Origin: Pseudobdellovibrionaceae bacterium | GTDB taxonomy: Bacteria; Bdellovibrionota; Bdellovibrionia; Bdellovibrionales; Bdellovibrionaceae | DNA length: 64,000 nucleotides | Assembly (NCBI GenBank): GCA_019637875.1 | Contig: JAHBUW010000004.1 | Location: 1-64,000 of the forward strand | Direction: 5' to 3' | In this document: positions 1 to 64,000 of the stretch, in pieces | Position numbering within the stretch: the stretch's first letter is position 1 | Layout of the letters: each line of letters starts with the position of its first letter | The notes under the pieces: generated by a model | What the model saw: only the letters and a program-made list of their open reading frames with translations | Databases searched by the model: none | Told to the model about the DNA's origin: nothing | Program-made: the position numbers and the translations under genes

Positions 1-263
1 CAAAGACGCGGTTCTCCCGTGGTCAGGTTGAGACCGATCTGAGTCGAGAAGGTTTTCTGCGTCGACGCACAAATGCTACGCATGAAATGCGGGTCGAAAG
101 AAGAGGTTCGGTTCAAGCGGGAACTCCGTAAATCATAGAGAACCTATCGGAATTCTTGAGAAAGAGTTAAGGATGGGCCCGACCAAGGGCGAGGCCGGAT
201 TGCGTCGAAAATGCCGCTTTGTCCCGCGTTGATTCGGAGCCCGTCATCGTCTAGAGACAGGCC
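1..263. other. Left edge, no gene identified
   Basis: No gene is supported here. One plus-strand frame is open from base 3 to a TAA at 129-131 and could be the last 42 codons of a gene cut by the window edge. Its basic, low-complexity peptide resembles no family I know. The stretch before 264 presumably holds the promoter and ribosome-binding region of the next gene, but I see no convincing -35/-10 pair. Confidence 0.3.
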
Positions 264-641
264 ATGAAATCGAAATCCATCGTTCTGACGTTCTTCGCCC
301 TGATTGCCTCCCTGACTTTCGTCGCGCCCGCGGTCGCGGCCATCGACGGCTTGCCCGGAGGGCTCGATCATCTTGAGACGACTCTTTCGACCGAGCACGA
401 AAAAGGCTTAGAAGAATTCTTCACGCGCCTGAACGAAGACTGCGACAGCTGGGACGTCCTGAAGACGGAATACAAAGACGTGCCCGCGCGGACCGGAGTG
501 CCGAAGCTTCTACGGATCGAGTCGCGCGTCCTCGCCAGCTGTCTGCGCCAAGAGATGTGGTACTGCCACAGCTCGTTCACCGAAGACGGTGCGCGCCGCT
601 ATACCGAATGCGAAACCGATCGTCCCCTCTTCGACGAGTAA
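264..641 (+). CDS. Small secreted cysteine-containing protein, unknown function
   Basis: A 125-residue protein with a clear Sec signal peptide: basic MKSK start, hydrophobic stretch about residues 5-20, and an APAVAA-type cleavage site near residue 25. The mature part is hydrophilic and acidic, with four cysteines (about residues 59, 92, 99 and 115) that could form disulphides in the periplasm. I recognise no domain. The ATG at 264 follows an AGAGACAGG stretch. Only four bases separate its stop from the next ATG, so the two genes are probably co-transcribed. Function is unknown; a link to the haem protein downstream is a guess from position. Confidence 0.8.
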   Translation: MKSKSIVLTFFALIASLTFVAPAVAAIDGLPGGLDHLETTLSTEHEKGLEEFFTRLNEDCDSWDVLKTEYKDVPARTGVPKLLRIESRVLASCLRQEMWYCHSSFTEDGARRYTECETDRPLFDE

Positions 642-645
642 GTTC

Positions 646-1647
646 ATGCGCTTCGGGCCGTACGTGAAACGTTGGTCCACGGACCACCTCGACTATTTCC
701 CTCTGAAAGAGGGGCTGCCGAAAATGGCGATCGGGCTGAAGAAGCTGCCGTCGCCGGCGACCTCGAAGCGTGAGCGCATCTTCCAAATCGACGAAAGCTT
801 TCCGCACTACCGCGCGGCCAAAATCGAAGGCCGCCTGGAGCGGCAGTCCAAATACTATCAACGTCGCGAAGATCCTCCCGCCCGGCTGATCGAGTGGATG
901 ATCGGTCGTCTTGCCAGTGAGAACCCCGTGGACTACCGCTGGGACGAGGCGACGCGCAGCCTTCAGGTGGGGCCGACGGGCGAAACCCTCGCGTTCACCG
1001 CGGACTGGGCTTTGGAGCCCGCGCGGACGCGCTCGCCGTTCACCTACACCGATGCTTTCGACGCGATCGCCATGAATGTCGCGGAAGACCTCGTGTTCAT
1101 GCGGCAGAATCCCGACGGCGAGACCGAGTCGCGACTCATTCATTTGTGCGTTCCTAACGACTGGGCGGCCGAAAAGGCCATCGGCCAAAACTTCGACTAC
1201 ATCCACAAACCGATTCCGGGAATCGACACGATCATCCGTCGCCCCGTGCAGATGATCCAGGGGATCATCCGGCAGGCCGACAGCTTCGAGCGTGTCGGGG
1301 CGGTGGGCTTCCGCACGGAAATTCGATTGAATGAGCATCCGGATTTTTCCGCGTGCGTGCGCAATCGAACCTTCAGCGCCGCCGAGCCCAGTTTGTTCGT
1401 ACGTTTCGAACGTCAGACGGTGACGGGCTTCCCGGATCTGGGCGCTTTTTTGTTCACGATCCGCACCTATGTGCGGAACCTCGTCGACGACAACGGTCGT
1501 CCCGAACCGGCCGAGGTGCTGGCCAAGATCTTCCGCGAAGACTTCACCGGTCAGCATGTGAATCACTATTCGAAGACCTTCATCGAAGCGAATCGTGACC
1601 AACTCCTGAAGTGGTCGGATGCCGTCACGCCAACGGATCCTTCTTGA
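646..1647 (+). CDS. DUF3445 protein, haem-dependent oxidative N-demethylase alpha-subunit-like
   Basis: A 333-residue soluble protein without a signal peptide. The part around residues 235-265 (LFVRFERQTVTGFPDLGAF then FTIRTYVR) matches the signature of the DUF3445 family, whose best-known member is the alpha subunit of haem-dependent oxidative N-demethylase (HODM). That subunit binds haem in a PAS-like fold and removes a methyl group from dimethylamine as formaldehyde. Length suits the family. The ATG at 646 is preferred over one at 589 because 589 lies inside the upstream gene and adds non-family residues. HODM normally works with ferredoxin and flavin partner subunits; none is next to it, so the substrate and electron donor are unknown. 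Confidence 0.75.
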   Translation: MRFGPYVKRWSTDHLDYFPLKEGLPKMAIGLKKLPSPATSKRERIFQIDESFPHYRAAKIEGRLERQSKYYQRREDPPARLIEWMIGRLASENPVDYRWDEATRSLQVGPTGETLAFTADWALEPARTRSPFTYTDAFDAIAMNVAEDLVFMRQNPDGETESRLIHLCVPNDWAAEKAIGQNFDYIHKPIPGIDTIIRRPVQMIQGIIRQADSFERVGAVGFRTEIRLNEHPDFSACVRNRTFSAAEPSLFVRFERQTVTGFPDLGAFLFTIRTYVRNLVDDNGRPEPAEVLAKIFREDFTGQHVNHYSKTFIEANRDQLLKWSDAVTPTDPS

Positions 1648-1743
1648 TTCGCCGCGCAACTCGCCACAACTCTTGGTGACTTGATGGAAATTCCCCTATC
1701 ATCGAAGGGGTTTACAACTCGAGCTTTCAGCCAAGGATGTCTG

Positions 1744-3153
1744 ATGAAATATCTCGTGAACGCGCTTCTCTTGTCTTTGGTGTCCACGGCCCACGCGAAT
1801 GTCGTCGGCGTCGATACCCAGAACTTCAACCCCACGACAAGCGGTTTGGACTTCGTGACCGTGCAAAGTTCCGAGACTTTGTCCCCGGGGGTCGTGAACT
1901 TCGGGCTTTTCTTCAACTACGCGATCAATACGCTGCCGAACTATACGGACACCACCAATCAATCGCGGACCCAAGCGCGTGATAAACTTCTGTCGTCGGA
2001 CATCAACGTCGGGATCGGTCTTTTGCCCCGTTGGGATATCGGGATCAGCTTTCCCGCCGTCCTCAGCCAACAAGTCGAAGACAACGTCTTCAAAGGCGTG
2101 TTTGAAAAGACGGGTCTGACCGACATCCGCATCAATACGAAATTCCAAACGAGCGGCGACAAAGAGGGCGGAACGGCCCTGATCGCGACCCTGGAACTTC
2201 CGCAGGTCGAGAACAATCCCTTCGGCGGTTCGGGCAGCAATCCGACCCTGAACTTGGAATTCGCGGCGGACACGACCTACAAAAAGGTCGCCCTCGGTTT
2301 GAACCTGGGTTACCGCATTCGCCAACCCGGCGATCCCATCCCCCAAGTGCCGATCGCGCCGGTTGACGATCAGTACATCGCCTCGGTCGCCGGCAGTTAT
2401 CTGTTCGAAAGCATCGACACCAAGCTGATCACCGAAATTTTCGGTTCGCAGCCGGTGAAGAAGACCGCGACGCAATCGGATCGCGATCTGACGACCGCCG
2501 AGTGGCTGGTCGGTTTCAAACATGACTGGACTTCGAGCCTGGCGCTGCACGGCGGGGTGGGTACCGAGCTTCTGCACGGATCGTTCACTCCCGACTGGCG
2601 GATCTACGCGGGGCTGAACTGGGCGGTCGGCCCGGTGTGGGGACAAGGAGCGAATGAAGAGCGGATGTCCGTGCCCGTTCCCGTCGACAACCGTCGTAGT
2701 GACGAAGACGTGTTGAGCGGTCCCTCGTCGGCGACGACGATGACCGACGTCGCGACCGTCAAGTCGGCCGATGGCGCCTTCCTGGATGCGCGCAGTCCCG
2801 AGAACAAGGAGCTCTTCGTCGTCCTGAACATCAACTTCGCGACGGATTCGTCGAAGATCCCGCTCGAGTTCCGCCAGTATCTGGAAAAGTTCACGAACTA
2901 CCTGAAAAAGCCGCCGATGTATAAACGCATCGTGATCAGCGGTCACACCGACTCGGTCGGCAATGACGATTACAACTTGGGCCTGAGCCGCCGTCGCGCC
3001 CTGACCGTGAAACGTGCGTTCGTCGAAGTCTTCGGTTTGGATGCGAGCAAGATCCAGGTTGAAGGTTTCGGTGAAACCCGTCCCGTGGCCGACAACGGCA
3101 ACTACCAAGGTCGCGCGCAAAACCGTCGTGTTGAGTTCTATATCGAGCGTTAG
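1744..3153 (+). CDS. OmpA-family outer-membrane protein
   Basis: A 469-residue protein. It has a signal peptide (MKYLVNALLLSLVSTAHA), a long N-terminal part rich in alternating hydrophobic strands that reads like a beta-barrel (about residues 20-310), a short linker, and a C-terminal OmpA/MotB domain (about 370-469). The OmpA domain shows NINFATDSSKI, GHTDSVGNDDYN, LGLSRRRA and GFGETRP, the usual peptidoglycan-binding landmarks. It probably tethers the outer membrane to the cell wall. The start at 1744 has AAGGA about six bases upstream and gives a clean signal peptide; earlier in-frame TTG and ATG codons (1681, 1684) do not. Confidence 0.9.
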   Translation: MKYLVNALLLSLVSTAHANVVGVDTQNFNPTTSGLDFVTVQSSETLSPGVVNFGLFFNYAINTLPNYTDTTNQSRTQARDKLLSSDINVGIGLLPRWDIGISFPAVLSQQVEDNVFKGVFEKTGLTDIRINTKFQTSGDKEGGTALIATLELPQVENNPFGGSGSNPTLNLEFAADTTYKKVALGLNLGYRIRQPGDPIPQVPIAPVDDQYIASVAGSYLFESIDTKLITEIFGSQPVKKTATQSDRDLTTAEWLVGFKHDWTSSLALHGGVGTELLHGSFTPDWRIYAGLNWAVGPVWGQGANEERMSVPVPVDNRRSDEDVLSGPSSATTMTDVATVKSADGAFLDARSPENKELFVVLNINFATDSSKIPLEFRQYLEKFTNYLKKPPMYKRIVISGHTDSVGNDDYNLGLSRRRALTVKRAFVEVFGLDASKIQVEGFGETRPVADNGNYQGRAQNRRVEFYIER

Positions 3154-3171
3154 TTTGAAAGGCGCGTGCGC

Positions 3172-4635
3172 ATGAAGCTCCGTTCTGCAGTCCCGTTTCT
3201 ACTGACCGGTTCTCTTCTCGCACTGCTTGTCTCTTGCACTACGCCCCCGAAAGGGGGCGTTGCGCTTGAGAGGGGCGGTGTTTCTTCGGTGATCGAGGCG
3301 ACGGGTTATTACCCCGTCATGCAGGGCGTGACCGGGCCGACGTGGACCCGCTTCACGGTCATGCGGCCCAAGGCGGAGCCGCTGACCTACCGGGTGATCG
3401 CCGGCGATGGCATCGCGACGGGAAGTGTGCGCCAAGGAACGCATGAGTTCGCGGCTTCGGATCAAGTCGTCGACGAAATCAACGTGCAAGGTTTGAAAGG
3501 TGAAACGGGACTGAAGCTGCAGATCGAAAAGGACGGCAAAGTCGTCGACGAGCGGAACTTCGGTTTACGCAACGGTCGCAAGGACGTCCGCTTCGCGGTC
3601 GTGAGTTGTAGCGACGATCACTATCCCGCGGAACAAAAGGTCATGTGGTCCCACGTCCTTGCGCAGAAACCCGATTTCATCTTCGCGATCGGCGACAACG
3701 TTTACGCCGACGTCGAGGGCGGCAAATATCAAGGCGACGCCACGCCGGATCTTTTGTGGCGCCGTTACGTGCAGACGCGCTCGAACCTTCTGCTCTTCCG
3801 CGCGAAGAACCTGATCCCGGTCGTGGCCCTGTGGGACGATCACGACTACGGTCAGAACGATGGCGATCGCCGATATTCGCAGCAGCGGTCTTCGCTGCAG
3901 ATCTTCAAGTCGTTCTTCCCCCAAGACGTCGAGCGTGAACTTTTCTACGGCGGCCCGGGGGCGGCCTCGGCGTTCGGCTTCGGCGAGCAGCGTTTCTATT
4001 TTCTGGACGGTCGCAGCTTCCGCTCGCCGAACAAGGACCCGCAGATCTGCGCGACCAAAAAAGACAAAAAACAGTGCGAGAAAAGACCGCATAAGGATCG
4101 CGGTCGCGACCGTTTGGCCACGCGTGAACCCGAAACGCATTTCGGCCAGCAACAAGATCAGTGGCTGACGCGGCTTCTGGAACAAGGCGGGTCCGACGTG
4201 GCTTGGTTGATCACCGGGGATCAGTGGTTCGGGGCGTATTCGCCTTTCGAATCTTTCGAGTCCAACCAGCCCAACGATTTCAAAAAATTCATGGCGCGTT
4301 TGAAGGAGCGTGACGCGCGCGTCGCCTTCATCAGCGGTGATCGTCACGCTTCGGAGATTTCGAAAATCGAAAAGTCACTACTGGGCTACGAAACCATCGA
4401 GGTCGTCAGTTCCCCGATTCACGCGAAAGTGTATCCTTCGAACTGGAATGACTTTCCGAATCCGCGGCAGATCGCGGCCACGGCGGAAGCGTTCAATTAC
4501 GTTTTGATCGACAGTCGCGTCGACAATCAAAAATGGGAAATGAAAATTCGGAACTACAAACTCGATGGCCCGAAAGGACCGCTCAGTTTGGGGTTCGAGA
4601 AGGATTTTCTGATCGAACGGCCGATCGCCGAGTAG
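3172..4635 (+). CDS. PhoD-like phosphodiesterase/alkaline phosphatase lipoprotein
   Basis: A 487-residue lipoprotein: signal peptide ending in a lipobox (LLALLVSC, Cys about residue 22), so probably membrane-anchored and facing the periplasm. The catalytic part has the PhoD/metallophosphatase landmarks: FAVVSCSDDHY, FIFAIGDNVYADV, VALWDDHDYGQNDGD, WLITGDQWFG and VAFISGDRHASEI. These supply the Asp, His and Asn metal ligands. The family hydrolyses phosphodiester or phosphomonoester bonds and often serves phosphate scavenging. The start at 3172 is chosen over GTG 3166 because it gives the standard lipoprotein start. The last 53 bases overlap, tail to tail, the gene on the opposite strand. Confidence 0.9.
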   Translation: MKLRSAVPFLLTGSLLALLVSCTTPPKGGVALERGGVSSVIEATGYYPVMQGVTGPTWTRFTVMRPKAEPLTYRVIAGDGIATGSVRQGTHEFAASDQVVDEINVQGLKGETGLKLQIEKDGKVVDERNFGLRNGRKDVRFAVVSCSDDHYPAEQKVMWSHVLAQKPDFIFAIGDNVYADVEGGKYQGDATPDLLWRRYVQTRSNLLLFRAKNLIPVVALWDDHDYGQNDGDRRYSQQRSSLQIFKSFFPQDVERELFYGGPGAASAFGFGEQRFYFLDGRSFRSPNKDPQICATKKDKKQCEKRPHKDRGRDRLATREPETHFGQQQDQWLTRLLEQGGSDVAWLITGDQWFGAYSPFESFESNQPNDFKKFMARLKERDARVAFISGDRHASEISKIEKSLLGYETIEVVSSPIHAKVYPSNWNDFPNPRQIAATAEAFNYVLIDSRVDNQKWEMKIRNYKLDGPKGPLSLGFEKDFLIERPIAE

Positions 4636-5668
4636 CGCCGATTTCGGCCTGGAATCTTTCGATGGCGACGTTGATTTCGTTCGCGTTGCAACGTCCATCG
4701 GGGTCGGTCAGCACGGAAACGTCCGGAAAGCGGTTGAACTCTTGATTGAGTTCGAAGGCGCGGGGGATGTCCTGCCCCCGGCGGGCCAGCACGTGGCTGG
4801 CCATCACGTAGGACGACAACCACCAATCCAGATGATTGTAGGGCGCGCGCGATCCCGTCGCCTGATCGACGATACGTTCCGCGAAACGGAAGACGTCGGG
4901 TGCGTAGTCGGGACTGCGGGTCAGCGACAACAGCGCCTCGCGCACGGGGTTCATGTCAGGGACCGGCATCACCGAAAACAGCTGCACGGCCTTCAGAAAT
5001 CCCACCGAGTCGCCGGGGGCCGCCAGCAGTTTTTTTGAAATGTCGGTCATGTAGACGTCGAAACGATCCTTCGCCAGCCCACGGCGCGCGGCTTCGAGCG
5101 CCTCGGGGCCGCGGCCTTGTCGCTGGTACAAGGACGCCAGAAACAGATCGAAGGCACCGTTTCCGGGATCGCCGCTTTGCGCTTCTTCCAGAATTTGGAT
5201 CGCCTTCGGGATATTCACGCGGGCGGTATTACCCCGTCCCAAGAAAATTCCCGCTTCGCTCAGGCCCTCCAGAAAACGGCGCGCGGTGGACGGCTCTTCA
5301 CGGGGTTTCGCGTTCGGAATCTCGAACATCCAATCCAGCAGATCCTGATCGGCGGCGCTGAGTCCCGAGGCCACGTCCTTCAGATAGTTCGCCGCTTGCG
5401 CTTGGGTTCCGCCGGGCGTGGGCGTTTTCATCCAAAGGCAGGGATCGCTCGTCACGATGAGCGGAACCTGCGAACCGGGCGCGTTCGGCGTCTCGGACGC
5501 GGATATTTTTTTCGGTGGCGTGAGGGGAGTGGCGGCCCGACCGGCGACCACCGCGATGCCGCGACCGGCGCGTTCCGGCGGTGGCGCCGGTTCGGTCTCG
5601 CGCATTTGGAAGAGCGCGCCTAAAGCTCCGAAGAGCAGAAAGAAAAAAGCCACCAAGCGGTAGTCCAT
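4583..5668 (-). CDS. Membrane-anchored TPR/Sel1-like repeat protein
   Basis: A 361-residue protein with one N-terminal hydrophobic segment (about residues 5-20), probably a signal anchor since no clear cleavage site follows. A proline/alanine-rich linker comes next. The central part (about 150-290) is helical, with TPR-like stretches such as GAFDLFLASLYQRQGRGPEALEA (residues about 173-195, partly shown). Such repeats bind other proteins. I recognise no catalytic motif. It lies about 70 bases behind the TPR/winged-helix gene in the same direction and may be co-transcribed. Its 3' end overlaps the PhoD-like gene convergently by 53 bases. Confidence 0.75.
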   Translation of the reverse strand: MDYRLVAFFFLLFGALGALFQMRETEPAPPPERAGRGIAVVAGRAATPLTPPKKISASETPNAPGSQVPLIVTSDPCLWMKTPTPGGTQAQAANYLKDVASGLSAADQDLLDWMFEIPNAKPREEPSTARRFLEGLSEAGIFLGRGNTARVNIPKAIQILEEAQSGDPGNGAFDLFLASLYQRQGRGPEALEAARRGLAKDRFDVYMTDISKKLLAAPGDSVGFLKAVQLFSVMPVPDMNPVREALLSLTRSPDYAPDVFRFAERIVDQATGSRAPYNHLDWWLSSYVMASHVLARRGQDIPRAFELNQEFNRFPDVSVLTDPDGRCNANEINVAIERFQAEIGATRRSAVRSENPSRTPN

Positions 5669-5737
5669 GGAATCCCAGTGTCGCGCGAACGCCGCGCGCG
5701 GGGTACGGACCTATGACCAGATTCGCGCGCAAACCCG

Positions 5738-7492
5738 CTACCGGCGCAGGTAGCGCGTCGATCGCGCGCGGCCCACGCGGTGCACGCGTCCGGCTTGATG
5801 CAGGCCCGTTAGGTCGCGGGTCGCCGAGGGGACGGAAACCTGGAAACTTTCCGCATAGGTCTGGACGTCGATGGGCACGTCGGCGGGCCAGTTTTTCAGA
5901 AACAAATTCTGACGGTGATTGAGCTTGGTGTCGTAGTCGAAATTTTTCGCGGCGGCGGCAACGGTCTCGGTCGGTTCCGGCGTGGGCTCCGTGATCGTTC
6001 CCGCGACCGCGTCGGTGATCGCCTCGTCCAGATTCATGCGGTCGTGCAGTTTGACGGAGGAGTGCAGGCGGTAGGACTCGCCGTCGAATTGCAGCCAATC
6101 CTCCTGCGGGGCGAGGAGCTTTCGCAGCGTCGCGAGGGCCCGGTGCAAAAGTGAATCGTGGCGAAGCGGATCGTACTGATAGCCCCAGACTTCCGTGACC
6201 AGTTCTTCTTTCGATTTGAGTCCGCCGCTCAGGCTTCGGATCAAACGCGCCATGAGGTTCGTGAGTCCCTGACGTTTGACGGTGATCTCGCCCGCGGCAC
6301 TCAGCGCGAGACCTTTCGGAATGAAACCGACGATGAGCGCGTTATCGCTGCGATCCAGACCCAGAAGTCGCGGCAAGAGTCCCCAGTACTCTTCGCGCAG
6401 AATGACGGGCGCCGCTTTTTCGGGAGCGACCTCGATCAGATCCATCAGATCGCCCAGTGGATCTTCACCCAAAGGAAGCATGTTCGTGCGACCGACGGCG
6501 CGCGCGTTCAAGCGTTTTTGCCAGAAGACCGCGTCCGCCTCGTCGATCAGCGGCGGGGGTTGTTTCAATAAACGCGCCTCGAGTCCGCGCATTTCGTTCA
6601 TGACCAGATGATCGACCTGCGGATCCAGCAGCACCATGCCCGAACGTAAAATGCCGAGCGCGGCCAGATCTTGCCCGCGCAGGTACTGCAAAAACGCGAG
6701 CCGAAAATTCAGCCGCGCCGTCTGGCGTTTGTTCTGAAACTGATGGACCAAATGGAACGCGTCTTTCAGGGCCTCTTCCGCGCGGGTGAGCTGTCCCCGC
6801 AGGACGCGCTGGCGCGAAAGTTCCATCAGAAACTCCGCGCGTGAGTAAGTGTCCGAAGTTTTCAGCGCGGCGATGGAGTCTTCGAGTCGACGAATGGATT
6901 CGCCGCCCCAAAGTCCGACCTGGCAGGCGTATTTCAAATGGGAAACCTCGATCGCCGAGACGAGGCTTTCGTTCCCGAGTTTTTCGGCTTGGCGACTGGC
7001 GCGTTCGAAGTAGTCGAAGCTTGTGCGGACGCGGCCCAGATGAAAATAGACGTGCGCGAGCAGATCGCGCGATACGACCTCGCCCCAGGTGAACCCATGG
7101 CGTTCGGCGGTGACGAAAGCTTTTTCCCCGAAGCGCGCGGACTTTTCGAAATTTCCGCGGAAGTAGAAATAGAGAGCGGGGCCTTGATCGATGAAGAACT
7201 CCTCGGCGAAGTCCTTCAGGCGTTCGCGGTGCGCGAGGTTGCGTTTCATCAAGGAGCGGGCGCGGCCGTACTCCGAACGGCGTAACGCTCCCAGGGCCTC
7301 GAAGTAGAGGGTCGGGGCGAGCAGACTCGGCACACCGGGAATTCTTTGCTTGGCGGCCTGGGCGCGTGGCCAGTCGCCGACGAAGATCGCGCTCCCCAAA
7401 AGCCACGGCAGATCCTCGGGCCTTTGCCGGGCGAGGGGCACCTCAAGTGCCTTTAGATATTCACCTTTTTCGAAGTGGGTCCGCAGCGCCAT
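5738..7492 (-). CDS. TPR-domain regulator with two winged-helix domains
   Basis: A 584-residue cytoplasmic protein. Residues about 1-320 are TPR-like helical repeats (for example ALYFYFRGNFEKSARFGEKA). Residues about 420-485 look like an OmpR/PhoB-type winged helix: SKEELVTEVWGYQYDP, then HRALATLRKLL and a QFDGESYRL wing. The last 65 residues form a second, different helix-turn-helix (VQTYAESFQVSVPSATRDL) like DeoR or Fic-associated winged helices that end transcription-factor-like proteins. The layout suggests a transcription regulator that senses a protein partner or ligand through its repeats. It sits divergent to the haem lipoprotein at 7624 across a short AT-rich region. Targets are unknown. 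Confidence 0.75.
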   Translation of the reverse strand: MALRTHFEKGEYLKALEVPLARQRPEDLPWLLGSAIFVGDWPRAQAAKQRIPGVPSLLAPTLYFEALGALRRSEYGRARSLMKRNLAHRERLKDFAEEFFIDQGPALYFYFRGNFEKSARFGEKAFVTAERHGFTWGEVVSRDLLAHVYFHLGRVRTSFDYFERASRQAEKLGNESLVSAIEVSHLKYACQVGLWGGESIRRLEDSIAALKTSDTYSRAEFLMELSRQRVLRGQLTRAEEALKDAFHLVHQFQNKRQTARLNFRLAFLQYLRGQDLAALGILRSGMVLLDPQVDHLVMNEMRGLEARLLKQPPPLIDEADAVFWQKRLNARAVGRTNMLPLGEDPLGDLMDLIEVAPEKAAPVILREEYWGLLPRLLGLDRSDNALIVGFIPKGLALSAAGEITVKRQGLTNLMARLIRSLSGGLKSKEELVTEVWGYQYDPLRHDSLLHRALATLRKLLAPQEDWLQFDGESYRLHSSVKLHDRMNLDEAITDAVAGTITEPTPEPTETVAAAAKNFDYDTKLNHRQNLFLKNWPADVPIDVQTYAESFQVSVPSATRDLTGLHQAGRVHRVGRARSTRYLRR

Positions 7493-7623
7493 CGGTCCAG
7501 GGATTAGCGCGTTTTTCGAATCGAATCAAATCAAATCAGATTGATCAGAATTCCTGATTTCCATCTGGGGGGGCGCTTTGGCATGTTGGCCCTGTCAGCC
7601 GATGTCGGGTTGAGGAGGTTAGG
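7493..7623. promoter_or_regulatory. Divergent AT-rich intergenic region with repeats and a dyad
   Basis: This is the only AT-rich spot nearby. It holds iterated AATCA units (AATCGAATCAAATCAAATCAG, partial) and a dyad AAATCAG ... CTGATTT at about 7534-7560. It separates the minus-strand TPR/winged-helix regulator from the plus-strand haem lipoprotein and so probably carries both promoters. An operator role for the dyad is inference. AGGAGG at 7613-7618 is the ribosome-binding site of the next gene. Confidence 0.4.
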
Positions 7624-8385
7624 GTGAGCATGAAGGCGGGAGTTCTGGGGACCATGATCCTGTCCATGCTTTGGCTTGCGGCCTGCCAAGAGAGCACGCT
7701 TAAAACGGGCTTTCGGGGTGGGGACGGGGGGCCGCAAGCGCTCCGCTTCTGCGACGTCGCTTTGTCTTACGAATCGGTGAAACCGATTTTCGAGAACCGT
7801 TGCCAGCGCTGTCACCAATCGGGCTCGCGGAATGCGGTGACGTCTTACAACGAGGTCTTCCGCATCAAGGACTCGATTCATTTCGAAGTTTCGAATGACC
7901 TTATGCCCGATGACGGTCCCCTCGTCGCGGATCAGAAACGTTTGATGGTGGCGTGGCTCGAAGCCGGCGCGCCCGAGACCTCCGCGCAAGTTCTGGCCTG
8001 CCCGCCCACCGGCGGCGGCGAGAAGCCCGGCCCGCCGGGAGACCAACCAGCAGAGCCGCCGCCGGTCGCGCCGACACCCACGCCGCCCGGCCAAGGGCCC
8101 GCGCGCACGTACGCGGAGCTGCGCGAGAAGGTGTTGGTCCCGAAGTGTATGAACTGCCACAGCCTGGATGGCTCGGCGATGCTTTACGATTTCACCGACT
8201 ATCGCAGCATGGTGGCTTTAACCGATATCTTTGACCGTGCGAATCCCGCGAACAGCGTGATCGTGCAGGTCGTGCTCAAGGAAGGCCGCGGGCAAATGCC
8301 GCCCGTGCGGAGCAATATTCCGCGTTTGACCGACGATGAAGTCGAGCTCTTGCGCGGCTGGATTGAAGACGGACTTTTAGAGTAA
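7624..8385 (+). CDS. Dihaem c-type cytochrome lipoprotein
   Basis: A 253-residue lipoprotein with a lipobox (MLWLAAC, Cys about residue 21). It has two c-type haem motifs, CQRCH (about residues 61-65) and CMNCH (about 176-180), each starting a cytochrome-c-like half: VKPIFENRC and LVPKC. A proline-rich linker (about 125-155) joins the halves. The layout resembles the cytochrome modules often called planctomycete-type. It probably carries electrons at the outer face of the inner membrane or at the outer membrane. GTG 7624 is taken as start because AGGAGG ends five bases before it; ATG 7630 is the alternative. YceI and a second haem protein follow in the same direction. Confidence 0.85.
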   Translation: MSMKAGVLGTMILSMLWLAACQESTLKTGFRGGDGGPQALRFCDVALSYESVKPIFENRCQRCHQSGSRNAVTSYNEVFRIKDSIHFEVSNDLMPDDGPLVADQKRLMVAWLEAGAPETSAQVLACPPTGGGEKPGPPGDQPAEPPPVAPTPTPPGQGPARTYAELREKVLVPKCMNCHSLDGSAMLYDFTDYRSMVALTDIFDRANPANSVIVQVVLKEGRGQMPPVRSNIPRLTDDEVELLRGWIEDGLLE

Positions 8386-8463
8386 CGCGAACCAAACAAA
8401 CTCGGATGACGAATCACCGGCCAAGACCGGAAGGGATTCGTTCGTCCAAAAGCAGGGGGAAAT

Positions 8464-9042
8464 ATGAAGAAGGAAGCCTATGTGACCGCGTTGATGATCT
8501 TGATGGGCAACTTGGGCGCCGCCCACGCGGCGATCGCGAAAGTCGACATCAAGCCCGAGCAGGGAAACGTGCAGTTCCTGGCCGTCGGTAAACCCGCGTT
8601 CCTGAAAATCAAGGGCGAAGCGAAAGGCCCGGTCGGCGCGGTCGAGAAAAAGGGCGAAAACTGGGGCGCCGAATTCCAATTCGATCTCGGCACGCTCGAA
8701 ACGGGAATCGCCCTGCGCGACGAGCATATGAAAGACAAATACCTCGAGGTCGGCAAACACCCGAAAGCGAAACTCACGATCGCGAAGTTGGATCTTCCCG
8801 CGGATTGGACTCCGGTCACGGCCCTTTCGAAAGAGATGCCTTTCACCGGTGAGCTTGAAATGCACGGCGTGAAGAAGCCGGTCAAAGGAACGGCGCAAGT
8901 GGATTCGGGCGCGAACGGGACTTCCGTCAGCGCGAAATTCCAACTCGCGATCACGGACTACCAGATCGGCATCCCCAGCTACGCGGGCGTCACCGTCGCG
9001 GACAAGGTCGATGTCGAAGTGAACTTGAAGAACTTGAAGTAA
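8464..9042 (+). CDS. YceI-family secreted lipocalin-like protein
   Basis: A 192-residue protein with a signal peptide ending near AHA (residue 22). The mature part matches the YceI family: opening strand IAKVDIKPEQGNVQFLAVG, then GTLETGIALRDEHMKDKYLEV (partly shown), FTGELEMHGVKKPV and a terminal VDVEVNLKNLK. YceI proteins form a barrel binding isoprenoid or amphiphilic ligands such as polyprenyl quinones in the periplasm. AGGGGGA lies just before the ATG. Its place between two haem-protein genes suggests a quinone-related or electron-transfer role, which is inference. Confidence 0.9.
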   Translation: MKKEAYVTALMILMGNLGAAHAAIAKVDIKPEQGNVQFLAVGKPAFLKIKGEAKGPVGAVEKKGENWGAEFQFDLGTLETGIALRDEHMKDKYLEVGKHPKAKLTIAKLDLPADWTPVTALSKEMPFTGELEMHGVKKPVKGTAQVDSGANGTSVSAKFQLAITDYQIGIPSYAGVTVADKVDVEVNLKNLK

Positions 9043-9057
9043 TCGAAGGGGGCATCC

Positions 9058-10179
9058 GTGAAGGCTTTATCGTTCGTTCTGCTTTTCATTTTCGGGATGG
9101 GGTTCGCGGCGCCGGCTTGGGCCTTCCCCGAGATGATCCGTCACGGCTACACGAGTTGCATGACCTGCCACGTGTCGCCGAACGGGGGCGGACTGATGAC
9201 GCCTTACGGCCGCTCCATGTCCAAAGAGATTCTCAGTCGACACGCCTACGAGGGCGAAGAGCGGCTTTTCCACGGCGCGCTCGACGCCGAGGGCTTGAAC
9301 AGCTGGCTCGATGGCTCGCGCGAGATCGGCTTCAACGTCGGCGGCGACGTGCGCTGGGTCCAGTCGCACAAAGAATCGAACGACGCCCGCGAGCGCCGTT
9401 CGATTTTCATGCAAGCCGAAATCGAGGCCGCGGCACAATACAAAACGCTCACGCTGACCGGTGCGTTCGGCCGCTTCCCGAAAGGGCGTGACGAATTCGT
9501 TTCGCGCTCGCGGAAGTGGTCGGCGATTTACCGGCCGCTCGACGGCGTTTCGATCCGGGCGGGACGTTTTCTGCCCAGTCACGGGCTGCTGGTGCCCGAG
9601 CACATCTACCTCACCCGCAAGGAGCTCGGTTTCGATCAAGGTTTCGAGCGCAACGCGCTGGAAGTGGCGTGGGTCACCGAAAAATTCACGATCTTCGTCA
9701 CCAAAACGAAGGACCCCGACGGACAGCTTTTCCAAGAGGATGGACTGTCCTTGCGGGTCGAACAGACGCTGGCCGAGACGAAGAAGTGGGGGCTCAGCGT
9801 TTACCGGGGGGACGGCCCCGCGCAGGATCGCTTGCTTGTCGGCGCCGACGCGCAGCTCGCGTTCGGGCACTCGTTCGTGACGCTCGCGGAAATCAACTAC
9901 GTCGAAAACGAAAACACGGCGGTGAAAACGCGGGGCTTCGTGGGCATGAGTAAAACCTCGTACGAATTCACGCGCGGCGTGTTCGCGCAGTTATTCCTGG
10001 AAAGGTCCCATCGCGACGTCGGAAATCCGCTCGGCTACCGTGACGGATTCGGACCGGGGTTCCAATTCTTCCCGCGTCCCCATTGGGAGCTGTCGGGGCA
10101 CTGGATCCGTCGGGTCGATGCGCAGAATTCGCAGCGTTCGGGAGATGAGGCGTATCTTCTCTTGCACTACTACCTATAA
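9058..10179 (+). CDS. Outer-membrane protein with one N-terminal c-type haem site
   Basis: A 373-residue protein with a signal peptide (cleavage near PAWA-FP). Directly after it is a single c-type haem motif CMTCH in the context RHGYTSCMTCHVSPNGGG, followed by TPYGR. The rest reads as amphipathic beta strands with aromatic girdles and ends in the barrel-like HYYL. This layout occurs in proteins of delta-proteobacteria and relatives thought to be haem-tagged porins. It could pass electrons through or to the outer membrane, but this is inference. GTG 9058 has AAGGGGG about seven bases upstream. It lies 15 bases behind yceI, so they are probably one transcript. Confidence 0.75.
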   Translation: MKALSFVLLFIFGMGFAAPAWAFPEMIRHGYTSCMTCHVSPNGGGLMTPYGRSMSKEILSRHAYEGEERLFHGALDAEGLNSWLDGSREIGFNVGGDVRWVQSHKESNDARERRSIFMQAEIEAAAQYKTLTLTGAFGRFPKGRDEFVSRSRKWSAIYRPLDGVSIRAGRFLPSHGLLVPEHIYLTRKELGFDQGFERNALEVAWVTEKFTIFVTKTKDPDGQLFQEDGLSLRVEQTLAETKKWGLSVYRGDGPAQDRLLVGADAQLAFGHSFVTLAEINYVENENTAVKTRGFVGMSKTSYEFTRGVFAQLFLERSHRDVGNPLGYRDGFGPGFQFFPRPHWELSGHWIRRVDAQNSQRSGDEAYLLLHYYL

Positions 10180-10278
10180 GCACGCACCGGGCCGGATTCT
10201 TAATTTCGTTTGCATCCGGATTTTAGGGTGGACTCGCGCGCCCGCTTCGATTCAAATTCCGCCACCACCGGGGGACAC

Positions 10279-11442
10279 ATGAGTCGACGTTCGCTATGGA
10301 TCAGCGGCCTCTCCATTTTAGTTTTAGCCTTCCTCGCCCTGCACAGCGAGGCGAAACCGCTCGCCACAACGTCGAACCAAGGGGTCGCCACAACGTCGAA
10401 CCAAGGGGTCGCCAAAACGTCGAACCAGAGGTTCGCCACAAGCCAGTGGCAAGGCGACGTCGTCATCCGCACCACGGATAAGGTTTTCCAGTCGGGGCCG
10501 GTGCCCACGGACCTGGCCGACTGCCGGGCCCGCATCGCGAAGATCGTCTGCCTGGTCGAGCCGATGAACGCTGACGAAGAGGGCGACGATTTCGACCAGC
10601 GCGCCTGCGAGCCGGGCGGTGAAAGCTACGCCTGGGCTTTCGAAGGCCACTTCGACCGGAGCGTGCCCGTGATCCAAAAGATGTACTGTCACCTTTCGAA
10701 AATCTGGATCGAGAAGTCGTTCGTGGGCACGGCCTACGCGGGCCTGGTGCGCGACTCTTCGGGAAAAACGATCGGCGGCGGGATCGGCATTCGCCGTGAG
10801 GTTTTGGAATCGAAGTTGGGTTTTGACGATTGGCTTTCATGGAAAGAAGAAACGAGTTTCGGCGGCAGCGCGGACTCGAACGCGCCACGGATCGGCGTCT
10901 TGAACTACGTCTCGAACCGTCCGACGTCGGACTTCTTTCTGGATTACGTGCTGAACCACGAGTTCGGGCACATCTTCGACTTCGCGAACGGACTGAATGC
11001 CACGACCGAATGCCGTTACCGCGAGAAGGCGCCGGGCGAATGGGAGCGCGTGGGGACCTGCGAACCGCTGCCGGGAACTTGGGGCGCGCTCAGCTGGCGC
11101 AACGTCAGCGAGCCGCTCGCCGGAAACGATTTCGCCGGCCGCGAGAAGATCTGTTTTTATTTCTGCAACGGCCAGTTCCTGAAAGCGGCCGAGGCGATTG
11201 ATCTGTTCCTGGGGATGCTGGGCACGAACTTCCCGTCGACCTACTCGAGCCGTTATCCGTCCGAGGACTTCGCCGAAAACTTCGCGCTGAAGCTCGCGCA
11301 CGACGACGGGCTGAGACTCAAGCTCGAGACGGGGGGCCACTCGCTGGATCTGAGCGGTCATTTCCTGGGGCCGAAGCTCGATACCAAACGACGTTACGTC
11401 GAAGATCTGATCCAAAAAGGCCCCCGCTATCCGGGGGAGTAA
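10279..11442 (+). CDS. Secreted zinc metallopeptidase candidate (HEFGH) with short repeats
   Basis: A 387-residue protein with an N-terminal signal peptide (about residues 1-25). Right after it are three 8-residue repeats (ATTSNQGV type) coded by 24-bp tandem repeats. The catalytic candidate is HEFGH at residues 227-231 (NHEFGHIFDF), the HExxH zinc motif. A downstream DFAENFA could supply the third ligand Glu, a pattern common in secreted zincins. Several cysteines (about residues 82, 91, 110 and 137) may form disulphides. The start at 10279 is preferred to the longer frame because it begins the signal peptide and follows a G-rich site. Substrate unknown. A strong terminator follows. Confidence 0.7.
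   Translation: MSRRSLWISGLSILVLAFLALHSEAKPLATTSNQGVATTSNQGVAKTSNQRFATSQWQGDVVIRTTDKVFQSGPVPTDLADCRARIAKIVCLVEPMNADEEGDDFDQRACEPGGESYAWAFEGHFDRSVPVIQKMYCHLSKIWIEKSFVGTAYAGLVRDSSGKTIGGGIGIRREVLESKLGFDDWLSWKEETSFGGSADSNAPRIGVLNYVSNRPTSDFFLDYVLNHEFGHIFDFANGLNATTECRYREKAPGEWERVGTCEPLPGTWGALSWRNVSEPLAGNDFAGREKICFYFCNGQFLKAAEAIDLFLGMLGTNFPSTYSSRYPSEDFAENFALKLAHDDGLRLKLETGGHSLDLSGHFLGPKLDTKRRYVEDLIQKGPRYPGE
10360..10442 (+). repeat. 24-bp tandem repeat, about 3.5 copies, in frame
   Basis: Units begin at 10360, 10384 and 10408, with a partial unit at 10432. The unit core is CGCCACAACGTCGAACCA. The first two differ by one base; the third has four changes. Because 24 is a multiple of three, copy-number change would add or remove eight residues without a frameshift. 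Confidence 0.9.
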
Positions 11443-11473
11443 AAAAAAGCCCGCGGGATGCGGGCTTTTTTCT
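11442..11473. terminator. Bidirectional intrinsic terminator
   Basis: Stem GCCCGC (11449-11454), loop GGGAT, GCGGGC (11460-11465), flanked by a run of As on the left and Ts on the right. It sits between convergent genes ending at 11442 (+) and 11473 (-) and can serve both. Confidence 0.9.
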
Positions 11474-11997
11474 TAGTAAATGAGAGCCGGTTCGGTACCG
11501 CTCTGTTCGCGATCTTTGCCGCGGACTTCGTAACGTAAAATCCCGATGGGGTCGTCCGCGAACTCCCGCGAAATGGACATGAACTTGAGCATTCCGTCCT
11601 CGGAGAGCGTGGGATCTTGGATCTTCAGGGCCTGTTCGATGGCGGGCTCATTCAGGTTGATGGTCTTCGCGGTGAAGACGACGTGGCAGACGTACTCGCG
11701 ACCTTCGATGTCGCATTCCATCTTGTCGATACCGTTGCCGGCCCAGACGTCTTTTTCGCCCCGCTGTACGCTCGAGATTTGATAAACGATGGGCGTGCCG
11801 ACGAGGGCGGCGGGGAGTTCAAAACGGACTTGGGAGTCGCGCATGAAGTCGCCCGAGTTCGCGAATTCAACCGGGTAGATGTTCGAGCCTTGAAGTTCGG
11901 GATTATCGGTCGGGACCTCGTAGGTGCCTTTGAGCGAGCGGGCCTGCGCGGCGTGGGCGACAAGCGTCGTCAGTAGGGCCAGGATCAGCGTCTTCAT
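11473..11997 (-). CDS. Secreted protein of unknown function
   Basis: A 174-residue protein with a signal peptide (MKTLILALLTTLVAHAAQA). The mature part has two cysteines about nine residues apart (DKMECDIEGREYVCHV) and looks mostly beta. No family recognised. The ATG at 11997 has GGAGG a few bases upstream, which rules out the longer in-frame start at 12015. Stands alone between two terminator/promoter regions. Confidence 0.75.
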   Translation of the reverse strand: MKTLILALLTTLVAHAAQARSLKGTYEVPTDNPELQGSNIYPVEFANSGDFMRDSQVRFELPAALVGTPIVYQISSVQRGEKDVWAGNGIDKMECDIEGREYVCHVVFTAKTINLNEPAIEQALKIQDPTLSEDGMLKFMSISREFADDPIGILRYEVRGKDREQSGTEPALIY

Positions 11998-12188
11998 GTT
12001 CCCTCCTGCCCTCATTTCTATGCCGTTTCATTGCGGGCGGCAAGACTCGAAACGGGTTATGAAGTGGTGTCAAAACTTCGTGTTTTCCGAGGTTGAAACT
12101 TGGTCCGGGCTTTGCTGAAAGGGGACTGAACGTGCCAACCCAGGCCAAATTGACGCCAATTTGCCCCAGAGAAAAGGGAGAACTCCTC

Positions 12189-14225
12189 ATGATGTCTTTA
12201 CGGAAACAAGCGACATGGACGACGCTCGGTTTGAGCTTCCTGGCTTCCACCGCCATGGCTCAGGCCACCTTCAACCCCATTACGACCAAGGATTGGGTCC
12301 TCGAGGACCTTGGCGCGGTGTGTTTGGCCCATACCCAACGGGTGATCGAGAACCAAACCTACCGGCTCGAGATGCAAATCGACAAGTCGGCCCAGTTCCC
12401 GGTGGAAGTGTTCGTGCGGGAGGTTCCCGCGGGCAACGGGACTCAATACGCCCGTTTCGTTTACGATAAATCCAAAGGCATCAATTATGACTTCTCTCCC
12501 CTCGCGGACGCGTCGGGGAACGTGAGCCTGTATCAGGTCCCTCGCGGTTCGACGGCGCTGGTGTCTTACATCAAACGCTCGCTCAGCCTGCCGGTGGAGT
12601 TCGTGAGCGCCGGTGTGCCCGCGCGCAAAGTCGACTTCTCGTTGCGGGGCTCGTCGGTCACGCTCGACAATCTGATCGCGCGCTGTAACGCGAAGAAGGC
12701 GCTGACCTCGAACGAGTTCGAAAAGAATTTCTTCGACCTGGCGAAGTTGCTGGCCTTGGATCCGTTGTCGCTGCGCCCGGATCAAGTCGCACGTTTGCGG
12801 AACGCCTACCTGTCGGGCCATCAGGCCTACGTCGCGCGTGACGCGAAACAAGGTGAGCTGCAAGCCCTGACCAACAAATACATGAAGCAGCTGCGTGAGC
12901 TCGACCGCCTGAAAGGGAGTCTCGACAATCTGACGCAAAAAGAGCTCGCGAACCTGAACGCGCGCAAAGCGACCCTGGACCAGAAGATCGCGGATCTGGA
13001 TAAAGCGATCGCTTCGAAACAAGGCGAGATCGCGGCGAAAGACCAAGAGCTTCAGCAGCGCAATGCCGCTTACGATGCCGCTTGGCAGGTGCTGGCTCCG
13101 CTGAAGCCGGAGCACGACCGGTTGCAGTCATCGCTGGGACAGGCCCAGAACTCGCTGAACTCGTGGAACAATCGTTTGGGTCAGATCGACTCGGGCATCC
13201 GCAACACGCAAAGCGAGATCGCCAATCTGAACTCCGAGGCGGATCAAGTTCGCCGCCAGCTGAGTTCGGTGGACAGCGATTTGGATCGCGCACGTCGCAA
13301 CCTGAACGATGCGGAAAACGAACTGCGCCGCTTCGACCCCCGTCGCGAGCTGCAAGAGCGTCTGCGCCGCCAACCCGGCTACGATATGAACAAACGTGAC
13401 GTCGAACGTTTCGAGCGGGAGCTGCAACAGGCCGAGCGCCAAGTGGATCGCGCCGAACGCGAACTGGATCAAAAGCGTCGTCAATTGGACCAGTGCCGCA
13501 CGCAACCCAACGCGAACTGCGCGGGCGAACAGTCGGCGGTGCAACAGGCGCAGCAAGATGTGCAGCGTGAACGCCAGGACGTGCAACGTCTGCGCGGTCA
13601 ATTGCAGAACGCCCGTCAACAAGTCGATTGGGCCGAGCGCCGCGCGGAAAACGAAGTCCGTGATATCGAAAACCGCCTGCGGAACGAGGAAAGCGACGCC
13701 CGTCGCCGCTACTCGAATCTCGAGAGCCAACGCCACAACCTGGACAGCCGTTTGCGGAACATCGTGAATTACGAAATTCCGAATCGTCAAAACACGATCA
13801 ATGCCTTGCGCTCGGAACGTCCGTCGGTCGTCTCGAACATCAACTCGTGGCAAGGGGAAGTGGCTTCCCGCAAGAAGACCTACGATGATTACAAAGCCTC
13901 GGTGGGTTGGGACGCGAAGAAAGCGGCGGTCGATCAAACCGCGGCGGAAGTGTCACGCGTGAAAAAAGAGCTGCAGAAACTCGAGGCCGAAAATACGGCG
14001 CTCGCGAACGAACTGGCGAAGCAGAAGAAGTCGCTCGCGTCGCTGATGAAAGAGATCGAGGCGATCCTCGCGAAGATCGAAGAGACCGAAGGTAAGTCGG
14101 CCGAAGTGCAAGAGCTGCTGAAGCCCTACTTCGAAGCGAAAGCGAAGCTCGAAGCCGAAATCACGGGCCTGAATCAGCTGTTTGAAAGCAACAAAGCGGC
14201 CTACAACGGCGAGCTGGGCGCCTAA
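12189..14225 (+). CDS. Large periplasmic coiled-coil protein
   Basis: A 678-residue protein with a signal peptide ending at AMA-Q (about residue 22). Residues about 25-180 form a globular, mostly beta head. From about 200 to nearly the end the sequence is long heptad-rich coiled coil (runs of L, A, E, K, Q and R such as ELQQAERQVDRAERELDQKR), broken once by a CRTQPNANCAG turn that may be a disulphide-closed hairpin. The layout suggests an elongated antiparallel rod in the periplasm, perhaps spanning cell-wall distance. No catalytic motif. ATG 12189 has AAGGGAG upstream; the longer frame lacks a signal peptide. Function unknown. Confidence 0.8.
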   Translation: MMSLRKQATWTTLGLSFLASTAMAQATFNPITTKDWVLEDLGAVCLAHTQRVIENQTYRLEMQIDKSAQFPVEVFVREVPAGNGTQYARFVYDKSKGINYDFSPLADASGNVSLYQVPRGSTALVSYIKRSLSLPVEFVSAGVPARKVDFSLRGSSVTLDNLIARCNAKKALTSNEFEKNFFDLAKLLALDPLSLRPDQVARLRNAYLSGHQAYVARDAKQGELQALTNKYMKQLRELDRLKGSLDNLTQKELANLNARKATLDQKIADLDKAIASKQGEIAAKDQELQQRNAAYDAAWQVLAPLKPEHDRLQSSLGQAQNSLNSWNNRLGQIDSGIRNTQSEIANLNSEADQVRRQLSSVDSDLDRARRNLNDAENELRRFDPRRELQERLRRQPGYDMNKRDVERFERELQQAERQVDRAERELDQKRRQLDQCRTQPNANCAGEQSAVQQAQQDVQRERQDVQRLRGQLQNARQQVDWAERRAENEVRDIENRLRNEESDARRRYSNLESQRHNLDSRLRNIVNYEIPNRQNTINALRSERPSVVSNINSWQGEVASRKKTYDDYKASVGWDAKKAAVDQTAAEVSRVKKELQKLEAENTALANELAKQKKSLASLMKEIEAILAKIEETEGKSAEVQELLKPYFEAKAKLEAEITGLNQLFESNKAAYNGELGA

Positions 14226-14235
14226 AGCTGGCACG

Positions 14236-14273
14236 AAAACCCGGTGGGGCCCAAAACGGGCACCGGGTTTTCT
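14236..14273 (+). terminator. Intrinsic terminator of coiled-coil gene
   Basis: Stem AAAACCCGGTG (14236-14246) with CACCGGGTTTT (14261-14271); an inner GGGCCC...CGGGC part adds pairing. A T-rich tail follows. Confidence 0.85.
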
Positions 14274-14354
14274 CTGTTTTACTGTCCAGATTTCTGACAT
14301 CGCGACCTCTGCCCGAGCTGTGTTACAAAGCTCTTCTTGGGTGGAGGTTTTTTT

Positions 14355-14999
14355 ATGAAATTAGGTCTGATGGGCGCGGGATTGATCGCGCTGGCCGCGG
14401 TGATGAGCGGTTGCAATAAATCCTCGAACAAGTCCGAAGAACCGGCGGGAAGCGCGGTCACGCCGCAGACGTTTCCGGCTCCGGGACTGACTTTCTATTC
14501 GGACGGGAACTACACGAACGTCGACATCGACGATTCGATCCATTTCGGTAACCGGACCGCGGTTCTCTACTACATGGGGAACGTGGGCTTCGCGGGTCGT
14601 AACGCGACCAATGAGTGCAATCAGTTCATGCGCGCGGGTCGCAATGCGCCCATGCCCGTGGCTTATTCACGTATGGGCGGATATGAAAACCGTTGGCGCG
14701 CGGCGGGCACACGTCGTTATGGTCGCGTGAACTCGCGCCGTGGCGATAGTCTGGGCCAAGTGCAGACTTGGAAGTTGCGGAACGGTCAGAATCTGACGCA
14801 ACTGCAAGGCGGCTGTTACGTGGTTTGTTTGATGGACCGCAACCGTCGTCACGATGCCATGGGCATGTTCTTCGAAGCGAACGCGCAGATGCAGACGCAG
14901 GTGTCGTTCAATATGAGCTTCTCGAATTACCAAGCGCAGTTTTCGGGGGCCTACTATGGACCCAAATTCCAGACCCATGCGCGTGGCGCGATCCGCTAA
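14355..14999 (+). CDS. Lipoprotein of unknown function
   Basis: A 214-residue lipoprotein: lipobox MSGC (Cys about residue 24) after a hydrophobic stretch. The mature part is rich in Arg, Asn, Gly and Met, with RMGGYENRWRAAGTRRYGR and an alternating pattern near the end (SFNMSFSNYQAQFSGAYYGP). No domain recognised. ATG 14355 follows GTGGAGG at 14341-14347. Its own terminator appears to have been separated from it by insertion of the palindromic element just downstream. Confidence 0.75.
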   Translation: MKLGLMGAGLIALAAVMSGCNKSSNKSEEPAGSAVTPQTFPAPGLTFYSDGNYTNVDIDDSIHFGNRTAVLYYMGNVGFAGRNATNECNQFMRAGRNAPMPVAYSRMGGYENRWRAAGTRRYGRVNSRRGDSLGQVQTWKLRNGQNLTQLQGGCYVVCLMDRNRRHDAMGMFFEANAQMQTQVSFNMSFSNYQAQFSGAYYGPKFQTHARGAIR

Positions 15000-15027
15000 C
15001 GGGGAATCATAAAACTTCACGCCATCT

Positions 15028-15249
15028 TGAAAGGCTGAAACTGCACCCTTTCCGTGTTGCAAGTCGTTCCCGGCGCGAGCGGCAAAGTCCTCTCTTTTCG
15101 CTTGGCTGGGACGCGGCCCTCCTGGCCTCACCGCAGAGTCATACGCCATCCAGGCGCTGCGGAGGTCCCATCCAACCGAAAAGAGAGGACTTTACCGCTC
15201 TCCGGAAAAGGGTTTTGCAACACGGAAAGGGTGCAGTTTCTGAAAGGCT
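15028..15249. mobile_element. 204-bp palindromic (MITE-like) insertion with 9-bp direct repeats
   Basis: Outer arms at 15037-15062 and 15215-15240 are perfect 26-bp inverted repeats starting GAAACTGCACCC. Inner arms at 15078-15112 and 15165-15199 match at 32 of 35 positions. The spacers between outer and inner arms are both 15 bases, so the whole element can fold into one long hairpin. TGAAAGGCT occurs directly on both sides (15028-15036 and 15241-15249), as expected for target-site duplication. No open reading frame of its own. The right copy of the duplication forms part of the following terminator stem. Confidence 0.75.
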
Positions 15250-15272
15250 CGACACTCGGTCGGGCCTTTTTT
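15244..15272 (+). terminator. Intrinsic terminator displaced by the palindromic element
   Basis: Stem AAGGCTCGAC (15244-15253), loop ACTCG, GTCGGGCCTT (15259-15268) with one T:G wobble, then Ts. It presumably served the lipoprotein gene ending at 14999 before the element inserted in front of it. Confidence 0.75.
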
Positions 15273-15346
15273 ATTGCCAAAATGCCCCGAAAAGCCCCAA
15301 CTTGCGCCGCACGCCTTTTGCTTCATTGAGGGGTGGGGAGGTGCCC

Positions 15347-15949
15347 GTGATTTCCAGCCTGATGCTTGCCGCTGGCGAGAGTAAAAGAATGGGTCCGCGG
15401 AACAAACTCCTGCTGCCGATGGACGGCGGCACGCTCGTGCGACGAACGGCGAAGGAGCTTGCGAAATTTCCTTTTCAGGAAAGCGTTTTCGTCACCGGCT
15501 ACGAGGCCGACTTGGTGACGCCCGAGCTGATCAGTTTCGACGCCATCCTCACGCACAATGCTCGTTATAAAGAGGGGATGTCGACTTCGTTGAAGGCGGG
15601 CTTGCGGGCGCTGACGAAGCCCTGTGACGGCGTGGTGATCGTTCACGGCGACCGGCCGTCCTTTCGCATCGAAGTCGTGCAAAGGCTGGCGCAAGAATTT
15701 TACAAACGACGAGGACCACTGATCTTGTTCCCGCGATGGCGGGGGCGACGTGGGCATCCGACGTTGGTCTCGCGGCATTTTTTCGATGAGATTTTGAACG
15801 AGTTCGAAGGGGACTACGATCTAGGCTATTTGATGCGCCGGAGTCTCAACGCGGTCTTGCCGATCGATGTAGAGGACGTCGGTGTCACGGAAGACCTCGA
15901 CATCCCCGAAGATGTGCCGGAGCTCAGTCGCTGTCACCTTGGAACGTGA
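15347..15949 (+). CDS. MobA/MocA-like nucleotidyltransferase
   Basis: A 200-residue cytoplasmic protein. It starts with the nucleotide-binding signature of the MobA/MocA NTP-transferase family (MLAAGESKRMGPRNKLLLP), followed by a metal-binding VIVHGDRPSF loop in place of the usual DMP/DQP-type site, and RGRRGHPTLVSR, which fits the substrate-binding GHP motif. Such enzymes transfer a nucleotide to molybdopterin or another phosphorylated acceptor; which one cannot be read from sequence. Start taken at GTG 15347 because GGGGAG precedes it by six bases and translation begins at the family N-terminus; GTG 15341 is possible. The end overlaps the next convergent gene by 26 bases. Confidence 0.8.
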   Translation: MISSLMLAAGESKRMGPRNKLLLPMDGGTLVRRTAKELAKFPFQESVFVTGYEADLVTPELISFDAILTHNARYKEGMSTSLKAGLRALTKPCDGVVIVHGDRPSFRIEVVQRLAQEFYKRRGPLILFPRWRGRRGHPTLVSRHFFDEILNEFEGDYDLGYLMRRSLNAVLPIDVEDVGVTEDLDIPEDVPELSRCHLGT

Positions 15950-16265
15950 CGGTCGTCAGACCCATGCTGTTTTTGCAGCGAAGCAGGACGAGCGCGGGGG
16001 TGCCCACGCAGATTTGGTCCTTGCGGTCGCGCAGGACGAAACGTCCATCGGCGTCCAAGATCTCGAGTTCGAGAATGTCTTCGGTCGCGAACTTGATGTC
16101 TTTCAAGAATTGAATCGCCTGGCCTTGTTCGGCGGTCAGACGCATCTTATCCCGACGCAAAAATTCTTGGAAAAGCGCGCTGGTCGAAGGATCGGCCGCA
16201 ACGGCGCCGACGCCCGCGATCATCAGCAGTGCGCCGATCAATGCGCCCACTTTTTTAGTCAACAT
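15924..16265 (-). CDS. Small secreted protein of the imelysin/di-haem operon
   Basis: A 113-residue protein with a signal peptide (about residues 1-23, cleavage near AVAA-D). The mature part has a helical first half and a beta second half with two cysteines (ICVGTPALVLLRC). No family recognised. Start at 16265 is set by GGAGGAACC directly upstream. It lies ten bases behind the di-haem oxidoreductase gene, so it is probably the last gene of that operon. Confidence 0.75.
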   Translation of the reverse strand: MLTKKVGALIGALLMIAGVGAVAADPSTSALFQEFLRRDKMRLTAEQGQAIQFLKDIKFATEDILELEILDADGRFVLRDRKDQICVGTPALVLLRCKNSMGLTTVTFQGDSD

Positions 16266-16275
16266 GGTTCCTCCA

Positions 16276-17703
16276 TTAAAGGTCATTCACGAACTCGATG
16301 AGCGCTTTGCGCTCGGGGGCGGTCAAACCCATGAACGCGCGTTTCGAAGCTTCCGCTTCGCCGCCGTGCCAAAGGATCGCCTCTTCGACGCCGCGGGCGC
16401 GTCCGTCATGCATCAGATTCTGATGGCCGTTCACGGTGCGGATCATCCCCAAGCCCCAAAGGGGTGGAGTGCGCCACTCGCGGCCGTTGGCCATCGCCTC
16501 GGGACGGTGGTCGGCGAGGTCCATGCCCACGTCATGCAGCAGGAAATCCGAATACGGAAAGATGATCTGGTTGCGGAGCATCGCCGAGGGCGCGTCGGCA
16601 CCGGTCGTGAAACGCGGCGTGTGGCAAGTGGCGCAGTTCACCTGGTGGAACAGTTTTTCGCCGAAGAGCACTTCGGGATCGCGGGGTTTGCGGCGCGCGG
16701 GCACCGCGAGGAGCTGCATATAAAGAGTCACCCGATCGAGCTGTTGATCGGTCACTTCCGGAGCGCCGCCGGTCGGTGCCGCCACGCATGCGGTTTGGAG
16801 CGGCGGGCAGTTTTCATTCGGGAACATCGAGGTGGTCAAACCCATGTCGCCGTTGAACGCGGCCGCGGATTGCTGGCGCACGGTGGGCTGTCCGGCTTTC
16901 CAACCGAAGCGGCCCAGTGCTTTCTGGCCGGTGAGATGATCGAGGGCCCAGTTCGCGCGTCCCGAAATGGCGTCGCCGTTCGCGTCCTGGGGATCCTCCA
17001 GGGCGAGGATGTCGGCCGCGGGGATCGCCTCGATGAGTCCGAGGCCGATGACCTGCGGGGCCTGCCGGGGCGAAAAACGCGCGCGCGGATGGGGTTCGAG
17101 ATCACCGAACGCAAGATTCGCGAAGGAGTAACGAGGGCGGCGTAGGGTCGCGACTTCGCCATCGGGATAGGTGACGGGAATATCGGTAAACTCGACGCTC
17201 GCCTGGCCTTCGCCGGGGACGCCCTTGATACCGAAGGGATTGAGCTGTTCGCCGTACACCGGATGATCGCCAAGGAAGCCATCGACGGTGAGGCCGCTCA
17301 AACGGAAAAGCAAAGACAAATCGACGCGAACTTTGCCGTTCGCTTCGAGAAACGCGGGGCCGCGTCCGTCCAGGCCGTGGCAGGCCGAACACGAGGTCGC
17401 GTTGAAGGTCGGTCCGAGTCCGTCGCGGCCTTCGGTCGAAGACGGCGCCTGCACCCAGACATCTTTGAAGAACGAATTGCCGACGAAGAATTCGCGGCGC
17501 TCTTGATTGCTGACGCCGACGAGCGGATGGCCGAAGGCGTTGCGGGTCAAGTCACGGACGCTCCCGGCGCCGCCGGGAAATTCCGCAGGATCGGGGGTCG
17601 CGTTGGTTTTTGAGCTGATGCCCAAAAACAGCGAAGCCCCGATCACGATCGTGATCAGGGCCAGAAGTTTCGCGGAAAAAAATCGCGAAACGAGGGAGGG
17701 CAT
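16276..17703 (-). CDS. Di-haem oxidoreductase (DHOR/DUF1111), thiol-oxidoreductase-like
   Basis: A 475-residue protein with an N-terminal signal or anchor (about residues 10-33). Two c-type haem motifs mark the family: CSACHG (about 105-110) in TFNATSCSACHGLDGRGPAF and CATCHT (about 359-364) in VNCATCHTPRF. Other family landmarks are GRFGWKAGQPTVRQQ, AAFNGDMGLT and DLADHRPEA. The family (DUF1111) is related to MauG/cytochrome c peroxidases and is often encoded beside imelysins in iron-uptake settings. Here its start overlaps the imelysin stop by one base (TAATG), so the pair is translationally linked. Likely periplasmic redox partner in iron handling; substrate not proven. Confidence 0.9.
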   Translation of the reverse strand: MPSLVSRFFSAKLLALITIVIGASLFLGISSKTNATPDPAEFPGGAGSVRDLTRNAFGHPLVGVSNQERREFFVGNSFFKDVWVQAPSSTEGRDGLGPTFNATSCSACHGLDGRGPAFLEANGKVRVDLSLLFRLSGLTVDGFLGDHPVYGEQLNPFGIKGVPGEGQASVEFTDIPVTYPDGEVATLRRPRYSFANLAFGDLEPHPRARFSPRQAPQVIGLGLIEAIPAADILALEDPQDANGDAISGRANWALDHLTGQKALGRFGWKAGQPTVRQQSAAAFNGDMGLTTSMFPNENCPPLQTACVAAPTGGAPEVTDQQLDRVTLYMQLLAVPARRKPRDPEVLFGEKLFHQVNCATCHTPRFTTGADAPSAMLRNQIIFPYSDFLLHDVGMDLADHRPEAMANGREWRTPPLWGLGMIRTVNGHQNLMHDGRARGVEEAILWHGGEAEASKRAFMGLTAPERKALIEFVNDL

Positions 17704-18806
17704 TATTGCAGGATCGCCACGCCGAGCAGAGTCGCCGCGGTCTTCAGATCCGCGCCGAGGTTTTCGAGCTCGGTGACCGCGGTCAGGATCGCCGCGCGTC
17801 CGTCATCCGAGAAGATCGCTTGGTCGAAGGGCGCGGGAATCGCGCGGACCGCTTTTTCGGTCACTTCAAGTTGGATCTCCAGGCGGGTCGCTAGCGCCGC
17901 GTCCTTCGCTTTCACGAGTTCCAGCACCGATCCGCCGTTCAACGTCAGGGCCTCTTTGATACCCAAGAAGTTGTACACGATGTCGTTGTGGGTGGTGTCC
18001 GAGAAGCACGAGTGCTCGTCTTCTTGGAGTTGCGTATCGTAAGCGACGAACAGGCGCTCTTGGCTCAGCTCGAAGCCGGCCAGTTGCACGGTGCCGGTCA
18101 GGATGAAGCCCAGCGACTCGAGGGTCTTTGCGGGCGACGCGAAGTCGGCGACGTAGTTCGCGCCGTTCGCGGGATTCCATTCTTCCGCCAGGTGCGTCAG
18201 GTGCTCGATCAGCAGATCCGAAACCAGCGACAGATATTGACGGCGGCGGTCCGCGTTCTTTTTGACGGTGAAGTCGGTGTAGGGACGGTTGCCGGGTCCG
18301 TTGATATTGAAGTCTTGGCCCCAGAGCATGAACTCGATCGCGTGCCAGCCGGTCGAGATGTTTTTCTCGCCGTCTTTTTCGTTTAGCTCGATCAGCAGTT
18401 CTTTCGAAAGAGTCGGGTAGTTGACGAGGTCGTTGATGAAACCCGCGCCGTTATCGCCACGGACCGAGTCGATATAGACTTCGTCCAGCGGCCAAGCGTT
18501 GATCAGGCCTTCGGGACCGTCTTCACGGTCGATGGGGCCCGAGTAGAAACGGAAAACTTCGGTCGTCGAGTACAGCTTGCGCGCTTCCACCCAAGCGGTC
18601 TTCGCGGCTTCGAGCGACTCGGCCGAGGGCGCTTGCGTGAACGCCTGGATCTTTTCGTTCATCAGTTTCGTGGCGGTCAAAGTCTCGGTGTAACGAGTGA
18701 ACACGAATTTCGAGTAGGCGCTCACCACGGCTTTGGGAGTTTGGGCCAAAGCTTGGGCACTGACCGTCAGCAGGACCGCGCTGAGCGCGAGTTTCAAAGA
18801 TTTCAT
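17703..18806 (-). CDS. Imelysin-family periplasmic protein (M75-like)
   Basis: A 367-residue protein with a signal peptide ending AQALAQ (about residue 22). It matches the imelysin/IrpA/EfeO-like family: W-rich helical bundle with RKLYSTTEVFRFYSGPID, PLDEVYIDSV, and the GxHxxE motif in GWHAIEFMLWG. The family binds iron or haem in the periplasm rather than acting as a proven protease. It is the first gene of the operon with DHOR and the small secreted protein. GGAGGATCC precedes the ATG. I saw no clear Fur-type operator upstream. Confidence 0.9.
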   Translation of the reverse strand: MKSLKLALSAVLLTVSAQALAQTPKAVVSAYSKFVFTRYTETLTATKLMNEKIQAFTQAPSAESLEAAKTAWVEARKLYSTTEVFRFYSGPIDREDGPEGLINAWPLDEVYIDSVRGDNGAGFINDLVNYPTLSKELLIELNEKDGEKNISTGWHAIEFMLWGQDFNINGPGNRPYTDFTVKKNADRRRQYLSLVSDLLIEHLTHLAEEWNPANGANYVADFASPAKTLESLGFILTGTVQLAGFELSQERLFVAYDTQLQEDEHSCFSDTTHNDIVYNFLGIKEALTLNGGSVLELVKAKDAALATRLEIQLEVTEKAVRAIPAPFDQAIFSDDGRAAILTAVTELENLGADLKTAATLLGVAILQ

Positions 18807-18845
18807 CGAGGATCCTCCGTAAGAATTGGCCGCAACTGAGACGAT

Positions 18846-18880
18846 AAAACCCGCGCGGTCAAAACCGCCCGTGCGGGTTT
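18846..18880 (-). terminator. Intrinsic terminator
   Basis: On the minus strand: AAACCCGCACGG, loop, CCGCGCGGGTTTT. It follows the small secreted gene at 18904-19275 and separates it from the imelysin operon. Confidence 0.8.
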
Positions 18881-18903
18881 CCGGAGTTGAAAATCAACTG
18901 AAG

Positions 18904-19275
18904 TTACGGGCAGCTCGAGATGCTGGTTTCTTCGCGGATTTCGTTGGGACCGTCGACAAAGTCCATCACGACTTCGTTTTTGCCGTTGGCGCGGGCGTTT
19001 TCGACGTACTCTTCGTCGCCCCAGAGGATGCCTTGATCCAGCGCCCAGGCGGCCCATTTGGAATCGCCTACGAAACAGACTTCGCCGCTCAAGATATCCG
19101 AGGCGTAGCAGCCGTCGGCATAACTATCGACGACCATATTCTTGGACGTCACATAGACTTCGCCGCGGCACATAATTTTGTTTTCGGTCTCGGGAAACAG
19201 CTCCAGCTGCTCGGCTTGGGCGAAGGACATATTGAAAAGACAGGGGAAAACGAATGCGATCAGGAACGATTTCAT
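18904..19275 (-). CDS. Small secreted protein, four-cysteine, unknown function
   Basis: A 123-residue protein with a signal peptide (about residues 1-19, cleavage near SFAQA). The mature part is acidic with four cysteines (KIMCRGEVY, DGCYAS, EVCFVG and the penultimate Cys of SISSCP), suggesting two disulphides and periplasmic or extracellular location. No family recognised. It has its own terminator and probably its own promoter. Confidence 0.7.
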   Translation of the reverse strand: MKSFLIAFVFPCLFNMSFAQAEQLELFPETENKIMCRGEVYVTSKNMVVDSYADGCYASDILSGEVCFVGDSKWAAWALDQGILWGDEEYVENARANGKNEVVMDFVDGPNEIREETSISSCP

Positions 19276-19450
19276 GGGATCTCCTCCAAATGTCCGCGTC
19301 CTATGCCTTGGGCGAAGGCTTGTCCATTCAGGGGATGTACAGCCTGTGATTTTGACAAGACATTAACGCGGGAGTAGGTGTTTCGCCCACACGGTCAACG
19401 GGTTTTGAAAAAGTGGTTTTTTTGAAAAACCTCGGTCGTGAGGGGGAAGC

Positions 19451-22400
19451 TTGAGTCCTGCGTTACTGTCCGTCCGTCGCCCCATCTTTATCGCGTCACT
19501 CGTCATTTTAATGCTCGCCCTCGGGATGATCTCGCTGAATCGTCTGCCGATCGATCTTTATCCCGACGTCACGTTCCCCACGGTCGTCGTGCAGACGGTC
19601 TACGGCGGGGCCGGGCCGATCGAAATTGAAACGGAAGTCTCGCGGGTCCTTGAGGACGAGGTTTCGACGATCTCGGGCGTGCAGAAAGTGTCTTCGCAAA
19701 ACCGCGAGGGCGTCTCGGTCGTCATCGTCGAATTCAATCTGAATACGAATTTGAACTTCGCGGAACAACAGGTCCGCGCGAAGGTCTCGAACTCCATGCG
19801 GATGCTGCCCGAAGACGTCGACGAGCCGATCATCCGTCAGGTCAGTCCTTCGGACGCGCCGATCCTGGGCATCGCGATGCGCTCGACGCTTCCGGATGCG
19901 CAGCTTTACGATCTGGCGAAAGAGGTGATCTCGCCCCAGTTCGAACAGATCTACCAGGTCGGTCAGGTCGATATCTTGGGCGGTCGTCGTCGCGAGGTGC
20001 ACGTCAACCTCGACATGAACAAGTTGCGTAACGCCGATATCTCGGCGACCTCGGTCGTGGCGGCGCTGCAAAGCGGGGGGCGGAACATCCCGATCGGGAA
20101 GACCGACGACTCCGGGAAAGAGTACAGTTACCGCACGATCGCGCAGTTCAAAACTTTGAGCGATATCGACAACACCGTCCTGCGTTTGGCGAACATCGAT
20201 CACCCGATCACGATCGGCCGCCTGGGCACGATTTCGGATTCACTCATCGACGAGGTCTCGCGCACCCGCTTCAACGGGGAAAAAGCGATCTACTTCAACA
20301 TCTTCCGTCAATCCGGCGCGAACTCCGTGCGGGTCGCGGACGACGTCAAAAAACGGATGGAGAAGATCAACCTCGAATTGAAGACCAAAGGCACCGATGC
20401 CGAGATGAAACTCGTCAACGACCGCAGCCGGGTCATCCGCAACAACGTCTTTGACGTCTACGAGTCGATCTTTTTCGGGGTTTTGCTGACGATCATCGTG
20501 GTCTACTTCTTCCTGGGGAGCTGGAAATCGACGATCATCACGGGCTTCGCGCTGCCGAACTCGCTGTTGGGCGCGTGTATCATGATGCTCGTGTTCGACT
20601 TCTCGATCAACATCATGAGTCTGCTCGCGATGAGTCTGGTCGTGGGACTGCTGGTCGATGACGCCATCGTCGTGCGGGAAAACATCTTCCGTAAACTCGA
20701 GCAGGGCCTGTCGCCGAAACAGGCGGCGGTCACGGGAACCAACGAAGTCACGATGGCCGTCATCGCGACGACGCTGACCATCCTCGCGGTCTTCGGTCCC
20801 ATCGGGAACTTGCAAGGGATCGTCGGTCAGTTCTTCAAGCAGTTCGGACTCACGGTCTGCTTCGCGATGATCATTTCGCTTTTCGACGGTCTGTTCGTCG
20901 CGCCGGCGATGAGCGCGTATGTCGGGGGCGGTTTGCATCACGGCGAACCGAAGTTCTTCCTGGCGCGCTGGAACCGCAATATGCTGAAGGGCTTCGATCG
21001 GTTCAATACCTGGCTCGAGAAGCGCTACGCGGCCTTGCTCCATTGGGTGATGAGAGTGCCCTGGGTCACGCTGGTCGCGTCCGTGGGGATCTTCATCGGT
21101 TCGGTGATGCTCGCCGGACGGGTGCCTTTCACGTTCTTGCCGCCCGCCGATAACGGCGAGTTCTTCGTGACCTTCGAGCTGGATCCGGGGGCGTCTTTGG
21201 ATGCCACCGAAGCCGTCGCGAACGACATTCAAAAGCGGGTGCGGGAGCTTCCGCAGGTGGAAGACATCTTGATGACCATCGGCTCGGGCACGTCCGAGTC
21301 GAACAAGGGGGACTTGTACCTGCGCTTGGTGGGCCCGAAGGACCGCGCCGAAAATACGACGGGCGTGAAAGCCATCGTGCGCGAAAAGATGAAGGACCTC
21401 GAGACTAAATATAAAGTCAAAGTCACCGATCAGTCGGGCGGCGGCGGCCAGCGGCAGTTCAACATGAACCTGGTCGGACAGAATCTCGACGATCTGATTT
21501 CGTTCTCGGAAAAAGTGCGCGAGCGCCTTTCGAAGCACCCCGCGCTGTCGCAGGTCGACTCCAGTTACCGTGCGGGGAAACCCGAATTCCAGGTCGTGCC
21601 CAACTCGCGGACTTCGCAAATGGCGGGCGTGACGCTGACGTCGATGGGGCTTGAGCTGCGGATTCTGGTCGAGGGGCAGACGCCCGCGGTCTACCGCGAA
21701 AACGGCTACGATTACGACGTGCGCGTGCGCTTGCAAGACGATCAACGGGATCTACGGCAGAACTTCCAGCGCATGATGGTGCCGAACTTGAACAACCGGA
21801 TGATCCCGCTGCCCAACGTGGCCAGCGTGAAAGAGGCGACCGGCCCCACGACGATTTTGCGTGAAAATCGTACGCGTTACATCCAGCTGTCGGCGGACAT
21901 GGTCCCCGGCGGTCCCGGACTGGGCGGCGCGATCACGGACATCAACAAGATGTTTCTGGAAGACCTCAAGCCGCCGCCGGGCGTCTCGCACAGCTTCGTC
22001 GGTGAGGCCGAGCGTTTCGCCGAGCTGATGACGAACATCCTTGTCTCGTTGGGATTGGGTTTTCTGTTCATCTACCTGGTGCTCGCGTCGCTTTACGAGA
22101 GCTTCGTGAAACCGATCACGATCATGATCGTCATCCCGCTCGCGGCCTGCGGAGGCTTCGCGGCGCTGTGGCTGACGGGCTCGAGCTTCGATCTGTTCTC
22201 GATGATCGGTTGCGTGATGCTGATGGGACTCGCGACGAAGAACTCGATCCTGCTTGTCGACTACGCGGCCGAGGCGATCCGCCAAGGCAAAGACATGAAG
22301 ACCGCGATCATCGAAGCGGGCGAGACGCGTCTGCGCCCGATCCTGATGACGAGCTTCGCGTTGATCGCCGGCATGGTGCCCGTCGCGATCGGTCTGAACG

Positions 22401-22573
22401 AAGCGTCGAAGGGGCGCACGAGCTTGGGGATCGTCGTCATCGGCGGAACGATTTCGTCGACGGTCCTGACACTCGTGGTGATCCCGGCGGTCTATTCTTA
22501 CATCGATCGTTTCGAACACTGGTTGATCCGCGTTTTCCATCGCCTGTTCGGCGAGGACAAGAACGTCGTTTAA
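19451..22573 (+). CDS. RND-superfamily efflux pump inner-membrane transporter (AcrB/HAE1-like)
   Basis: A 1040-residue protein of typical AcrB/HAE1 length. TM1 (about residues 10-28) is followed by LPIDLYPDVTFPTVVVQTVY. Later come the periplasmic porter loops, a cluster of TM segments with GLLVDDAIVVREN (the conserved TM4 acidic pair), and a second cluster with GLATKNSILLVDYA. It would use proton motive force to move substrates across the envelope. TTG is the likely start, with GAGGGGG about five bases upstream. No periplasmic adaptor or outer-membrane factor gene lies next to it, so partners must be encoded elsewhere. A perfect TTGACA lies at 19352-19357, but no good -10 follows. Confidence 0.95.
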   Translation: MSPALLSVRRPIFIASLVILMLALGMISLNRLPIDLYPDVTFPTVVVQTVYGGAGPIEIETEVSRVLEDEVSTISGVQKVSSQNREGVSVVIVEFNLNTNLNFAEQQVRAKVSNSMRMLPEDVDEPIIRQVSPSDAPILGIAMRSTLPDAQLYDLAKEVISPQFEQIYQVGQVDILGGRRREVHVNLDMNKLRNADISATSVVAALQSGGRNIPIGKTDDSGKEYSYRTIAQFKTLSDIDNTVLRLANIDHPITIGRLGTISDSLIDEVSRTRFNGEKAIYFNIFRQSGANSVRVADDVKKRMEKINLELKTKGTDAEMKLVNDRSRVIRNNVFDVYESIFFGVLLTIIVVYFFLGSWKSTIITGFALPNSLLGACIMMLVFDFSINIMSLLAMSLVVGLLVDDAIVVRENIFRKLEQGLSPKQAAVTGTNEVTMAVIATTLTILAVFGPIGNLQGIVGQFFKQFGLTVCFAMIISLFDGLFVAPAMSAYVGGGLHHGEPKFFLARWNRNMLKGFDRFNTWLEKRYAALLHWVMRVPWVTLVASVGIFIGSVMLAGRVPFTFLPPADNGEFFVTFELDPGASLDATEAVANDIQKRVRELPQVEDILMTIGSGTSESNKGDLYLRLVGPKDRAENTTGVKAIVREKMKDLETKYKVKVTDQSGGGGQRQFNMNLVGQNLDDLISFSEKVRERLSKHPALSQVDSSYRAGKPEFQVVPNSRTSQMAGVTLTSMGLELRILVEGQTPAVYRENGYDYDVRVRLQDDQRDLRQNFQRMMVPNLNNRMIPLPNVASVKEATGPTTILRENRTRYIQLSADMVPGGPGLGGAITDINKMFLEDLKPPPGVSHSFVGEAERFAELMTNILVSLGLGFLFIYLVLASLYESFVKPITIMIVIPLAACGGFAALWLTGSSFDLFSMIGCVMLMGLATKNSILLVDYAAEAIRQGKDMKTAIIEAGETRLRPILMTSFALIAGMVPVAIGLNEASKGRTSLGIVVIGGTISSTVLTLVVIPAVYSYIDRFEHWLIRVFHRLFGEDKNVV

Positions 22574-22575
22574 AC

Positions 22576-23277
22576 TCAGTCGGTGAGCGTGACGCCCACC
22601 GAACGTGTTTGTTCGGCCGAGATCGCTCCCGCCAATCCGTAAGGCATGCGGCCCTGACGACGGCGTTGGATTTTGACGTTGCCGTTCCATTGGCCGGGGA
22701 CGTTGGGGTTGAGGCTCGTCGCCGCGGCGTCGAACTCCAAGACCCCGTTTTCGGGCGCGGTGTCATTCCGGTAGCGCAGATGCGATGAAGACCCCGTTGA
22801 AAACTCAAGATAAGCGGTCATCTCGTCTAGGGGATTCAAGCTCGGCGTCCACGTGACGGCCAGGCGATCGCCTTTACGCAGAATCACCGGCGCGGCGGGA
22901 CTCACGTTCAAGATGGGCTCCGGTAGCGACGCCGTGGCGACGTAGGCGGGCTCGTTGGGACGTGTGAACTGCACTTGGTAATCGTAACCCGTGCGGTAGG
23001 GAAGGCTCACGCTATAGGTGACCACGCCGAAAGCTTCGGACTTCGTCATCGCGCGACCGTCACAGGTCACGTCGTCGGCGCCGGCCAGCTCAAGCGAAGT
23101 GCCGGTCCCGCCCCCGACTTGAAAACGCACGAGGCACTCGACGCGATTCGTATCTTGCGCCTGCACGGAATAAGAGGCGAACACGCCCGAGGTTTTCACG
23201 TTGTCCGAGGTCGTTTTCGAGCATGCGACGGCGAACAGCGAAAGGGCGGCAAGAAATAAAGCGTTTGGGGATTTCAT
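22576..23277 (-). CDS. Lipoprotein of unknown function
   Basis: A 233-residue lipoprotein (LFAVACS lipobox, Cys about residue 19). The mature part looks like tandem beta-sandwich segments, for example PVILRKGDRLAVTWTPSLNP, reminiscent of fibronectin/Ig-type folds, but no family can be named. Two cysteines (VECLVRF, DVTCDGR) may be bonded. It converges on the RND gene with a two-base gap, with no room for a dedicated terminator. Confidence 0.7.
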   Translation of the reverse strand: MKSPNALFLAALSLFAVACSKTTSDNVKTSGVFASYSVQAQDTNRVECLVRFQVGGGTGTSLELAGADDVTCDGRAMTKSEAFGVVTYSVSLPYRTGYDYQVQFTRPNEPAYVATASLPEPILNVSPAAPVILRKGDRLAVTWTPSLNPLDEMTAYLEFSTGSSSHLRYRNDTAPENGVLEFDAAATSLNPNVPGQWNGNVKIQRRRQGRMPYGLAGAISAEQTRSVGVTLTD

Positions 23278-23421
23278 CTGAGCACTCCTTGGTTGCGGAG
23301 ACGTTTGTCTTCCACCTCCGAGTCTTAACAGCAGGAGTTGGGCGGTCGCTAGACCGGCTGGCCAAAATTTGTAACAAACTGTTACAAAATCGCGCCGCCG
23401 CGAGGGTTTCGCTTCGCGAAT

Positions 23422-23452
23422 AAAAAAAGCGACTCCGAGGAGTCGCTTTTTT
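23422..23452. terminator. Intrinsic terminator
   Basis: AGCGACTC / GAGTCGCT stem around loop CGAG (28-47 of the 23400s), with As before and Ts after. It lies behind the 47-residue membrane protein gene (minus strand). Confidence 0.85.
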
Positions 23453-23482
23453 GCGAGAATCGAAAGTCGCGCGAAGCGTTGA

Positions 23483-23626
23483 CTACGTCGTCGAACCCAG
23501 CGAGAACGCGACGATGATGGTCACGATGATCGGGATGGCCGCATAGATCGCGAACGGCAACATCTCGCGTGCCGCTTCGTCTGCGTTACGGGCTTTGATT
23601 TCAGACTTCGGAAGTTGTTGAGCCAT
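23483..23626 (-). CDS. 47-residue single-pass membrane protein
   Basis: A short gene: ATG at 23626, stop TAG at 23483-23485, 47 codons. The product begins MAQQLPKSEIKARNADEAAR, a polar amphipathic helix, followed by one membrane segment (MLPFAIYAAIPIIVTIIVAF, about residues 22-41) and a short SLGSTT tail. A GGGAGG ribosome site sits about six bases upstream, and a strong terminator follows. These support a real gene despite the length. Likely a small inner-membrane protein with the N-terminus inside; function unknown. Confidence 0.7.
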   Translation of the reverse strand: MAQQLPKSEIKARNADEAAREMLPFAIYAAIPIIVTIIVAFSLGSTT

Positions 23627-23710
23627 GGGGCCTCCCTTACAGTCTTCATTCTATAACGAGGACTGAGGTGATGGGCAAGCCCATGCCTGCAATTTGATCA
23701 ATTCCGTGCC

Positions 23711-24049
23711 CTAATGAATCGCGGTATCCGAGTTTTCGTCCAGTCGGGGGGCCGGTTTCTCGGATGAGACGACTTCCGCGCTCTCGGGAAGCTTCAGATC
23801 CCGTTGATTCCGGTCGCGGGCGTAACTTCCGGTCGCCGTATCGTTACTCGACACCAGGCCTTCGGCTTCATCGAAGTCTTCTTCGTCGAGCTCCAGATCG
23901 GTTTCGAAGTTCAGACCCATCTCGGTTTCGGTGTCGGCGTCGAATTCCGAATCCCCGGGACTATCGTCCTCGGGGCGGGTCGAAGCCGCATTCGCCATCT
24001 CGAGCGTGTAGTCCTCTTCGGTGATGAAGTCTTTGTGCTTCTTCGCCAT
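23711..24049 (-). CDS. Small acidic protein of unknown function
   Basis: A 112-residue, very acidic protein (long runs of D/E such as ETDLELDEEDFDEAEG) with no signal peptide or membrane segment, probably largely disordered. The ATG at 24049 has AGGAGG upstream, so the longer frame starting in the palindromic element is rejected. Its 5' side lies about 70 bases from that element, which may have inserted into its promoter region. Function unknown. Confidence 0.65.
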   Translation of the reverse strand: MAKKHKDFITEEDYTLEMANAASTRPEDDSPGDSEFDADTETEMGLNFETDLELDEEDFDEAEGLVSSNDTATGSYARDRNQRDLKLPESAEVVSSEKPAPRLDENSDTAIH

Positions 24050-24117
24050 AAGATCCTCCTGGTGGAGGGCTCGTGCAAACTCGAGGGTAGCCGGAGACGC
24101 GGGCGAAATGCCCCGCT

Positions 24118-24390
24118 TTAGGGTGTTTCCTCCATTTGTCCAAGCACAGAACGTCTCCCGCCGTTCGAAGATCAAGGCGTGACGACGAAGGCTTAGCCGT
24201 TGCTATGTCGAGGAGGAGCAACGCGGAGATTCGGACGGCGGGAGGCGCCCCTTCGGGGTCAAGTCCCTTCACGCCCCCTGACTTCGTTGCTCCTCCTTGA
24301 ATTGGCATGGCCAGTCCTGCGTCGTCGCGCCTTGCAGGTGTCGCAAAGGGACTCGATTCTGTGCTTGGACAAATGGAGGAAACACCCTAA
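24118..24390. repeat. 273-bp nested palindromic element
   Basis: Outer arms at 24118-24151 and 24357-24390 are perfect 34-bp inverted repeats starting TTAGGGTGTTTCC. Inner pairs are 24173-24191 with 24316-24334 (17 of 19) and 24211-24223 with 24285-24297 (13 of 13). A CCCCTTCGGGG hairpin lies near the tip. The whole can fold into one long hairpin. No coding sequence and no clear target duplication. The right end carries the LysR gene's stop codon (24387-24389). Sequence differs from the 15037-15240 element, but the architecture is the same. Confidence 0.8.
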
Positions 24391-25247
24391 TCCCGGAACG
24401 CGGCGCCGACGTGAGTTCGGATGAATTCCGTGATGACTTGCGCGGCGCGGGTGTTCTGGTTTTCCTTTTTGTAGATCAGGCAGATCGAGTCTTTGAACTC
24501 GGGCGCGTCCCGATGAAACGGAACGGCGTTCGCGCCGTCCATCACTTTCAGCACGCGTGCGGGGATGATGCCGACGCCCGCGCCTTCGGCGGTCAAGCGC
24601 GCCGCGATTTCCAAAGACGACGTATGCAGCTCGCGTTCGAAACGTATTCCTTTTTTCGCGCACGCGCGCAGGATCGTCTGCACTTGGTGCAGGTCGGGAT
24701 CGCAGATCAGCACGTCCGTATTCTTCAGCTTCGGCGCTTTCCACATACGTACGCTGTCTTCGCCGAGTTTACGGATGACGAGGTCGGGATGTTCCGGCGG
24801 GTTCACGACGATTCCGAAATCCAGACGGTTGCTGATTACGCTTTCGGCCATCTGGCGCGAAAGTCCGTGTTCGAATTTGAAGCTGAGTCCTTCGTGCGCT
24901 TCGAGCAGGGGCCCCACGAAGCTCGGCAGCAGATATTGCCCCAGCGCCGTGTGCACGCCCAAACGGTAGGTGCCGGCGATGCGCTCGTTTTCGTCGGTCA
25001 CGATGTTTTGGATGCGATTCCAGACGTCTTCGAGCTGACCACTCAGGCCCGCGAGCTTCGCGCCCGCGCGGGTCAGGCGCACTCCCGATTTTGAGCGAAT
25101 CATGAGGGGACAGCCGAGCTGCTCTTCCAGTCTTTTTAAGGAATGGCTGAGGGCGGGTTGGGTGACGCCTAGGCGCTCGGCCGCGCGGCGCAGATTTCCG
25201 GTGGAGCTGATCTCTTTGAAGTAGCGCAGGTCATCGGGATGAATCAT
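24387..25247 (-). CDS. LysR-family transcriptional regulator
   Basis: A 286-residue protein. The N-terminal helix-turn-helix (DLRYFKEISSTGNLRRAAE, RLGVTQPALSHSLKRLEEQL) is standard LysR. The remainder is the periplasmic-binding-protein-like effector domain. Length is normal to slightly short. ATG 25247 matches the family start; the upstream extension to 25331 is not expected. LysR genes usually lie divergent to targets; the neighbour facing away is the extensin-like lipoprotein at 25356. The stop codon lies inside the terminal repeat of the palindromic element, so the original last residues may have been replaced. Confidence 0.9.
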   Translation of the reverse strand: MIHPDDLRYFKEISSTGNLRRAAERLGVTQPALSHSLKRLEEQLGCPLMIRSKSGVRLTRAGAKLAGLSGQLEDVWNRIQNIVTDENERIAGTYRLGVHTALGQYLLPSFVGPLLEAHEGLSFKFEHGLSRQMAESVISNRLDFGIVVNPPEHPDLVIRKLGEDSVRMWKAPKLKNTDVLICDPDLHQVQTILRACAKKGIRFERELHTSSLEIAARLTAEGAGVGIIPARVLKVMDGANAVPFHRDAPEFKDSICLIYKKENQNTRAAQVITEFIRTHVGAAFRD

Positions 25248-25355
25248 GCGAGCGGTCTCGCAGGTCCTGTCGAAAAAATCGACTGAATTCGGCAAACTCG
25301 CGGAAAGCGACCGGTTTCCCGGACATTTCACTGAAGACTTTGCGCGCCCCGACCG

Positions 25356-26126
25356 ATGTCCAGGGGGATGAGAACGCTACTCCTAATCTTCATGATGATG
25401 ATCCTTGCGGCCTGCGGGCCCCAAGGCGGGACCATGCTCACGGTCGAGGACCTCGAACAAGAGAGCGGGACGGATAATGACGGTCTTGGCGAGGGCGAAG
25501 AGGAAGAAGAGGTCGTCGTGACCCCGGCTCCGACGCCGACCCCCGCGCCCGGCCAAAGCAAAGTCTCGTTTTACCTTTCTTCGGCCCAGCACCGTCTGGC
25601 TCACGACGTCGCGCAGTTTTGGGAAGGCTGCCAGGCCGAGCAGATTGTGAAGGGCGGTTACGAAAGCGACAGCGTTTGTTCGAAAGCCTACGTGCAGCCC
25701 GCGTTCGGGCGTCATCTGAACCGCCACTTCGTGAGTTGCGTGAAGACGGCGGCGGCGCGCGCCGGTTTTAATGAACCCGCGCGGATTTTTGTGCGTCATT
25801 GGGGATCATACAACGATCGCACGGCGCGCGGATCGACGCGTTTGTCGATGCACGCCTACGCGCGCGCGATCGACCTTGTGAATATCAATCTCTACGATGC
25901 AGCGGGGGCGTTGAAACGAGTGTCGACGCACGTTCGTGACTACACGGGTGCGAACGCGGTATTTTATGACGAGTTTCGCGCGTGCTGGAAGGCGACGATT
26001 CCCGCGACGTGCCGGTCTTCGGATACGGAATCTTCGGGCTCGATCGGTTTTCCGTCGTCGAAAATGGGGGGCAATACCCTCCACAATGACCATCTTCATC
26101 TTTCCTATCCGTTGTGTGCGGGGTAA
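25356..26126 (+). CDS. Extensin-like/M15-type peptidase lipoprotein
   Basis: A 256-residue lipoprotein (lipobox ILAAC, Cys about residue 21). A charged acidic/proline linker follows (about 25-65). The C-terminal domain fits the extensin-like family, related to M15 D-Ala-D-Ala carboxypeptidases: GSTRLSMHAYARAIDLVN gives the SxHxxxxAxD zinc site and HNDHLHLSY the second His motif. It probably trims peptidoglycan cross-links in the periplasm. Start at 25356 or 25368: 25368 directly abuts AGGGGG, which is too close, so 25356 is kept with doubt. The next gene starts three bases after the stop. Confidence 0.75.
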   Translation: MSRGMRTLLLIFMMMILAACGPQGGTMLTVEDLEQESGTDNDGLGEGEEEEEVVVTPAPTPTPAPGQSKVSFYLSSAQHRLAHDVAQFWEGCQAEQIVKGGYESDSVCSKAYVQPAFGRHLNRHFVSCVKTAAARAGFNEPARIFVRHWGSYNDRTARGSTRLSMHAYARAIDLVNINLYDAAGALKRVSTHVRDYTGANAVFYDEFRACWKATIPATCRSSDTESSGSIGFPSSKMGGNTLHNDHLHLSYPLCAG

Positions 26127-26129
26127 GCG

Positions 26130-26636
26130 ATGCTGAAACTGTTGATTAAATCCCTGCTGGTGACTTTCTTCGTGGCGCTGTCGGCGTTCGTTTTGCCCGC
26201 CGGGGCGCAGACGATCGGCGCGCGCTCCCAAAACACCGAGGACACCGACGACGGTCACGGGCACGATCTGACCGTGGACGCCCTTGTGGATTGGAAAGCG
26301 TTCGATGCGAAGGCCCCTTGGCACAAGGTCTTTGCTTTGATCCGCAAAGACGGGCATTCGATGAATCGTCCGTTCGTCCTCGAAATTCGTGCGGCCTGCC
26401 GCGAGTACGCCAGTCAAGACTGGTCGGCGTTGAAAGTCGGCGATCAAGAGTCACTTTGTGGGGTGGATCCGAGCTCGCTCCGCCTGGACGGGGACGCGGT
26501 GGTGATCGAATACGTCGAGCCCGACGCGGAATTCTACAAGGAACAGATCGGGAAGCGCGTGAAGAAAATCAAACAGCGCTGTCTGAAGGAGCGCAAAACC
26601 CTCCGGCTGTCGCTCCAGCACCTCTGTAAGCCGTAA
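26130..26636 (+). CDS. Secreted protein of unknown function
   Basis: A 168-residue protein with a signal peptide (cleavage near PAGAQ, about residue 27). The mature part has three cysteines (RAACREY, ESLCGVD, KQRCLKE) and a fourth near the end (HLCKP), and a basic C-terminal helix. No family recognised. Starting three bases behind the M15-like lipoprotein gene, it is probably co-translated and may act on or with the same cell-wall process (inference). Confidence 0.7.
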   Translation: MLKLLIKSLLVTFFVALSAFVLPAGAQTIGARSQNTEDTDDGHGHDLTVDALVDWKAFDAKAPWHKVFALIRKDGHSMNRPFVLEIRAACREYASQDWSALKVGDQESLCGVDPSSLRLDGDAVVIEYVEPDAEFYKEQIGKRVKKIKQRCLKERKTLRLSLQHLCKP

Positions 26637-26732
26637 TCAACAGGTGGGGAGGAACTCCGTGTCACTCCCATTGACTCCGTTTTAAACTCTGCTTCAATAA
26701 TAAGGGCAGAAACCAAAACTACGGAGTCCGAC

Positions 26733-27413
26733 ATGAAAATCTTTGCACCGGTTCTCGTTCTTTCTTTGACCACGTTCGCGTTGACGACGGCGGCCCAGGC
26801 TCAATCCTTCACCGTCAAAAAAGTGAAAGGCAAACAAGCCATCGTCCAAATGACCAGCGGGTCGTTCTCGGAAGGCCAGACGGTTTCGGTCGGCGGCGGC
26901 GAGGCTTCCTCTTCGTACAGTTCGGGCGGTAGCGCGGGCTCGCGCAATAAGTTCATCGGTTTGGAAGGGCGATTCACTTCGACGAAGGTCACGGTGAACA
27001 ACCAATCTTCCACGACCACCGGCATCGGCCTGCTGGCGACTTACGGATGGAATAAGCTGACCATGGAGTACGGCGTGATCGGTGGCGTGACGATCAATAG
27101 CGGTGGCGGATCGAATTCGACCGATCTCGAAGTTGGTGGCGTCTTCGACTACAACTTCACCGAGAATCGTCCGGGCAATGACGGGATCTTGTTCGTCGGC
27201 GCGAATGCGACTTTCGGATCGAATAGCGGCGGCGCGACCAGCACGACGACCATCAAGATCTATCCGCATGTCGGCTACAAGATGTTCGCTCTGGGTAACG
27301 CGACGGCGATCCGCTTCCATTTGGGAATGCAGCTGCTGCAAACCAGCGGCGGCGGAGCTTCGGGCAGTGACACGCAGCCTCTGGGCGGCGTTGGATTGCA
27401 AACTTACTTCTGA
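26733..27413 (+). CDS. Outer-membrane beta-barrel protein
   Basis: A 226-residue protein: signal peptide (cleavage near AQAQ, about residue 24), a Gly/Ser-rich linker (about 50-75), then alternating hydrophobic strands rich in Gly, Thr and aromatics, ending in LQTYF with the C-terminal Phe typical of Omp85-assembled barrels. Likely an eight-stranded small barrel. Function unknown. A weak promoter (TTGACT at 26671-26676) precedes it and a clear terminator follows. Confidence 0.75.
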   Translation: MKIFAPVLVLSLTTFALTTAAQAQSFTVKKVKGKQAIVQMTSGSFSEGQTVSVGGGEASSSYSSGGSAGSRNKFIGLEGRFTSTKVTVNNQSSTTTGIGLLATYGWNKLTMEYGVIGGVTINSGGGSNSTDLEVGGVFDYNFTENRPGNDGILFVGANATFGSNSGGATSTTTIKIYPHVGYKMFALGNATAIRFHLGMQLLQTSGGGASGSDTQPLGGVGLQTYF

Positions 27414-27476
27414 TTCAAATCCGATCCACGTCTCCGCGAGTTGCGGCGGACGTTCATCGCATCTGAAACACCAAGA

Positions 27477-27502
27477 CCCCGGCCACAAGCTGGGGTTTTT
27501 TA
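27477..27502 (+). terminator. Intrinsic terminator
   Basis: CCCCGGC, loop CACAA, GCTGGGG, then six Ts. Follows the small beta-barrel gene. Confidence 0.85.
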
Positions 27503-27703
27503 TTGGGCCGGTCGATCACCCCGGGTGGGGAAGTGACCCGTGCCTCTGTCATCGTCGCTCGTCGCGAGCGATGGATCCTAAAAAATTTCCGCGAGAATAA
27601 CTATCCTTTGCAACGAAGCCGACCTCGGTCGCCGCGAAAATCGCGACCTAAATGAGGCCCCCGGGAGGATAAACACCGAGGGCCCCGACACGAGGTCAGT
27701 TCA

Positions 27704-28537
27704 TCAACCGATCAGTTTCAGAGCCAACTGGGGCGTGCTGTTCGCTTGCGCCAGTGTGCTTGTCGAAGCCTGAAGCAGGATGTTGTTGCGGGTCATTTCC
27801 GACGAAGCCGATGCGACATCGGTATCGCGGATCCGCGAATTCGCGGCCGACATGTTCTCTTCGAGGACGCCCAAGTTATCGACGGTCGAAGTCAGACGGT
27901 TTTGGAGTGCACCCAAATTTGCGCGCATGCCGTTCGCCATGTCTTGAGCCGAGTCGAGCGCCGTGAGTGCGTCCTGAGCGCCTTCCTTGCTCGTGAAGTC
28001 CAGACCGGCGAGGCCCAGAGCATCCAGAGTGGCGACGTTCACCGACGAGTCGAAAGAGATACGATCTTCGTCCGCGTTGTTATAAACGCCGACTTGGAAA
28101 TCAAAAGTAGGAGTCGTGCCGTCGAGCAGGTTGGTGGTGCCCCACTTAGTCGACTTCGCGATACGTTCGATTTCCGACTTCATTTGCTGAACTTCTTTAT
28201 CCAAGAAGCCGCGCTCAGTCTGACCGACGGTATCCGAAGCGGCCTGGATGCCCAGTTCCCGCAGACGGGTGACGATGTTAGAGATTTCGTTGAGTCCGCC
28301 TTCCGCCGTTTGGATCATCGAGATCCCGTCATTGGCGTTGCGGTTAGCCTGGCGAGCCGAGCGGATACCTGATTTCAGGCGCTCCGAGATCGCGAGACCG
28401 GCAGCATCATCTGCTGCGATGTTGATGCGAGAACCCGATGCGAGTTGTCCCATGGACTTCGACATCGAACGTTGGCTACCCGCGAGATTCCGTTGTGCAT
28501 TGATTGCACCGATATTCGTGCTTACGCGCATTCCCAT
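27704..28537 (-). CDS. fliC: Flagellin
   Basis: A 277-residue flagellin. The N-terminal D0/D1 (RVSTNIGAINAQRNLAGSQ, then LASGSRINIAADDAAGLAIS) and C-terminal D1/D0 (SRIRDTDVASASSEMTRNN, ILLQASTSTLAQAN) are complete. The variable D2/D3 surface domains are almost absent, as in other short flagellins, including those of Bdellovibrio. It polymerises into the filament after export by the flagellar type III system. AAAGGGG lies eight bases before ATG 28537. No other flagellar gene is nearby, so this is a stand-alone filament gene and may be one of several paralogues. Downstream, 27657-27690 holds a GC-rich stem without a T-tract. Confidence 0.95.
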   Translation of the reverse strand: MGMRVSTNIGAINAQRNLAGSQRSMSKSMGQLASGSRINIAADDAAGLAISERLKSGIRSARQANRNANDGISMIQTAEGGLNEISNIVTRLRELGIQAASDTVGQTERGFLDKEVQQMKSEIERIAKSTKWGTTNLLDGTTPTFDFQVGVYNNADEDRISFDSSVNVATLDALGLAGLDFTSKEGAQDALTALDSAQDMANGMRANLGALQNRLTSTVDNLGVLEENMSAANSRIRDTDVASASSEMTRNNILLQASTSTLAQANSTPQLALKLIG

Positions 28538-28876
28538 AAAACTATCCCCTTTGTAACTGTGTTACTTCCGCATTCAACCTCCGTGTCTTCCCTTTTGTTT
28601 CCTCGTGTTGTCCCCGCAACAAACCGTGTTCCGTGGACAGCATACTCTTCGACGAGCGGAGTTTTTTCTACACTCGACCGGAGTCCAAATTTGGAGGCGT
28701 TCGTCGCGTCCAACTCGACCGATGTCCCCAAGGCATCGGTCCGTTGAACGTGGCTATGGTCGTGGTTTTCAGGACGTTCGCACAGAGAAGCGCCGGACTT
28801 TCCGCGCGCGACGAACGGGAAGTGGACGAGACTTTTCTCTTAGGACGGAGATCTTGCGTTACGGGAGTGGAGAAAT
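28538..28876. other. Flagellin leader and intergenic region
   Basis: No gene supported. The left side is the flagellin leader and promoter region (minus strand); I did not find a convincing sigma-28 motif. Short frames on both strands have no ribosome-binding site or family resemblance. Confidence 0.5.
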
Positions 28877-28905
28877 AAAAAACCCGGAAGTTCGTTCCGG
28901 GTTTT
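28877..28905 (-). terminator. Intrinsic terminator
   Basis: Stem AACCCGGAA / TTCCGGGTT with loop GTTCG and flanking A and T runs. It lies just behind the 990-residue gene on the minus strand. Confidence 0.85.
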
Positions 28906-28916
28906 CAGAGGGGAAA

Positions 28917-31889
28917 TTACTCTTCTTCTTCGTAGCGGCACATCCGTGGCGACTCTTCGCACTCGGCTTCGCGTTCTTGCACGATACGGAGCGCGGCGCG
29001 TGTTCCCTCTTGGATCTTGGCCGTGGGGAACTCTTGCGCGAACTGCCGCAGGAGCGCGCGCAGCTCGTTGAACTGGTAGTAGGCGCGGGCGTTCGAGGCG
29101 TACGTCTGCAGGAACTCGGCGACCACGGACTCGCTCACGGTCTTGGCTTTCAAGCGGGCTTTGACGTGCGCGATCAAAGGCGAATTCTCCATGCTCATCA
29201 GGCCCGTGAAGCCGACGGGGTAGGATTTTTCGTCCGGTTTCGCTTTGATGTAACTCTCGAACCAGACTTGGACGCCTTTGTTGAGGTCCTGGCGGCCGAG
29301 CGCGCGCAGCGGGATTTTTACGTCGTTCTCGAGCATCTTCAGCCCTTGCGCGAGGGCTTCTTTCGCCAGCTCCGCGGTGACCGCGTCGTTCTCAAGATCC
29401 ACGGCGCGCAGGATTTGGTAAGCCAACCGGACGTCTTCGGCGTTTTTGCTGGCCTTCAGTTTCAGCGTTTCGGGCACGAGCTTCGCGAGCGGGTACAAAC
29501 CGAAGATCGTCGAATCACTGGCGACGTAACCCATACGCCCCTGGTAGGTCCGTGAGTTCATCGCGGTCAGGGCACGCGCTTCTTTCAAGTTCTGGATCGG
29601 AATTTTGAGTTCGATGATTTGTCCCATCAGATCGACCGGCATGATGCCAAGATCCATCATCTGCTCCGAGATCTTGTCGTAGTCATGTTTCGCCAGTTGG
29701 GCGTAGAGTTTCGGAATCGTGCGCAAGAGACGCGCCTTTTCGCCGGGCAGGTAGCCGTATTCTTCCGAGTCGGGGAGTTTGCGCATACAACGCGAAGCCA
29801 TCGAATCCATCGCGTTCATTCCGGTGTCCCAGTGACCGGCATCGAGCGCGGTTTCCGCGCGTTCCAATGCGAATTCGCAGTAGACTTCCGGTTTCAGCGC
29901 GGAAGCGATGATGCCTTCCAGGGTCGTCGCGTTCACGGAGAGCGGTTGCTTCGCCAGCTTGTACAGCTCGGCTTTCATGCGGTTTTGTACGTTGGGGGTC
30001 AGATTTTTCACCAGTTGCCAGATGCCGGCCAGGCGCTGCTGATCCTCGACCGAAGAACCTTGCATCAAATCAAGCAGGGCTTCCTGAGCGGAGTCGTCGA
30101 TATTCATTTCCGTCGCGAACTGGCGTTGGCGATCGAGCGCCTCGATGACCGCGCTTCGCGAATCCGAGTCGCCGCGCGAAAGCTGCATCAGTTGATCGAA
30201 GACGCGTTTGTTGAACTTCAGGTAGCAGCCGGTGTTTTTGATATATTCGGGCTGCGCGATGAGTTCGGGGTTCAGCTCGGGGCGCTCCCACATCGGGTGT
30301 TTGCTATAGTAGCTCGAAGAGCAGAGCAATTGGGTTTGGTGTTCGTTCAAACCGCGGTCGCCGTTCGGCATCAACGTGCGGAAGTACGAGGCGTGCGCGT
30401 TGCCCGGAACTTTCAGCTGTTGCAGGTAAGCGAGGTAAGCTTGACCGATGTCGGACTTGGCGTCGGCCTTGAGATACTCGCGCAAAGCGCGGACCATCAG
30501 GTCTTCGTCGAAATTCGCCACGCACGACAAGGCGCGAACGAAATGCGCGTCCTGGAAGCGGGCCGCCGGAATATCCGCCGTCGAGAAAGACACCTTGATG
30601 CTGTTCGAACTCGCGTAAGAGCAGATCTGGTCTTTGCGCTCAAGATCGAAGGCTTGGTTCATATCGCCGATCAGAAGGGCTTCGACTTTCTTCATGTAGT
30701 CTTTGTTGTAGACCCAACCGAAGAATTTCATGAAGGTCAGAACTTTCAGCTGCATCCCGAGGATCGCGGAGTCACGACGGGCGACGATCCCCGCGAGCGA
30801 GTCGCGCAGTTTGCTGTTGGTCATGACGGGCTCGAGGATCTCGAACTCTTTGTCTTTCCATTGATAGTTGTCGACGGTCAGGCGGCTCAGCCAGTCGTTG
30901 ATGGCCGGCAGGTACGCGAAAGACTTCTCCGAGCGCAGCGAGTTCGTGATCCAGTGCAATTTCGCGTTGAACGGGACCTTCGAGTTATTCAAGTAGCAGG
31001 TGGGAATCTGCTCACGCTGCATCTCTTTCGCGCCGGACTCCTGCGCGAACGCGGTGACCTTCAGAGCGGTCGCGAGTTTGCCGTTGGTCGCTTCATCCAG
31101 CTTCCGCAGGTTCTCGGGCAGGTAGTAGTTCGTGCCCTTCAAAGACTTGAAGTAGTTGCCCAGCAGTCCGCGCACGTTTTTCCCCGACGGCCCGACCGAG
31201 TCGAAACCGTAGATCCGAGGCGCGCCACGGAACACACGGCGCATGCGATCGCTAAACGCGTCGCCCAAAGGCGAATAGCGGAAGGCGACGACCTGTTCGG
31301 CTTGCTCGGCGCTGAAACCGTCTTGGCGCAGAACGCGACGGTATTCTTCGGGTGAACGGTGATCTTGCTTTTTTCCCGCGAGGGTATTGCAACCCATCAG
31401 GAAGACTTCTTTAGGGTTTTGCAGGATGCCGTCGCAGCCTTTGTCGCACGAAAGTTCTTCGAGGGTTTCCATGGAGAGGTCGAGACCACTCGAGCCGAAG
31501 AAGCTTCCGCCGAAGTGGCCCGAGATGACGAGGACATCACACTTGATTTTTTGTTGGCAGGCTTTACGCAGCCAAGCGGACTTGCCGGAGTCTTGGGGTT
31601 CGTCGGTGGTCTCTTCCGCTTCTCCGTCACCTTCGAGCTTGTCGTCGGTGAGTTTCGTGAGCTCCACGAAGTTGGTGGTCGCGGCCGGTAGCGAGGCTTT
31701 GAACATCTCGATTTCATCCGATGAATTGATCGTGATCGAGCAGACCGTGGTCTTCGACGCGGGCGTGGTCAATTTCTGATCGGGGCGCGGGATCGGGATC
31801 GGCACGTTCTTCGGCAGCGTGACGGCGTTCGCGGCCCCAAGGAAAAGGACTTGCGAACATAGAAGCAGAAGAGTCGAAGTGACGCGCAT
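28917..31889 (-). CDS. Large secreted protein with caspase-like (clan CD) His-Cys candidate
   Basis: A 990-residue protein with a signal peptide (about residues 1-22). Residues about 110-235 resemble the clan CD peptidase fold: a hydrophobic strand ending in His-Gly-type sequence (CDVLVISGHFGG, His125) and, 42 residues on, a strand ending in Cys (EVFLMGCNTL, Cys167). Clan CD includes caspases, gingipains, clostripain and separase. It may also be related to CHAT domains. Residues about 250-980 are mostly helical repeat-like and rich in Leu and Ala, with no named family. An acidic tail ends the protein. Placement in clan CD is inference from two motifs. A secreted protease with a helical scaffold would suit predatory life. 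Confidence 0.6.
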   Translation of the reverse strand: MRVTSTLLLLCSQVLFLGAANAVTLPKNVPIPIPRPDQKLTTPASKTTVCSITINSSDEIEMFKASLPAATTNFVELTKLTDDKLEGDGEAEETTDEPQDSGKSAWLRKACQQKIKCDVLVISGHFGGSFFGSSGLDLSMETLEELSCDKGCDGILQNPKEVFLMGCNTLAGKKQDHRSPEEYRRVLRQDGFSAEQAEQVVAFRYSPLGDAFSDRMRRVFRGAPRIYGFDSVGPSGKNVRGLLGNYFKSLKGTNYYLPENLRKLDEATNGKLATALKVTAFAQESGAKEMQREQIPTCYLNNSKVPFNAKLHWITNSLRSEKSFAYLPAINDWLSRLTVDNYQWKDKEFEILEPVMTNSKLRDSLAGIVARRDSAILGMQLKVLTFMKFFGWVYNKDYMKKVEALLIGDMNQAFDLERKDQICSYASSNSIKVSFSTADIPAARFQDAHFVRALSCVANFDEDLMVRALREYLKADAKSDIGQAYLAYLQQLKVPGNAHASYFRTLMPNGDRGLNEHQTQLLCSSSYYSKHPMWERPELNPELIAQPEYIKNTGCYLKFNKRVFDQLMQLSRGDSDSRSAVIEALDRQRQFATEMNIDDSAQEALLDLMQGSSVEDQQRLAGIWQLVKNLTPNVQNRMKAELYKLAKQPLSVNATTLEGIIASALKPEVYCEFALERAETALDAGHWDTGMNAMDSMASRCMRKLPDSEEYGYLPGEKARLLRTIPKLYAQLAKHDYDKISEQMMDLGIMPVDLMGQIIELKIPIQNLKEARALTAMNSRTYQGRMGYVASDSTIFGLYPLAKLVPETLKLKASKNAEDVRLAYQILRAVDLENDAVTAELAKEALAQGLKMLENDVKIPLRALGRQDLNKGVQVWFESYIKAKPDEKSYPVGFTGLMSMENSPLIAHVKARLKAKTVSESVVAEFLQTYASNARAYYQFNELRALLRQFAQEFPTAKIQEGTRAALRIVQEREAECEESPRMCRYEEEE

Positions 31890-31983
31890 GATAGCTCCTC
31901 ATGGAATAGATCCACGGGGAGCTATCGCAACGCCCGGGCCCCCGGAGAGCTCAGGAAAATCGGGGGTTTACGCGGACGCAAAA

Positions 31984-32008
31984 GGGGCCTCCGGCGCCGG
32001 AGGGCCCC
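31984..32008 (-). terminator. Terminator-like GC palindrome
   Basis: GGGGCCTCCGG / CCGGAGGGCCCC near-perfect palindrome, with AAAA on the left, which gives TTTT on the minus strand. It follows the oligoribonuclease gene. Confidence 0.7.
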
Positions 32009-32039
32009 GCAGCCGTCTAAATGTTGTACGGTGGCGAGC

Positions 32040-32603
32040 TTACCGCGCCGGCGGTTTGGGACCTTCCATTTTCAGGAAGGACATATAGTGACGGAGCTCC
32101 GAAATGCTCTCTTTGATGTCATCGAGCGCGCGGTGGGAGTTGCGCTTCTCGTGGCGGATTCCGTACTTCGTATTCATCACGATCTTCCACGAGGTCACGT
32201 CGAGCATACGGTAGTGAAGTAGCGACGCGAATTTCGGAAAGTACTTATTGATGAACAGACGATCTTGCATGATCGAGTTTCCGGCGAGCACGGGGCGCTG
32301 ACCTTTCGGCAGATCACCCGGCCAGTATTTCTTTGTCAGCTGGATGAGTTCGTTCTCGACCGTTTCGGGAGTTTGGCCGAACGGAATTTTTTTGAGCAGC
32401 CCGGATTCTCCGTGATGCTTCTTGTTCCAGTCGTCCATGCGGTCCAGATAGACTTGCGGTTGTTTCACGACCGTTTCGTACTCATCGAAGATGCGAAAAT
32501 TATAATCGGCGATGATGACCGCGCATTCGATGATCACTTCCTTCTCGATATCGAGGCCGGTCATCTCGAGATCGATCCAAATCAACTTCTCATTCGGGTT
32601 CAT
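32040..32603 (-). CDS. orn: Oligoribonuclease
   Basis: A 187-residue DEDDh exonuclease. LIWIDLEMTGLD holds the first two metal acids (Asp11, Glu13), DRMDDWNKKHHGESGLL (with family landmarks), NSIMQDRLFINKY holds the third, and NSHRALDDIKES holds the catalytic His and last Asp. Length matches E. coli Orn. It degrades two- to five-residue RNA oligomers in the cytoplasm, the last step of RNA turnover, and also clears pGpG from cyclic-di-GMP breakdown. ATG 32603 aligns with the family start; 32624 is an alternative, and neither has a strong ribosome site. Confidence 0.95.
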   Translation of the reverse strand: MNPNEKLIWIDLEMTGLDIEKEVIIECAVIIADYNFRIFDEYETVVKQPQVYLDRMDDWNKKHHGESGLLKKIPFGQTPETVENELIQLTKKYWPGDLPKGQRPVLAGNSIMQDRLFINKYFPKFASLLHYRMLDVTSWKIVMNTKYGIRHEKRNSHRALDDIKESISELRHYMSFLKMEGPKPPAR

Positions 32604-32817
32604 CGGTGAACTTGATTGCAACATTGGAAAATTTTGCAGGTAAATGACCCGCTTTTCCAGTCGAAACGAGTGTCACCGGGCATCAACTGATGGGCGCTAT
32701 CAAAACTATCGTCTTGTTCGCGCACGCCCGTTCCCCGTACAAGGGCGACGAACATGAGCACTTCGGGGGGGAGAATGGCAGGGGCCATTCGTCGAGGTGC
32801 ACCCGGGGGGGGATCAA

Positions 32818-33954
32818 ATGTTCAAGCTTCGTTCTTGTGCACAAGTCATCGCGGCCCTGAGTTTGATCTTCGCGGGGTTGCTCGCGGAAGCGGCGGTGGA
32901 GTTTCAATATTCGACCGGCGTCACCGAAAAACAACGTGAGCTACTGACAAAGGATCTCGCGCGGCTGTCCGGGCAAAACTTCGGCGATTCGTCCGGCGAA
33001 CTCCGCCGCGTCCTGGGTCTGCCCGATGTTTCGGCGTCGAGCCTCGAGTCCTGGCTTTCGACCCGCGCTCGTTACGTCATCGACGAAAAGCATCCCTTCA
33101 ACGCGTTCACCATCTTTGCGCTCGCGCCCGTGGAATATCCGGCGGCCGGCGATGCGAAACCGGTCGAGGCTCCGCCTGCGCCCGCTCAACCTGACAATGC
33201 CCGAGTGGATGGAGTTCCGAGAAACGCCGAGGTGGCCCAAGCGGCCGCTCCGGCGGAAGGAGGGGGAGGAACTCCATCCACATCTGACTCGCCCGCGGAA
33301 GAGTCCGGTCCCACCATCGTGATGGCGAACATGGGCGCGGCTCTTTATATGGTCGGCCGTCAGAACAACGTCGTCGTCGGTTTCAACATGCTGGGTGGGG
33401 GCCTGGTGCCGATCACGAGCCCGCGCGTGGGCCTGTTTCAGGTCGGTCGCGGTCTTTTCCAACCGCTTTCGCCCAAGTGGGCGCAGGAAGTGATCGAAGA
33501 CTTCGTGCACTCGATGTTCCGTATGGACACGCTTTTCCACGAAGCACGTCACACCGACGGCAGCGCGCGGATCGCGGCGAAGCAGCTGGGCTTCGCGCAC
33601 GAGATCTGCCCTCCCGGTCACGAGATGGCGGGATTCCCCGCGTGCGATCGTCCCTCGAACGGACCTTACCGCGTGGGCTCTTTGATCATGAAGTCCGCGA
33701 TCGAAGGTTGCGGCCCCGAATGTTCGGCGCGCGATAAAGAGATCCTGACGCTGCTTTACGCCGACAGCATGAGCCGTATCCTCACGCCGCTGACGCGCGC
33801 GTCACAGGTGGGCCAGGATGACCTGTGCGCGAAACTTCTGCGCACACGCACCAATATCCCGTTCTGCGAAGCTCCCGATACGTCGCTCGAAGCGCAAGTG
33901 CTTGAGTGGGACGACGCGCCCGAAGCGGTCGAGCTGCCGAAGCGCGGAGAGTAA
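32818..33954 (+). CDS. Secreted putative metallopeptidase (HEARH)
   Basis: A 378-residue protein with a signal peptide (cleavage near AEA-AV, about residue 26), a proline/alanine-rich linker (about 110-165) and a C-terminal domain with HEARHTD at residues 241-247. This is an HExxH motif followed by Asp, as in some metzincin or aspzincin-like zinc proteases. GFAHEICPPGHE and a cluster of cysteines follow. No named family. The ribosome site is an eight-G run ending five bases before the ATG, which could be prone to slippage. The next gene starts after two bases and codes for a membrane protein, so the pair may function together. Confidence 0.65.
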   Translation: MFKLRSCAQVIAALSLIFAGLLAEAAVEFQYSTGVTEKQRELLTKDLARLSGQNFGDSSGELRRVLGLPDVSASSLESWLSTRARYVIDEKHPFNAFTIFALAPVEYPAAGDAKPVEAPPAPAQPDNARVDGVPRNAEVAQAAAPAEGGGGTPSTSDSPAEESGPTIVMANMGAALYMVGRQNNVVVGFNMLGGGLVPITSPRVGLFQVGRGLFQPLSPKWAQEVIEDFVHSMFRMDTLFHEARHTDGSARIAAKQLGFAHEICPPGHEMAGFPACDRPSNGPYRVGSLIMKSAIEGCGPECSARDKEILTLLYADSMSRILTPLTRASQVGQDDLCAKLLRTRTNIPFCEAPDTSLEAQVLEWDDAPEAVELPKRGE

Positions 33955-33956
33955 AA

Positions 33957-34535
33957 GTGCAGGGGCCCAAGGTCTTCGGTATTCTGGTTCTGTTGATCAT
34001 CGGGCTTCTCGTCATCGAACACGCCATCGTCTCCTGGAGCAAAAACGAAGCTTCGGGAGTTCCAGGTGCGGCGGCGCCTCCCCAAGGGGGCGCCCCCGGA
34101 CCTTCCAATTCCACCCTGACCCACGGCGCCCAAGTCGATACGGCACGCTCGTTCGAGAACGAAGTGCGGGCCGCGCGTAACGTGGCGGAGCGCGAATTCG
34201 CGGAGGTTCTGGCCGCGGTGGCGAAGAAACTTCCGACCTTCAAGGACGCCCAAAATTTAACCGCGAAGGAAGCCCACGGTCATCCGCGTCTGGTGACGGA
34301 GGCGGCGGCGGAAATGGGCGAAATTGCCGAACGCCTCGAACGTGATCCGTCCTTGCGTCCGCAGGGGCTGGGATTTTATCAATCCTGTGCTTTGAATCCC
34401 GAGCTCTTCCGCTCGGTACGGGCAGTCTGTTTCAACCGCGCGCAGCTTCTGCACGCGGAACTCCATCAAGACATTTGGAACTTCGATCCAACGAAGATCC
34501 CCAAAGACGTCATCGAGCTGGCGAAGACGTTCTAG
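33957..34535 (+). CDS. Single-pass membrane protein with periplasmic helical domain
   Basis: A 192-residue protein starting at GTG 33957, with GGAGAG five bases upstream. The N-terminal hydrophobic segment (about residues 6-22) is a signal anchor. A Gly/Pro/Ala linker and an Ala/Glu-rich helical domain follow (about 60-190), with two cysteines in YQSCALNPELFRSVRAVC. No family recognised. The two-base gap from the HEARH gene suggests translational coupling. Confidence 0.7.
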   Translation: MQGPKVFGILVLLIIGLLVIEHAIVSWSKNEASGVPGAAAPPQGGAPGPSNSTLTHGAQVDTARSFENEVRAARNVAEREFAEVLAAVAKKLPTFKDAQNLTAKEAHGHPRLVTEAAAEMGEIAERLERDPSLRPQGLGFYQSCALNPELFRSVRAVCFNRAQLLHAELHQDIWNFDPTKIPKDVIELAKTF

Positions 34536-34545
34536 CGGCGAGTTC

Positions 34546-34992
34546 TTACCAGTTTCCGCAGTTCGCGGCGGGGTTCTGGCTACGAGTCGCGGCCAAAAGT
34601 TCACCCGACGACGAAATGGAAAGGCTGGGATAAGTCGCTTCGCTTTTCGCCGGGAGGAGCAGCAGGATCGACTTCTGATTGAAGGCGATCCGTTTGATCT
34701 GCAGCAATTCATTTTTCTTCTCGAAGAGTTCAAGCAGGCTCAACGCCTCGGAGCCGCAAAGGACATCCGACGAAATGAGCTTTTTCATTTCGCTGGCGGA
34801 AACCAGCAGTGTACTGGATTGTTGGCGACGGATAATGAATATGCCGTCAGCTTGATCCGTCGATTGGACGTTGAACTCTTGCAAACGCGCGGAGGCATCG
34901 CGAGCGAAATCCGCAAGTGGCTTCGTGATTTCTGTCTGGGCATGGGCAAGGGGGGCGGACATCAGAAGCAGGCTAACGAGAAGAGCTTTCAT
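34546..34992 (-). CDS. Secreted protein of unknown function
   Basis: A 148-residue protein with a signal peptide (MKALLVSLLLMSAPLAHAQ). The mature part is mixed helix and strand, with two cysteines (SDVLCGSEA and the C-terminal NCGNW). No family recognised. ATG 34992 has GGAGGT upstream, which rules out the longer frame from 35028. It converges on the preceding gene with a ten-base gap. Confidence 0.7.
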   Translation of the reverse strand: MKALLVSLLLMSAPLAHAQTEITKPLADFARDASARLQEFNVQSTDQADGIFIIRRQQSSTLLVSASEMKKLISSDVLCGSEALSLLELFEKKNELLQIKRIAFNQKSILLLLPAKSEATYPSLSISSSGELLAATRSQNPAANCGNW

Positions 34993-35144
34993 GGGTGACC
35001 TCCGGTTCTGTTCCCCGTTTAAGAGCAAAACCGGGACCCCGTATGAGGTCGTGGAACGCGAAGAAGCGCGTCCTCGTGGACAGGAGCTGTCTTTCTTTTT
35101 GACGGTGACTCAGGCACGGCACCCGCACCAAACAAGTCGTGACG

Positions 35145-36011
35145 TTAGTCACGCCAAGCAGTAGTCGCGTTGAGGCGCTGCACTTCGTTCCACCAAGCGA
35201 GCAGCCCTTCGCCGTAAGCCGGAAATTCCGCGAGATCGTTGTGGTGACCACCGGGAACTTCGATCATGGTGACCGAGCCGCGACCCGCCAGGCGGTTCGC
35301 GAGCTCTTCGCCGTGACGGTAGGGGATGATCTCGTCATCGGTGCCGTGCAGGATCAGGATCGGACCACGGAATTGCGGCAGCAAATCCACCACCGAAAAT
35401 TTGTACTTCACTAAAAACCCGGGGAACCACGGCGCGTAGTCGTGAACGAGTTCGGTCATGGAGAGATAAGGCGTTTCCAGAATCACGCCGGCGAGCGGGG
35501 GGCGGGCTCCGGCCTCCAGCCAAGTGGCGGCCAGCGAGGCCGCGAGTCCCGTGCCGATGGAGCGACCGAAGATATAAACTTGGTCGATCTCGCCGCGCGC
35601 GCCGATCTGGTTCGCGAAAGTTTCCCCCATGCGGATCATCTGCGCGCTGGAAGAAAGACTCCCTTCACTTTTTCCGAAACCGGGATAGTCCATGATCCAG
35701 ACGTTGGCGCGCAGGGCGCTGCGCAGTTCGGCTCCGATTTGTCCCCAGCCTTCCAGATTTCCGGCGTTCCCATGGAAGTAAAGAATCAGGGTTTTGGATT
35801 TCGGATGGGTGAAGTAGGCCGAATGGATTTTCGAGCCTTCGAAGTCGACCCAGATCTCTTCCGCGGGCGGGGGGAAATTCAGTTCGGCCGAAGCGGCGAG
35901 GGGGTCGGGATGAAAGAGGAATTTTTCTTGAAAAAGAGTGAACCCGCAGAGCACGAGGAGCGGGGTCACGACGAGGGGCAGAGCGACGAAAAGCAATAGG
36001 GTGCGCAACAT
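35145..36011 (-). CDS. Alpha/beta hydrolase (BEM46/ABHD13-like), membrane-anchored
   Basis: A 288-residue protein with an N-terminal membrane segment (about residues 3-25), then an alpha/beta-hydrolase domain. Landmarks are the oxyanion loop LYFHGNAGN, the nucleophile elbow FGRSIGTGLA (Ser), the acid ILHGTDDEIIPY (Asp) and the His in EVPGGHHNDL. This subgroup (BEM46/ABHD13/YfhR-like) has members acting as thioesterases or lipases. Likely faces the periplasm. Start at 36011 rather than 36047 because it opens the membrane segment. A short dyad GTGAC...GTCAC spans the stop codon. Confidence 0.85.
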   Translation of the reverse strand: MLRTLLLFVALPLVVTPLLVLCGFTLFQEKFLFHPDPLAASAELNFPPPAEEIWVDFEGSKIHSAYFTHPKSKTLILYFHGNAGNLEGWGQIGAELRSALRANVWIMDYPGFGKSEGSLSSSAQMIRMGETFANQIGARGEIDQVYIFGRSIGTGLAASLAATWLEAGARPPLAGVILETPYLSMTELVHDYAPWFPGFLVKYKFSVVDLLPQFRGPILILHGTDDEIIPYRHGEELANRLAGRGSVTMIEVPGGHHNDLAEFPAYGEGLLAWWNEVQRLNATTAWRD

Positions 36012-36112
36012 GTGTGTCAGCTTGGGCCCGGCTCCCCAGAGCGTCAATGGCCGCGCGCGTTAACTCCCTGACGTATTGAGGGCTTTCGCTCCCTATGCCA
36101 CATTGCCGGGCT

Positions 36113-36901
36113 ATGTTGAAAGCGATGGATCTGACGGGCCGTACGGCCCTGGTGTGTGGAGCGTCCCAAGGCATCGGTCAGGCGGCGGCAGTCGCCCTGA
36201 GTGAGCTCGGGGCCCGGGTGATTTTGGTCGCGCGCAGTGCCGAGAATCTCGAGAAGACGCGCTCGCTGCTCACGCCCTCGCGCGGGGGTCGTCACGAGGT
36301 CTGGCCCTGTGATCTGAGTGTGGAGGCGGAGCTCGATGGGCTCTTGCAGAAGGCCAAGGCGGCGGGGATCGAGATCGTCGTCAACAATACGGGCGGGCCG
36401 AAAGGCGGTCCCATCACGCAGGCGGCGGCGAGCGAATTCGAAACCGCCTTCCGTCAGCACATCGTCAGCGCGCAAAAAATTTTGCAGGCGGTGCTGCCGC
36501 ATATGAAAGAGCAAAAATTCGGACGATTCGTGAACGTGATCTCGACCTCGGTGAAAGCGCCGATCGCGGGTCTGGGCGTTTCGAACACGATTCGCGCGGC
36601 GATGGCGAATTGGGCGAAGACCGTGGCGGGCGAAGTCGCGCCCTTCGGGATCACCATGAACAACGTGCTTCCGGGATACACGCAAACCGCGCGTCTGGAG
36701 CAGCTTCGTAAAAACGGCGCGACGGCGCGCCAGGTTTCCGAGTCCGACGTTGAAAAGCAGTGGCTCTCGACGATCCCGGCGGGCCGCTTCGGCGAAGCCT
36801 GGGAGTTGGGTGCGGCGATCGCGTTTCTGGCCTCACCCGCCGCCGGTTATATCAACGGCATCAACCTGCCGGTGGATGGCGGAAGGACCCCTTCGCTATG
36901 A
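36113..36901 (+). CDS. SDR-family protein with non-canonical active site
   Basis: A 262-residue short-chain dehydrogenase/reductase. The cofactor site is normal (ALVCGASQGIGQAAA; NNTGGPKGG in place of NNAG). The active-site helix lacks the usual YxxxK: after NVISTSVKAPIAG the sequence runs LGVSNTIRAAMANWAK, with Ser and Arg where Tyr and Lys are expected. This variant is recognised in a subset of FabG-like SDRs. First gene of the seven-gene operon; its stop overlaps the next start (ATGA). Starts at 36113 or 36125 are both possible. Role in the pathway unknown; oxidation or reduction of a ring substituent is a guess. Confidence 0.85.
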   Translation: MLKAMDLTGRTALVCGASQGIGQAAAVALSELGARVILVARSAENLEKTRSLLTPSRGGRHEVWPCDLSVEAELDGLLQKAKAAGIEIVVNNTGGPKGGPITQAAASEFETAFRQHIVSAQKILQAVLPHMKEQKFGRFVNVISTSVKAPIAGLGVSNTIRAAMANWAKTVAGEVAPFGITMNNVLPGYTQTARLEQLRKNGATARQVSESDVEKQWLSTIPAGRFGEAWELGAAIAFLASPAAGYINGINLPVDGGRTPSL

Positions 36902-38142
36902 AGTACGATCTTTTCTTAAGTATCTGTCAGACCGAAGTCGACGGCTTCATGCCGGACGAAAAAACGATGTTCGCGAATTTCTTCGATCAGGCGAAGCTCG
37001 CCGATGAGCTGGGTTTCGGCACGGCCTGGATCGCGGAAACGCATTTGTCCTGTCAGGTACAGAAAGAAAATCCGGGCGCGGTCATTCCGCACTTCACGGG
37101 CGAGATCGGCTTGAATACCGATATCCTGCAGATGGCGCACGTCGTGTTCGCGAATACGAAGAATATCAACGTGGGCTCGGCCATTCGGAACATCATCTGT
37201 AACGGCGGTCCCATCGCCCATGCCGAAGCGGTGCGGACCTTCCTGTCGCTCCGTCGGATGAGCGATCCCACCTCCACGCGCAAGCTCGAGCTGGGCTTCG
37301 CGGCGGGCCGCTTTCCCTTCTCGAATACGCCTTATGGCTTCAAACCGAAAGGCGATTTCGAAACCGAGACCTGGGAAGTTTTAAAGAACAAATACTTCCA
37401 AGAGGCCGTCGAGATTTTCCTGCGTCTGTTGAAGGGCGAAAAACTTTCGAGCGAGAACGTTTCGGCGCGCACTTTGACCCGCGCGGATTTCCGCAAAGAA
37501 GACGACTGGCACCGGGCGCTCGTCGCGGCCAAAGCGCAGGGCTTGATCGCACAAACCGAGGCCGAGAACATTCCTTTGGCGCATCACTGGAACTTCGAAA
37601 AGGTCGGCGTCATTCCCTTCGACGCGCCTTTAGAGAATTTGCGCCTGACCATCGGCTCGCACGATCCCGAGACGCAAAACTTCGCGAACACGATTTTGCC
37701 CGTGGGGGTTTTCAATCTGTCGATCACGCCCCCGGCGGTCATCGAAGAGACCCACCAGCGCATGGCGAAGACGTACAACAATATGAGCGGCGGTTGGACG
37801 CGGGATCTGATGCCGCGAACGGTGCTGTGTTTCCTGGACGATACGCCCGGAATCTCCGAAACCGAACAATCGGTGCGCGCCAAACGCGCGGCGACCCGCG
37901 CTTGGGAAAATTACTGGCGCGCCATGGAGAAGACCCTCGATCCCAAAAAGGTCGAAGGCGCGGTTTCGAACACCATCGCCGGCAACGTGAAGCAAGTCGC
38001 GGCCCTGATCCGCGAAAAGTATCATCCCGAAGATCGACTGATGTTGTGGTTCGATTTCAATAACCACGATAACGAAAACGTGAAGTCCTCGATGCGCGCC
38101 TTTATGCAAAAAGTGAAACCTCTTTTGGAGGCTGCGCGATGA
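36898..38142 (+). CDS. LLM-class (luciferase-like) flavin-dependent monooxygenase
   Basis: A 414-residue protein of the bacterial luciferase-like family (FMN TIM barrel). Landmarks are the N-terminal LADELGFGTAWIAETHLS, ADLNTDI-type segment GLNTDILQMAHVVFA, SAIRNIICNGGPIAHAEAV and ELGFAAGRFPF. Such enzymes use reduced flavin from a separate reductase to insert oxygen into aldehydes, aromatics or N-heterocycles. The extra length and inserted helices resemble members found in natural-product and catabolic clusters. Overlaps its neighbours by four bases on both sides. In this operon it is the likely enzyme making or modifying the o-aminophenol-type substrate (inference). Confidence 0.85.
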   Translation: MKYDLFLSICQTEVDGFMPDEKTMFANFFDQAKLADELGFGTAWIAETHLSCQVQKENPGAVIPHFTGEIGLNTDILQMAHVVFANTKNINVGSAIRNIICNGGPIAHAEAVRTFLSLRRMSDPTSTRKLELGFAAGRFPFSNTPYGFKPKGDFETETWEVLKNKYFQEAVEIFLRLLKGEKLSSENVSARTLTRADFRKEDDWHRALVAAKAQGLIAQTEAENIPLAHHWNFEKVGVIPFDAPLENLRLTIGSHDPETQNFANTILPVGVFNLSITPPAVIEETHQRMAKTYNNMSGGWTRDLMPRTVLCFLDDTPGISETEQSVRAKRAATRAWENYWRAMEKTLDPKKVEGAVSNTIAGNVKQVAALIREKYHPEDRLMLWFDFNNHDNENVKSSMRAFMQKVKPLLEAAR

Positions 38143-39587
38143 GTGCGCCCCGGGTTTCCCATTTCATCGGCGGTCGGAAAGTTCCCGCGGCGTCGGGCGA
38201 GTGGCTCGAGAACAGAAATCCGGCAACAGGACAGATTCTGTCACTTCTGGCTCGTGGCGCAAAATCTGATATCCACAGCGCTGTGGAAAACGCGAAGGCC
38301 GCCTTTCCCGCGTGGGCCGCACGTTCCCCGGAGGAGCGCTCAAAGCTGCTCAGCAAAATAGCGGATTTGATCGAAGCCCGGGAATTGAGCTTTGCTGAAG
38401 CTGAAAGCAGGGATCAGGGGAAGCCCGTGGCCCTCGCGCGGCGCATGGACATCCGCCGGGTCGTCCAGAACTTCCGCTTCTTCGCCGGCGCGATCCTGCA
38501 TCATGAAAACGAGTCCACGCAGACCGACCAGCACACGCTGAACTTTGTCATGCGTCGGCCGCATGGTGTTTGCGGTCTGATCTCGCCGTGGAATCTTCCG
38601 CTTTATCTTTTGTCTTGGAAGATCGCGCCCGCCATCGCCTGTGGAAATACGGTGGTGTGTAAACCTTCGGAATTCACGTCGATGACGGCGGATCTGTTGG
38701 CGGATGTTTTGAACGAGGCGGGACTTCCCGCGGGCGTCGTGAACATCGTTTACGGTTTGGGACCCGAGGCGGGGGAAGCCCTGGTTCGTCATCCCGACGT
38801 GCCGGTCATCTCTTTCACCGGCGGCACGGCGACGGGCCGTCACATTATCGAAGCTTCGGCCGAGCAGTTCAAAAAGCTCTCATTGGAATTGGGCGGGAAA
38901 AATCCCAACATCCTTTTCAACGATTGCGATCTGGACAAGGCCGTCGCGACGACTTTGCGTTCGAGTTTTCTGAATCAAGGCGAGATCTGCCTTTGCGGAT
39001 CACGCATTTATGTCGAAGAGTCGCTGTTTGAGCGTTTCATGGAGAAGTTCGTCGCGGAAGTGAAGCGACTGAAGGTCGGCGACCCCGCGGACGAAGGGAC
39101 CTTTATGGGGCCCCTCGTCTCGCAGGCGCACCTCGAGAAGGTGAACTCCTTCATCGCGCAGGCGCGCGCCGAGGGCGGGAAGATCTGGACGGGCGGGGAC
39201 GTTCCCGCGTTGGCGTCCGAGTTCGCCGGGGGCTACTGGCTTTCGCCCACGGTGATTTCGGGACTGCCGGAATCTTCGCGTTGTATCCAGGAAGAGATCT
39301 TCGGTCCGGTCGTCACCGTCTCGACCTTCAAAAACGTGGACGAAGTTTTGGGCTACGCGAACGGCGTGAAGTATGGTCTGTCGGCCTCCGTATGGACGCA
39401 GGATGTGACGAAGGCTTTGCGGGTTTCGAGCGGCCTTCATGCCGCGACGGTGTGGGTGAACTCTTGGCTGGAGCGCGATCTGCGCGTGCCCTTCGGTGGG
39501 CAGAAGGCGTCGGGACTGGGCCGCGAAGGCGGACGTCACTCCATTGAATTTTACACGGAAGCCACCAACGTTTGTGTGAGGTACTGA
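38139..39587 (+). CDS. 2-aminomuconic-semialdehyde-type aldehyde dehydrogenase (ALDH8-like)
   Basis: A 482-residue aldehyde dehydrogenase. The active site shows SLELGGKNPN (general-base Glu) and NQGEICLCGSRIYVE (nucleophile Cys), and the C-terminal half (RDLRVPFGGQKASGLGREGG) closely resembles ALDH8A1 and bacterial AmnC. Those enzymes oxidise 2-aminomuconate or 2-hydroxymuconate semialdehyde with NAD+. The neighbouring aminophenol dioxygenase would supply just this substrate. Overlaps the monooxygenase gene by ATGA and is four bases from the next gene. Substrate assignment is by family resemblance plus context. Confidence 0.9.
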   Translation: MSAPRVSHFIGGRKVPAASGEWLENRNPATGQILSLLARGAKSDIHSAVENAKAAFPAWAARSPEERSKLLSKIADLIEARELSFAEAESRDQGKPVALARRMDIRRVVQNFRFFAGAILHHENESTQTDQHTLNFVMRRPHGVCGLISPWNLPLYLLSWKIAPAIACGNTVVCKPSEFTSMTADLLADVLNEAGLPAGVVNIVYGLGPEAGEALVRHPDVPVISFTGGTATGRHIIEASAEQFKKLSLELGGKNPNILFNDCDLDKAVATTLRSSFLNQGEICLCGSRIYVEESLFERFMEKFVAEVKRLKVGDPADEGTFMGPLVSQAHLEKVNSFIAQARAEGGKIWTGGDVPALASEFAGGYWLSPTVISGLPESSRCIQEEIFGPVVTVSTFKNVDEVLGYANGVKYGLSASVWTQDVTKALRVSSGLHAATVWVNSWLERDLRVPFGGQKASGLGREGGRHSIEFYTEATNVCVRY

Positions 39588-39591
39588 AGTT

Positions 39592-40488
39592 ATGAGCGGA
39601 AAAATCGTTCTGGGTGCGCTGGCGCCCCATCCTCCCCATCTGGTTTATGCGGACAATCCTCCGCAAAACGAACCCAAAGCCGAATGCGGTTGGGAGACTT
39701 TGCGCTGGGGCTACGAGCGCCTCGCGAAACAGATGGCCTCTATGGATTACGATGCGGTCGTCGTGATGTCGCCCCACTGGCGCACTTACGTCGGGACCCA
39801 CGTGCTCGCCCATCCGAACTTCAAAGGGCTTTCGGTGGACCCGGTGTTCCCGCATCTGTTCCGCTACCACTACGATCTGAAAGTGGACGTGGAGCTGGCG
39901 CGCGCCATCGCGAATGAAGGAAGTACCGCGGGCCTTCCCATGAAGCTCATGGAGAATCCGGATTTCCGCGTGGACTACGGCACCATCGTGAGCTGCCATC
40001 TGTCGAATCCGACTTGGTCGAAACCCATCGTCTCGATCAGCTCCCATGCTTCGACGGCCTATTTCTCTCCGGATGTGATGAACGAAGAGGCCCTGCGCCT
40101 GGGCGAGATCACCCGCCGCGCGATCGAGAAGTCCGGGAAACGTGTGGTGCTTTTGGCGAGCTGCTCTTTGTCCCACCGCCACTTCACGAAAGAGCCGCCC
40201 ATTCCCGAGGACATGAGCGCCGAGCACATCATGAACCACAGTCAGTATCTTTGGGATATGCGCATGATCGACCTCATGAAAAAAGGCCGTTCGCGCGAGA
40301 TGATCGACCTGATGCCCGACTTCGTCGAGCAGGCCGTCGCCGAAACGGATAGCGGGGCTTTGACTTGGCTGTTGTCGGCCATGAACTTCCCCAGCGTGCC
40401 GGCCGAGGTTCACGCCTACGGCACGGTCATCGGGACGGGGAACGCCATCGCCTCTTGGAATTTGTCTTCGGAAGGAGCGCGCGCATGA
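39592..40488 (+). CDS. amnB: 2-aminophenol 1,6-dioxygenase beta (catalytic) subunit
   Basis: A 298-residue LigB-type class III extradiol dioxygenase. The expected iron ligands are present: His13 (APHPPH), His62 (MSPHW) and Glu251 (AVAETDSG). Tyr129 (VDYGT) and His195 (SLSHRH) also fall at the positions I recall as catalytic in aminophenol dioxygenase from Comamonas. The enzyme opens the o-aminophenol ring between C1 and C6 to give 2-aminomuconic 6-semialdehyde. The non-catalytic alpha subunit follows with an ATGA overlap, as expected for an alpha/beta pair. Substituted aminophenols or 3-hydroxyanthranilate-like substrates cannot be excluded. Confidence 0.9.
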   Translation: MSGKIVLGALAPHPPHLVYADNPPQNEPKAECGWETLRWGYERLAKQMASMDYDAVVVMSPHWRTYVGTHVLAHPNFKGLSVDPVFPHLFRYHYDLKVDVELARAIANEGSTAGLPMKLMENPDFRVDYGTIVSCHLSNPTWSKPIVSISSHASTAYFSPDVMNEEALRLGEITRRAIEKSGKRVVLLASCSLSHRHFTKEPPIPEDMSAEHIMNHSQYLWDMRMIDLMKKGRSREMIDLMPDFVEQAVAETDSGALTWLLSAMNFPSVPAEVHAYGTVIGTGNAIASWNLSSEGARA

Positions 40489-41468
40489 GCCAACTGGTGA
40501 AAGCGGGATTCGTGTTGCCGGGCCTTGTGCAGCCTCTTTTGACTCCGGATGCGAATCCGGGTTACCGCAAACTGCGCCAGGCTTTCGAGACGGTGCGCGA
40601 TCGCATCGATGAGCTGAACCCCGACGTGATTCTGATCTACTCGACGATGTGGCCGAGCGTGCTGGGGCACCAGGTGCAGCTGCGCGATCGTTTGGACTGG
40701 GTGCATGTGGATGAAGAGTTCCACGAGCTGGGCTCGATTCCGTATTCCTTCGAGATGGACCGCGCCTTCGGGCAGGCGGTCGTGAAGGCGGGGACCGCGC
40801 GGGGCTTGCACATGAAGGGCGTCGACTACCACGGATTTCCCATCGACACGGGATCGGTGGTGGCGTTGAAGCTCATCAACCCCGAGAACAAACGCAAAGC
40901 CGTGATCTTCTCTTCGAATATGTACGCGGACCGCGCCGAAACCGTGGTGCTGGGGAAGGCGTCGCTCGACGTTTTGAAGCAGCAGGGAAAAACCGCGGTG
41001 GCGGTCATCATCTCGACCTTGTCGAATCGTTTGCACCAGAACTTGATTGCGCCGAAGGACGACAAGATCCACTCTTTGAAAGACCAAGAGTGGAATTTGA
41101 AGATGATCGAGTTCTTCGAAAAAGGCCGCATGGAAGATCTGTCGCAGCTCTCGCGCCAGATCCAGCGCGAGGCGCGCGTGAAGAAGGTGAACAACTTCAA
41201 GCCGCTGTGGTGGCTTTCGACGGTGGTTGGTCCGCACAACCGTTACAAGGGCGAAGTGCTCGCCTACGAACCCGTTTACGGGACCGGCAGCGCCGTCATC
41301 CAGATGACGCCCACGGATTTTTCGTCGCGGGATCTGGAATTCGACGAGGACTCGCCGGATTTCTACACCGGCGAGCGCAACGTCCTGGGACCCAGCGCGG
41401 GCGAAGCGACGGGCGGTCTGTCGTCGCAAACCCTGAACGCCGGCGTCGAGGCGGACGACTATGAGTGA
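40485..41468 (+). CDS. amnA: 2-aminophenol 1,6-dioxygenase alpha (non-catalytic) subunit
   Basis: A 327-residue LigB-fold protein homologous to the preceding subunit but without metal ligands: Gly13 (VLPGLVQPLL) stands where the first His is expected, and STMWPS replaces SPHW. Alpha subunits of aminophenol dioxygenase lack iron and shape the heterodimer, so loss of ligands is normal here. It is longer than the beta subunit by a C-terminal tail rich in Asp, Ser and Gly (about 285-327). Overlaps both neighbours (ATGA at the 5' end, eight bases at the 3' end), so it is translationally linked in the operon. The GTG/ATG alternatives upstream lie inside the beta gene; ATG 40485 is preferred. Confidence 0.85.
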   Translation: MSQLVKAGFVLPGLVQPLLTPDANPGYRKLRQAFETVRDRIDELNPDVILIYSTMWPSVLGHQVQLRDRLDWVHVDEEFHELGSIPYSFEMDRAFGQAVVKAGTARGLHMKGVDYHGFPIDTGSVVALKLINPENKRKAVIFSSNMYADRAETVVLGKASLDVLKQQGKTAVAVIISTLSNRLHQNLIAPKDDKIHSLKDQEWNLKMIEFFEKGRMEDLSQLSRQIQREARVKKVNNFKPLWWLSTVVGPHNRYKGEVLAYEPVYGTGSAVIQMTPTDFSSRDLEFDEDSPDFYTGERNVLGPSAGEATGGLSSQTLNAGVEADDYE

Positions 41469-42615
41469 CCGTCCATTGAGCGCGGCTGATGGCCGCAGTT
41501 TATCTGGCGCGGCTAGTGACCGCGACAGCCGCGTCTACCCGAAGAGTCCTTTCGGCGAGAAGGTCGCCGGGCTGCCGACCGGACGTGATGTCGAGTGGGA
41601 GCCGCTCATCGATTATCGCCGCAACGGCGTGAGTGAAAACACGATCCATGGCGCCGTGGCTTGGTACTCGGGTGGAAAGCTCGTCCACTCGTTGGGCGGA
41701 AACGTTCTGTGCTACGGGCGCTCGATGATGAAGCTCCTGTACATGAAGGTTTTCACCGAAGTGCTGAACGACTACTCCTGGGAGCAGAAGGCGATCAGCG
41801 TTTCGTCCCACAACGGCTCGGCCGAACACATCGAAACCTCGCAGTCGCTGTTGTCCGAGTCCGAATGGGGATTGATGCAGACGCCGCTCGACCTGCCGCT
41901 CGTGCAGTTCGGGCGTCAGGTGCGTCGGCCGCGGCGCTGGTTCAATAACTCCAGCGGTCACCATGCCGCGATCCTCGCGGGCTGCCGTTTGAAAAACTGG
42001 AGCCGCGTCGGCTACACTCTTCCGAATCATAAGGTTTTTCGTTCCTTCATGGCGGTGAACCGCCGCTACTTGGGCAAGGATTGGACGCCTTTGCGGATCG
42101 CGCGGGACGGGGACGGGCTGCCGACGGTTTCGATGACGGTGAAAGAGCTTGCGCAATGTTATGCGGGGCTTGCGCAGACGCGGAACGAGGACTGGATCTG
42201 GGAATCCATGGTTCGTCATCCCGATCTGGTGGGCGGATTCAATCGTCTGGACACCACGATCATGAAGTCCTGCGGCGGCAAGGTGATCGCTAAAGAGGGC
42301 GCCGACGGTCTTTTGGGAATGGCGATCGAACATCCCGATTATCCCGAGGGACTGGGCGTGGTGATCAAGATCGCCCACGGTTGGAATCCGCAGGCGACCT
42401 GGTATCTGGCGCGCGGAATTCTGGGGACCTTGGGTTTTGATTTGCGCAATCCCTATCCCTTGCGTCGGCAGAAGGCGTTTCTGGTGCCGAAGATCGTGCC
42501 GGATCATTTGCAGGGACGGCTCGAGCAGATCAAGACCTGGGACGACTGGGATCCGGATCATGACCGTTGGTATTTCGACGTCGACCTGAGCGGCGATCTC
42601 GAAGCGGAACTGTAA
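41461..42615 (+). CDS. L-asparaginase II (AnsA-type, PF06089)-like protein, altered motif
   Basis: A 384-residue protein of the Rhizobium-type asparaginase II family, related in fold to serine beta-lactamases. Recognisable motifs are RSMMK (the SxxK pair), VSSHNGSAEHIE (family SHSGE segment) and CGGKVIAKEGADGLLG (family GGR-AKGGAEG segment). However, the family CSGKHAGM motif, which carries metal-binding residues, reads SSGHHAAI here. Core Ser/Lys residues are therefore kept but a Cys and a Lys are lost. It may cleave a different amide or an iminium/enamine intermediate. No signal peptide. The first 30 residues are extra relative to the family. Overlaps the alpha-subunit gene by eight bases. 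Confidence 0.75.
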   Translation: MSDRPLSAADGRSLSGAASDRDSRVYPKSPFGEKVAGLPTGRDVEWEPLIDYRRNGVSENTIHGAVAWYSGGKLVHSLGGNVLCYGRSMMKLLYMKVFTEVLNDYSWEQKAISVSSHNGSAEHIETSQSLLSESEWGLMQTPLDLPLVQFGRQVRRPRRWFNNSSGHHAAILAGCRLKNWSRVGYTLPNHKVFRSFMAVNRRYLGKDWTPLRIARDGDGLPTVSMTVKELAQCYAGLAQTRNEDWIWESMVRHPDLVGGFNRLDTTIMKSCGGKVIAKEGADGLLGMAIEHPDYPEGLGVVIKIAHGWNPQATWYLARGILGTLGFDLRNPYPLRRQKAFLVPKIVPDHLQGRLEQIKTWDDWDPDHDRWYFDVDLSGDLEAEL

Positions 42616-42639
42616 TTCCATTTATTGAGTGAGGCTGAA

Positions 42640-43053
42640 GTGAGCGAGAAAATTTCCACGAAACGCGCCCCCGAACCCGTCGGCGCTTATCCCCACGCGC
42701 GCAAATTCGGCGATCTGCTTTTCCTGTCCGGCGTGGGCCCGCGCAAGCCCGGAACGAAAGAGATCCCCGGCGTGACCCTGGGCGCGGACGGCGAGATCGC
42801 GGCCTATGACGTGGCCGTGCAGACCGAGTCCGTGATCGAAAACATCCGCATCATCCTGGAAGACGCCGGATCGTCCTTCGATAAAATTTTGGACGTGCAG
42901 GTCTTTCTCACCAATATGAAAAAAGACTTCAAAATCTATAACGAAATCTACGCGAAACACTTCACGTCGGTGGGTGCAACCCGCACGACAATCGAAGTGG
43001 GCGCGCTGCCGACCCCGATCGCCGTCGAATTCAAGGTGATCGCTCAAGCCTGA
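42640..43053 (+). CDS. RidA-family protein, probable 2-aminomuconate deaminase
   Basis: A 137-residue RidA/YjgF protein. Landmarks are APEPVGAYPHARKFGDLLFL, LEDAGSSFDKILDVQVFLTN, an Arg in ATRTTIEVGALP that matches the active-site Arg, and the near-terminal Glu in VEFKVIAQA. RidA proteins release ammonia from enamines/imines. The AmnD/NbaF subgroup converts 2-aminomuconate to 4-oxalocrotonate, which fits the operon. GTG 42640 is preferred because GTGAGG lies about six bases upstream; TTG 42625 is the alternative. It is the last gene of the operon and is followed by a strong terminator. Confidence 0.85.
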   Translation: MSEKISTKRAPEPVGAYPHARKFGDLLFLSGVGPRKPGTKEIPGVTLGADGEIAAYDVAVQTESVIENIRIILEDAGSSFDKILDVQVFLTNMKKDFKIYNEIYAKHFTSVGATRTTIEVGALPTPIAVEFKVIAQA

Positions 43054-43064
43054 CCGGACCGCAG

Positions 43065-43106
43065 AAGGTAGCACGTACCGCACGCGGTACGTGCTACCTT
43101 TTTTCT
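43065..43106 (+). terminator. Operon terminator with perfect 16-bp stem
   Basis: AAGGTAGCACGTACCG (43065-43080), loop CACG, and its exact complement (43085-43100), then Ts. Ends the aminophenol operon. Confidence 0.9.
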
Positions 43107-43110
43107 CCGG

Positions 43111-43171
43111 GCGGCGGACGACGCCGCTAGGGTACCATCTACCCTGCGCAGCAGGGTAGATGGTACCCTAG
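43111..43171. repeat. Two further hairpins: GCGGCG/CGCCGC and a perfect 21-bp stem
   Basis: GCGGCG (43111-43116) pairs with CGCCGC (43122-43127). Then a perfect 21-bp inverted repeat occupies 43127-43147 and 43151-43171 with a three-base loop GCA (arm begins CTAGGGTACCATC). The second has no T-tract and is not an ordinary terminator. Its arm (AGGGTAGATGGTACC) resembles the first hairpin's arm (AAGGTAGCACGTACC), suggesting a related repeat family. Confidence 0.85.
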
Positions 43172-43235
43172 ACGCCGGACCCCCAAAGGGACTGGGGCGT
43201 TGACAGCGGGGGCCGTGGAGTCGCCTACTTAAGGG

Positions 43236-44444
43236 ATGTCCGCGCAAACGCCGGTTCCTTCGCCCCTCAATGTGACTCCGCCCAATCCGCTGCCTACGAC
43301 TTCGCCGACCTCGAGCGCGCCCGCGCTGGGGCCCAAGGGGATTTTGAGCAATCCGCGTGTGCAGCGGGGCTCGATCATGGTTTACCGGGTGTTCGACGTC
43401 GCGGAAGAGATCGTGCTGCCGAAGGTGGAGTCGCTCCTCAGAGGCTTTCGCGGTCAGGAGAAATTCAAGGTCCCCAAGTACATCGACCGCGCCCTCATCA
43501 TGAAAGAGCCACCGCTCGCGTTCTCCCTTGGCGAGCAGAGCCTCGAGATCGCGGGCAAAGAGTTCCGCGCCGAACTCGTCGCGAAGATCCGCGATTTCGG
43601 CGTCATGAGCCTGATCTACAATATCCCGATCGCGCCCGGCACGGACTGGACGCAGCTCGTGACCATGGCGGCCGAGATCGAGGAAGGCTCCGAGATCGAC
43701 GAGCACGTGCAGAAGTTCATGCCGCAGCTCGTGCAGCAGATCGAACCCGCGTTGGTGAAGCCCACGCACTCGAAATTTTTCGAAGACTACATCGTCTATT
43801 TCATCGAAGAGTTCGAAGACAAAGTGAAGCTCTCGGACTTCGTGAAGAATGTCGACATCCCGGCGCTCCTGATGGCCGAACACGAAGTCGCGCTCAGCGA
43901 AGCCTCGAAACGTTCGGTCATGGAGAACCTGCACCAGTACGGCGAGGTCGACCTCGCGGTCATCGAGTGGAACGCGGCGCTCGTCATCGAGCCGGGCGGG
44001 GGACGTGAGCTTCCGGATCTGCTGGAGTTCGCGGTCAGCCACCTGCTCGAGATGCGCTACTACGACGATCTGCTGGATTCGAAACTCAAACTGCTATACG
44101 ACGACATCGAGAAAAAACGCCGTCGCCCCATCTGGTCGAGCAAATTCGATCAGGTCTACGAAGACGCCAGCGCACGCTACATCGAGTTCTCGGAGTTCAT
44201 CGAACGCGTCGAAAACTCGCTGAAGGTGGTCGGGGACTTCTACTTGGCGACGGTCTACCGCTCGGCCACGCGGAAATTCCGTCTGCTCGACTGGCAAAGT
44301 TCGGTGACGCGCAAAATGAACATTCTGGGCCAGGTCTCTTCCCTCTTGCAGGGTGAGGTGAACAACAAACGCGGCCATTGGCTTGAGATCATCATCATTT
44401 TGCTGATCGCCTACGAAGTCGTCGCGGCGTTTTTCAAAAGCTGA
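43236..44444 (+). CDS. RMND1/DUF155-like membrane-anchored protein
   Basis: A 402-residue protein with a disordered Pro/Ser/Thr-rich start (about 1-40), a soluble alpha/beta domain, a long helical hairpin (about 295-375) and one C-terminal membrane segment (HWLEIIIILLIAYEVVAAFF). The hairpin and the terminal LEIIIILLIAYEV segment resemble the RMND1/Rmd1/Sif2 (DUF155) family, whose members are membrane proteins needed for respiratory-chain translation in mitochondria; bacterial roles are unclear. No signal peptide. Start ATG 43236 has AAGGG directly before it. Family assignment is by pattern only. Confidence 0.6.
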   Translation: MSAQTPVPSPLNVTPPNPLPTTSPTSSAPALGPKGILSNPRVQRGSIMVYRVFDVAEEIVLPKVESLLRGFRGQEKFKVPKYIDRALIMKEPPLAFSLGEQSLEIAGKEFRAELVAKIRDFGVMSLIYNIPIAPGTDWTQLVTMAAEIEEGSEIDEHVQKFMPQLVQQIEPALVKPTHSKFFEDYIVYFIEEFEDKVKLSDFVKNVDIPALLMAEHEVALSEASKRSVMENLHQYGEVDLAVIEWNAALVIEPGGGRELPDLLEFAVSHLLEMRYYDDLLDSKLKLLYDDIEKKRRRPIWSSKFDQVYEDASARYIEFSEFIERVENSLKVVGDFYLATVYRSATRKFRLLDWQSSVTRKMNILGQVSSLLQGEVNNKRGHWLEIIIILLIAYEVVAAFFKS

Positions 44445-44502
44445 GGGGCTAACCCTCGCTCCCGGACTTGCCCCGCGCGCCTACAGACCTTAACGTGAAT
44501 GC

Positions 44503-45180
44503 ATGCTCCGCGTGTTCGTTCTTCTTCTCGCTCTCAGCGCCTCCTCCGCATTCGGACAGTCCCGACCAGGCACGCTGTCGAATTGGTCGGGCGTTTTGAG
44601 TCTGGGCGCGCCGAAATGGAGTTCGAATCTTTACCGCATCAACAACGAAGCGCTGCGGTCGGGGGACGGCTTCAGTGATCTGAGCGCCGGTCAACTCGGC
44701 GTCAAATTGCAACTCAGTTATACTTTTCTGCCGTCCTACGGACGCTGGGCGGTGACCTTGGGCGGCGGTCAGGATCGCGCGATCCTGGAAAACTTTGCGG
44801 GACGTCCCCACGTCCAGGGCGTCGAGACTGCGGCGAACGTTCGTCGTGCCGCCTTGGACCGCCAGCACCTCGACTTCGGTTTACAGGTCACGCCTTGGGT
44901 GACGACCTATTTGCGGGCGAATTTGCGCGCGGGTCTGCACACCTCGACGACACGCGCGTCACAGCAGCTGGAGGACGGGCGCATCGCCGACGACTTCAGC
45001 TTCGCGAGCCAAGGCACCTTTCAAGAGTTCGGTTTCGAAATCGGGCCGAGCACGGCGTTTCTTTACGTCTCGGTCTACATGACCCAGCAGAAGACCGCGA
45101 ACTTGCGTGCGTTCAACGATCAGCCCGCCGATCTGCACGGCTACGCGTACTACGTGGGCCTGGGTCGCTATTCGTTTTAG
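44503..45180 (+). CDS. Outer-membrane beta-barrel-like protein
   Basis: A 225-residue protein with a signal peptide (about residues 1-18, cleavage near AFGQ). The rest is alternating polar/hydrophobic strands (LGVKLQLSYTFLPSYGRWAV) and ends in LGRYSF with C-terminal Phe, typical of outer-membrane barrels. No family recognised. It overlaps the end of the next, convergent barrel gene by four bases. Confidence 0.7.
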   Translation: MLRVFVLLLALSASSAFGQSRPGTLSNWSGVLSLGAPKWSSNLYRINNEALRSGDGFSDLSAGQLGVKLQLSYTFLPSYGRWAVTLGGGQDRAILENFAGRPHVQGVETAANVRRAALDRQHLDFGLQVTPWVTTYLRANLRAGLHTSTTRASQQLEDGRIADDFSFASQGTFQEFGFEIGPSTAFLYVSVYMTQQKTANLRAFNDQPADLHGYAYYVGLGRYSF

Positions 45181-46223
45181 AAATTCACGCCCAAAGCGAG
45201 GGCCGCTTTGGAGTCCGTGGTTTTCGCGATACCACCGAAATCGACGCTTTCGCGACGGAAGCTGGCGGCCAGGTTGAAGACTCCCAAGGGAACGTTCACG
45301 CCCAAAGCGCTCGCTTCGGTGCTGACGCTACCGAAAACCTGAAAGATCGGAAGCGACCAAGCCACGCCCAACGTGAAGGCGTCTTTCGCTTCGACCAAAT
45401 CCTCGTGCAAAAAGGCGTCGATCCCCAAACCCAAAACGCTTTCTCCGATGTCGGGATTGATCGACGCGGCCACGTGAAACTGTGGACGCTGCGAAAAGCT
45501 CGACGCGCGATTGGTGACGCCTAAGTTCGTCATCGTCACCCCGAAGCGGGGCTTCAGCGCGTAGTCCAGGCCATGATACTGGATGCCGGGCTCAAGGTAC
45601 AAAAGAGTCTGCTCTTGCGGATCCAGCAAACCGCGCCCCGATTCGCTGTAAGCGTCGGACAGAAAGAAGGACTGCGAAACAAATTTGCGATTCACCAAAC
45701 GGGTTTGCAAACCCATGGCCCAGTCGTCACCAAGGTAGCGTCCCCATTGCAAATTCGCGGCGGCCTCTTGAAAAACCAGAAGCCGCGCTTCGGTCAGCGC
45801 CTCGTTCCGGAAGGACGAGTGATAGAAAAGACGGATCGGCGTCAGCTGCAGACCCCAGCCTTCGCGGCGCCACGCCAGATCGATGGCCGCCTGCAGTTCG
45901 CTAGAGCGGCGTTCGTTGAAGATCTCCTCCAAAAACTCCGGAGTCGATTGATCACGACGCAAGATTTCGAGGGCTTCGTTCGAGATTCGCAAGTTATTCG
46001 CGAGGTAAACTTGCGCTTTCCCCGAGTTTCCCCGTGTGAACGCAATGTCCGCGGGCGAACAGGGCAGAAGGTCGGCGCCCACGTCAAAGGCGAAGCAAGC
46101 GCTTCCTAAAGCGTCCGTCGCGATCCCCATACGGTAGGTCGAAAGCGTCGGGCCCACCCGCATCGGAGTGGCTTGTGCGAAGACCGACAGCAAAAGGACT
46201 CCCCCGAGGATCAGGCGTTTCAT
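45177..46223 (-). CDS. Outer-membrane beta-barrel protein, FadL/PorV-like layout
   Basis: A 348-residue protein with a signal peptide (about residues 1-18). The body has alternating strands, many with terminal aromatics, and ends in ALALGVNF (C-terminal Phe), so it is probably an integral outer-membrane protein. Two cysteines (GSACFAFD, DLLPCSPAD) lie near the N-terminus. The pattern recalls FadL/PorV-type barrels but no family motif proves it. Its start overlaps the stop of the TPR lipoprotein gene by four bases, and CapA lies upstream, so the three form an operon. Confidence 0.65.
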   Translation of the reverse strand: MKRLILGGVLLLSVFAQATPMRVGPTLSTYRMGIATDALGSACFAFDVGADLLPCSPADIAFTRGNSGKAQVYLANNLRISNEALEILRRDQSTPEFLEEIFNERRSSELQAAIDLAWRREGWGLQLTPIRLFYHSSFRNEALTEARLLVFQEAAANLQWGRYLGDDWAMGLQTRLVNRKFVSQSFFLSDAYSESGRGLLDPQEQTLLYLEPGIQYHGLDYALKPRFGVTMTNLGVTNRASSFSQRPQFHVAASINPDIGESVLGLGIDAFLHEDLVEAKDAFTLGVAWSLPIFQVFGSVSTEASALGVNVPLGVFNLAASFRRESVDFGGIAKTTDSKAALALGVNF

Positions 46224-47062
46224 CGTCCGAGTCCTTTCAGAACGGGGAACTCTTTGCAGACGCTACGACCTTCGGGACGAGCAAGGGATTCCAACTGTTC
46301 GCGCTGGGCGGGAGTCAGTTGGTTCTTGGCCAGCTCCGCGTCGATTTCGGCCGCTTTCGAGGGAAATGCCAATCGCAGATCGCTCAGGATCTCGACGGTC
46401 AGCACGTAGCTGATTTTCAGCTGATGCAAAATCGAGCCGACGACGGGCGAGCAGTTGCCTTCTTTGTCGGTGTTGAGTTCCGCGACGCGCTCGTTGGCCT
46501 CTTCGAAGTGGGAGCGCATCAGGATGATTCCCAAAACCGCGCGGTAAAGGCGCGGTCCTTCATTGGCGGACTCGCTCAAGACGTCCCGCGCTTTTTCGAT
46601 GTCGGCGCGTTTTTCTTCGGGAATCAGCGGCAGGGCCGAAAGCCGTGAGCGCACCCGATTGAACTCGCGCAGTTTTTTGTCGAAATGGGGAATGGCGAAA
46701 CGGATCCACCGGGGGACCGCCCCCGGCAGCGACTTCGGCGAAAGGATCGCGGCCGCTTTGGGGTCTTCGTTCTTTTCTTCTTCCAGAATTTGTTTGTAGC
46801 GTTTGGAAACCTGCCAGTATTCGACGGATTTCAAACCGGCGCGACCCGCGTAAGCTGAAGCCAAGTACACCTTGATCTTCAGCTGGCCCGAGTCTTTGCG
46901 CATGTCTTCCAGAAGCGTGATGGCCTCATCGTAACGCTCTTGATCGATGAGCGCGCCCGCGCGATCGATTTCAGACTCACGCACGCGCTCGCTGCGGTTG
47001 TTTTGGCAACCCAGGGTCAAAAACAAAAAAGCGGCCGCCAGGGCGAGGGCCCCGATGCGCAT
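46220..47062 (-). CDS. TPR-repeat lipoprotein
   Basis: A 280-residue lipoprotein: lipobox FLTLGCQ (Cys about residue 19). Residues about 30-85 form a TPR-like pair (EIDRAGALIDQERYDEAITLL), and the rest is helical. It may act as an outer-membrane assembly or scaffold lipoprotein for the barrel protein encoded next to it (inference). Start ATG 47062 overlaps the CapA stop by one base (TAATG). Two cysteines in GNCSPVV and EGRSVCKEF. Confidence 0.75.
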   Translation of the reverse strand: MRIGALALAAAFLFLTLGCQNNRSERVRESEIDRAGALIDQERYDEAITLLEDMRKDSGQLKIKVYLASAYAGRAGLKSVEYWQVSKRYKQILEEEKNEDPKAAAILSPKSLPGAVPRWIRFAIPHFDKKLREFNRVRSRLSALPLIPEEKRADIEKARDVLSESANEGPRLYRAVLGIILMRSHFEEANERVAELNTDKEGNCSPVVGSILHQLKISYVLTVEILSDLRLAFPSKAAEIDAELAKNQLTPAQREQLESLARPEGRSVCKEFPVLKGLGR

Positions 47063-48234
47063 TACTGGCACACCTGCGAGGGACGAAGGATGCGGGCTTC
47101 CGACATCCGCGAGCGGAGGATCTGCGCGGCCTCACGCTCTTGACCGGCGATTCCGCCGTTCGCGATCGCGCTGTCCAAGGAAACGATCTTCAAGCCGACG
47201 CGCACGACGGGAACGGCGGAAATTCCGCGGACCTTCGTGACGCCGCCCGAACGGGAAAGGTCCAAGAACAGGACGATGGACATCTGGCGTTCGATTCCCT
47301 TTTGACCGGCGACGAAATTTCCCAGCGAATAGGCCACGGGAACGTCACGTTGATCCGAGGATTTCACGATACGCAAGGGTTGAATCACGTGCGCGTGGTT
47401 TCCGATAACGGCGGTGGCGCCGGCATCGGCGAACCTTTTCGCGAGCCGGGTCTGCGAGGAGCTCGGCGTTGTCTGGTATTCGCCACCCCAGTGCGGCGTC
47501 ACGATGACCGCGTCGATCGAACGGTCTTTCGAAAGCTGGCGAATCAGCGACATGGTCGCTTCCGAGTTACAGCGCAGAACTTGGGGCTGAGCCCCGCTCC
47601 AGTTCACGGCGTCCGCGCAACCGAGCCAAGCGACTTTCCAGCCTTTGGCGTTGGTGATGGCGTGGAAGGCGTTGTTCTGTTTCGAGTGGCGGGTCCCGGT
47701 GAAGGGCATGCCGTACTCTTGCATCGATTCGACGGTTTTATCGACGCCCAAACGGCCGCGATCCATCGAATGGTTATTCGCAGTCGAAAGGACGCTGAAA
47801 CCCGATTGTTTCAGGGCGCCGATCATGTCGGGGTGATAGTTGAAAAGGAAGTTGGTCACGCAGTAAACCGCATCGCCGCCGTTGCGTTTGGTGTTGGGGC
47901 GACCGTCTTTATCCACCGGGTGACGGCAGTCATAGACACGACCGGGATCGGCCAGTTGGCGACCCGATTGGGAAAGCCCGCGCGCGGCGGTGGCCTCGAA
48001 GTTTCCATAAGTGATGTCGGCCGACTTGAAAAGCGGAGTCAGCGACGACCAGATCGAAGAGAATCCCTGACGGCTCTGGTTCGCCGGAGCGTAGAGCGCC
48101 CCGTGGACCAGGATGTCGCCGACGGCGGCGATCTTCACTTCGCCGTTTGCCGAACACGAGGCCTGGGCCTTCGGGATCATCGTGACACTCGCGGTGAGCG
48201 TCAGCACGGACTTCAGCAGATGGCGACGGAACAT
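47062..48234 (-). CDS. CapA/PgsA-type metallophosphatase-fold protein
   Basis: A 390-residue protein. The N-terminus has twin arginines before a hydrophobic stretch (MFRRHLLKSVLTLTASV), a possible Tat-type signal. The CapA domain shows VKIAAVGDILVHGALY, ADITYGNFEA, VLSTANNHSMDRG, VIVTPHWGGEYQ and VIGNHAHVIQPL, the landmarks of the calcineurin-like CapA family involved in poly-gamma-glutamate or other capsule export or modification. It is exported and may act in envelope polymer handling. First gene of an operon with a TPR lipoprotein and a barrel. GGGGG precedes the ATG at 48234. Confidence 0.85.
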   Translation of the reverse strand: MFRRHLLKSVLTLTASVTMIPKAQASCSANGEVKIAAVGDILVHGALYAPANQSRQGFSSIWSSLTPLFKSADITYGNFEATAARGLSQSGRQLADPGRVYDCRHPVDKDGRPNTKRNGGDAVYCVTNFLFNYHPDMIGALKQSGFSVLSTANNHSMDRGRLGVDKTVESMQEYGMPFTGTRHSKQNNAFHAITNAKGWKVAWLGCADAVNWSGAQPQVLRCNSEATMSLIRQLSKDRSIDAVIVTPHWGGEYQTTPSSSQTRLAKRFADAGATAVIGNHAHVIQPLRIVKSSDQRDVPVAYSLGNFVAGQKGIERQMSIVLFLDLSRSGGVTKVRGISAVPVVRVGLKIVSLDSAIANGGIAGQEREAAQILRSRMSEARILRPSQVCQ

Positions 48235-48492
48235 GGGACCCCCAAAAAATGATGATGATTCGGAAAACCCATTTCCAAAATCCGTTCCCGGTCGCGACGA
48301 AGCCAAGGGGGGCGCGGCTGAGACCTCCCTGTAAGGCCGACAGGATCGTCCAAACTTCAGACAGGGTGAAGACTTGCGTTTAGACCACGCGAAGACGCGA
48401 GTCTGGTTCCGCATTGGCACTCGAGTTTTGCTTTCATGCTCCATGAAAACTTCCGATTTGCCTCGGGCGCGCGGGCTGCCGATGATGAGTAG
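48235..48492. promoter_or_regulatory. Divergent intergenic region between CapA and the ABC exporter
   Basis: Carries both promoters by position. A 7-bp dyad TTTCATG-CTC-CATGAAA is at 48432-48448, a plausible operator. CCTGT...ACAGG at 48328-48344 is a small hairpin, and GACTTGCGT pairs with ACGCGAGTC a little further right. No gene is supported here. Confidence 0.35.
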
Positions 48493-49485
48493 ATGAAAGT
48501 CATCGAAGTTGAAAACCTCCGCAAAGAATTCCAACGTGCGAAACGGGCCGCGACACTCGGCGCGCGCATGAAAAACATGATCTCCTTCGGGGGAGCGGCG
48601 GACGTCTTTCGTGCGGTTGAGGACATCAACTTTTCGGTCACCAAGGGCGAAAGTTTGGCCTTCATCGGTCCCAACGGGGCGGGGAAATCCACGACCATCA
48701 AGATGCTGACCGGCTTGTTGCAGCCGACCTCGGGCCGCGTTTCGGTCCTGGGGATGGATCCGGCCCAGAAACGTATCGAGCTTGCTTACCGGATCGGGAG
48801 CGTCTTCGGACAGAAGTCGCAGCTATGGTTGCACCTGCCGCCGCGGGATACCTTCGAGCTTTTAAGCCGGATCTATAGACTGGACCGCGCGAAATACGAA
48901 AAGCGCCGCCGGACGCTGGTGGAACTTTTCGACCTTGGCGAAATCCAAGACGTGGCCACGCGCAAGCTCAGCCTGGGTCAGCGCATGCGCTGCGAGGTCG
49001 CGGCGAGTCTGCTGCACGAGCCCGAGATCATCTTTTTGGATGAGCCGACCATCGGTCTGGATCCGGTGGCGAAAGCGAGTATCCGCGATCTGATCAAACG
49101 CGCGAACAAGGAAGAGGGCGTGACCGTCTTTCTGACCTCCCATGATTCCGGGGACATCGAACGTCTGTGTCAGCGCGTGATCATCGTGAATCACGGCCGC
49201 GTGATCTTTGACGACAGCACGCAGAAGCTGCGCCGCGATTATCTGACGACGAAAGAGATTTCGCTGAAGCTGAACCGCGAATGGAACGAACGCATCGATA
49301 TTCCCGGTGTGAAAGTCCTGAAGGCGAAGGGCTACGGCGTGAAACTGTCCGTGGATCAGTCGGTGAATTCCATCGACAAAGTCGTGGGCGGGATCCTCGC
49401 CCACGGCGGAGTCGAGGACATCACCATCGCGAACCAAGCGCTTGAAGATGTCATCACCCAGATCTACCAAACTCCCGGACGCTGA
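48493..49485 (+). CDS. ABC-2 exporter ATP-binding protein
   Basis: A 330-residue ATPase. Walker A (IGPNGAGKSTT, about residues 58-68), Q-loop (GSVFGQKSQL), signature LSLGQRMRC, Walker B (IIFLDEPTIGLD) and H-loop (FLTSHDSGD) are all complete. The C-terminal extension (about 240-330) is typical of DrrA/daunorubicin-type exporters. It powers the two ABC-2 permeases encoded four and one bases downstream. Substrate unknown; homologous systems export lipids, polyketides or polysaccharides. Confidence 0.95.
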   Translation: MKVIEVENLRKEFQRAKRAATLGARMKNMISFGGAADVFRAVEDINFSVTKGESLAFIGPNGAGKSTTIKMLTGLLQPTSGRVSVLGMDPAQKRIELAYRIGSVFGQKSQLWLHLPPRDTFELLSRIYRLDRAKYEKRRRTLVELFDLGEIQDVATRKLSLGQRMRCEVAASLLHEPEIIFLDEPTIGLDPVAKASIRDLIKRANKEEGVTVFLTSHDSGDIERLCQRVIIVNHGRVIFDDSTQKLRRDYLTTKEISLKLNREWNERIDIPGVKVLKAKGYGVKLSVDQSVNSIDKVVGGILAHGGVEDITIANQALEDVITQIYQTPGR

Positions 49486-49489
49486 CCTT

Positions 49490-50275
49490 ATGAGAAAATA
49501 TCTGTCGGTTTTTGAAATCACGGTGCGTTCGCGCCTGTCGAGTCTGGGTGATTTGGCGGGCATGGCGATTTTGCTCGCGATCATTTTGTTCGTTTTCGTT
49601 CAGTTGTGGCGAATCACGCTGGGCGCGGACGGGGCCGTCCTTGAGGGTTTCACGTTGAATGAAATGATCTGGTACTACGTCGGCACGGAAACCATCATCT
49701 TGTCGATGCTACCGATCCACCGGGTGCTGGAGCGCGAGATCCGCGAAGGAGACGTCGCGATCCGCCTGAACAAACCCATCGGCTACGTGAGCTTTCACGC
49801 GGCGGCGTTTCTGGGCGAGGCCTTCGTGCGTCTGTTCATCCTGATCGGGGTGGGCGGGATCGTGACGACGTGGCTTGTGGGACCGTTGGATTTTCAGTGG
49901 ACGAGTCTGCCCGCGCTGCTGTTGATCTTCTTCACGAGTTTGCTCTTGAACTTCACCTACAGCGCGATCATCGGGCTTTCGGCCTTCTGGACCGAGGACG
50001 TCACGGGGCTGTTCTTCGTCATGGACCGGATGAAGTGGCTGTTGGGCGGCTTTTTGCTGCCGGTATCGATGTTTCCCGAGCCCTTGCGCACGCTCGCCGA
50101 ATGGCTGCCCTTTCGCTGGATGATTTACGAACCCGCGAAGCTGCTGGTGCATTTCAGCTGGGCCGACTTCGCGCGCGTCTTGGGCGCGCAGGTCTTGGTT
50201 TTCGTGGTGGTTGGCGGAGTGGTGGCGCTCATGAATCACCGCGGACTCAAACGCTTGAACGTGAACGGAGGTTAG
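49490..50275 (+). CDS. ABC-2-type permease, first subunit
   Basis: A 261-residue membrane protein with about six transmembrane helices (for example residues 24-42 and 105-130). A cytoplasmic stretch VLEREIREGDVAIRLNKPIG matches the EIREG-type coupling motif of ABC-2 permeases in the PF06182 group. It pairs with the following permease as a heterodimer. ATG 49490 lies four bases behind the ATPase gene; the longer frame begins inside that gene and is rejected. Confidence 0.9.
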   Translation: MRKYLSVFEITVRSRLSSLGDLAGMAILLAIILFVFVQLWRITLGADGAVLEGFTLNEMIWYYVGTETIILSMLPIHRVLEREIREGDVAIRLNKPIGYVSFHAAAFLGEAFVRLFILIGVGGIVTTWLVGPLDFQWTSLPALLLIFFTSLLLNFTYSAIIGLSAFWTEDVTGLFFVMDRMKWLLGGFLLPVSMFPEPLRTLAEWLPFRWMIYEPAKLLVHFSWADFARVLGAQVLVFVVVGGVVALMNHRGLKRLNVNGG

Positions 50276-50276
50276 A

Positions 50277-51056
50277 ATGCGGAACAGCTATTTTCTGTTT
50301 TATTTGCGGAACAACCTCGCGGCGGCGATGGAGTATCGTTTCTCGTTCATCAGCCAGGTCATGGGGATGTTCATCAACGACACCCTGTGGGTGATTTTTT
50401 GGGTGATGTACTTCCAAAAGTTTCCGGTCTTGAACGGCTGGACGCTGAACGACCTGCTCGTCATGTGGGGCAGCATCACCTTCAGCTTCGGGTTGTGCTT
50501 CGGCTTTTTCTGGAACGTGGCGCGGCTACCGGAGCTCGTCGTGCAGGGGCAGCTCGATTACTATCTGGGGCATCCGCGCGGCGTGCTCGCGCACTTGGCG
50601 GTCAGTCATTTGCGTCCCGTGAATCTGGGCGACTGTCTGTTCGGACCGCTGCTGCTTTTGTTTTTCGTCCCGATGACCGGCACGCAGTGGCTGCTGTTTT
50701 TCCTGACCGGAGCTCTGGCGGCTTTGATCTATTTTTCGTTTTACCTGACGGTGGGCTCGCTGGCGTTTTACCTGCGCAATGCCGAGTCGGTGACGGGGTC
50801 GGTCTCCACCGCGATCGTGCATTTCTCGACGTATCCGACGCGGATCTTCGAGGGCTGGACGCGGACGCTCCTCTTCACCGTGTTGCCGGCGGGTTTCATC
50901 AGCGAGGTGCCGGTGGAACTCGTGCGAAATTTCCGGCCCGAGCTTTTGGGGCAGATGATTCTGGCCGTGGCCGTGTACTTGGGAATTGCGCTTTTCGTCT
51001 TCCATCGGGGGCTCAAACGCTACGAATCCGGAAATTTGATCCTGATGCAGCGTTAG
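50277..51056 (+). CDS. ABC-2-type permease, second subunit
   Basis: A 259-residue membrane protein with about six transmembrane helices. The coupling stretch reads RLPELVVQGQLDYYLGHPRG, the equivalent of the EIREGDV motif in the partner. It is similar in topology to the partner and probably forms the other half of the pore. One base separates the genes. Its end overlaps a small convergent gene by four bases. Confidence 0.9.
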   Translation: MRNSYFLFYLRNNLAAAMEYRFSFISQVMGMFINDTLWVIFWVMYFQKFPVLNGWTLNDLLVMWGSITFSFGLCFGFFWNVARLPELVVQGQLDYYLGHPRGVLAHLAVSHLRPVNLGDCLFGPLLLLFFVPMTGTQWLLFFLTGALAALIYFSFYLTVGSLAFYLRNAESVTGSVSTAIVHFSTYPTRIFEGWTRTLLFTVLPAGFISEVPVELVRNFRPELLGQMILAVAVYLGIALFVFHRGLKRYESGNLILMQR

Positions 51057-51343
51057 CGGGCGGGCGTCGGGGAGGGGGTTGCGGTGGTCCCCGCTTCGCG
51101 GGAGTCTTTGGCGATCGTGTCGGGATCGAATTCGATTTGCCGGCGGGCCCAGATGGCGGCGCCGGCGAGCAGGAGCGAAACCACCACGAGGGCGATGCCC
51201 CACAGGTCGCGGGGTGAGTTTTCAGTGGTGGGGGTGGGTTCCTGAGCTTTCACGCCTTTCAGTCTGAACCCGTTGGGCGGGGGATTCAAGACCACCTGTT
51301 CCGCATTTGAGACGTGGGAAGCGTTTAAAACGATCCGGGTCAA
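51053..51343 (-). CDS. Small single-pass membrane protein (tentative)
   Basis: A 96-residue frame with one membrane segment (GIALVVVSLLLAGAAIWA, about residues 49-66) flanked by Pro/Thr-rich soluble parts. It starts at TTG 51343 without a good ribosome site; a GTG about 18 codons in is an alternative. Real gene status is supported only by the membrane segment and codon-usage-like composition. Function unknown. Confidence 0.45.
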   Translation of the reverse strand: MTRIVLNASHVSNAEQVVLNPPPNGFRLKGVKAQEPTPTTENSPRDLWGIALVVVSLLLAGAAIWARRQIEFDPDTIAKDSREAGTTATPSPTPAR

Positions 51344-51450
51344 GGTTCGATCAAGACCCGGTGCCGGTCCTCCGATAAAAAGGACTGGGTCCGCGACGCC
51401 CCTCGGTCGGGAATTGACGAAGGGCCCGAGTTGAAAGAAAGCTGAGAATC

Positions 51451-51924
51451 ATGAAAATCAATTTCGGCCGTTCGGAAATTTTGCTCCTCGCTCTCGGCAC
51501 CGGTGCCGCCCTCACGCTGTTCCTCGCGGGTTGTGCTCAGCAGACGGATTCCAACGCGAACAGCTTCACGCAGGTCTATAACGCTTCGTTTAGCGTGACC
51601 TGCATGAACTGCCATGCGGGCGCGGGATCCTCCTCGGGCACGAACCTGGATTTCACCAGCGCCGACGCGGCTTACGCCGGCCTGATCAACGTGGCCGTGC
51701 AGATCCCGTCGAACCCCTCCAAGTGCGGCGGGGTCCGGCGCGTCGTTCCCGGTGACGCCACCAACTCCTATCTGTTGGGCGTCCTGTTCAGTGAGGACAA
51801 CCACAACAACTTTGCGGGCTCGAACGGCTGCCAGCCGCCGACCGCCCACCTGTCGCTCGTGAACCTCTCCGCCGCCGAGCGCTCCAGCCTCCAAGCCTGG
51901 ATCAACGCGGGCGCCGCGCGCTAA
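51451..51924 (+). CDS. c-type cytochrome lipoprotein
   Basis: A 157-residue lipoprotein (lipobox LFLAGCA, Cys about residue 28) with a single c-type haem motif CMNCH (about residues 51-55) near the mature N-terminus: SFSVTCMNCHAGAG. The later part (AAYAGLINV, PGDATNSYLLGVL, LSAAERSSLQAWINAGA) matches the helical pattern of the small cytochrome modules in the 7624 protein. It has two further cysteines (KCGG, NGCQPP). An electron-carrier role in the periplasm or outer membrane is likely. Followed by a terminator. Confidence 0.8.
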   Translation: MKINFGRSEILLLALGTGAALTLFLAGCAQQTDSNANSFTQVYNASFSVTCMNCHAGAGSSSGTNLDFTSADAAYAGLINVAVQIPSNPSKCGGVRRVVPGDATNSYLLGVLFSEDNHNNFAGSNGCQPPTAHLSLVNLSAAERSSLQAWINAGAAR

Positions 51925-51946
51925 TCCGAAAATCTAATCCAGAAAT

Positions 51947-51977
51947 AAAAAAGGGTGACCGGTGGTCACCCTTTCTC
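51947..51977. terminator. Bidirectional intrinsic terminator
   Basis: Stem AAGGGTGACC (51951-51960), loop GGT, GGTCACCCTT (51964-51973), with As before and Ts after. It separates two convergent genes. Confidence 0.85.
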
Positions 51978-52009
51978 GTTTCCGGCGTACTCTGAAAACG
52001 CGGCGGCGG

Positions 52010-55000
52010 TTAAAGCGCCTGCATCCATTCGAGGGCTTCGCGAACCTGCTTGGCGAGGAAGGCGTTGCGGGCGCCGAGCCCCGTCAGATCCTCGGAGGCT
52101 TCGAGGCGGCGACGGAAGTCGTCGGCCTTCATGCCGTCGAGTTTCCAGCGGACGGCCTCCATCTTCACTCGCTGCGCGACGAGCAGATCCGAGGTCGTCA
52201 AAGATTTACGCGATGAACTCAAGAATGAATCCATCCGCGTCTTGAGTTCTTCCAAAGGTGCGCCTTCCGGCCGCGTCTTGGCGGTCAGGGTCAGCGAACC
52301 CAAAGCGTAGAGCGCTTCGAATTGGCCCAGGTTCACGAACTGTCCCGCGGCCGCGCGGTGGGCCTCGAGATCCAGAAGGTAGGCCGCCACGCTGTCGTTG
52401 GATAGATCTCCGTGCGCGAGCCACAAACGCACCTGGGTTTTCATGCGCGTCTCCAGAAAGCTCGTTTCGAAAAATGCGAGGGCTTTGCGCTCTTCGACGG
52501 GAATCTGCAGAAGCGATTGCAGCTCGGCCAAACGCGTGCGGGCCGCGGTCGTTCCGGTTTCGCAGCGGGCGAGGTAACCGGCGTTGATGATGCGCAGTCG
52601 GCGCGGGTTCTGGCCCGAGGGGTGTTCGGGAAGGGCGCCCGCATTCACGCGCGCCAGGCCCTCTTTGACCGCGGTCAAGGTTTGGCAGGCGGCCGTGGTG
52701 CGCTCAAGCGCGACCAAAGAGCGACCGACCAGAAGACCGCGCTTCAGATCGTTCATGTCTTGATAAGGATTCGGGCTGAGCGCGTTCAGCTCCAGGACCT
52801 TCTCGTGACGACCGGCATAGGCCGCGGCTTGGATGCGCAGATGGCGCAGCGGAGCCTCCAGGAAGTGTCCGGCGGGAAGTTTCAAGCCATCGAGGATTTC
52901 GCTGGCTTGATGGAAGTCCTGCAGACCCACCAGAGCCTGCGCGCGCAGGTACAGCGCGAGGAAGCGCGAGTCCTCATCCAGGAAAGGCATCTCGAGGCGC
53001 TCCTGCCACCATTTCTGTGCGGGCCCCCAGCTCTTCGCGCGATTTCCCAGAAGTCCCAGGTTGGTCAACGTTTGCGCTTTCAGGCGTTCGTTATTGCGCG
53101 CGCCGTCCAGGGCGAGGATCAACTCCACGCGCGCCTTTTCGAGTTCCTCGCGGCGTTCGTCTTCTTTGATCTCGGGTTTTTCGAGGATTCGTTGCAGCCG
53201 CACGCTTCCGCGCAGGAAACTCGCGAAGGCGTCGGGGCGGGGTTCGGCTTTTTCCACTTTGCTGAGCCAGCCCGCCGAGTCCTCGGGAAGAGCGCCCTTC
53301 AGCCGGGCGAGCTCCGCGTACAAACGGACGAGGTTTTCGGTTTCGTTGATGAAGTTCCGTTTCTTCAGCTCGTTGATGTTCGCGTCGATCAGCTTTTCGC
53401 GGCCGGCGGCGACCATCTGGGTCAGGTAGCCCCAGTGCGCTTCGAGGTTATCGGTCGTGACGACCGCGCCGTAGAAGTGGCCCAGCGCCGCCTGCGGTTG
53501 ACCCAAACGGATGTGTTCGTAGCCGCGATCGAAGCTCGTCGCGATGAAATACTCTTTCGCGTAGGTCGACTCCAGAGTGTGGGCGGGAATGAACTTGAAA
53601 AGGTTCGTCGTGATCCACTCGACCTCTTGCAGACGATCGGACGCGGTCCACAAGTGGATGGCGCGGTAAGCGGCCAAGCGCACGAGCACGGACTGATCGC
53701 GGACGGGAGTGATAACCTTATCGAAGTTCAGGTAGGCGTCTTTTTCGCCCTTTTGCACCTTCATCGCGAGCAGCTCCAGTTCGAGGAGCTTGCGGACCGC
53801 GGGGGACAGATCTTTCGCGTTCGCCCAGCGATGGAGTTGGGTTTCGCGATTTTTCGCGTTCTCCATCCGCTCCAAACTCTTCGCCCAGTAGATGAGCTGG
53901 CTGGGCTCGGACATTTTGGTTTTCGCGAGGCGCTCTTGATAGGGAGCTTCATCCAGATCGCCGGTCTGTTGCCATTCGTGGCTGAAGGCCAGGAAACTCA
54001 GATCGCTCTCTGCGGGGCGTGCGGCGGCTTTCATGAGCTCCGCACGGGCTTTCGCCAAAGAGCCCGGGCCGCCGATCATGCGGTGGGTGCTGGCGCGACC
54101 GACGGCCTCCAGAAAACTGGAACCCGCAAGTCCGCGGAGTGAGTTCTCGAGGGACTGGCGCAAGGTCAGCGACAATTCACCGGGAGGTTCCGAGCGGCGC
54201 GCGGCTCCGTTTTTCAGGATTTTGTCAAAGGTCGCGGCTTCCGCAGTGGAAAGGCCCGCGCCCCGCGTGCGCAGTTCGCGTAACCACTCGAGTCCGCCGG
54301 CTTCGTCGTTCATGAGCAGCGCTTGACCGAAGACCCCGCGCAGAAGAAGCGGGCGGGAGATCGCGGAATTCGCATTCGCGCGCGCGGCGAGCGTCAGCAG
54401 GAAGAGCAGCCGGTCTTCGGGGGTGCGGGCCGAGAAGTGCGCCGACAGAAGTTCACTTTCCGTCCACGCCGTGGGGATGACGCCCGTTTCGGGAAGCGCG
54501 TACAGATCCAGCGATCCTTCGAAGGCGCAGGCGACGATCATGCGGTCGGGCGAAAGCCCCGGCTGACTGCAGTTCTCCGCAAGCGAGGTGAGCGGCTCGG
54601 GAAACTGCGTTTCGGTGGGACAGCCCTTCGCCGGCAGCGGAATGCGCGCGAGGATCGAGTTGTCATCGCCATCGATGCGGCCGTCCTGATTGGTGTCCGC
54701 CAGATAATGCGAGAACACGAGGAACTTTCCGTCACGGGAAAAGCGCGGGTACGCGGACAGTCCCGGCCATGCGATGCGCGGGGTGCAGAGCTCGCCCAAA
54801 CGTTCGCCGTCGAAGCTCGCGTACTGGATCTTCTGCTGCTCGCCTTGGCGGGCCAGGCGTTCGACCCAAGTGATCAGACGACCGTCGATGGACGCTGAAG
54901 GGTGAAAGAGTTTGGAGTTGTTGAGCGTCCGGCTTTGCTGCGAGCGGGTGTCGTAGACCTCGAGGGTCACGTTCGCCGAGCCGCGCTCTTTGCGGACGAA

Positions 55001-55474
55001 GCCGATCTTGGTGTCGGTGATCCAGAAGGGCGAGGATTTTTCTCCGTTCAGAAGTTTCAGGCAGCTGACGGATTCGGACATGGCGTTCGTCAGGCAGATC
55101 TCGCCGTCGGGCGTGCGCTCCAGCGAGCGGAAGACCACTTGCCCGGACGAAGCGTGCACCGAGGCCGAGTCCACGTCGCGCAAATTCGAACGCCAGCTCG
55201 AAAGCTCGCGGCGGTTGATGTCCAGAATTTCAAGAACGGGATTCATATGCGCTTTGCGCGTGAACAGAAGTGATCGGCCGTCCGAGAACGGCGCGGGCTG
55301 GAAGTTGTCGTCGGGTCCGAAGGTCAGCCGGTCCAGGCGAACGGTCTGCATCAGCGCGGCCGCGCGCGTGGTGACGATGGTGGGTTTGGGGGCGGGCGCG
55401 GCGTTTTGCGCGCCGGCCGGGCTTGCGCTCAGCGCGAGAAGCGACATCCATGCGACGTTCATCAAGGATTTCAT
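52010..55474 (-). CDS. Secreted TolB-like propeller plus TPR protein
   Basis: A 1154-residue protein with a signal peptide (cleavage near AGAQ, about residue 23). Residues about 45-350 form repeated blades of the TolB/PD40 type (FQPAPFSDGRSLLFTRKAHM, YPRFSRDGKFLVFSHYL). The remaining two thirds are TPR-like helical repeats (for example HFYGAVVTTDNLEAHWGYL). It is probably a periplasmic or outer-membrane scaffold. Start 55474 matches the signal peptide. Last gene of a four-gene operon with an HMA-domain protein, an AsmA-like protein and a lipoprotein. No catalytic motif seen. Confidence 0.75.
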   Translation of the reverse strand: MKSLMNVAWMSLLALSASPAGAQNAAPAPKPTIVTTRAAALMQTVRLDRLTFGPDDNFQPAPFSDGRSLLFTRKAHMNPVLEILDINRRELSSWRSNLRDVDSASVHASSGQVVFRSLERTPDGEICLTNAMSESVSCLKLLNGEKSSPFWITDTKIGFVRKERGSANVTLEVYDTRSQQSRTLNNSKLFHPSASIDGRLITWVERLARQGEQQKIQYASFDGERLGELCTPRIAWPGLSAYPRFSRDGKFLVFSHYLADTNQDGRIDGDDNSILARIPLPAKGCPTETQFPEPLTSLAENCSQPGLSPDRMIVACAFEGSLDLYALPETGVIPTAWTESELLSAHFSARTPEDRLLFLLTLAARANANSAISRPLLLRGVFGQALLMNDEAGGLEWLRELRTRGAGLSTAEAATFDKILKNGAARRSEPPGELSLTLRQSLENSLRGLAGSSFLEAVGRASTHRMIGGPGSLAKARAELMKAAARPAESDLSFLAFSHEWQQTGDLDEAPYQERLAKTKMSEPSQLIYWAKSLERMENAKNRETQLHRWANAKDLSPAVRKLLELELLAMKVQKGEKDAYLNFDKVITPVRDQSVLVRLAAYRAIHLWTASDRLQEVEWITTNLFKFIPAHTLESTYAKEYFIATSFDRGYEHIRLGQPQAALGHFYGAVVTTDNLEAHWGYLTQMVAAGREKLIDANINELKKRNFINETENLVRLYAELARLKGALPEDSAGWLSKVEKAEPRPDAFASFLRGSVRLQRILEKPEIKEDERREELEKARVELILALDGARNNERLKAQTLTNLGLLGNRAKSWGPAQKWWQERLEMPFLDEDSRFLALYLRAQALVGLQDFHQASEILDGLKLPAGHFLEAPLRHLRIQAAAYAGRHEKVLELNALSPNPYQDMNDLKRGLLVGRSLVALERTTAACQTLTAVKEGLARVNAGALPEHPSGQNPRRLRIINAGYLARCETGTTAARTRLAELQSLLQIPVEERKALAFFETSFLETRMKTQVRLWLAHGDLSNDSVAAYLLDLEAHRAAAGQFVNLGQFEALYALGSLTLTAKTRPEGAPLEELKTRMDSFLSSSRKSLTTSDLLVAQRVKMEAVRWKLDGMKADDFRRRLEASEDLTGLGARNAFLAKQVREALEWMQAL

Positions 55475-55487
55475 GATGGGCCTCGGC

Positions 55488-55781
55488 TTAGCGTTGAGTG
55501 GGGGCGTTGGTAGATGGACCCGAAGCCTGACCCGAAACGGACTCATCCGGCTCGAGGATGCGGGTGAGCTTTTCCTTTTGTCCCGAACGGTCCGAGGTCT
55601 TTTGCGCCGTGGGCGATGTCTTGAGCAACTTCTGGCGCTGCGCCTGATCCACGTTCGGCCAGGTGCCGCCGGATTCCTCTTCCAGAATGGTCGCGCGGTC
55701 GATGACGTAAACTTTGGGCGCGCAGGCGCTGATCGAAACGAAAGTGAAGGTCAACGCGAGGACTTGGACGAAACGTTTCAT
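55488..55781 (-). CDS. Small lipoprotein
   Basis: A 97-residue lipoprotein (lipobox VSISACA, Cys about residue 20). The mature part is hydrophilic, with a short charged helix (DQAQRQKLLKTS) and a disordered C-terminal tail. Its start overlaps the stop of the AsmA-like gene by four bases, and the propeller gene begins 13 bases on, so it may anchor or assist one of these. No family recognised. Confidence 0.75.
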   Translation of the reverse strand: MKRFVQVLALTFTFVSISACAPKVYVIDRATILEEESGGTWPNVDQAQRQKLLKTSPTAQKTSDRSGQKEKLTRILEPDESVSGQASGPSTNAPTQR

Positions 55782-57979
55782 GGTGAGGGTTCCTTTCGCA
55801 CGGCGGGTTTCCCCGAGGCTCGGAGGTTGCGGTAGACTTCGCTGGAATACAGGGCTTCATTCGCTTTCACGAGATAGGGCGAAATGGCGACGTTGCGCAC
55901 TTCGGGCAAGGCCACGAGATTGGTGCTGATGCGAACGTCGGCGACGGGCCCGCGCATCTCGACCTGCACGCGGGTAGGGTAAGCTTGCGCGAGGACCATC
56001 CGCGCTTGATTGAAGGTCGCGTTCTCGAATTGCGGATCCAGGAAATCCAGAACCTGCAGGACCTGGGCGGAGTTGATTTCGCTCCAATCCAGACGTCCCA
56101 CCGCAGTGGCTTTCCCCAGATCCCAGTCCATGCCTAAGCGGAACGAAAGCCCGCGCTCGGATTTTTGCGCCGAGCGGAACATGGATTCGGGCAGAAGCTC
56201 CTCGAGCTTCACGTCGAAGGCGCGCATCAAAAGACCCATGCGGGGATTGTCGAGCGAGAGATCCGCCTGCAGCGCCCCTTCGATCGAGCCTTGACCCACG
56301 ACCGCGGACCAAGAGCCCGAGCGAAGAAGATTCTGCTCGAACTTCAGATCCAGCGACACCGGACCGTAATTGCGCTTCTGGTAAACGATCTGGGCGATGC
56401 GCAGCTGATTCAGGCGCGTGTCCAAAGGCTCGAAGGATTCGAAGTCCGCGCGCCCAAAGGCGTTCGGCGAAAGCTTCGGGGAGAGCGTCCAGCGTCCGTC
56501 CACGTACGACCAGGCTTGCTTGACGGGAAGCGAGCCCTGCATGGCCTCGATGCGCAGATCGGGGGTCGCCACCGAAAAGGCGCCCAACCGAAGTTCGCTC
56601 TCAAAAAAGAACTTTCGTTTCTGGCGCAGCAAAAGTTTGAAGGGCGCCGAGACGCGGCCCTGGGGTTTGATGCCCGCATACTGGAACTGTTTATCCTTGA
56701 AGTGCAGCGAGACGAAGCCCGTGGCCTGCGCCTCTTGCGCACGGGGATTGAGCTCGCTTTGCAGATCGAGCGAGACGCCGTCCCCGCGGAGCTGCATCGT
56801 CAGGCTGACGTCGCCCGAGCGGGCCAGGCGCGCGTTGAACTTGCCATCCAGGCGCGACTTCCAGGGCGAGGGATTCTGATCCAGCACGAGAAGGCTCAGA
56901 TCCGAATGCGCCGAGACCTCGCCGTCGGCTTTGAGTTCGGGCGTCGCGGGGTCGAAGTTCACGGGAACGCGCGCGTTCAACTTCAAATCCAAAAGACCGG
57001 GCACGGTGGCGGTCATGCGGTAAGCCCGTTCGGTGGCGGTCTGGGCCAGGGGTTTCAGCTCAAAGCCCCAGTCGGTGGGTTTCTTGAGTGGCGAGGCGCG
57101 CAGGTTCTTTCCTTGGCCGCGCATCTGAAAATCCGCGCCTTCGGCCTGGGCGGTGAACTCGCCGCCGCCGTCTTCCAGAGTCAGCGGTGTGCCGACCTTC
57201 GGCGTTTTCGCGAATTGGAGTTGGGACCATTCCGCGCGGGCTTCGAGTTTGGGTTGCAATCGCCGGGGCGCCGCCTCGGGGGATTTGGATTCGAAGTTCA
57301 GTTGGACGGAGCGGACCTCGGCGCGGGCTTGGCTCGTGCCTTCGGGAGTGGTCGAGCTTTGGCTGACCCGCAGGGGTTTGAGGTCAACGCTGCCGGCGAA
57401 GTTCGTTTGGCGTTCGTCGGCTTGTCCCGAGATTTTGATGCGGGTGCCGGTGGATCGCGCTTCGAGCTCCGTGCCTTCGCCGGTTTGGCGGAAGCGGATC
57501 TCTGCGGTTTGCAAATCGAGGTCACGCAGATCGACGGCGAGGGGAAGTTCGGGACGATCGAAAGCGGGGACTTCGACTGTCGGGATTTTGAAATCGTCCT
57601 TCGGGGGCGCCTCTTCCACGGGCCCCGCCACGCGGTGGAAGTCGCCCGAAAGTCCCTCGATCTTCGCGTGGTAAATGACGGCGCGGCGGCGCTCGTCGGT
57701 CAGCTCAACGTCCGCATCCAGAAGAGGGAGCGTGAAGGTCCCGGTGACGGGCAGCGGGGCTTTCAGTTCGCCGCGCAGATTTTTGAGCGTGATCGTGAAG
57801 CGAAGACCGCCGCGCCAGCCGAGTTGCAGGTCGGGCTGCTGCAGTTCCGCTCCGTGTTCGCGCGCGACGCTTTGGATTTCCGACCACAAACGGGTCTTCA
57901 CCCAAAAGTAGCCGCCGACGCCCACGGCGCCGAGGACCAAAACAAAAACTAAAAAAGCGATCCCGAGCTTCTTCAGCAT
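55778..57979 (-). CDS. AsmA/TamB-like envelope protein
   Basis: A 733-residue protein with one N-terminal membrane segment (about residues 6-27) and a long periplasmic part made almost only of alternating beta strands. An AsmA-like opening (GGLRFTITLKNLRGEL) and repeated short amphipathic strands fit the AsmA/TamB/YdbH bridge-like family. Members are thought to carry phospholipids between the membranes. Family placement rests on the layout and start, not on a strict motif. In an operon with the HMA protein (12 bases upstream) and the lipoprotein downstream. Confidence 0.65.
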   Translation of the reverse strand: MLKKLGIAFLVFVLVLGAVGVGGYFWVKTRLWSEIQSVAREHGAELQQPDLQLGWRGGLRFTITLKNLRGELKAPLPVTGTFTLPLLDADVELTDERRRAVIYHAKIEGLSGDFHRVAGPVEEAPPKDDFKIPTVEVPAFDRPELPLAVDLRDLDLQTAEIRFRQTGEGTELEARSTGTRIKISGQADERQTNFAGSVDLKPLRVSQSSTTPEGTSQARAEVRSVQLNFESKSPEAAPRRLQPKLEARAEWSQLQFAKTPKVGTPLTLEDGGGEFTAQAEGADFQMRGQGKNLRASPLKKPTDWGFELKPLAQTATERAYRMTATVPGLLDLKLNARVPVNFDPATPELKADGEVSAHSDLSLLVLDQNPSPWKSRLDGKFNARLARSGDVSLTMQLRGDGVSLDLQSELNPRAQEAQATGFVSLHFKDKQFQYAGIKPQGRVSAPFKLLLRQKRKFFFESELRLGAFSVATPDLRIEAMQGSLPVKQAWSYVDGRWTLSPKLSPNAFGRADFESFEPLDTRLNQLRIAQIVYQKRNYGPVSLDLKFEQNLLRSGSWSAVVGQGSIEGALQADLSLDNPRMGLLMRAFDVKLEELLPESMFRSAQKSERGLSFRLGMDWDLGKATAVGRLDWSEINSAQVLQVLDFLDPQFENATFNQARMVLAQAYPTRVQVEMRGPVADVRISTNLVALPEVRNVAISPYLVKANEALYSSEVYRNLRASGKPAVRKEPSP

Positions 57980-57991
57980 GTGGTGGCGGGA

Positions 57992-58297
57992 CTATTTCTT
58001 CTTTGCGGGTGTTTTGGAGGCCGGCTCCGCCTTGTAGCCGAGCTTCTCGATGCGCTTCATGATGTCCGCGTTATCGGCGGTTTGGCCCGGTTTGGTTTCG
58101 ATGATCAGTTCACCGGTTTGTTTTTTGGTGTCCACCAGATTCGCTTCGCATTTCGCGAAGTCGCCCTTGGCGCAGATCTCTTTTTCGATGGCGGCCTTGC
58201 AGGCCCCGCAGTGCATCCCGCTCACGTTGAATTGCAAAGGGGCCGCGAAGGCGAAGGAGGTCGAAAGCAGAATTGACGGCAGTAAAACGGACTTCAT
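57992..58297 (-). CDS. Secreted heavy-metal-associated (HMA) domain protein
   Basis: A 101-residue protein with a signal peptide (cleavage near AFAAP, about residue 19). The mature part is an HMA ferredoxin-like domain with the metal motif GMHCGACKAAI (CxxC) and a helix continuing EKEICAKGDFAKC. Copper or zinc binding in the periplasm is likely. A lysine-rich tail (PAKKK) ends it. First gene of the operon. No copper ATPase is adjacent, so a metal-scavenging or metal-delivery role is inference. Confidence 0.85.
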   Translation of the reverse strand: MKSVLLPSILLSTSFAFAAPLQFNVSGMHCGACKAAIEKEICAKGDFAKCEANLVDTKKQTGELIIETKPGQTADNADIMKRIEKLGYKAEPASKTPAKKK

Positions 58298-58407
58298 GGG
58301 AACCTCCGGATGAGGGGCTCAGCGTAGCGATTTCGTCTCGGAAAATCACCGAAAGAAAGTGCGTCGTGGATTTGCCAACCCGCAGAAAATGTCCTTACAC
58401 TCAAAGC

Positions 58408-60405
58408 ATGCCGGAAATCTTGAAGACGCAGGTGGTGGGGGAGTCGATCGTGGTGCGAAAGCCACATGATCTTCACTTCCGGAAGCTGTTCCCGCTGGCG
58501 TGGAAGCCCCTGATCGACGCTTACCAAAAAGGCCTGCCGCCGTCGCGGGTGTTACAAGACGGAATCGAAAAGTCGAGTCCGGTGCGGCTGCGGGATTGGA
58601 TCGAGTTCGTGCGTGAAGTGGAGGGCAAGGTCCCCGGCGACGCGGGACTTTTGCGCAAACTGCGTGAATTCGACGTCGCCCCCGGTTGGTTCGAGTACCG
58701 GCTTTTTGAGTTGAAACTTTGGAGTGAGCGCAATGTCTGGGCTCGTTTCTATCCGGGATTTTATTTTCTAGGTTTTCTGACGATGGCGCTCGCGGGTCTG
58801 CGCGTGCTTTCGGGATTTGATTTGCGGCATTTTCTTTGGGTGAACGGCAGCTTCGAGCTCGCCTTCGTGGGGCTTTTTTTGGGGCTTTCGCTGTTGGGGC
58901 TGACGAAGGGTGTGGTGCTCGTGGCGATGCACCTTCTGGCGACGGGTTCTTGGCCCGAGACGCGGATCGCTTTTCGCGGTTTGATGATCGATCTCGATGT
59001 TGATGCCTCCCCGGTCGAGGCTCACCGTTTGAAAAGCGTGAAGCTCTTCTACTTCACGACGTCGGCTCTGCTTTATCTTGCGGGCGCGGCCTTTTGGGGC
59101 GCGTTTTCTTTGCCGGGCCTGAACGCGGCTAGCCTTTCGGTGCTGGGACTCTTGATGACGTTTTTGTCGCTGAATCCGCGGCGTCGGGGCGAGGTCTCGA
59201 AGATCTTCGGCATCTTGTATCCGCAGTGGAAGGTGCGTCGCGCGCTCAGCTATCTGGAGAACCGCGCGCTCTTCGCTTTTTTCAAGCGCGGACGTTGGAT
59301 TCAAGATGAAAGTCAGCTTTTGCGTTACGCGCTCTTGTGTCTTTTGTGGTCTGCGGGTTTTCTGGCCTTCTTGATCGGGCTGGTCGTAGCGAACGGGCAG
59401 GATCTGTGGCTCGCGCTGGGGCATACGCGCGGAAGCGCTTGGGGCTCGGTGATTTTGATGCTGCTGATTTTCGCGGGCATCACCGCGACGGTCGTCTCGG
59501 AGTTGTGGCGACTTCTCGCGCGGCATTTTCTGTTCTTGTTCCAGCGGCCGCTGCGGGACTTCTCGCGCAACCGCTCGATCCGCACCGAACGTCGTTTCGA
59601 TCCCGCGCAGATCCGGCGTTTCCTGTCAGCGTCGCCGCTTTTTCATGGGGCCGCAGAGGCATCTTTGGACGCGTTTTTGGAGTGCGGAGTGATCCAAATC
59701 GTAAAGCCCGGACAGTCCCTCATCGTTCAGGGGAACGTCGGCACCGAACTTTTCGTGTTGCTCGAGGGCGAGGCCGTCGTGCGACGTCTGGATGAGGCCG
59801 GCGAAGCGCAGGATCTGGCGGTGCTGTCGAAGGGCGCGGTTTTCGGCGAGATGTCGCTTCTGCGAAATACGGTGCGCACGGCGAGCGTCGTGGCGCTCAG
59901 TCCTCTGCGCGTCTTCATGATGCCGAACAGCGAGTTCGCACGGATCTTCCAGGGTGAAAACATCCGCATGATCGAGCGGAGGATCGCGCTGTCGGGCGTG
60001 CTCGGCGACTCCAGCGTTTTTCAAGATCTGCCCGCCGAGACCTTGCAGATCATTTTGAGCTACGGCGAGTTCCGCGAGTTTAAAAAGGGCGAGCTTTTGA
60101 TCGAACACGGCGATCGCGACAAGGATTTCTACATCGTTTTGCGCGGCGAGGTTGAGGCCGTGCGGGCGGGCGATATGCGGCTGAACGTGATCGGTCCGGC
60201 GGGGTTTTTCGGAGAGGTTTCGCTTTTCGAGAACCGGCCGCGCTCGGCCTCGATCCGCGCGCTCGCGGACGGCGTCGCCCTGAAGCTGCCGTTCGACGGA
60301 TTCTGGCGGATGGTCGACCAGAACCCCGCGCTCGCGGCCCACATCCAAGAACTCAGCTGGCTCCGCCGCGAAACGCCCGATAATCTGGCAGATTCCCGCC
60401 TTTAG
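58408..60405 (+). CDS. Membrane protein with two cyclic-nucleotide-binding domains, degenerate M50-like core
   Basis: A 665-residue protein. Residues about 115-390 contain several membrane helices. TKGVVLVAMHLL ... RIAFRGLMIDLDVDA (about 166-200) sits where an M50/site-2 protease would carry its HExxH and following segment, but the His/Glu are missing, so it is a pseudo-protease candidate. Two cNMP-binding domains follow: one with FGEMSLLRNTVRTASV (about 485-510) and one with FFGEVSLFENRPRSAS. It may sense cAMP, cGMP or a related nucleotide at the membrane. ATG 58408 gives the standard soluble N-terminus; the ribosome site is weak. Confidence 0.75.
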   Translation: MPEILKTQVVGESIVVRKPHDLHFRKLFPLAWKPLIDAYQKGLPPSRVLQDGIEKSSPVRLRDWIEFVREVEGKVPGDAGLLRKLREFDVAPGWFEYRLFELKLWSERNVWARFYPGFYFLGFLTMALAGLRVLSGFDLRHFLWVNGSFELAFVGLFLGLSLLGLTKGVVLVAMHLLATGSWPETRIAFRGLMIDLDVDASPVEAHRLKSVKLFYFTTSALLYLAGAAFWGAFSLPGLNAASLSVLGLLMTFLSLNPRRRGEVSKIFGILYPQWKVRRALSYLENRALFAFFKRGRWIQDESQLLRYALLCLLWSAGFLAFLIGLVVANGQDLWLALGHTRGSAWGSVILMLLIFAGITATVVSELWRLLARHFLFLFQRPLRDFSRNRSIRTERRFDPAQIRRFLSASPLFHGAAEASLDAFLECGVIQIVKPGQSLIVQGNVGTELFVLLEGEAVVRRLDEAGEAQDLAVLSKGAVFGEMSLLRNTVRTASVVALSPLRVFMMPNSEFARIFQGENIRMIERRIALSGVLGDSSVFQDLPAETLQIILSYGEFREFKKGELLIEHGDRDKDFYIVLRGEVEAVRAGDMRLNVIGPAGFFGEVSLFENRPRSASIRALADGVALKLPFDGFWRMVDQNPALAAHIQELSWLRRETPDNLADSRL

Positions 60406-60443
60406 GGCGGCGCGGCTTCGCCGGGTCTGCTCAAAAAAAGGCG

Positions 60444-60472
60444 TTGGCAGCGGGATCTTTTCTCCCTATATC
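60444..60472 (+). promoter_or_regulatory. Sigma-70-type promoter for tRNA-Asp
   Basis: TTGGCA (60444-60449), 17-base spacer, TATATC (60467-60472). The tRNA starts 24 bases after the -10. Confidence 0.75.
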
Positions 60473-60495
60473 TTGTGTCTCTTTCTTACCGCCGC

Positions 60496-60572
60496 GGGGT
60501 GGTAGTTAAGTTGGTTATAACGTCCGCCTGTCACGCGGAAGGCCGCGGGTTCGAGTCCCGTCCACCCCGCCA
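60496..60572 (+). tRNA. tRNA-Asp (GTC)
   Basis: A 77-nt cloverleaf with encoded CCA. Acceptor GGGGTGG pairs with CCACCCC, anticodon stem TCCGC/GCGGA holds loop CTGTCAC (anticodon GTC), and T-stem GCGGG/CCCGT surrounds TTCGAGT. Discriminator G. Closely resembles E. coli tRNA-Asp in the anticodon and T arms. Confidence 0.95.
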
Positions 60573-60826
60573 AATCACCTGCCATCGTCGTTCGCTTCGC
60601 TCAGCTCCCGGTTTATTCGGCGGGGTGTTGTCTGTTGGGCCCATCGCTTCGCGCTGGTCCTGTTGCGGCCTTCGCCGCGACTCTCTAAATCACTTCGCGT
60701 TGTCGTTCGCTTTACTCACTCCGCAGGTTCTGGCGGGGATTGTTTCATCGCTAAGGCGATGGATCTGTCACGGCTTCGCCGTGGCTTCTCGCTCGGGACT
60801 CGTGTTTGGCGCGCTCGCTGCGCTCC
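60572..60826. repeat. Imperfect ~115-bp tandem repeat behind tRNA-Asp
   Basis: Two diverged copies: unit 1 about 60572-60686, unit 2 from 60687. Shared blocks include AAATCAC, GTCGTTCGCTT, GGCGGGG, CATCGCT and CGGC-TTCGCCG. Each copy contains several small stems closed by TTCG-like loops. No gene is supported. The rest of the stretch up to 60826 shows nothing else. Confidence 0.6.
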
Positions 60827-61882
60827 CTACCGCTTCACCCGCAAACTCTTCCCATGAACCTCGCGGTACGCGGGCCACGGACCAAGAGCCGACGCTTCGT
60901 ATACGCCACGGGCGACGGCGCGAGCCAGGCAATCTGCGGCGACGAGGCCCACGCGGTTCACGAGATCGGCGCGGGACTCCACATCCTTGCCCCACTCGCC
61001 CGTCGAGGCCGCGAAGACCGTGTCGCCGTCGAAGGGCGTGTGCACGGGGCGGATCGAGCGCGCGTATCCGTCTTGCGCCATGATCGCCACGCGCTGGGCT
61101 TCGGACTTCGTGAGTTTCGCGTTCGTCGCGACCAAGCCGATCGTGGTGTTCTCGCCCGCGCGGGGCGCGAGGTTGTCCAGCGGCGAGCCGGTCCACGCTT
61201 CGCCCGGGGATTGAAAGTCGATCCCGGACGTCGGGAGCGGTTGTCCGCCCATCTCGTCGGCCTGCTCGTAAGGCCACGCCCACAGCGAGGACTGGCCCGG
61301 CATTACGGGACTGCCGACGCAGTTCACGGCAACGATGGCGCCGACCTGCAAGCCGTCGCCCGAAACCGACGATGCGCTTCCGAGTCCGCCTTTGAACGCG
61401 CCGGCTTTCGCGCCGTAACCCGCACCCGCGTTGCCAAGTTTGAAATCCTGCGAAGCCGCGTTCAGTGCCGCAAGGCCCAGCTCCGCGTAGGGGGATTTCG
61501 CGCCCCACTCTTTGTTGCCGCCGTTCAAAAGATCAAATAGCACCGTGCTCGGTACGATGGGCGCGCGCGCGGGACCGATGGGAAAGCCGATGCCTTTCGA
61601 GGCCAGCATGTCCGTCACCGCCGAGGACGCGCCCAGGCCGAAGACCGAACCGCCGCTCAGCACGACCGCGTCCACGCGGTCCACCAAGCAGCTTGGCTGA
61701 AGGGCGTCGGTGTCGCGCGTTCCGGGGGCGCCGCCACGCACGTCCGCCGCGACCACCGCCGTCGAGTCGAAAAGGATCACCGAAACGCCGCTCCAGACTT
61801 TGGCGTCTTCGGCTTGGCCGACCCGAATGGATTCCACGTCGGTGATGCGATTGCGGGGGCCAGGACGGAAGTTGTGGTTCAT
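60827..61882 (-). CDS. P1-family (DmpA/S58-like) aminopeptidase
   Basis: A 351-residue protein of the P1/DmpA family, which are self-processing N-terminal-nucleophile hydrolases acting as D-/L-aminopeptidases or beta-peptidyl hydrolases. Landmarks are NRITDVESIRVGQAEDA, VVLSGGSVFGLGASSAV and GENTTIGLVATNAKLTK (about 243-259). The expected autocleavage lies between Asn245 and Thr246, making Thr the nucleophile. No signal peptide. AAGGAG precedes ATG 61882; the longer frame to 62389 is rejected. Substrate unknown. Confidence 0.9.
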   Translation of the reverse strand: MNHNFRPGPRNRITDVESIRVGQAEDAKVWSGVSVILFDSTAVVAADVRGGAPGTRDTDALQPSCLVDRVDAVVLSGGSVFGLGASSAVTDMLASKGIGFPIGPARAPIVPSTVLFDLLNGGNKEWGAKSPYAELGLAALNAASQDFKLGNAGAGYGAKAGAFKGGLGSASSVSGDGLQVGAIVAVNCVGSPVMPGQSSLWAWPYEQADEMGGQPLPTSGIDFQSPGEAWTGSPLDNLAPRAGENTTIGLVATNAKLTKSEAQRVAIMAQDGYARSIRPVHTPFDGDTVFAASTGEWGKDVESRADLVNRVGLVAADCLARAVARGVYEASALGPWPAYREVHGKSLRVKR

Positions 61883-61936
61883 GGGCGATCTCCTTTTCGA
61901 AAAAAAGATAGGCAATAAAATCCCGCAAGGGAAGTC

Positions 61937-62455
61937 TTGAATCAACCCGCGTCGATCAGCGAAACTGAAACACGTATGGCACTGAATCCGGTCGAGCAAA
62001 GCTATTGGGAAAGCTATCTGCGCACCTTGCCTGAAGGGGAGCGACCGAACGACGCGGTCGTCAGCGCGGGCTATGCGGGAAATCCGGAATTGACCGACGA
62101 GCTGTTGGCCCTCTACTTCGCGGGAAAAAAGACGGCGGGCAGCAGCCTGCTCGAGGATTTTCAGTCGGCGGGGGATTCGCTGCCGCAAGTGGGCAACCAC
62201 TGGATCTACCTCAACCGCCGTGGCGAGCCCTGCTGCATTCTGAAAACGGAAAGAATCGTGATGCACAAGTTCAAAGATGTTCCTCCTGAAATCGCCGCCG
62301 CCGAAGGCGAGGGGGACGGCTCTTTGGAGTATTGGCGTCGCGTGCACCGCGAGATCTACACGCCGTTCTTGGCAAAGTGGGGCGTTCATGATTTGAACGA
62401 GGCCACGGTCATCACGGAGTTCTTTCGCATCGTGTACCGCTCACCGAATCCCTGA
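61937..62455 (+). CDS. ASCH-domain protein
   Basis: A 172-residue soluble protein. ALYFAGKKTAGSSLLEDF, HWIYLNRRGEPCCILKTERI and TEFFRIVY match the ASCH domain, a PUA-like beta-barrel thought to bind RNA or modified nucleosides; some relatives have amidohydrolase activity on N4-acetylcytidine. TTG 61937 has AAGGGAAG upstream and is preferred; ATG 61976 is possible but lacks a ribosome site. First of a short run of single-domain genes. Confidence 0.75.
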   Translation: MNQPASISETETRMALNPVEQSYWESYLRTLPEGERPNDAVVSAGYAGNPELTDELLALYFAGKKTAGSSLLEDFQSAGDSLPQVGNHWIYLNRRGEPCCILKTERIVMHKFKDVPPEIAAAEGEGDGSLEYWRRVHREIYTPFLAKWGVHDLNEATVITEFFRIVYRSPNP

Positions 62456-62465
62456 CGAGGTCCCC

Positions 62466-62936
62466 GTGTCCGGTACGCTTCTGTCCCACATCGAGCTCAA
62501 TGTTTCCGATTACGCGAAAAGCATTCGCTTTTACGATCATGTTCTGGTGCCGCTGGGCTGGCGTCGCCTCGTCTGTCAGAAAACCCATACGGTTTACAGT
62601 GACGGTCAGATGAAGATCGTCCTCGGACCGGTCGAAGAGAAATATCAAACGCCGAGCTATCACCGGAAAAGGGTGGGGCTGAACCATCTGGCGTTTTACG
62701 CTCCGTCGCAATCCTCGGTCGACGACTATGTCGAGAAGGTTTTGAAGCCCCACCAGATCCCTTGCCTCTATGAAACCGAATCCAAAGGGGACGAGACCTA
62801 CTACTCCGTTTTTTTCGAGGATCCCGACCGGATTAAAATTGAAGTCGTCTATTCGCCGGGCTATTGCTCGCCCCAGCACTGGACGAATCAGCTCGCAAGC
62901 GACTTCGATCCCTATTTGAACCAAGGAGAAGCGTGA
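62466..62936 (+). CDS. VOC-family (glyoxalase/bleomycin-resistance-like) protein
   Basis: A 156-residue protein with two beta-alpha-beta-beta-beta modules: HIELNVSDYAKSIRFYDHVL and NHLAFYAPSQSSVDDYVEKV, with a terminal Glu in DRIKIEVVY. His and Glu at these places are the usual metal ligands in this superfamily. Substrate cannot be read from sequence. GTG 62466 is the start. Its stop overlaps the GNAT start (GTGA). Confidence 0.85.
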   Translation: MSGTLLSHIELNVSDYAKSIRFYDHVLVPLGWRRLVCQKTHTVYSDGQMKIVLGPVEEKYQTPSYHRKRVGLNHLAFYAPSQSSVDDYVEKVLKPHQIPCLYETESKGDETYYSVFFEDPDRIKIEVVYSPGYCSPQHWTNQLASDFDPYLNQGEA

Positions 62937-63400
62937 ACATCACGAAGATCACCGATCCCGAACAGAAGAGTCAGATCTGCGACTCGATTTTACGGAGCCT
63001 GCCGCTCTGGTTCGGCATCGAATCCGCCATCGTCGACTACGCGAACGATGTGAAACCCATGGACACCTGGGCGGTTCAAAAAGACGGCGAGTTCATCGGC
63101 TTCGCCAGCGTCAACGTGCACTTCCCCGAATCCGCCGAGATCCACGTCATGGGCATCGTGGAGCGCTTTCATCGCCAAGCCCTCGGACGTGAGCTGCTGC
63201 AGACGATCGAATTCGATCTGCGCGGGCGAGGCTTCAAATTCCTGACGGTGAAAACCCTCAGTGCCTCGCGCCCGAACAACGAATACGATCAGACGCGGAA
63301 CTTCTACCTGCGCGTGGGCTTCACTCCGCTCGAGGAATTCAAAACACTGTGGGGCGAGCACAACCCCTGCCTGCTTCTAGTGAAGAGTCTGCAAGTCTAG
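62933..63400 (+). CDS. GNAT-family N-acetyltransferase
   Basis: A 155-residue GNAT protein. WAVQKDGEFIGFASV, AEIHVMGIVERFHRQALGREL (partly shown; the acetyl-CoA-binding motif with a Q/R-x-x-G/A pattern) and TRNFYLRVGFTPLEEF are family landmarks. Substrate unknown. AAGGAGA lies a few bases before GTG 62933, which overlaps the VOC stop; the longer frame is not supported. Confidence 0.85.
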   Translation: MNITKITDPEQKSQICDSILRSLPLWFGIESAIVDYANDVKPMDTWAVQKDGEFIGFASVNVHFPESAEIHVMGIVERFHRQALGRELLQTIEFDLRGRGFKFLTVKTLSASRPNNEYDQTRNFYLRVGFTPLEEFKTLWGEHNPCLLLVKSLQV

Positions 63401-63423
63401 ATCCCTGCGGCAAGGAGCCCCGT

Positions 63424-63948
63424 TTGCTTTTCCGTTTTCAAATCGAACTGTCGGATGTGGATCGCGGCGTCTACGAGACTCTGGATTTCCGCGTCGCTCA
63501 GCATCCCTCGGAAACTCATCCGTACCTGCTGACCCGCGTCCTGGCCTATGCGCTCGCGTACGAGGAAGGCCTTGAGTTCTCGGCGCAGGGACTGGGCGAT
63601 CCCGAAGCGCCTGCCATCTTGAAATACGGCGCGCACCAATCCGTCGCCACGTGGATCGAGATCGGGAATCCCACCTCCCGCAAACTACATAAGGCGACCA
63701 AATCCGCGTCCCGTGTTTCGGTCTTCACCTACAAAAATCCCGACGTCCTGCGCGCGGATATCCAAGAGAACCAAGTTCACCGCGCCTCCGAGATCGAAAT
63801 CGTCGCGGTGGAGCCCGCCTTTTTGGATGAACTCTCCGAGGCGCTCGAGAAAAACAATCGCTGGTCACTCCTGGTCCAGTCGGGGCAGGTCGACGTCACG
63901 GTCGCGGGGCGCACTCACTCGACGCAGCTTCGCCAAACTCACGCTTAA
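63424..63948 (+). CDS. yaeQ: YaeQ-family protein
   Basis: A 174-residue protein matching YaeQ: ELSDVDRGVYETLDFRVAQH, PSETHPYLLTRVLAYAL, TWIEIGNPTSRKLHKA and SVFTYKN. YaeQ has a restriction-endonuclease-like (PD-(D/E)XK) fold, and its function is not established; a link to transcription elongation in E. coli has been proposed. TTG 63424 has AAGGAG six bases upstream. Near the right edge; nothing else is supported to base 64000. Confidence 0.85.
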   Translation: MLFRFQIELSDVDRGVYETLDFRVAQHPSETHPYLLTRVLAYALAYEEGLEFSAQGLGDPEAPAILKYGAHQSVATWIEIGNPTSRKLHKATKSASRVSVFTYKNPDVLRADIQENQVHRASEIEIVAVEPAFLDELSEALEKNNRWSLLVQSGQVDVTVAGRTHSTQLRQTHA

Positions 63949-64000
63949 AGACGCCAAGGTGCTCCGTTCACCAGACGAAGCCTGACTTCGTGGCGGGTGC

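Follow-up and report, generated by a model that had tools for sequence, protein, structure and literature searches.

The region lies in the genome of a Pseudobdellovibrionaceae bacterium, within a window (the whole stretch of DNA that was analysed) of 64,000 nucleotides. A palindrome of 204 bases is found here between a gene for a lipoprotein-like protein and a gene for a MobA-like NTP transferase, and both of its flanks carry the same 9-bp direct repeat. The insertion sits between the stop codon of the upstream gene and a terminator-like stem (Table 1). No homologue of the upstream gene was found among the 39 relatives searched and, because the gene is lineage-specific, no empty site can be demonstrated.

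Table 1. Positions of the palindrome, its parts and the neighbouring genes in the window.
Feature	Position	Strand	Remarks
Upstream gene, lipoprotein-like	14337..14999	+	no Pfam match
Left 9-bp target duplication	15028..15036	.	TGAAAGGCT
Whole palindrome, 204 bases	15037..15240
Outer left arm, 26 nt	15037..15062	+	22/26 match to left end of IS1-like element
Internal bubble, left side	15063..15076	+	kept unpaired in the copies of the same genome
Inner left arm	15077..15112	+
Conserved tip, two small hairpins	15113..15164	+	GGA loops displayed on the minus strand
Tip hairpin P2, GGCC-CTCCT-GGCC	15115..15127	+	from the fold
Tip hairpin P3, CCGCAG...CTGCGG, inner CGCC-ATCCA-GGCG	15131..15162	+	from the fold
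Inner right arm	15165..15200	+
Internal bubble, right side	15201..15214	+
Outer right arm, 26 nt	15215..15240	+
Right 9-bp target duplication	15241..15249	.	TGAAAGGCT
Terminator-like stem, partly formed by the right duplication	15242..15270	+	from the fold; unflagged by a simple scan
Downstream gene, MobA-like NTP transferase	15347..15949	+	PF12804, E 8.6e-30

The outer arms of the palindrome are 100% complementary over 26 nt and the inner arms 92% complementary over 36 nt. As RNA, the segment 15000-15330 folds with an energy of -168.7 kcal/mol, compared with -108.3 +/- 5.0 kcal/mol for shuffled sequences (z = -12). An earlier sequence-only reading of this DNA had described a near-perfect palindrome inserted with a 9-bp target duplication, and both elements of that description are borne out. 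The unpaired stretches that separate the outer from the inner arms are of equal length, as had been claimed, although each contains 14 nt and not 15. The same reading made the right copy of the duplication the left part of a terminator stem; this agrees with the RNA fold, in which a 12-bp terminator-like stem is present, but the stem was not flagged by a simple terminator scan. No plausible gene lies inside the 204-nt hairpin, again as had been stated, and the open reading frames that cross it are mechanical. The hairpin has no match above the gathering score in Rfam, where the only hit, a hairpin below the threshold, is MIR5084 with 34.8 versus 110 bits.

The genome to which the window belongs (3.98 Mb, 99.6% complete) contains 14 dispersed copies, found by DNA search and confirmed with a core covariance model, and each copy forms its own long hairpin. 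The central ~65 nt, which correspond to the tip, are nearly invariant among these copies and the arms differ. Exact 9-bp direct repeats directly abut the outer-arm ends in five of the 14: TGAAAGGCT in L001, TATCGAGTA in L003, AAACTAGAA in L008, CTTCATTTC in L011 and 9 bp of AAATAAAAAC in L005. Shuffled controls gave few comparable duplication scores, and the duplications observed are all at the same end position. The five repeats at the element ends are the pattern that transposition with a staggered cut of 9 bp leaves behind, and the identification of the palindrome as a mobile element is well supported. A stop codon is located at the hairpin junction in L003, L007, L008, L009 and L010; in L003, L007 and L009 this codon is a TAG completed by the first G of the element itself. 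In the copies of relatives no 9-bp duplications were detected, so that for these it is dispersal only that points to mobility.

A 966-bp element with a 306-aa ORF is found on another contig of the same genome (L210:1501-2466; G000:C8:27957-28922). It has 25-nt inverted ends that are 80% complementary, carries its own perfect 9-bp duplication (AATTTCTAA) and immediately follows a stop codon (TTC TAA). Its end was located with a looser 20-base pattern of the outer arm, which gave a sole extra non-hairpin match (G000:C8:27957); a search with the 23-bp end of the L008 type returned hairpins only. Loose matches of the end pattern on contigs C5 and C9 were discarded, there being no hairpin at either and no paired end on C9. 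Aligning the left end of the element with the outer arms gives 25 identical positions of 26 for L003 and 22 of 26 for the window copy, with no unrelated 26-mer of the 64-kb window scoring above 16. Arms of the L008 type match the IS end at 16 of 26 positions only, and a sister IS would therefore be needed for those copies.

The 306-aa protein is recognised by the NCBIfam IS1 transposase model (E 2.1e-11) with 44 bits, below the curated cut-off of 100, and in Pfam it has weak helix-turn-helix matches only. Judged from its sequence it is probably a transposase distantly related to IS1. The target duplications of IS1 elements are mostly 9 bp in length. No relatives of this transposase were found in viral contigs and none matched in plasmids. 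The kinship of the hairpin with the IS1-like element is well supported, and this element is likely to be the autonomous partner of the hairpins. With matching ends, and with 9-bp duplications and stop-codon sites in both, the hairpin is best interpreted as a non-autonomous element that depends on this IS or on sister elements. The sequence-only reading had argued that movement would need a protein encoded elsewhere, and had proposed searching the genome for the arms and for an IS with matching terminal repeats. Both searches were successful, and the 14 copies, the five 9-bp duplications and the matching IS1-like element support the argument. A lone copy conserved at the same place in distant relatives, which had been named as the mark of an immobile sequence, is not what was found.

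The hairpins extend well beyond this genome. Searching with the core model identified them in 17 of 40 genomes of a set of relatives that included the genome of the window, in 38 of 66 genomes of the family, in 53 of 141 of the order and in 61 of 369 of the phylum; the counts of the larger scans are lower bounds because stricter filters were used. In the family scan nearly all genomes of one genus (g7, probably Bdellovibrio) contain hairpins, and none was found in genus g3. The stems of relatives have sequences that are unrelated between genomes, although each stem is nearly perfectly self-complementary, and the tip keeps one design, consisting of a small hairpin with a loop of the NTCCN type followed by a second hairpin with the same type of loop. 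TCC is present in the first tip loop of 107 of 131 copies and in the second loop of 85 of 121, and tips from other classes of the phylum have the same appearance. There are strong signs that the tip is the part under sequence selection.

An exact arm search of a genome-contig collection gave no match. A tip pattern gave 17 scattered matches in the same collection, none of them hairpins, with the pattern demanding two bases at CTC-CCGC where most tips have one. Viral contigs contained no exact tip match, phages and plasmids gave no DNA match to the hairpin, and no description of these hairpins was found in the Bdellovibrio papers that were searched. Some single loci have features of their own. 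In a probable Bdellovibrio (L106, 1460-1670; G058) the outer arm GAAAACTGGCCCC resembles the ends in the genome of the window. In L057 (about 1440-1710; G037:C89) one hairpin lies within the tip of a second, which looks like the insertion of one element into another. The locus L042 (about 1492-1613; G000:C19:12568-12683) holds a long palindrome whose arms include AAAGGTACCTTCTTCCTTTTGG and which encloses short direct repeats of the type GTGCGCCACTAGCC; as a different palindrome it was rejected as a member of the family.

The arms vary freely in sequence and stay complementary. The arm conservation that the sequence-only reading had proposed is accordingly not seen, and the conserved part, the tip, had not been picked out there. 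In the alignment of the copies from the window's genome 31 of 34 arm pairs have changed on both sides, not one cell has moved to another standard pair by a change on one side only, and doubly changed cells number 138 compared with 36 in shuffles; no G-U intermediates are found in these stems. In probable Bdellovibrio species the same gene, of ~502 aa, is followed by a hairpin at a constant position. Between these orthologous hairpins the arms have changed at as many as 16 of 36 positions, almost every change having its mirror in the opposite arm, and the arms mostly diverge more than the upstream sequence does. Indels are also mirrored, as seen for L118 compared with L126 and L145 compared with L146. 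The mirrored substitutions and indels fit the prediction of DNA template switching between the arms. Such switching between hairpin arms has been documented (PMC8794818), and template switching is also described at quasipalindromes in E. coli (PMC7202029).

We infer that the stems are recopied at the DNA level by template switching, a mechanism of stem maintenance that the mirrored changes support. The internal bubble in the copies of the window's genome is kept and not homogenised, and template switching alone thus does not explain everything. None of the 66 family genomes, with or without hairpins, scores over the cut-off for SbcD (TIGR00619), for which the E. coli control was positive; a major palindrome nuclease is therefore possibly missing from the family. 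At L043 (1452-1477 and 1576-1601; G019) an exact 26-base direct duplication, covering part of the tip and the right arm, adjoins the hairpin. This may be the trace of a template-switch event.

The mismatches in the stems are distributed unevenly. Read on the TCC strand, A-C exceeds G-T by 110:28, C-T exceeds G-A by 109:12 and C-C exceeds G-G by 29:9, counts that include orthologous copies and are to that extent non-independent. Isolated mismatches show the same asymmetry (37:10 and 22:3), and A-C is more frequent than G-T in every group of genomes. On the complementary (GGA) strand the excess becomes G-U, G-A and G-G, the mildest kinds of mismatch. Folding, too, is more stable for the GGA strand, in 107 of the 131 copies and in every one of the 14 from the window's genome. 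At least one GGA hairpin loop is formed on this (minus) strand by 127 of the 131 tips, as against 18 on the other strand; at least two such loops are formed by 83 tips on the GGA strand and by none on the other, all 14 copies of the window's genome having two. Some tip loops contain CGA instead of GGA. The mismatch types, folding energies and GGA loops are together read as selection on the folded GGA strand, which would act as RNA or as single-stranded DNA. The asymmetry could instead arise if hairpins of the other strand were corrected preferentially. The sequence-only reading had suggested selection on RNA or cruciform structure, but the strand that is read with the gene bears no trace of wobble-tolerant selection.

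In their genomic context, counted with a crude gene caller, no hairpins lie inside genes, 40 lie between convergent genes and 9 between divergent genes. Of the 62 cases with a stop codon no more than 60 nt away, 56 have the TCC strand as sense strand (56:6, p 3e-11, a value inflated by orthologues), and the GGA strand is therefore mostly antisense to the neighbouring gene. An orientation bias was not seen in the copies of the window's genome (5:3). Since the bias is present in relatives and not in these copies, it is probably retention, and not insertion, that depends on orientation. At L044, L074, L075, L110, L117, L124, L142, L192 and L193 the hairpins form head-to-head pairs. These always have the TCC strand on the plus strand first and then on the minus, tens to several hundred bases apart, and the pairing is only partly explained by convergent genes.

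The reading that we consider probable is that of a MITE-like element with IS1-like ends, the stems of which are recopied at the DNA level and the tip of which is selected on the GGA strand. An IS1-like transposase, provided in trans, would recognise the 26-bp outer arms and would place the element, flanked by a 9-bp duplication, at gene 3' ends. The element would often land at or within the stop codon, and its first G could then complete a TAG. The cargo would be the long stem together with the conserved two-looped tip of the phylum-wide hairpin family. Under little sequence constraint, the stem would be kept palindromic as one arm is recopied from the other, most simply by template switching in a hairpin formed during replication, in a lineage with no recognised SbcD hairpin nuclease. 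The tip would be selected as folded on the strand with GGA in its two loops. Against this account stand the IS1 score below the cut-off, the retained bubble, the lack of duplications in relatives and the poor match of the L008-type arms. A wider proposal, possible but doubtful, is that the hairpins are strand-specific devices found throughout the phylum, in which a two-loop GGA tip, folded as RNA or as single-stranded DNA, is placed on an arbitrary stem kept perfect by DNA copying and not by selection on each base, has been spread to gene 3' ends by an IS1-like route in at least one lineage, and is read by a trans-acting protein, with CsrA as a candidate.

Other readings account for parts of these observations. 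If the element were simply a MITE, with a hairpin that only results from its two terminal repeats and with tips that are alike because the copies are recent, then the ends common to the copies and the IS and the target duplications would be explained. However, unrelated stems in different families and classes of the phylum bear the same tip design, several probable Bdellovibrio species have retained hairpins at orthologous sites, and the orientation after stop codons is biased. The phylum-wide tip largely refutes this reading, which is improbable. Slightly better placed, but still unlikely, is a structured RNA in which selection on pairing preserves the long stem at each base, with no special copying of the DNA. 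Strong covariation and the strand-specific mismatch types and folding stability agree with such an RNA. Selection of this kind is argued against by the missing G-U intermediates, by the mirrored indels and by the scarcity of G-U across 130 stems (of ~5,000 pairs, 28 are G-U when read on the TCC strand and 110 when read on the GGA strand), and single mismatches in stems of at least 36 bp should hardly be selected against.

The GGA loops are also the main feature of a reading in which the element is a mobile CsrA-binding RNA, where the GGA strand would be transcribed and its two loops would titrate CsrA. The strand that appears structural is indeed the GGA strand, nearly all tips show the motif in a loop, and csrA is present in 65 of the 66 family genomes. 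However, csrA is equally present in genomes free of hairpins, so that its presence has no link to theirs, some loops have CGA, most copies have the GGA strand antisense to the gene beside them, and a search of the window gave no sigma-70-like promoter for this strand; we give this reading as little credence as the simple MITE. Least probable by far is a REP-like extragenic palindrome at gene 3' ends that is moved by a Y1/RAYT transposase. The intergenic hairpins near gene ends resemble such elements and genes for Y1 transposases are frequent in the family, but the 9-bp duplications and IS1-like ends do not fit, and only three listed hairpins, among well over 100, have a Y1 gene at a distance of 3.4 kb or less, for which reason linkage to Y1/RAYT was rejected.

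The preferred reading, a MITE-like element with a DNA-copied stem and a selected tip, places the hairpins beside several known systems. With the MITEs of insertion sequences they share short length, the absence of coding sequence, IS-type terminal repeats, a high copy number, 9-bp target duplications and the presence in the genome of an IS whose ends match. They differ in that almost the whole element is one stem, which varies in sequence between copies and yet remains paired, and in that the central tip is conserved across the phylum and insertion occurs at stop codons. REP/BIME and REPIN sequences (RAYT, Y1) are likewise dispersed extragenic hairpins near gene 3' ends; the present hairpins differ from them in their target duplications, their IS1-like ends and the absence of close Y1 linkage. 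REP arms are conserved in sequence, unlike those of the present hairpins. In the ERIC/IRU and RU families the sequence is common along the whole element, whereas in the hairpin family only the tip is common. ERIC/IRU and RU of enterobacteria are, as here, mobile, hairpin-forming intergenic elements of 100-200 nt (PMC2229807, PMC2759123). RNA hairpins maintained by template switching have one arm copied from the other as DNA, as is proposed here, with multibase compensatory changes (PMC8794818), but those cases concern the histories of RNA genes and short stems, whereas here a mobile, dispersed bacterial family has stems of 30-58 bp and more. Small RNAs that bind CsrA/RsmA also show several GGA motifs in hairpin loops; the hairpins differ from these in that the GGA strand is mostly antisense, the loops sometimes have CGA, and there is no link with csrA.

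More than 130 distinct hairpins provide a dense natural data set on a long-standing question, the way in which long stems stay perfectly paired as their sequence changes. The changes in the stems are symmetric, indels included, and pass through no G-U intermediates, as DNA template switching predicts. The element is also an example of mobile DNA able to insert inside a stop codon without breaking the stop. Finally, the tip represents an unnamed structured motif that is spread across probable Bdellovibrio and its relatives, and its partner molecule can be tested for.
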